Assembly (NCBI GenBank): GCA_027335515.1
Contig: DAHWHT010000382.1
Location: 1 to 7,468 of the forward strand
Direction of reading: 5' to 3'
Origin: Clostridia bacterium
GTDB lineage: Bacteria > Bacillota_E > RBS10-35 > JAJYVN01
Length of the DNA stretch: 7,468 nt
Below the pieces are notes generated by a model that was not told the DNA's origin, ran no database searches, and saw only the letters and a list, made by a program, of their open reading frames with translations. Below are positions 1-7,468 of the stretch, one piece after another; the first letter of the stretch is position 1; every line of letters begins with the position of its first letter. A program made the translations under genes and the position numbers.

Positions 1-267
1 CAAGGCGGTCATCATCTTCGTGGTACTTGCCATGGGCATCCGGCGACGCCCATGCAGCGACCACAGGACCGCCCCGGTGCGAGCGTCCACCACGGCGGCG
101 GCGCGGGCGTGCAGCACCGGGGCAGCGGGAATCCCGCTGGCAGCCTGTCCGACCGCGGGCGCAGCCAGCACCACGGCGCCCACGAGGACGGCCGTCCACC
201 GCCGACGTGGCCTGATGCGCTCATACCACGCACTCAGGCGCGGTCCGTCCGTATCCGCCACCCCCAC
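1..267 (-). CDS. Serine-type D-Ala-D-Ala carboxypeptidase (peptidase S11, PBP5/DacF-like), N-terminal 89 codons only
   Basis: Translating the minus strand from the GTG at 267 gives 89 codons open to the window edge. Residues 17-23 are very basic (RIRPRRR). Residues 24-40 form a hydrophobic segment ending in small residues, so this looks like a Sec signal peptide. From residue 50 the mature domain reads APVLHARAAAVVDARTGAVL, typical of the start of S11 transpeptidase-like domains. MASTTKMMTAL at 79-89 holds the S-x-x-K motif, with nucleophile Ser81 and Lys84. Family members remove the terminal D-Ala from peptidoglycan pentapeptides outside the membrane; DacF has this role in sporulating Bacillus. 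The rest of the protein, including the SxN and KTG motifs, is outside the window. The start may instead be GTG 261; no strong ribosome binding site decides. The gap from the upstream kinase-like gene is only 12 bp and the frame is the same, so co-transcription and translational coupling are likely. Which dac paralogue this is cannot be told. Confidence 0.85.
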   Translation of the reverse strand, partial: MGVADTDGPRLSAWYERIRPRRRWTAVLVGAVVLAAPAVGQAASGIPAAPVLHARAAAVVDARTGAVLWSLHGRRRMPMASTTKMMTAL

Positions 268-272
268 CTGGG

Positions 273-292
273 CGGGTCGTCAACCCGACCCG
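273..292 (-). repeat. Stem-loop spanning the stop codon of the kinase-like gene
   Basis: CGGGTCG at 273-279 pairs perfectly with CGACCCG at 286-292 around a 6-nt loop that contains part of the stop codon (280-282). It lies 5 bp before the GTG at 267 that begins the carboxypeptidase gene. There is no T-run, so it is unlikely to be a terminator. It could tune coupling between the two genes, or be chance in GC-rich DNA. Confidence 0.35.
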
Positions 293-1080
293 GTGCCGCC
301 ATCCCACACACCGGATTCCGCGACCCGCATCCACACCACGGGACCCGAAGAGCGCGCCGTACAAAACGCGCCGACCTCTTCCGCCAATGCGCACACCTCG
401 TCCAAATCGCACACCCAGCCGCGGTGGGGGGACTCCGCACCCGTCTGCCTGGCGTCGGCACCAAGATCGGATGGGGGAAGGACCCTCTGCACGGCAACGG
501 TCGCCATCGATCCGCACTGGCCGGCTTCCACCACCAGATGCACCCCTGGACAACAGGCATCCGTGCTGCGGCGCAGCAAATGCACCAACAATAACCGCAG
601 GCCGGTGGGAGAACAGTTGACCGCCGGTAATTGCTGGACCGCAAAGCGCATCTCAAGCGCCACGCCACAACGGGCCGCATAGCTCCAGGTTCCCGCAACC
701 GCCGTCTCCAACGCAACGGCGAGGTCGCTGCACTGCGGCCCGTCGGCCATGCCCACCGCGCGACTGTATGCGAGCACTTCGTCGACCAGACCCGCAGCCC
801 GCATCGCGGCACGCCAGGCGCGGTCCAAAAAGTCGTCGGCACCCCGCGCGTCCCGCCCACGCGCCAACTGCACGGCAGCACCCACGACCGTAAGCTGGTT
901 CTTCAGGTCGTGGGCCAATCCTTCCGCAAGGTCCTCCAGGGCGCGTTGGCGATGGCACGAAGTCACGGTGCCGTCGTGCGGGTGGCGGGGGATGGATCGC
1001 GATCCCGCCACGCCCATCATCCCTGACGCCCACCCTGGGGGTGGCACCGGATCCCCTGGGAGCATGCCCGCTTCGCCCAT
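280..1080 (-). CDS. Histidine-kinase-like protein with degenerate ATPase domain; possible Spo0B/ChpT-type phosphotransferase
   Basis: A 266-residue protein from ATG 1080. No membrane segment or recognisable sensor domain is visible; residues 1-45 are rich in Pro and Gly. Residues 46-72 (RALEDLAEGLAHDLKNQLTV and onward) are a phospho-acceptor helix with candidate His57 in an HDxxNxL motif. Residues 80-107 (FLDRAWRAAMRAAGLVDEVL, then AYSR) fit the second helix of a dimerisation bundle. Residues 119-212 follow the outline of a HATPase fold, but the N-box equivalent reads LLRRSTDA (168-175) with Arg171 where Asn binds Mg-ATP, and no DxGxG or GxGxG box follows. The final helix and strands (about 224-252, DLDEVCALAEEVGAF then VVWMRV) persist. 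I infer it cannot bind ATP normally and may pass phosphoryl groups between receivers, as Spo0B and ChpT do. A fast-evolving true kinase is the alternative. Start choice is uncertain: ATG at 1065, 1020 or 1017 would also keep the domain. Confidence 0.7.
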   Translation of the reverse strand: MGEAGMLPGDPVPPPGWASGMMGVAGSRSIPRHPHDGTVTSCHRQRALEDLAEGLAHDLKNQLTVVGAAVQLARGRDARGADDFLDRAWRAAMRAAGLVDEVLAYSRAVGMADGPQCSDLAVALETAVAGTWSYAARCGVALEMRFAVQQLPAVNCSPTGLRLLLVHLLRRSTDACCPGVHLVVEAGQCGSMATVAVQRVLPPSDLGADARQTGAESPHRGWVCDLDEVCALAEEVGAFCTARSSGPVVWMRVAESGVWDGGTGSG

Positions 1081-1277
1081 AGCACGCCTGCCCCCCCGTC
1101 CCCAACTGGGCCCTGGGGCGCAGGTTCCTGCTCCTAAAGGGCATTCCTGCCCTGAGTGCGGTCATCCGCCGCCGAATGTCGTCGACACCGTTCACGCTCT
1201 CGCGCGCAGATCGCTCCGCACCGCCGCATACGCTGGCAGCGAACCCGGCCGACGGGGCCGCTGGGGGTGCGCCCAAG
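1081..1277. other. Divergent intergenic region between the kinase-like gene and panD
   Basis: This stretch of 197 bp must hold the control signals for both divergent genes. I see no convincing -35/-10 pair on either strand. It does contain a perfect small hairpin, AGGGCA-TTCC-TGCCCT (1138-1153). An in-frame ATG at 1176 would add 34 residues to PanD, but they are low-complexity Ala/Pro/Ser and unlike any PanD N-terminus, so I leave this region non-coding. Confidence 0.5.
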
Positions 1278-1664
1278 GTGTGGTACGAAATGTGTCGAGC
1301 CAAATTGCACCGCCTGACCGTCACCGAAGCGGCACTGGATTACGATGGCAGCATCACCATTGACGAGGCGGTGCTGGCAGCGGCGGGCATCCTCCCGCTG
1401 GAGATCGTACAGGTCACGAGCCTTGCCAACGGCACCCTCTGGCGGACCTACGTCATCCCGGGGCCCGTCCACTCCGGAACGGTTTGTCTAAACGGCCCGC
1501 CTGCGCGCCATTTCCACCCCGGCGACCGGATCATCGTCGTATCCCACATCCTCTGCGCAGCCGATGAACTGGCGGCGCTGGTCCAGAGGGTCGTATTTGT
1601 GGACGATATCAACCGGGTCCTGCGGGTGGAAGAACACCGCGTCCCCGCCCGTCCGCACCCGTAA
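1278..1664 (+). CDS. panD: Aspartate 1-decarboxylase proenzyme (PanD)
   Basis: PanD converts L-aspartate to beta-alanine for pantothenate and CoA in the cytoplasm. The tetrameric enzyme cleaves itself to create a pyruvoyl group. I chose GTG 1278 because it gives 128 residues, the usual size, and puts the landmarks exactly on E. coli numbering: Lys9, His11, Tyr22, the Gly24-Ser25 cleavage pair in YDGSITID, Thr57-Tyr58 and Asn72. GGGGGTG at 1263-1269 is a plausible ribosome binding site, about 8-10 nt upstream. Three usually conserved positions differ: residue 54, the substrate-binding Arg, is Leu in NGTLWRTY (an Arg sits at 56 instead), and the NGAAA loop is NGPPA (Pro74, Pro75). No panB or panC is next to it in this window. 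It faces the EamA gene tail to tail with a 50-bp gap in which I see no clear terminator. Confidence 0.93.
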   Translation: MWYEMCRAKLHRLTVTEAALDYDGSITIDEAVLAAAGILPLEIVQVTSLANGTLWRTYVIPGPVHSGTVCLNGPPARHFHPGDRIIVVSHILCAADELAALVQRVVFVDDINRVLRVEEHRVPARPHP

Positions 1665-1714
1665 CCGTGCCGCCGCCTTCCCGTCCCTCCCGGTGCCCGG
1701 TCGCCCACCCGCGG

Positions 1715-2569
1715 TCACCCACGGACCATGACCAAGAAGCTGCCGACCACCACCACCAGGGTTGGGAGCCAACGCGCCGCCAGGGGTTCTCGATAGACGA
1801 CCGCGGCCAAAACCGCGGTCACCAACAGCGACAGGGCCGTTACCGGTTCGGCCACCGAAACCGGCAGTCGCGTGAGCAACACCGCGAGCGATAGAAAAGA
1901 GAGTCCGTTGCACAGCCCCGCACCCAGCGACGCCGCGGGATGCGTTCGGAGCAGCCAGACCACCTGGGAAAGACGCCCGGTCGCCGCGAGCAGGCCCAGT
2001 TGGCAAACCGCGACGGTCGTGAACACGACGAACGCGTAGCGGGCCGGATCGGAAGCACCCCCCCCGGCGCCGGTCTTGTCCAACATCCGGGTCAGCGCCG
2101 TCAGCAGCGCGTAACCGACCATGGCCAGGGCGGCCCATCGAGCCACGCGACGGCCGCCCGTACGCGATTCGGCTTGCAAGGCGGCGGATCCGACCGCAAT
2201 CAGGATGACGCCGACCACCTTGGGAACGGACAGTGCCTCCCCGTGGATCCACCAGGCAAAGACCACCACAAAGACGCTGCTCAAGCTGCCCAACGGGGCG
2301 GTGCGGCTCAACTCACCATGGGCGAGCGCCGCCACGTAAAGCCAATACGCCACCGCGAACACCAACCCGCTGGCAACCGCGACCCGCGCCGTGGCGGATG
2401 CCAGCGGTGTGGTCCGCAGCGCAAACGGCAGCAGGACCAACGCGCCAATACCAAAGAACACCGCCGAACACGCCGCAGGGCCGGCCGCGTCGCCCAACCG
2501 GCGCAAGAGCAGACGCTCCACTCCGACCAGAGCCACGCGCAACGCGAGCAGCGCGGACAAACCCTCCAC
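1715..2569 (-). CDS. EamA/DMT-family membrane transporter (substrate unknown)
   Basis: A 284-residue, very hydrophobic protein with the two-repeat architecture of drug/metabolite transporters, about ten membrane helices in all. The first EamA repeat closes with the typical block PLGSLSSVFVVVFAWWIHGE followed by a glycine-rich helix (VVGVILIAVGSAAL). The second repeat ends the same way: EPVTALSLLVTAVLAAVVYR, then EPLAARWLPTLVVVVGSFLV. Between them lies a short hydrophilic linker (about 133-143, ESRTGGRRVAR) and a loop with KTGAGGG near 166-172. Family members export amino acids, nucleotides or drugs; nothing here fixes the substrate. The start is GTG at 2569; an overlapping ATG at 2571 is in another frame. 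It lies 69 bp after fabI on the same strand and is probably co-transcribed with it, although an inverted repeat sits in the gap. Confidence 0.88.
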   Translation of the reverse strand: MEGLSALLALRVALVGVERLLLRRLGDAAGPAACSAVFFGIGALVLLPFALRTTPLASATARVAVASGLVFAVAYWLYVAALAHGELSRTAPLGSLSSVFVVVFAWWIHGEALSVPKVVGVILIAVGSAALQAESRTGGRRVARWAALAMVGYALLTALTRMLDKTGAGGGASDPARYAFVVFTTVAVCQLGLLAATGRLSQVVWLLRTHPAASLGAGLCNGLSFLSLAVLLTRLPVSVAEPVTALSLLVTAVLAAVVYREPLAARWLPTLVVVVGSFLVMVRG

Positions 2570-2570
2570 A

Positions 2571-2614
2571 TGTCACCCGCCCCGCCGCGTTCTATGCGGG
2601 CGGAACGGGTGACA
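2571..2614. repeat. Inverted repeat between fabI and the transporter gene (operator or leader hairpin)
   Basis: TGTCACCCG at 2571-2579 is matched perfectly by CGGGTGACA at 2606-2614, separated by 26 nt. Inside, CCCGC (2581-2585) can pair with GCGGG (2596-2600). In the minus-strand transcript the 3' arm ends one base before the GTG start at 2569, so the folded form would cover the translation start region. No T-run follows, which argues against an intrinsic terminator. It could be a repressor operator, a translational control hairpin or a chance pairing. Confidence 0.45.
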
Positions 2615-2638
2615 GACGCGGACGAGGGTCGGCGGTTC

Positions 2639-3415
2639 TCAGAGACCCAGGATGTGCACGCCGTTGTCGACAAAGAGCGTCTCCCCGGTGATGCCGCGGC
2701 CCAGGTCGGACAATAGGAAGGCGGCCGCGTCCCCCACGTGCTCCTTTTCCGTCTTGCGGCGCAACGGAGCCCTTTCCGCCAATTCACCGATCATGCCGCC
2801 GACGCCCTTGACGCCGCTTGCCGCAACCGTGCGCACCGGCCCGGAGGAAATGGCATTCACCCGGATGTTGTCGGGCCCGAGGTCGCTGGCGAGATAGCGC
2901 ACGCTGGCCTCCAGTGCAGCCTTGGCAACCCCCATGATGTTGTAGTTAGGAATCACGCGCTGCGCCCCCAGATAGGTGAGGGTCAACACCGCGCCGCCAC
3001 CGGCCTCGCACAGCAACGGCCGGCAAGCTCGGCTCATCGCGATCAGCCCGTAGACGCTGACATCCATCGCCGTGTGGAACCCTTCGCGATCCACCTGCAG
3101 AAACTCCCCCGACAAGTGGGCCGCACGCGCAAAGGCCGCCCCTTCGACGAGCGCGTCGAGCCCCCCCCACCGCTCCTTGACAAGGGAGGCGACCGCTTCA
3201 ATCTGCTCGTCCTGCTGCAGATCCAGCGGCGCCGTCCAGGCATCCGGCAACGTGGCCGCCAAGTCCTGGACCTTGGGCCGCATCCGCTCATTGAGATACG
3301 TCAGGCAGAGGGATGCCCCCTCGCGCGCCATGGACTCGGCAATCCCCCAACACAGGCTGTGCCGGTCAAGCACCCCCACGATCAAGGCCCGCTTCCCGGA
3401 CAGGAACCCCCCCAT
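2639..3415 (-). CDS. fabI: Enoyl-[acyl-carrier-protein] reductase (FabI type)
   Basis: FabI reduces trans-2-enoyl-ACP with NAD(P)H, the last step of each fatty-acid elongation cycle, in the cytoplasm. The 258-residue protein is a divergent short-chain dehydrogenase. It has the FabI-type nucleotide-binding start (GKRALIVGV...SLCWGIA, residues 7-26), LTYLGAQRVIPNYNIMGVAK with Tyr148, Tyr158 and Lys165 (the Y-x6-K pair plus the conserved upstream Tyr), RVNAISSGPVRT (185-196) and the C-terminal VDNGVHILGL. The ORF could extend to 3511, but ATG 3415 begins MGGFLSGKRAL, matching the family N-terminus, and has a purine-rich ribosome binding site upstream. Oddities: the usual HSIAFA segment after the fourth strand is EGAAFA (residues 91-96), and the SxYS motif is SVYG (120-123). 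It is divergent from the HAD gene and probably leads a two-gene unit with the EamA transporter. Confidence 0.94.
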   Translation of the reverse strand: MGGFLSGKRALIVGVLDRHSLCWGIAESMAREGASLCLTYLNERMRPKVQDLAATLPDAWTAPLDLQQDEQIEAVASLVKERWGGLDALVEGAAFARAAHLSGEFLQVDREGFHTAMDVSVYGLIAMSRACRPLLCEAGGGAVLTLTYLGAQRVIPNYNIMGVAKAALEASVRYLASDLGPDNIRVNAISSGPVRTVAASGVKGVGGMIGELAERAPLRRKTEKEHVGDAAAFLLSDLGRGITGETLFVDNGVHILGL

Positions 3416-3425
3416 CGCACACGCA

Positions 3426-3437
3426 CCCTTCCCCTCC
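3426..3437 (-). promoter_or_regulatory. Ribosome binding site of fabI
   Basis: On the minus strand this reads GGAGGGGAAGGG. The nearer half lies 10 nt and the farther half about 15 nt before ATG 3415. It supports that start over the longer ORF beginning at 3511, whose extra 32 residues are low-complexity. Confidence 0.6.
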
Positions 3438-3550
3438 GGGCGGTCCGGCGCTCCGCCCGCCGGGTGTTTCGCCCTCGTCTCCGCCCTTGGACGGCCCGCC
3501 CCCTTTTCCACCCGGGATCGCCCGGTCCTGCGCGCGGCGCGCCGTCGGCG

Positions 3551-3579
3551 TTGCCACCCCCCACCCGCCCGAGCATACT
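3551..3579 (+). promoter_or_regulatory. Probable housekeeping-sigma promoter of the HAD phosphatase gene
   Basis: TTGCCA at 3551-3556 (5 of 6 bases of the -35 consensus) is followed after exactly 17 nt by CATACT at 3574-3579 (4 of 6 of the -10 consensus). Transcription would start near 3586 and give a leader of about 28 nt that contains the GGGGAG ribosome binding site at 3600-3605. The -10 lies in one of the few AT-rich spots of this intergenic region. Confidence 0.6.
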
Positions 3580-3599
3580 TGCGGTGGCGCGTTGCCGTT

Positions 3600-3605
3600 G
3601 GGGAG
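3600..3605 (+). promoter_or_regulatory. Ribosome binding site of the HAD phosphatase gene
   Basis: GGGGAG ends 8 nt before GTG 3614, which selects this GTG over the in-frame GTG at 3605 that overlaps it. Confidence 0.65.
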
Positions 3606-3613
3606 TGGTCGGC

Positions 3614-4411
3614 GTGATCCGTTCCACCGGTTTGTTGGCCCTGGATGTGGATGGTACCCTACTGCGCAGCGACAATACCCTGTCACCCCGCAACGAGGCG
3701 GCCGTGCGCACCGCGCAAACCACGGGCTGGCACGTGATCCTCGCCACCGGCAAGCCGCCGTGGGCCATCCGCGAACTGACCGCACACCTGGGATTGAGCG
3801 GCCCGCACATCGTCGCCAACGGCGCGGGCACTTGGTCCGGCGGCCGGACCGACCTCTTGCATGAGCTGCCGGACGAGGCCATGCGCCAAGGGCTCGCGTT
3901 TGCCGCCTCGCTGCGTGTGGCCAGGGCGGTCAGCGGCCCGGCCGGCGTGTTCTGCGAACCGGATTGGGGGGTGGACGAAGTCGCCGCCTGCCTCGCGGCG
4001 GTCGGTGAACCTCGCCCGACCATCGTCGCCGACGCCGTCGCGGCCGAGCCGCATCCGTGGAAGATCATCCTGATCGCCGCGGCGGATCCCCAGAGCCCCC
4101 CCGAACTGCCGGGCAGCCGCTGGGTGCGGACCCACCCCCTGTTTTTCGAAGCGGTTCCCGCGAACGCCAGCAAAGGCGCAGCGCTGCGCCGCCTGTGCGA
4201 CGCGCTCGGCCTCCGGGCGGCCGACGTGGTGGCCGTCGGCGACGGGGCCAACGACCTAGAGATGCTGCGCTGGGCGGGCACCGGAATTGCCATGGCCCAT
4301 GCGCCCGCCGCCGTACGCGCGACCGCAGCCGTCGTCACCAAGGGCAACGACGAGGACGGGGTCGCCCTTGCCCTTGAGCCCCTCCTGCGGAACGCCGTTG
4401 CCCCCACGTGA
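3614..4411 (+). CDS. HAD-superfamily phosphatase, Cof subfamily (IIB)
   Basis: A 265-residue hydrolase with all four HAD motifs. Motif I is LLALDVDGTLL with nucleophile Asp11 and acid/base Asp13. Motif II is ILATGKPP with Thr45, carrying Lys where many relatives have Arg. Motif III is Lys187 in NASKGAAL. Motif IV is VVAVGDGANDLEML with Asp210 and Asp214 for Mg2+. The long segment between motifs II and III (about 75-180) is the type IIB cap. Cof-type enzymes dephosphorylate small molecules such as sugar phosphates, FMN or PLP; the substrate cannot be told here. The start GTG 3614 rests on the ribosome binding site and places motif I near the N-terminus, as usual. The gene is transcribed alone, away from fabI, and ends 20 bp before the convergent receiver gene. 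Confidence 0.92.
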   Translation: MIRSTGLLALDVDGTLLRSDNTLSPRNEAAVRTAQTTGWHVILATGKPPWAIRELTAHLGLSGPHIVANGAGTWSGGRTDLLHELPDEAMRQGLAFAASLRVARAVSGPAGVFCEPDWGVDEVAACLAAVGEPRPTIVADAVAAEPHPWKIILIAAADPQSPPELPGSRWVRTHPLFFEAVPANASKGAALRRLCDALGLRAADVVAVGDGANDLEMLRWAGTGIAMAHAPAAVRATAAVVTKGNDEDGVALALEPLLRNAVAPT

Positions 4412-4431
4412 GGCCCCTGAGCGGGACATCC

Positions 4432-4839
4432 CTATTCGGCCGCATCCCGGGGGCAGGCGCCGCCCCCGCGCAAATGACGTTCCACCATCTCCACGAGCGC
4501 ATACACGTCGAACGGCTTGGCCAGAAAATCCTGGGCGCCCGCGGCCGCGCTGGCCGCGAGGCCGCCATCCATTCCTGACAGCATGATCACCGGAATACCC
4601 TCCGCCCCCGATAGGGTGCGCAGGGCGCGGACAAACGCATCCCCGGGGCATCCGGGCAGCAGCAGGTCGGCCAGCACAAGGTCGGGCAGACGCGCCCGGC
4701 AGGCCGCCATCGCGTCCTCGGCGGTGCCGACGGAGACGGTCGCAATCTGATACTGCGCAAGCGCCACCTCGATCAGATAGCGGATGTTGGCTCGGTCTTC
4801 CACCACCAAAACCGTCGGCTTGTGCGGTTGCAGATCCAT
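4432..4839 (-). CDS. Single-domain response regulator (CheY/Spo0F-like receiver)
   Basis: The 135-residue protein is a receiver domain with no output domain. The acidic pair is Glu14-Asp15 in VLVVEDRAN, the phospho-acceptor is Asp58 in DLVLADLLLPG, the switch Ser is Ser88 in PVIMLSGMD, and the conserved Lys is Lys108 in FLAKPFD. The tail after about 123 (RGGGACPRDAAE) is short and unlikely to bind DNA. Such proteins relay phosphate or act by protein contact. Translation starts at ATG 4839 with GGGTGGG about 8 nt upstream. It follows alr by 129 bp on the same strand, downstream of pyrG. In Bacillus, spo0F lies just downstream of pyrG, so a Spo0F-like role is possible but unproven. No cognate kinase is adjacent; the only histidine-domain protein in the window is the degenerate one at 280-1080. 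Confidence 0.92.
   Translation of the reverse strand: MDLQPHKPTVLVVEDRANIRYLIEVALAQYQIATVSVGTAEDAMAACRARLPDLVLADLLLPGCPGDAFVRALRTLSGAEGIPVIMLSGMDGGLAASAAAGAQDFLAKPFDVYALVEMVERHLRGGGACPRDAAE
4448..4468. repeat. Perfect stem-loop at the convergent ends of the HAD and receiver genes
   Basis: CGGGGGC (4448-4454) pairs fully with GCCCCCG (4462-4468) around a 7-nt loop. It lies in the last codons of the receiver gene and 37 nt past the stop codon of the HAD gene. There is no T-run on either strand, so a canonical intrinsic terminator is not supported. It might slow or stop convergent transcription. Confidence 0.3.
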
Positions 4840-4968
4840 ACGTCAGGCCCACCCATCTTGGGCGCCCGTGACCGCACAGGTCCGCCCTCACGCGCCGCTG
4901 CGCAACCGTTTTCGTGCCGCCGGAACGCATCCCTAGCAGGCAGTCGGACGACCGTACGACGGCAAGCG

Positions 4969-6195
4969 TCACGCTTCGCGATCCGCGCCCAGCGCGCCGC
5001 GCGACGCGGCACCGGCGTTCATCCGGTCCGCGGCAGTCGGCGATGCCGCGAGGGCCGCGGCATCCTCCACGATCCGCGCATACATGGCGACACCGTCGCG
5101 CAGAAAGACGCGGGCCACGTGCCTCCCCACCGCCGCCGGGCGGACACGCAGTGTGGCAACGCCCGCATGCTCGACCTTGCTGCAATCGACCATGGTCTGC
5201 TGCATCCCCACGCGGCCCAGAATCGGAACCGCCTGCCCGCCCATCTCCACCGGGCCGGCCGCCCCGGCGCGCCAGCCAAACCGGCCAAGCAAGGCGCGCG
5301 CCAACGCCGCCAGCAGGGTGCGCGGGCGGCGATACGGGCCGGCGGGCACCATCTCCAATCCATCCGCATACCCGACCGGGAGGACCGCGACGCGTGTGGC
5401 GTGACGCGCCCGCCATTGCGCGCCGTATCCCACCGTTGACCCGGCTGGCAGGGTGCGAAGCTGCGCAGGTTCGGCGCGCAGATAAAAGGCATGGCGCAGC
5501 ACCAGGTTCTGCGGCGCACCCGGCGGGCGGTCCCCATAGAGCGCGGAGCCCACCCGCACCATGTCCAGCCGCGCCTCGGGCACGGAAACCAGGGCCGCAC
5601 TGGCCGCGGCATGACGAAGCGCAAAGACCAATCCCCCGGCGGCCGCCGCGTCGACCGCGGCGAGAAACCGCGCCAATTGGCGCCGGGTCGGATCGGCCAG
5701 CCAGCCCTGGGCGAAGTGGGTGTAGACACCCTCCCATTCGATGGGGTCGCCCAACTGCGCCAGGGCGGGTGCTGCGGCCGCGAAGTCGCTCGCCGCGATC
5801 CCATACCTGCCCATGCCGGAATCGCATTTCAGGTGCGCCCGCGCACGTACGCCAAGCCGAGCCGCGGCGGCCGCCAGCCGCCTTGCACCCTCGACATCCC
5901 CCACCGTGAGGGTCAGGCCTGCGCGCAATGCCGGCAACAGGTCAACCTCGCGCGGCGGGGTGAAGACAAGCACCGAAGCGTCCTGCCCGTCCGCGCGCAA
6001 TCGCAGACCTTCCGCGACCGTGCTGACCCCGAGCCCAGACGCACCGGCTGCCAGCGCCGCGCGGCCGACCTCCGAGGCGCCATGGCCGTAGGCGTCCGCC
6101 TTCACCACCGCCAGCAGACGGCAGTCACGGGCCAGCAGGGACCGCACCGCCCTGACGTTGGCCGACAGCGCGTCGAGGTCGACCTCCGCCCACAC
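4969..6195 (-). CDS. alr: Alanine racemase (PLP-dependent, fold type III)
   Basis: Alr interconverts L- and D-alanine and supplies D-Ala for peptidoglycan. The N-terminal barrel starts WAEVDLDAL and carries the PLP lysine, Lys32, in LLAVVKADAYGHG. HLKCDSGMGRYG (121-132) matches the conserved carbamylated-Lys/Arg region. DMVRVGSALYG (211-221) holds the Arg that contacts the pyridine nitrogen. Tyr257 in STVGYGAQW is the second catalytic base, from the partner subunit. VLPVGYADG (271-279) is also typical. Differences from well-studied enzymes: HAxNSAA is HAAASAA (195-201), the usual CMDQ is GMQQ (330-333), and there is an extra stretch around 290-312 before the last beta motif. At 408 residues it is slightly long, with an Ala-rich tail. 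GTG 6195 is the only canonical in-frame start, yet it begins three or four residues later than usual. It lies 117 bp after pyrG and may have its own promoter there. Confidence 0.93.
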   Translation of the reverse strand: MWAEVDLDALSANVRAVRSLLARDCRLLAVVKADAYGHGASEVGRAALAAGASGLGVSTVAEGLRLRADGQDASVLVFTPPREVDLLPALRAGLTLTVGDVEGARRLAAAAARLGVRARAHLKCDSGMGRYGIAASDFAAAAPALAQLGDPIEWEGVYTHFAQGWLADPTRRQLARFLAAVDAAAAGGLVFALRHAAASAALVSVPEARLDMVRVGSALYGDRPPGAPQNLVLRHAFYLRAEPAQLRTLPAGSTVGYGAQWRARHATRVAVLPVGYADGLEMVPAGPYRRPRTLLAALARALLGRFGWRAGAAGPVEMGGQAVPILGRVGMQQTMVDCSKVEHAGVATLRVRPAAVGRHVARVFLRDGVAMYARIVEDAAALAASPTAADRMNAGAASRGALGADREA

Positions 6196-6251
6196 GGGGC
6201 CGATCTTTGCCCACCCGTCCTCCGCGGACAGCCCGCATCCCCCCCGCGCCC

Positions 6252-6281
6252 ACTCTAGGCCGGGTTACGTCCAGACGACAA
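6252..6281 (-). promoter_or_regulatory. Possible promoter for alr in the pyrG-alr gap
   Basis: On the minus strand TTGTCG (6281-6276, 4 of 6 matches to -35) is followed after 18 nt by TAGAGT (6257-6252, 4 of 6 matches to -10). The start point would be near 6245, about 50 nt before GTG 6195. A GGAGGA at 6223-6218 lies in the resulting leader. The match is modest, so read-through from pyrG is equally possible. Confidence 0.35.
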
Positions 6282-6312
6282 GGCTTGGTTGCCGGGGCCG
6301 CTGCCACATGCT

Positions 6313-7468
6313 TCAGGCCCGTAGCTGCCGCAGCCGCTGCGCCCGATAGCCGAGCGCCGCCGCGACAAAAGCGACAAAGAGCGGGTGGGGTCGATTCGGC
6401 CGCGAACGAAACTCCGGATGGTATTGCGTCGCCACAAACCATGGGTGGTTTGGCAGTTCGATGCACTCCACCAGACCGCCCTCGGGCCAGACGCCGCTGG
6501 TCCACAGACCGTGCTCGCGCAGGACCGGAAGGTACGACGCACTGAGCTCCAGGCGGTGGCGGTGGCGTTCGCTGACTTCAAGCGCGGCATAGGCGCGGGC
6601 GACGGAGGAACCCTTGGCCATGCGGCACGGGTAGTTACCCAACCGCATCGTCCCCCCCAGGTGCCGAACGGCTTTCTGTTCCGGAAGCAGATCGATGACC
6701 GGATGCGGGGTGTCCGGCTCAAACTCGGTGCTGTGCGCACCCTCAAGTCCGCAGACATCGCGCGCGAACTCGACCACGGCAAGTTGGAGGCCAAGACAGA
6801 GCCCGAAAAACGGCACCGCCTGTTCGCGCGCGTACCGAATCGCGGCGATCTTGCCCTCCACACCCCGGGGGCCGAAGCCGCCTGGAACCAGGATACCGTC
6901 GCAATGGGCGAGGCTCTCGTCGAGATCCCCGGCACAAAGGCCTTCGGCATTGATCCACCGGATCTCCACGCGCGCATCGTTTGCGGCCCCGGCGTGGCAA
7001 AGCGACTCCGCGACGCTGAGGTAGGCATCGTGCAGCCCGACATACTTCCCCACCAAGCCGATCGCAACGCTCTTGGAGGGATCGGTGATCCGCTCCACAA
7101 TCCGCTGCCAGTCATCCAACTCCGGCGGCCGTTCCCGCAGACCGAGGCGCCGGACCAGCAGGTCGCCCATCCCCTCCGCCTCGAGCAACAGGGGGACCTC
7201 GTAGATGGTTTCCACGTCCACGTTCTCGATCACCGCGCCTGGAGCAACATCGCAAAACAGGGCGATCTTCTCCCGCATCTCGCGCGACAGCGGCCGTTCG
7301 GAACGGGCCACAATCACATCCGGCTGGATACCGATGCTCCGCAGTTCCTTGACGCTGTGCTGCGTGGGCTTGGTCTTCTGCTCCCCGCCCTTGTCAAGGT
7401 ATGGCACCAGCGTCACATGCACGAACACGGTGTCGTCGCGGCCGAGCTCGGCCCGCAACTGTCGGATG
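6313..7468 (-). CDS. pyrG: CTP synthase, C-terminal 384 residues (N-terminus beyond the right edge)
   Basis: PyrG aminates UTP to CTP using ATP and ammonia from glutamine. The visible part begins IRQLRAELG, in the last third of the synthetase domain, and stays open to the edge; roughly 155 residues with the ATP-binding loop are missing because of the window, not a mutation. The synthetase part keeps HVTLVPY, the KTKPTQHSVKELRSIGIQPD block and LFCDVAPGAVI. The glutaminase domain follows VAIGLVGKYVGLHDAY. It has the oxyanion loop VPGGFGPRGVEGK, the nucleophile Cys in FFGLCLGLQLAVVEFARD (residue 224 of this fragment), LGGTMRLG, ERHRHR, and the catalytic His-Glu in YHPEF (350 and 352). GGFGPRG and RWINAE resemble Gram-positive enzymes rather than those of enteric bacteria. 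The gene is first of the visible minus-strand series pyrG, alr, receiver. Confidence 0.97.
   Translation of the reverse strand, partial: IRQLRAELGRDDTVFVHVTLVPYLDKGGEQKTKPTQHSVKELRSIGIQPDVIVARSERPLSREMREKIALFCDVAPGAVIENVDVETIYEVPLLLEAEGMGDLLVRRLGLRERPPELDDWQRIVERITDPSKSVAIGLVGKYVGLHDAYLSVAESLCHAGAANDARVEIRWINAEGLCAGDLDESLAHCDGILVPGGFGPRGVEGKIAAIRYAREQAVPFFGLCLGLQLAVVEFARDVCGLEGAHSTEFEPDTPHPVIDLLPEQKAVRHLGGTMRLGNYPCRMAKGSSVARAYAALEVSERHRHRLELSASYLPVLREHGLWTSGVWPEGGLVECIELPNHPWFVATQYHPEFRSRPNRPHPLFVAFVAAALGYRAQRLRQLRA

What the first reader, a model, noticed from the sequence alone, without database searches (positions are those of the whole stretch)
280..1080. Kinase-like protein that keeps its phospho-acceptor histidine but has lost its ATP-binding boxes
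Seen: HDLKNQL with His57 on a two-helix bundle, then a HATPase-like region whose N-box Asn is Arg171 (LLRRSTDA) and which has no glycine boxes, while the last helix and strands persist. Known: Spo0B of Bacillus and ChpT of alphaproteobacteria are such proteins and move phosphate between receivers without ATP; Spo0B also has an HDxxN motif. Inferred: this may be an unrecognised member or analogue of that group.
Basis: partly seen in the sequence, partly recalled or inferred. Interest (0 to 1): 0.7.

Follow-up and report, generated by a model that had tools for sequence, protein, structure and literature searches.

The report
Possible stand-in for sporulation phosphotransferase Spo0B
A histidine kinase that has lost its ATP-binding site, but keeps its phosphate-carrying histidine, is conserved beside a lone receiver protein in a group of uncultured Bacillota that have the sporulation master regulator but lack the usual relay protein Spo0B, which suggests that it has taken over Spo0B's job.

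Summary
ORF 280-1080(-) encodes a 266-aa protein with a HisKA helix pair (His57 in HDLKNQL) and a kinase-like C-terminal fold without usable N and G boxes. It is not local decay: two searches gave 27 family proteins. In 26 aligned rows His57 and Asn61 are kept in 26, the N-box Asn in 1; HATPase_c is hit in 0 of 25 members. By profile it descends from ordinary kinases (99.2%, E 2.7e-19), not from Spo0B (11%): an analogue, not a member. In the host order (13 genomes) 4 carry the family, and the same 4 carry orthologues of the window's stand-alone receiver (4432-4839), two genes from pyrG. All 4 have Spo0A but no Spo0B hit; 5 others keep Spo0B between rpmA and obg; 4 have neither. Best reading: an ATP-independent dimeric histidine phosphotransferase relaying phosphate from this receiver, probably to Spo0A. 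Fold, family and linkage are shown; phosphotransfer and the Spo0A link are inferred. The pattern rests on one clade, thus one evolutionary event.

The parts
280..1080 (-). 266-aa degenerate histidine kinase, proposed ATP-independent dimeric histidine phosphotransferase
   Evidence: ORF; family; model
760..948 (-). DHp (HisKA) helix pair, residues 45-107
   Evidence: HisKA 48-108; helices 37-74 and 78-107; dN/dS about 0.04
910..912 (-). His57 codon, proposed phospho-acceptor; invariant in 26 of 26 rows, as are Asn61, Gln62 and Thr64
316..738 (-). CA-like (Bergerat fold) domain without ATP boxes, residues 115-255
568..570 (-). Arg171, at the place of the N-box Asn; Trp in 14 of 26 family rows, Asn in 1 of 26
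4432..4839 (-). stand-alone receiver domain (135 aa), proposed Spo0F-equivalent phosphodonor
   Evidence: Response_reg 1e-17; close orthologues in the same 4 of 13 genomes
4666..4668 (-). Asp58 of the receiver, the expected phospho-acceptor, in DLLLPG; invariant in 5 of 5 rows
1..267 (-). start of a D-Ala-D-Ala carboxypeptidase gene (runs off the window), 12 bases after the kinase-like gene
   Evidence: Peptidase_S11; same neighbour by eye in L045, L047 and L048
4969..6195 (-). alanine racemase, between receiver and pyrG
6313..7467 (-). CTP synthase pyrG (5' part off the window), one of the published neighbourhood markers of Spo0F
   Evidence: marker status from PMC6136694 section 6

Best explanation
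It is a homodimeric histidine phosphotransferase that evolved from an ordinary, sporulation-kinase-like histidine kinase by losing its sensor and its ATP-binding site. His57, on the first of two bundle helices, takes a phosphoryl group from the stand-alone receiver encoded nearby (4432-4839) and hands it to a receiver with an output domain, most likely Spo0A, thus filling the place of the missing Spo0B. Shown: fold (modelled), conserved His/Asp(Glu)/Asn, loss of ATP boxes across the family, linkage and co-occurrence with the receiver, Spo0A present and no Spo0B hit in the carriers. Inferred: dimerisation, phosphotransfer, direction of flow, and Spo0A as the target. My separate estimates: phosphotransferase about 0.7; Spo0A as target, given that, about 0.65.
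For: 1) AH[DE][LV][KR]NQ motif in 26 of 27 proteins scanned; the other, P0003, is a fragment without the DHp part. HATPase_c at E<=1: 0 of 25 members and 0 of 4 further sequences, while a true kinase scanned alongside hits it at 8.9e-27. 2) 27 family proteins over two searches, none kinase-competent; one search scored only the 7998 candidates sharing most words and missed one known member (P0020). 3) Fold of a histidine-kinase core. 4) Origin: the family profile aligns with 9 true kinases at E 2.7e-19, and all 9 keep both N-box Asn, DxGxG and GTGLGL that the family has lost. 5) Close orthologues of the receiver (169-232 bits) occur in 4 of 13 genomes, the same 4 that have this protein; elsewhere the best is 86.5 bits. 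The query profile held the G001, G003 and G357 receivers, so only the G002 hit is independent of it. Receiver and kinase-like gene lie about 3.4-8.3 kb apart in the window, G001, G003 and G357. Two further pairs have the same longest-contig length (63525: P0011/P0032; 14994: P0007/P0035). 6) Spo0A_C in 12 of 13 genomes, all 4 carriers among them; SPOB_a in 5 of 13, none of them carriers; no Spo0B between rpmA and obg in the carriers. 7) Order pyrG-alr-receiver in window, G001, G002, G003 and G357, i.e. in the CTP-synthase neighbourhood that PMC6136694 uses to find Spo0F. 8) A transferase without kinase activity and a receiver without output are both middle pieces, and Spo0A is the receiver that lacks its known donor.
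Against: One clade, hence one event: the co-occurrence has no independent replicate (tree). Two clade members (G345, G358) lack hits to both genes, perhaps from incompleteness (no pyrG found in G345; the G358 contig ends within alr next to pyrG). The sister pair G355/G356 has Spo0A with neither Spo0B nor this family, so Spo0A can evidently be served otherwise, e.g. by direct phosphorylation. The receiver's interface residues (R-[NST]-[IV]-L-[VIL]-A-D) differ from published Spo0F (QGILEVD) at 4 or 5 of 7 positions. No Spo0F could be identified in the Spo0B-bearing genomes either. The kinase-like gene adjoins a D-Ala carboxypeptidase and the receiver adjoins alanine racemase, which would fit an envelope pathway. 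SPOB_a is unspecific: it also rings in 5 of 14 control genomes, E. coli included. The genomes with public titles are metagenome-assembled.
Confidence: 0.47

Rival explanations
1. It is an ATP-independent phosphotransferase, but its output is not Spo0A: it relays phosphate to another regulator, for instance one controlling cell-wall (D-alanine) metabolism.
For: Neighbouring D-Ala-D-Ala carboxypeptidase (12 bases downstream) and, for the receiver, alanine racemase; G355/G356 have Spo0A without Spo0B or this family.
Against: I saw no other DNA-binding receiver between the two genes or right beside them in the loci read; in G001 an ordinary regulator-kinase pair lies some 13-15 kb from the receiver (L046 12089-14583). 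Lack of Spo0B in every carrier is then unexplained.
Confidence: 0.23
2. It is a dedicated phosphatase or titrating regulator: it removes phosphate from the linked receiver, or pairs with and inhibits an intact kinase, without passing phosphate on.
For: H-x-x-x-N with Asn at H+4, the kind of pattern linked to phosphatase activity in kinases (recalled); PhyP of Sphingomonas, with a degenerate ATPase domain, was first proposed to be a phosphatase (PMC5898713 passages).
Against: The acceptor His is kept in all rows with the DHp part, which a pure inhibitor need not do; the same paper reports in vitro phosphotransfer by PhyT, which I take to be the renamed PhyP.
Confidence: 0.18
3. It is still a kinase that binds ATP through an unusual site.
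For: The Bergerat-type fold is kept; P0013 keeps the N-box Asn and a GVGL remnant; a passage of PMC12826061 mentions autophosphorylation and ATPase activity for the Spo0B of one Bacillus species.
Against: The N-box Asn is replaced by Trp, Arg, Ala, Tyr, Leu, Gly, His or others in 25 of 26 rows; no DxGxG and GxGxG pair in place; the lid region is poorly conserved.
Confidence: 0.05
4. It is a decaying kinase gene without function.
For: Loss of catalytic boxes.
Against: Conserved as an ORF in a family at 30-65% identity to the window, DHp dN/dS about 0.04, and panD within 3 kb of it in the window and in 4 of 4 carriers.
Confidence: 0.03

Closest known systems
Spo0B (Bacillus subtilis; SPOB_a PF14689)
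   Same: HisKA-like hairpin with HDxxN, CA-like C-terminal domain without kinase function, a stand-alone receiver as likely partner, organisms with Spo0A
   Different: No SPOB_a match, profile similarity to local Spo0B only 11%, different locus; functional equivalence not tested
ChpT (Caulobacter crescentus)
   Same: Dimeric kinase-like phosphotransferase with an atypical Bergerat fold; no ATP or ADP seen bound in crystals (PMC3433190 passages)
   Different: No phosphotransferase family among the Pfam hits and no ChpT among the 18 solved-structure hits by sequence; unrelated lineage
PhyT/PhyP (Sphingomonas melonis)
   Same: Kinase-like protein with degenerate ATPase domain; in vitro it passes phosphate from the single-domain receiver SdrG to PhyR (PMC5898713 passages): the closest published precedent for how this would work
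   Different: Predicted membrane-anchored with a periplasmic sensor and HRxxN motif; general stress response
Ordinary HisKA/HATPase kinases of the same phylum (e.g. locus L008 in G003, L012 in G011)
   Same: Clear homologues: 151 aligned columns, E 2.7e-19; interface residues of L008, L011 and L012 read TAGFQL, as published for B. subtilis KinA
   Different: They carry N and G boxes (9 of 9); the family reads TVASQL or TVAAQL in 18 of 26
DivL (Caulobacter; PDB 4q20)
   Same: Top Foldseek hit, kinase-like regulator
   Different: Titled a tyrosine kinase there; lacks the acceptor His (recalled)

Membership tests
Spo0B | SPOB_a (PF14689) alpha-helical domain | tested here: not met
   0 of 25 members hit it at E<=1, while three local Spo0B proteins do (1.5e-8, 3.9e-4, 4.3e-6; the last two under the cut-off, and one also hits HisKA at 3e-4). 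PMC6136694 calls this model too general to define Spo0B
Spo0B | gene between ribosomal protein L27 and obg | tested here: not met
   rpmA-obg loci of all 13 genomes read; the family gene lies by dac, panD or thyX instead
Spo0B | common descent shown by profile comparison | tested here: not met
   hhalign 11% against 5 local Spo0B, 99.2% against 9 kinases found with the family profile
Spo0B | HDxxN phospho-acceptor motif, no ATP boxes | tested here: met
   (H+1 is Asp in 24 and Glu in 2 of 26 rows)
Spo0B | phosphotransfer between Spo0F and Spo0A | not testable with these tools
   needs biochemistry
ChpT | phosphotransferase with closed Bergerat pocket | tested here: inconclusive
   Bergerat-type fold modelled; ChpT not among the 50 listed rows, which is no test of the pocket
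HisKA histidine kinases | HisKA domain | tested here: met
   24 of 25 members at E<=1, best 1.9e-9; window 1.3e-5, just under the curated cut-off
HisKA histidine kinases | HATPase_c with N, G1 and G2 boxes | tested here: not met
Spo0F (window receiver 4432-4839) | stand-alone receiver near CTP synthase, fbaA or transaldolase | tested here: met
   pyrG-alr-receiver in window, G001, G002, G003, G357; but no receiver within about 1.5 kb of fbaA in 10 of 10 fbaA loci read; transaldolase not looked for
Spo0F (window receiver 4432-4839) | interface residues QGILEVD | tested here: not met
   R-[NST]-[IV]-L-[VIL]-A-D; published set

The most novel reading that the evidence does not exclude
In one clade of uncultured Bacillota the whole middle of the sporulation phosphorelay was rebuilt: ancestral Spo0B was lost and a former sensor kinase, stripped of its ATP site, plus a new stand-alone receiver beside pyrG, took over the relay to Spo0A. 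This would be a third mode next to the Spo0F-Spo0B relay and direct phosphorylation, and a replay of how Spo0B itself is thought to have arisen from a kinase.
Probability: 0.4. Interest if true: 0.75.

Novelty: new variant of a known kind. Interest (0 to 1): 0.6.

Why it matters
[quoted passage not shown] A non-orthologous replacement of Spo0B would be a third outcome. It would show a kinase turning into a phosphotransferase inside a pathway with a known output, with a possible half-way member (P0013) still at hand, and would warn that absence of Spo0B in a genome does not mean absence of a phosphorelay. The prediction is directly testable with four purified proteins.

Tried and rejected
Local decay or sequencing error: rejected, because the family at large lacks the boxes and the ORF looks to be under purifying selection.

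Membership in Spo0B: rejected on profile, Pfam and locus.

Canonical Spo0F elsewhere: a search with B. subtilis Spo0F gave hits in 13 of 13 genomes, at 26-39% identity in the listing. Of 60 receiver loci scanned with a pattern, 56 gave a reading and none has QGILEVD; further receiver hits had no locus and were not read. Apparently stand-alone ones are the four orthologues plus L083 (G358, beside spo0A), L133 (G359) and L139 (G003). So Spo0F could not be identified in the Spo0B-bearing genomes, and this comparison led nowhere.

Receiver beside fbaA: none in 10 loci; 3 of 13 genomes had no PF01116 hit. Spo0A-box core (TGTCGAA, recalled): 0 matches in the window, 0.54 expected; scattered matches in relatives' loci, none judged meaningful. 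Interface residues of the protein and Spo0A: suggestive at most, not used as proof. Rfam: 0 matches. Papers on Spo0B with Sulfobacillus, Thermaerobacter or Symbiobacterium: nothing on a replacement in the listings or in the passages read of one of them (PMC3533761). That this family is unpublished rests only on the searches.

Not in the 50 listed structure rows: Spo0B and ChpT; this excludes nothing.

Kinase loci: of 15 loci read for control, 9 gave kinases with their boxes (used in A6); L009, L010, L013, L017, L018 and L107 came out in a wrong frame and were not followed.

Full report

NOT LOCAL DECAY. A protein search gave 25 proteins at E<=0.01, the window's own included. A profile search gave 26 at E<=1e-10: 24 of the first 25 plus two new ones; it scored only the 7998 candidates sharing most words and missed P0020. 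Together 27 proteins. Of these, 26 have AH[DE][LV][KR]NQ; the other, P0003, is a fragment without that part. Alignment A3 has 26 rows: the window and 23 other proteins (P0003 left out as a fragment) plus the G003 and G357 genes. His57, Asn61, Gln62 and Thr64 are kept in 26 of 26. The N-box column has Trp in 14, Asn in 1 (P0013) and other residues in 11. P0013 also keeps a GVGL stretch where kinases have G2, and several members have an Asp near the G1 place without the glycine pattern: traces of the lost site. Mean conservation falls from 0.85 (first DHp helix) to 0.61 (CA-like part, 115-200) and 0.27 (201-226). Between the window and its G001 orthologue (64.6% identical) dN and dS are 0.068 and 1.59 in the DHp part, 0.17 and 1.34 in the CA-like part; dS is near saturation.

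WHERE IT COMES FROM. Against nine true kinases found with the family profile (A6), hhalign gives 99.2% and E 2.7e-19 over 151 columns. The kinase stretch L[IV]RNGLDAMPxGG lies on LLRWxADxxPPGx of the family, so the catalytic Asn has most often become Trp. Against the five Spo0B proteins of the same order (A5) it gives 11% (E 0.0028). The protein is thus best seen as a stripped kinase, not a descendant of Spo0B.

HOST GROUP. A scan of one genome per species gave four loci; three are MAGs titled Bacillota bacterium (L001-L003), the fourth (L004, 30% identity, E 1e-5) lies in a Phycisphaerae MAG and was not followed. The order of G001 has 13 held genomes. At E<=1e-18, 4 of 13 have the protein: G001, G002, G003, G357. 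With the wider profile A3 and E<=1e-4 there are seven more matches, all at most 49 bits and in frames of 413 aa or more; four of these places were read and are ordinary kinases with their boxes (L008, L011, L108, L109), three (in G358, G345 and G356) were not read. In 299 genomes drawn from the phylum 9 have a match at E<=1e-12: G001 at 293 bits and eight others at 50-58 bits, of which the five that could be read are ordinary kinases. In 61 genomes of the class only G002 matches at 1e-18.

THE LINKED RECEIVER. The window has a stand-alone receiver at 4432-4839, two genes from pyrG. Its close orthologues (169-232 bits) are in 4 of 13 genomes: the same four. The next best receiver in any of the 13 scores 86.5 bits. 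The query profile A2 was built from the window, G001, G003 and G357 receivers, so those three match by construction and G002 is the independent hit; likewise G001 and, by its contig length, G002 were already in the kinase-like profile A1, while G003 and G357 were not knowingly so. The order pyrG-alr-receiver is seen in the window, G001, G003, G357 and G002. Receiver and kinase-like gene are on one contig in the window, G001, G003 and G357; in G002 they are on two contigs. A protein search with the receiver gave 16 proteins at E<=1e-20; two of them have the same longest-contig length as a family protein (63525 and 14994), which I take as linkage, though contig names are not shown.

SPO0 GENES. 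Spo0A_C is found in 12 of 13 genomes (not in G360), all four carriers among them. In the spo0A loci read, an upstream gene resembles spoIVB; Pfam confirmed Peptidase_S55 in the two tested, G001 and G359. SPOB_a is found in 5 of 13, none a carrier: G306, G354, G359 and G360 over the cut-off, G329 below it; the same model also rings in 5 of 14 control genomes. In all five the gene sits between rpmA and obg. In the other eight the L27 loci show no Spo0B there; G002 has a 77-aa ORF in that gap, without an HxxxN motif. Of these eight, four are the carriers and four (G345, G358, G355, G356) have neither.

TREE AND ITS LIMIT. A tree of L21, L27, Obg, PyrG and Spo0A (some genomes lack some of them) puts the four carriers with G345 and G358 in one group (support 60), G355/G356 beside it (98 for the eight), and the five Spo0B genomes together (100) (midpoint rooted). 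The simplest reading is one loss of Spo0B and, at or after it, one gain of the pair. This is a single correlated event and cannot be treated as statistics. No pyrG was found in G345 and the G358 contig ends within alr next to pyrG, so their lack of the pair may be a gap. G355/G356 are the real counter-example: Spo0A without Spo0B and without this family.

INTERFACE RESIDUES. PMC6136694 (section 6 read; passages) lists interface residues: B. subtilis Spo0F QGILEVD, Spo0B QLGNSL, Spo0A NELLEYD, KinA TAGFQL; D. acetoxidans Spo0B QVGLQL, Spo0A NEFLDFD. With the same offsets (H+7, 8, 11, 12, 14, 15, derived with recalled sequences), the family reads TVASQL in 16 and TVAAQL in 2 of 26 proteins with the motif, its receiver R-[NST]-[IV]-L-[VIL]-A-D, and Spo0A of the clade NEFLQ[YF]D. 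The kinases L008, L011 and L012 read TAGFQL. Thus Spo0A's face is close to published ones, kinases of KinA type are present, and the middle pair has faces of its own. This fits a rebuilt middle but proves nothing.

MECHANISM. Shown: a DHp-plus-CA-like protein, phospho-acceptor His, acidic residue and Asn kept, ATP site gone, receiver linked. Inferred: a KinA-type kinase phosphorylates the receiver on Asp58; the receiver passes phosphate to His57; the protein passes it to Spo0A. Published precedents for the chemistry are Spo0B, ChpT (PMC3433190 passages) and PhyT with its single-domain receiver SdrG (PMC5898713 passages). A clostridial review describes direct phosphorylation as the most likely alternative and leaves room for a novel phosphorelay (PMC11210211 passages). 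PMC12826061 (passages) and PMC3533761 (passages) were used for Spo0B divergence, origin and distribution.

VERDICT. New variant of a known kind: an ATP-less kinase probably used as phosphotransferase, and a likely non-orthologous stand-in for Spo0B. Confidence 0.47 for the full reading, about 0.7 for phosphotransferase alone.

Noticed in passing
window 1138-1196: Stretch between the divergent kinase-like and panD genes that is strongly conserved with G001 and holds an inverted repeat TGTCGTCGACA; a 4-base gap beyond it argues against an extended panD frame. Possible regulatory site.
   Followed up: partly
L083 1-1138: In G358 a stand-alone receiver (interface EEILLVD) stands directly upstream of spo0A, where other loci read appear to have spoIVB; another candidate Spo0F.
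   Followed up: partly
L115 1-884 and L120 4724-5806: In two Spo0B-bearing genomes (G354, G359) pyrG is followed by a PAS-HD protein rather than a receiver.
   Followed up: partly
L039 8997-10261: In G357 thyX (Pfam Thy1) overlaps the kinase-like gene by 4 bases; in G002 a gene that looks like thyX also precedes it. Upstream neighbours differ between carriers.
   Followed up: no
P0013: Family member that still has an N-box Asn (LLRNAAEH) and a GVGL remnant: possible intermediate between kinase and phosphotransferase.
   Followed up: partly
G355 and G356: Spo0A-bearing sister genomes with no Spo0B at rpmA-obg and no member of this family; how Spo0A is phosphorylated there is open.
   Followed up: no
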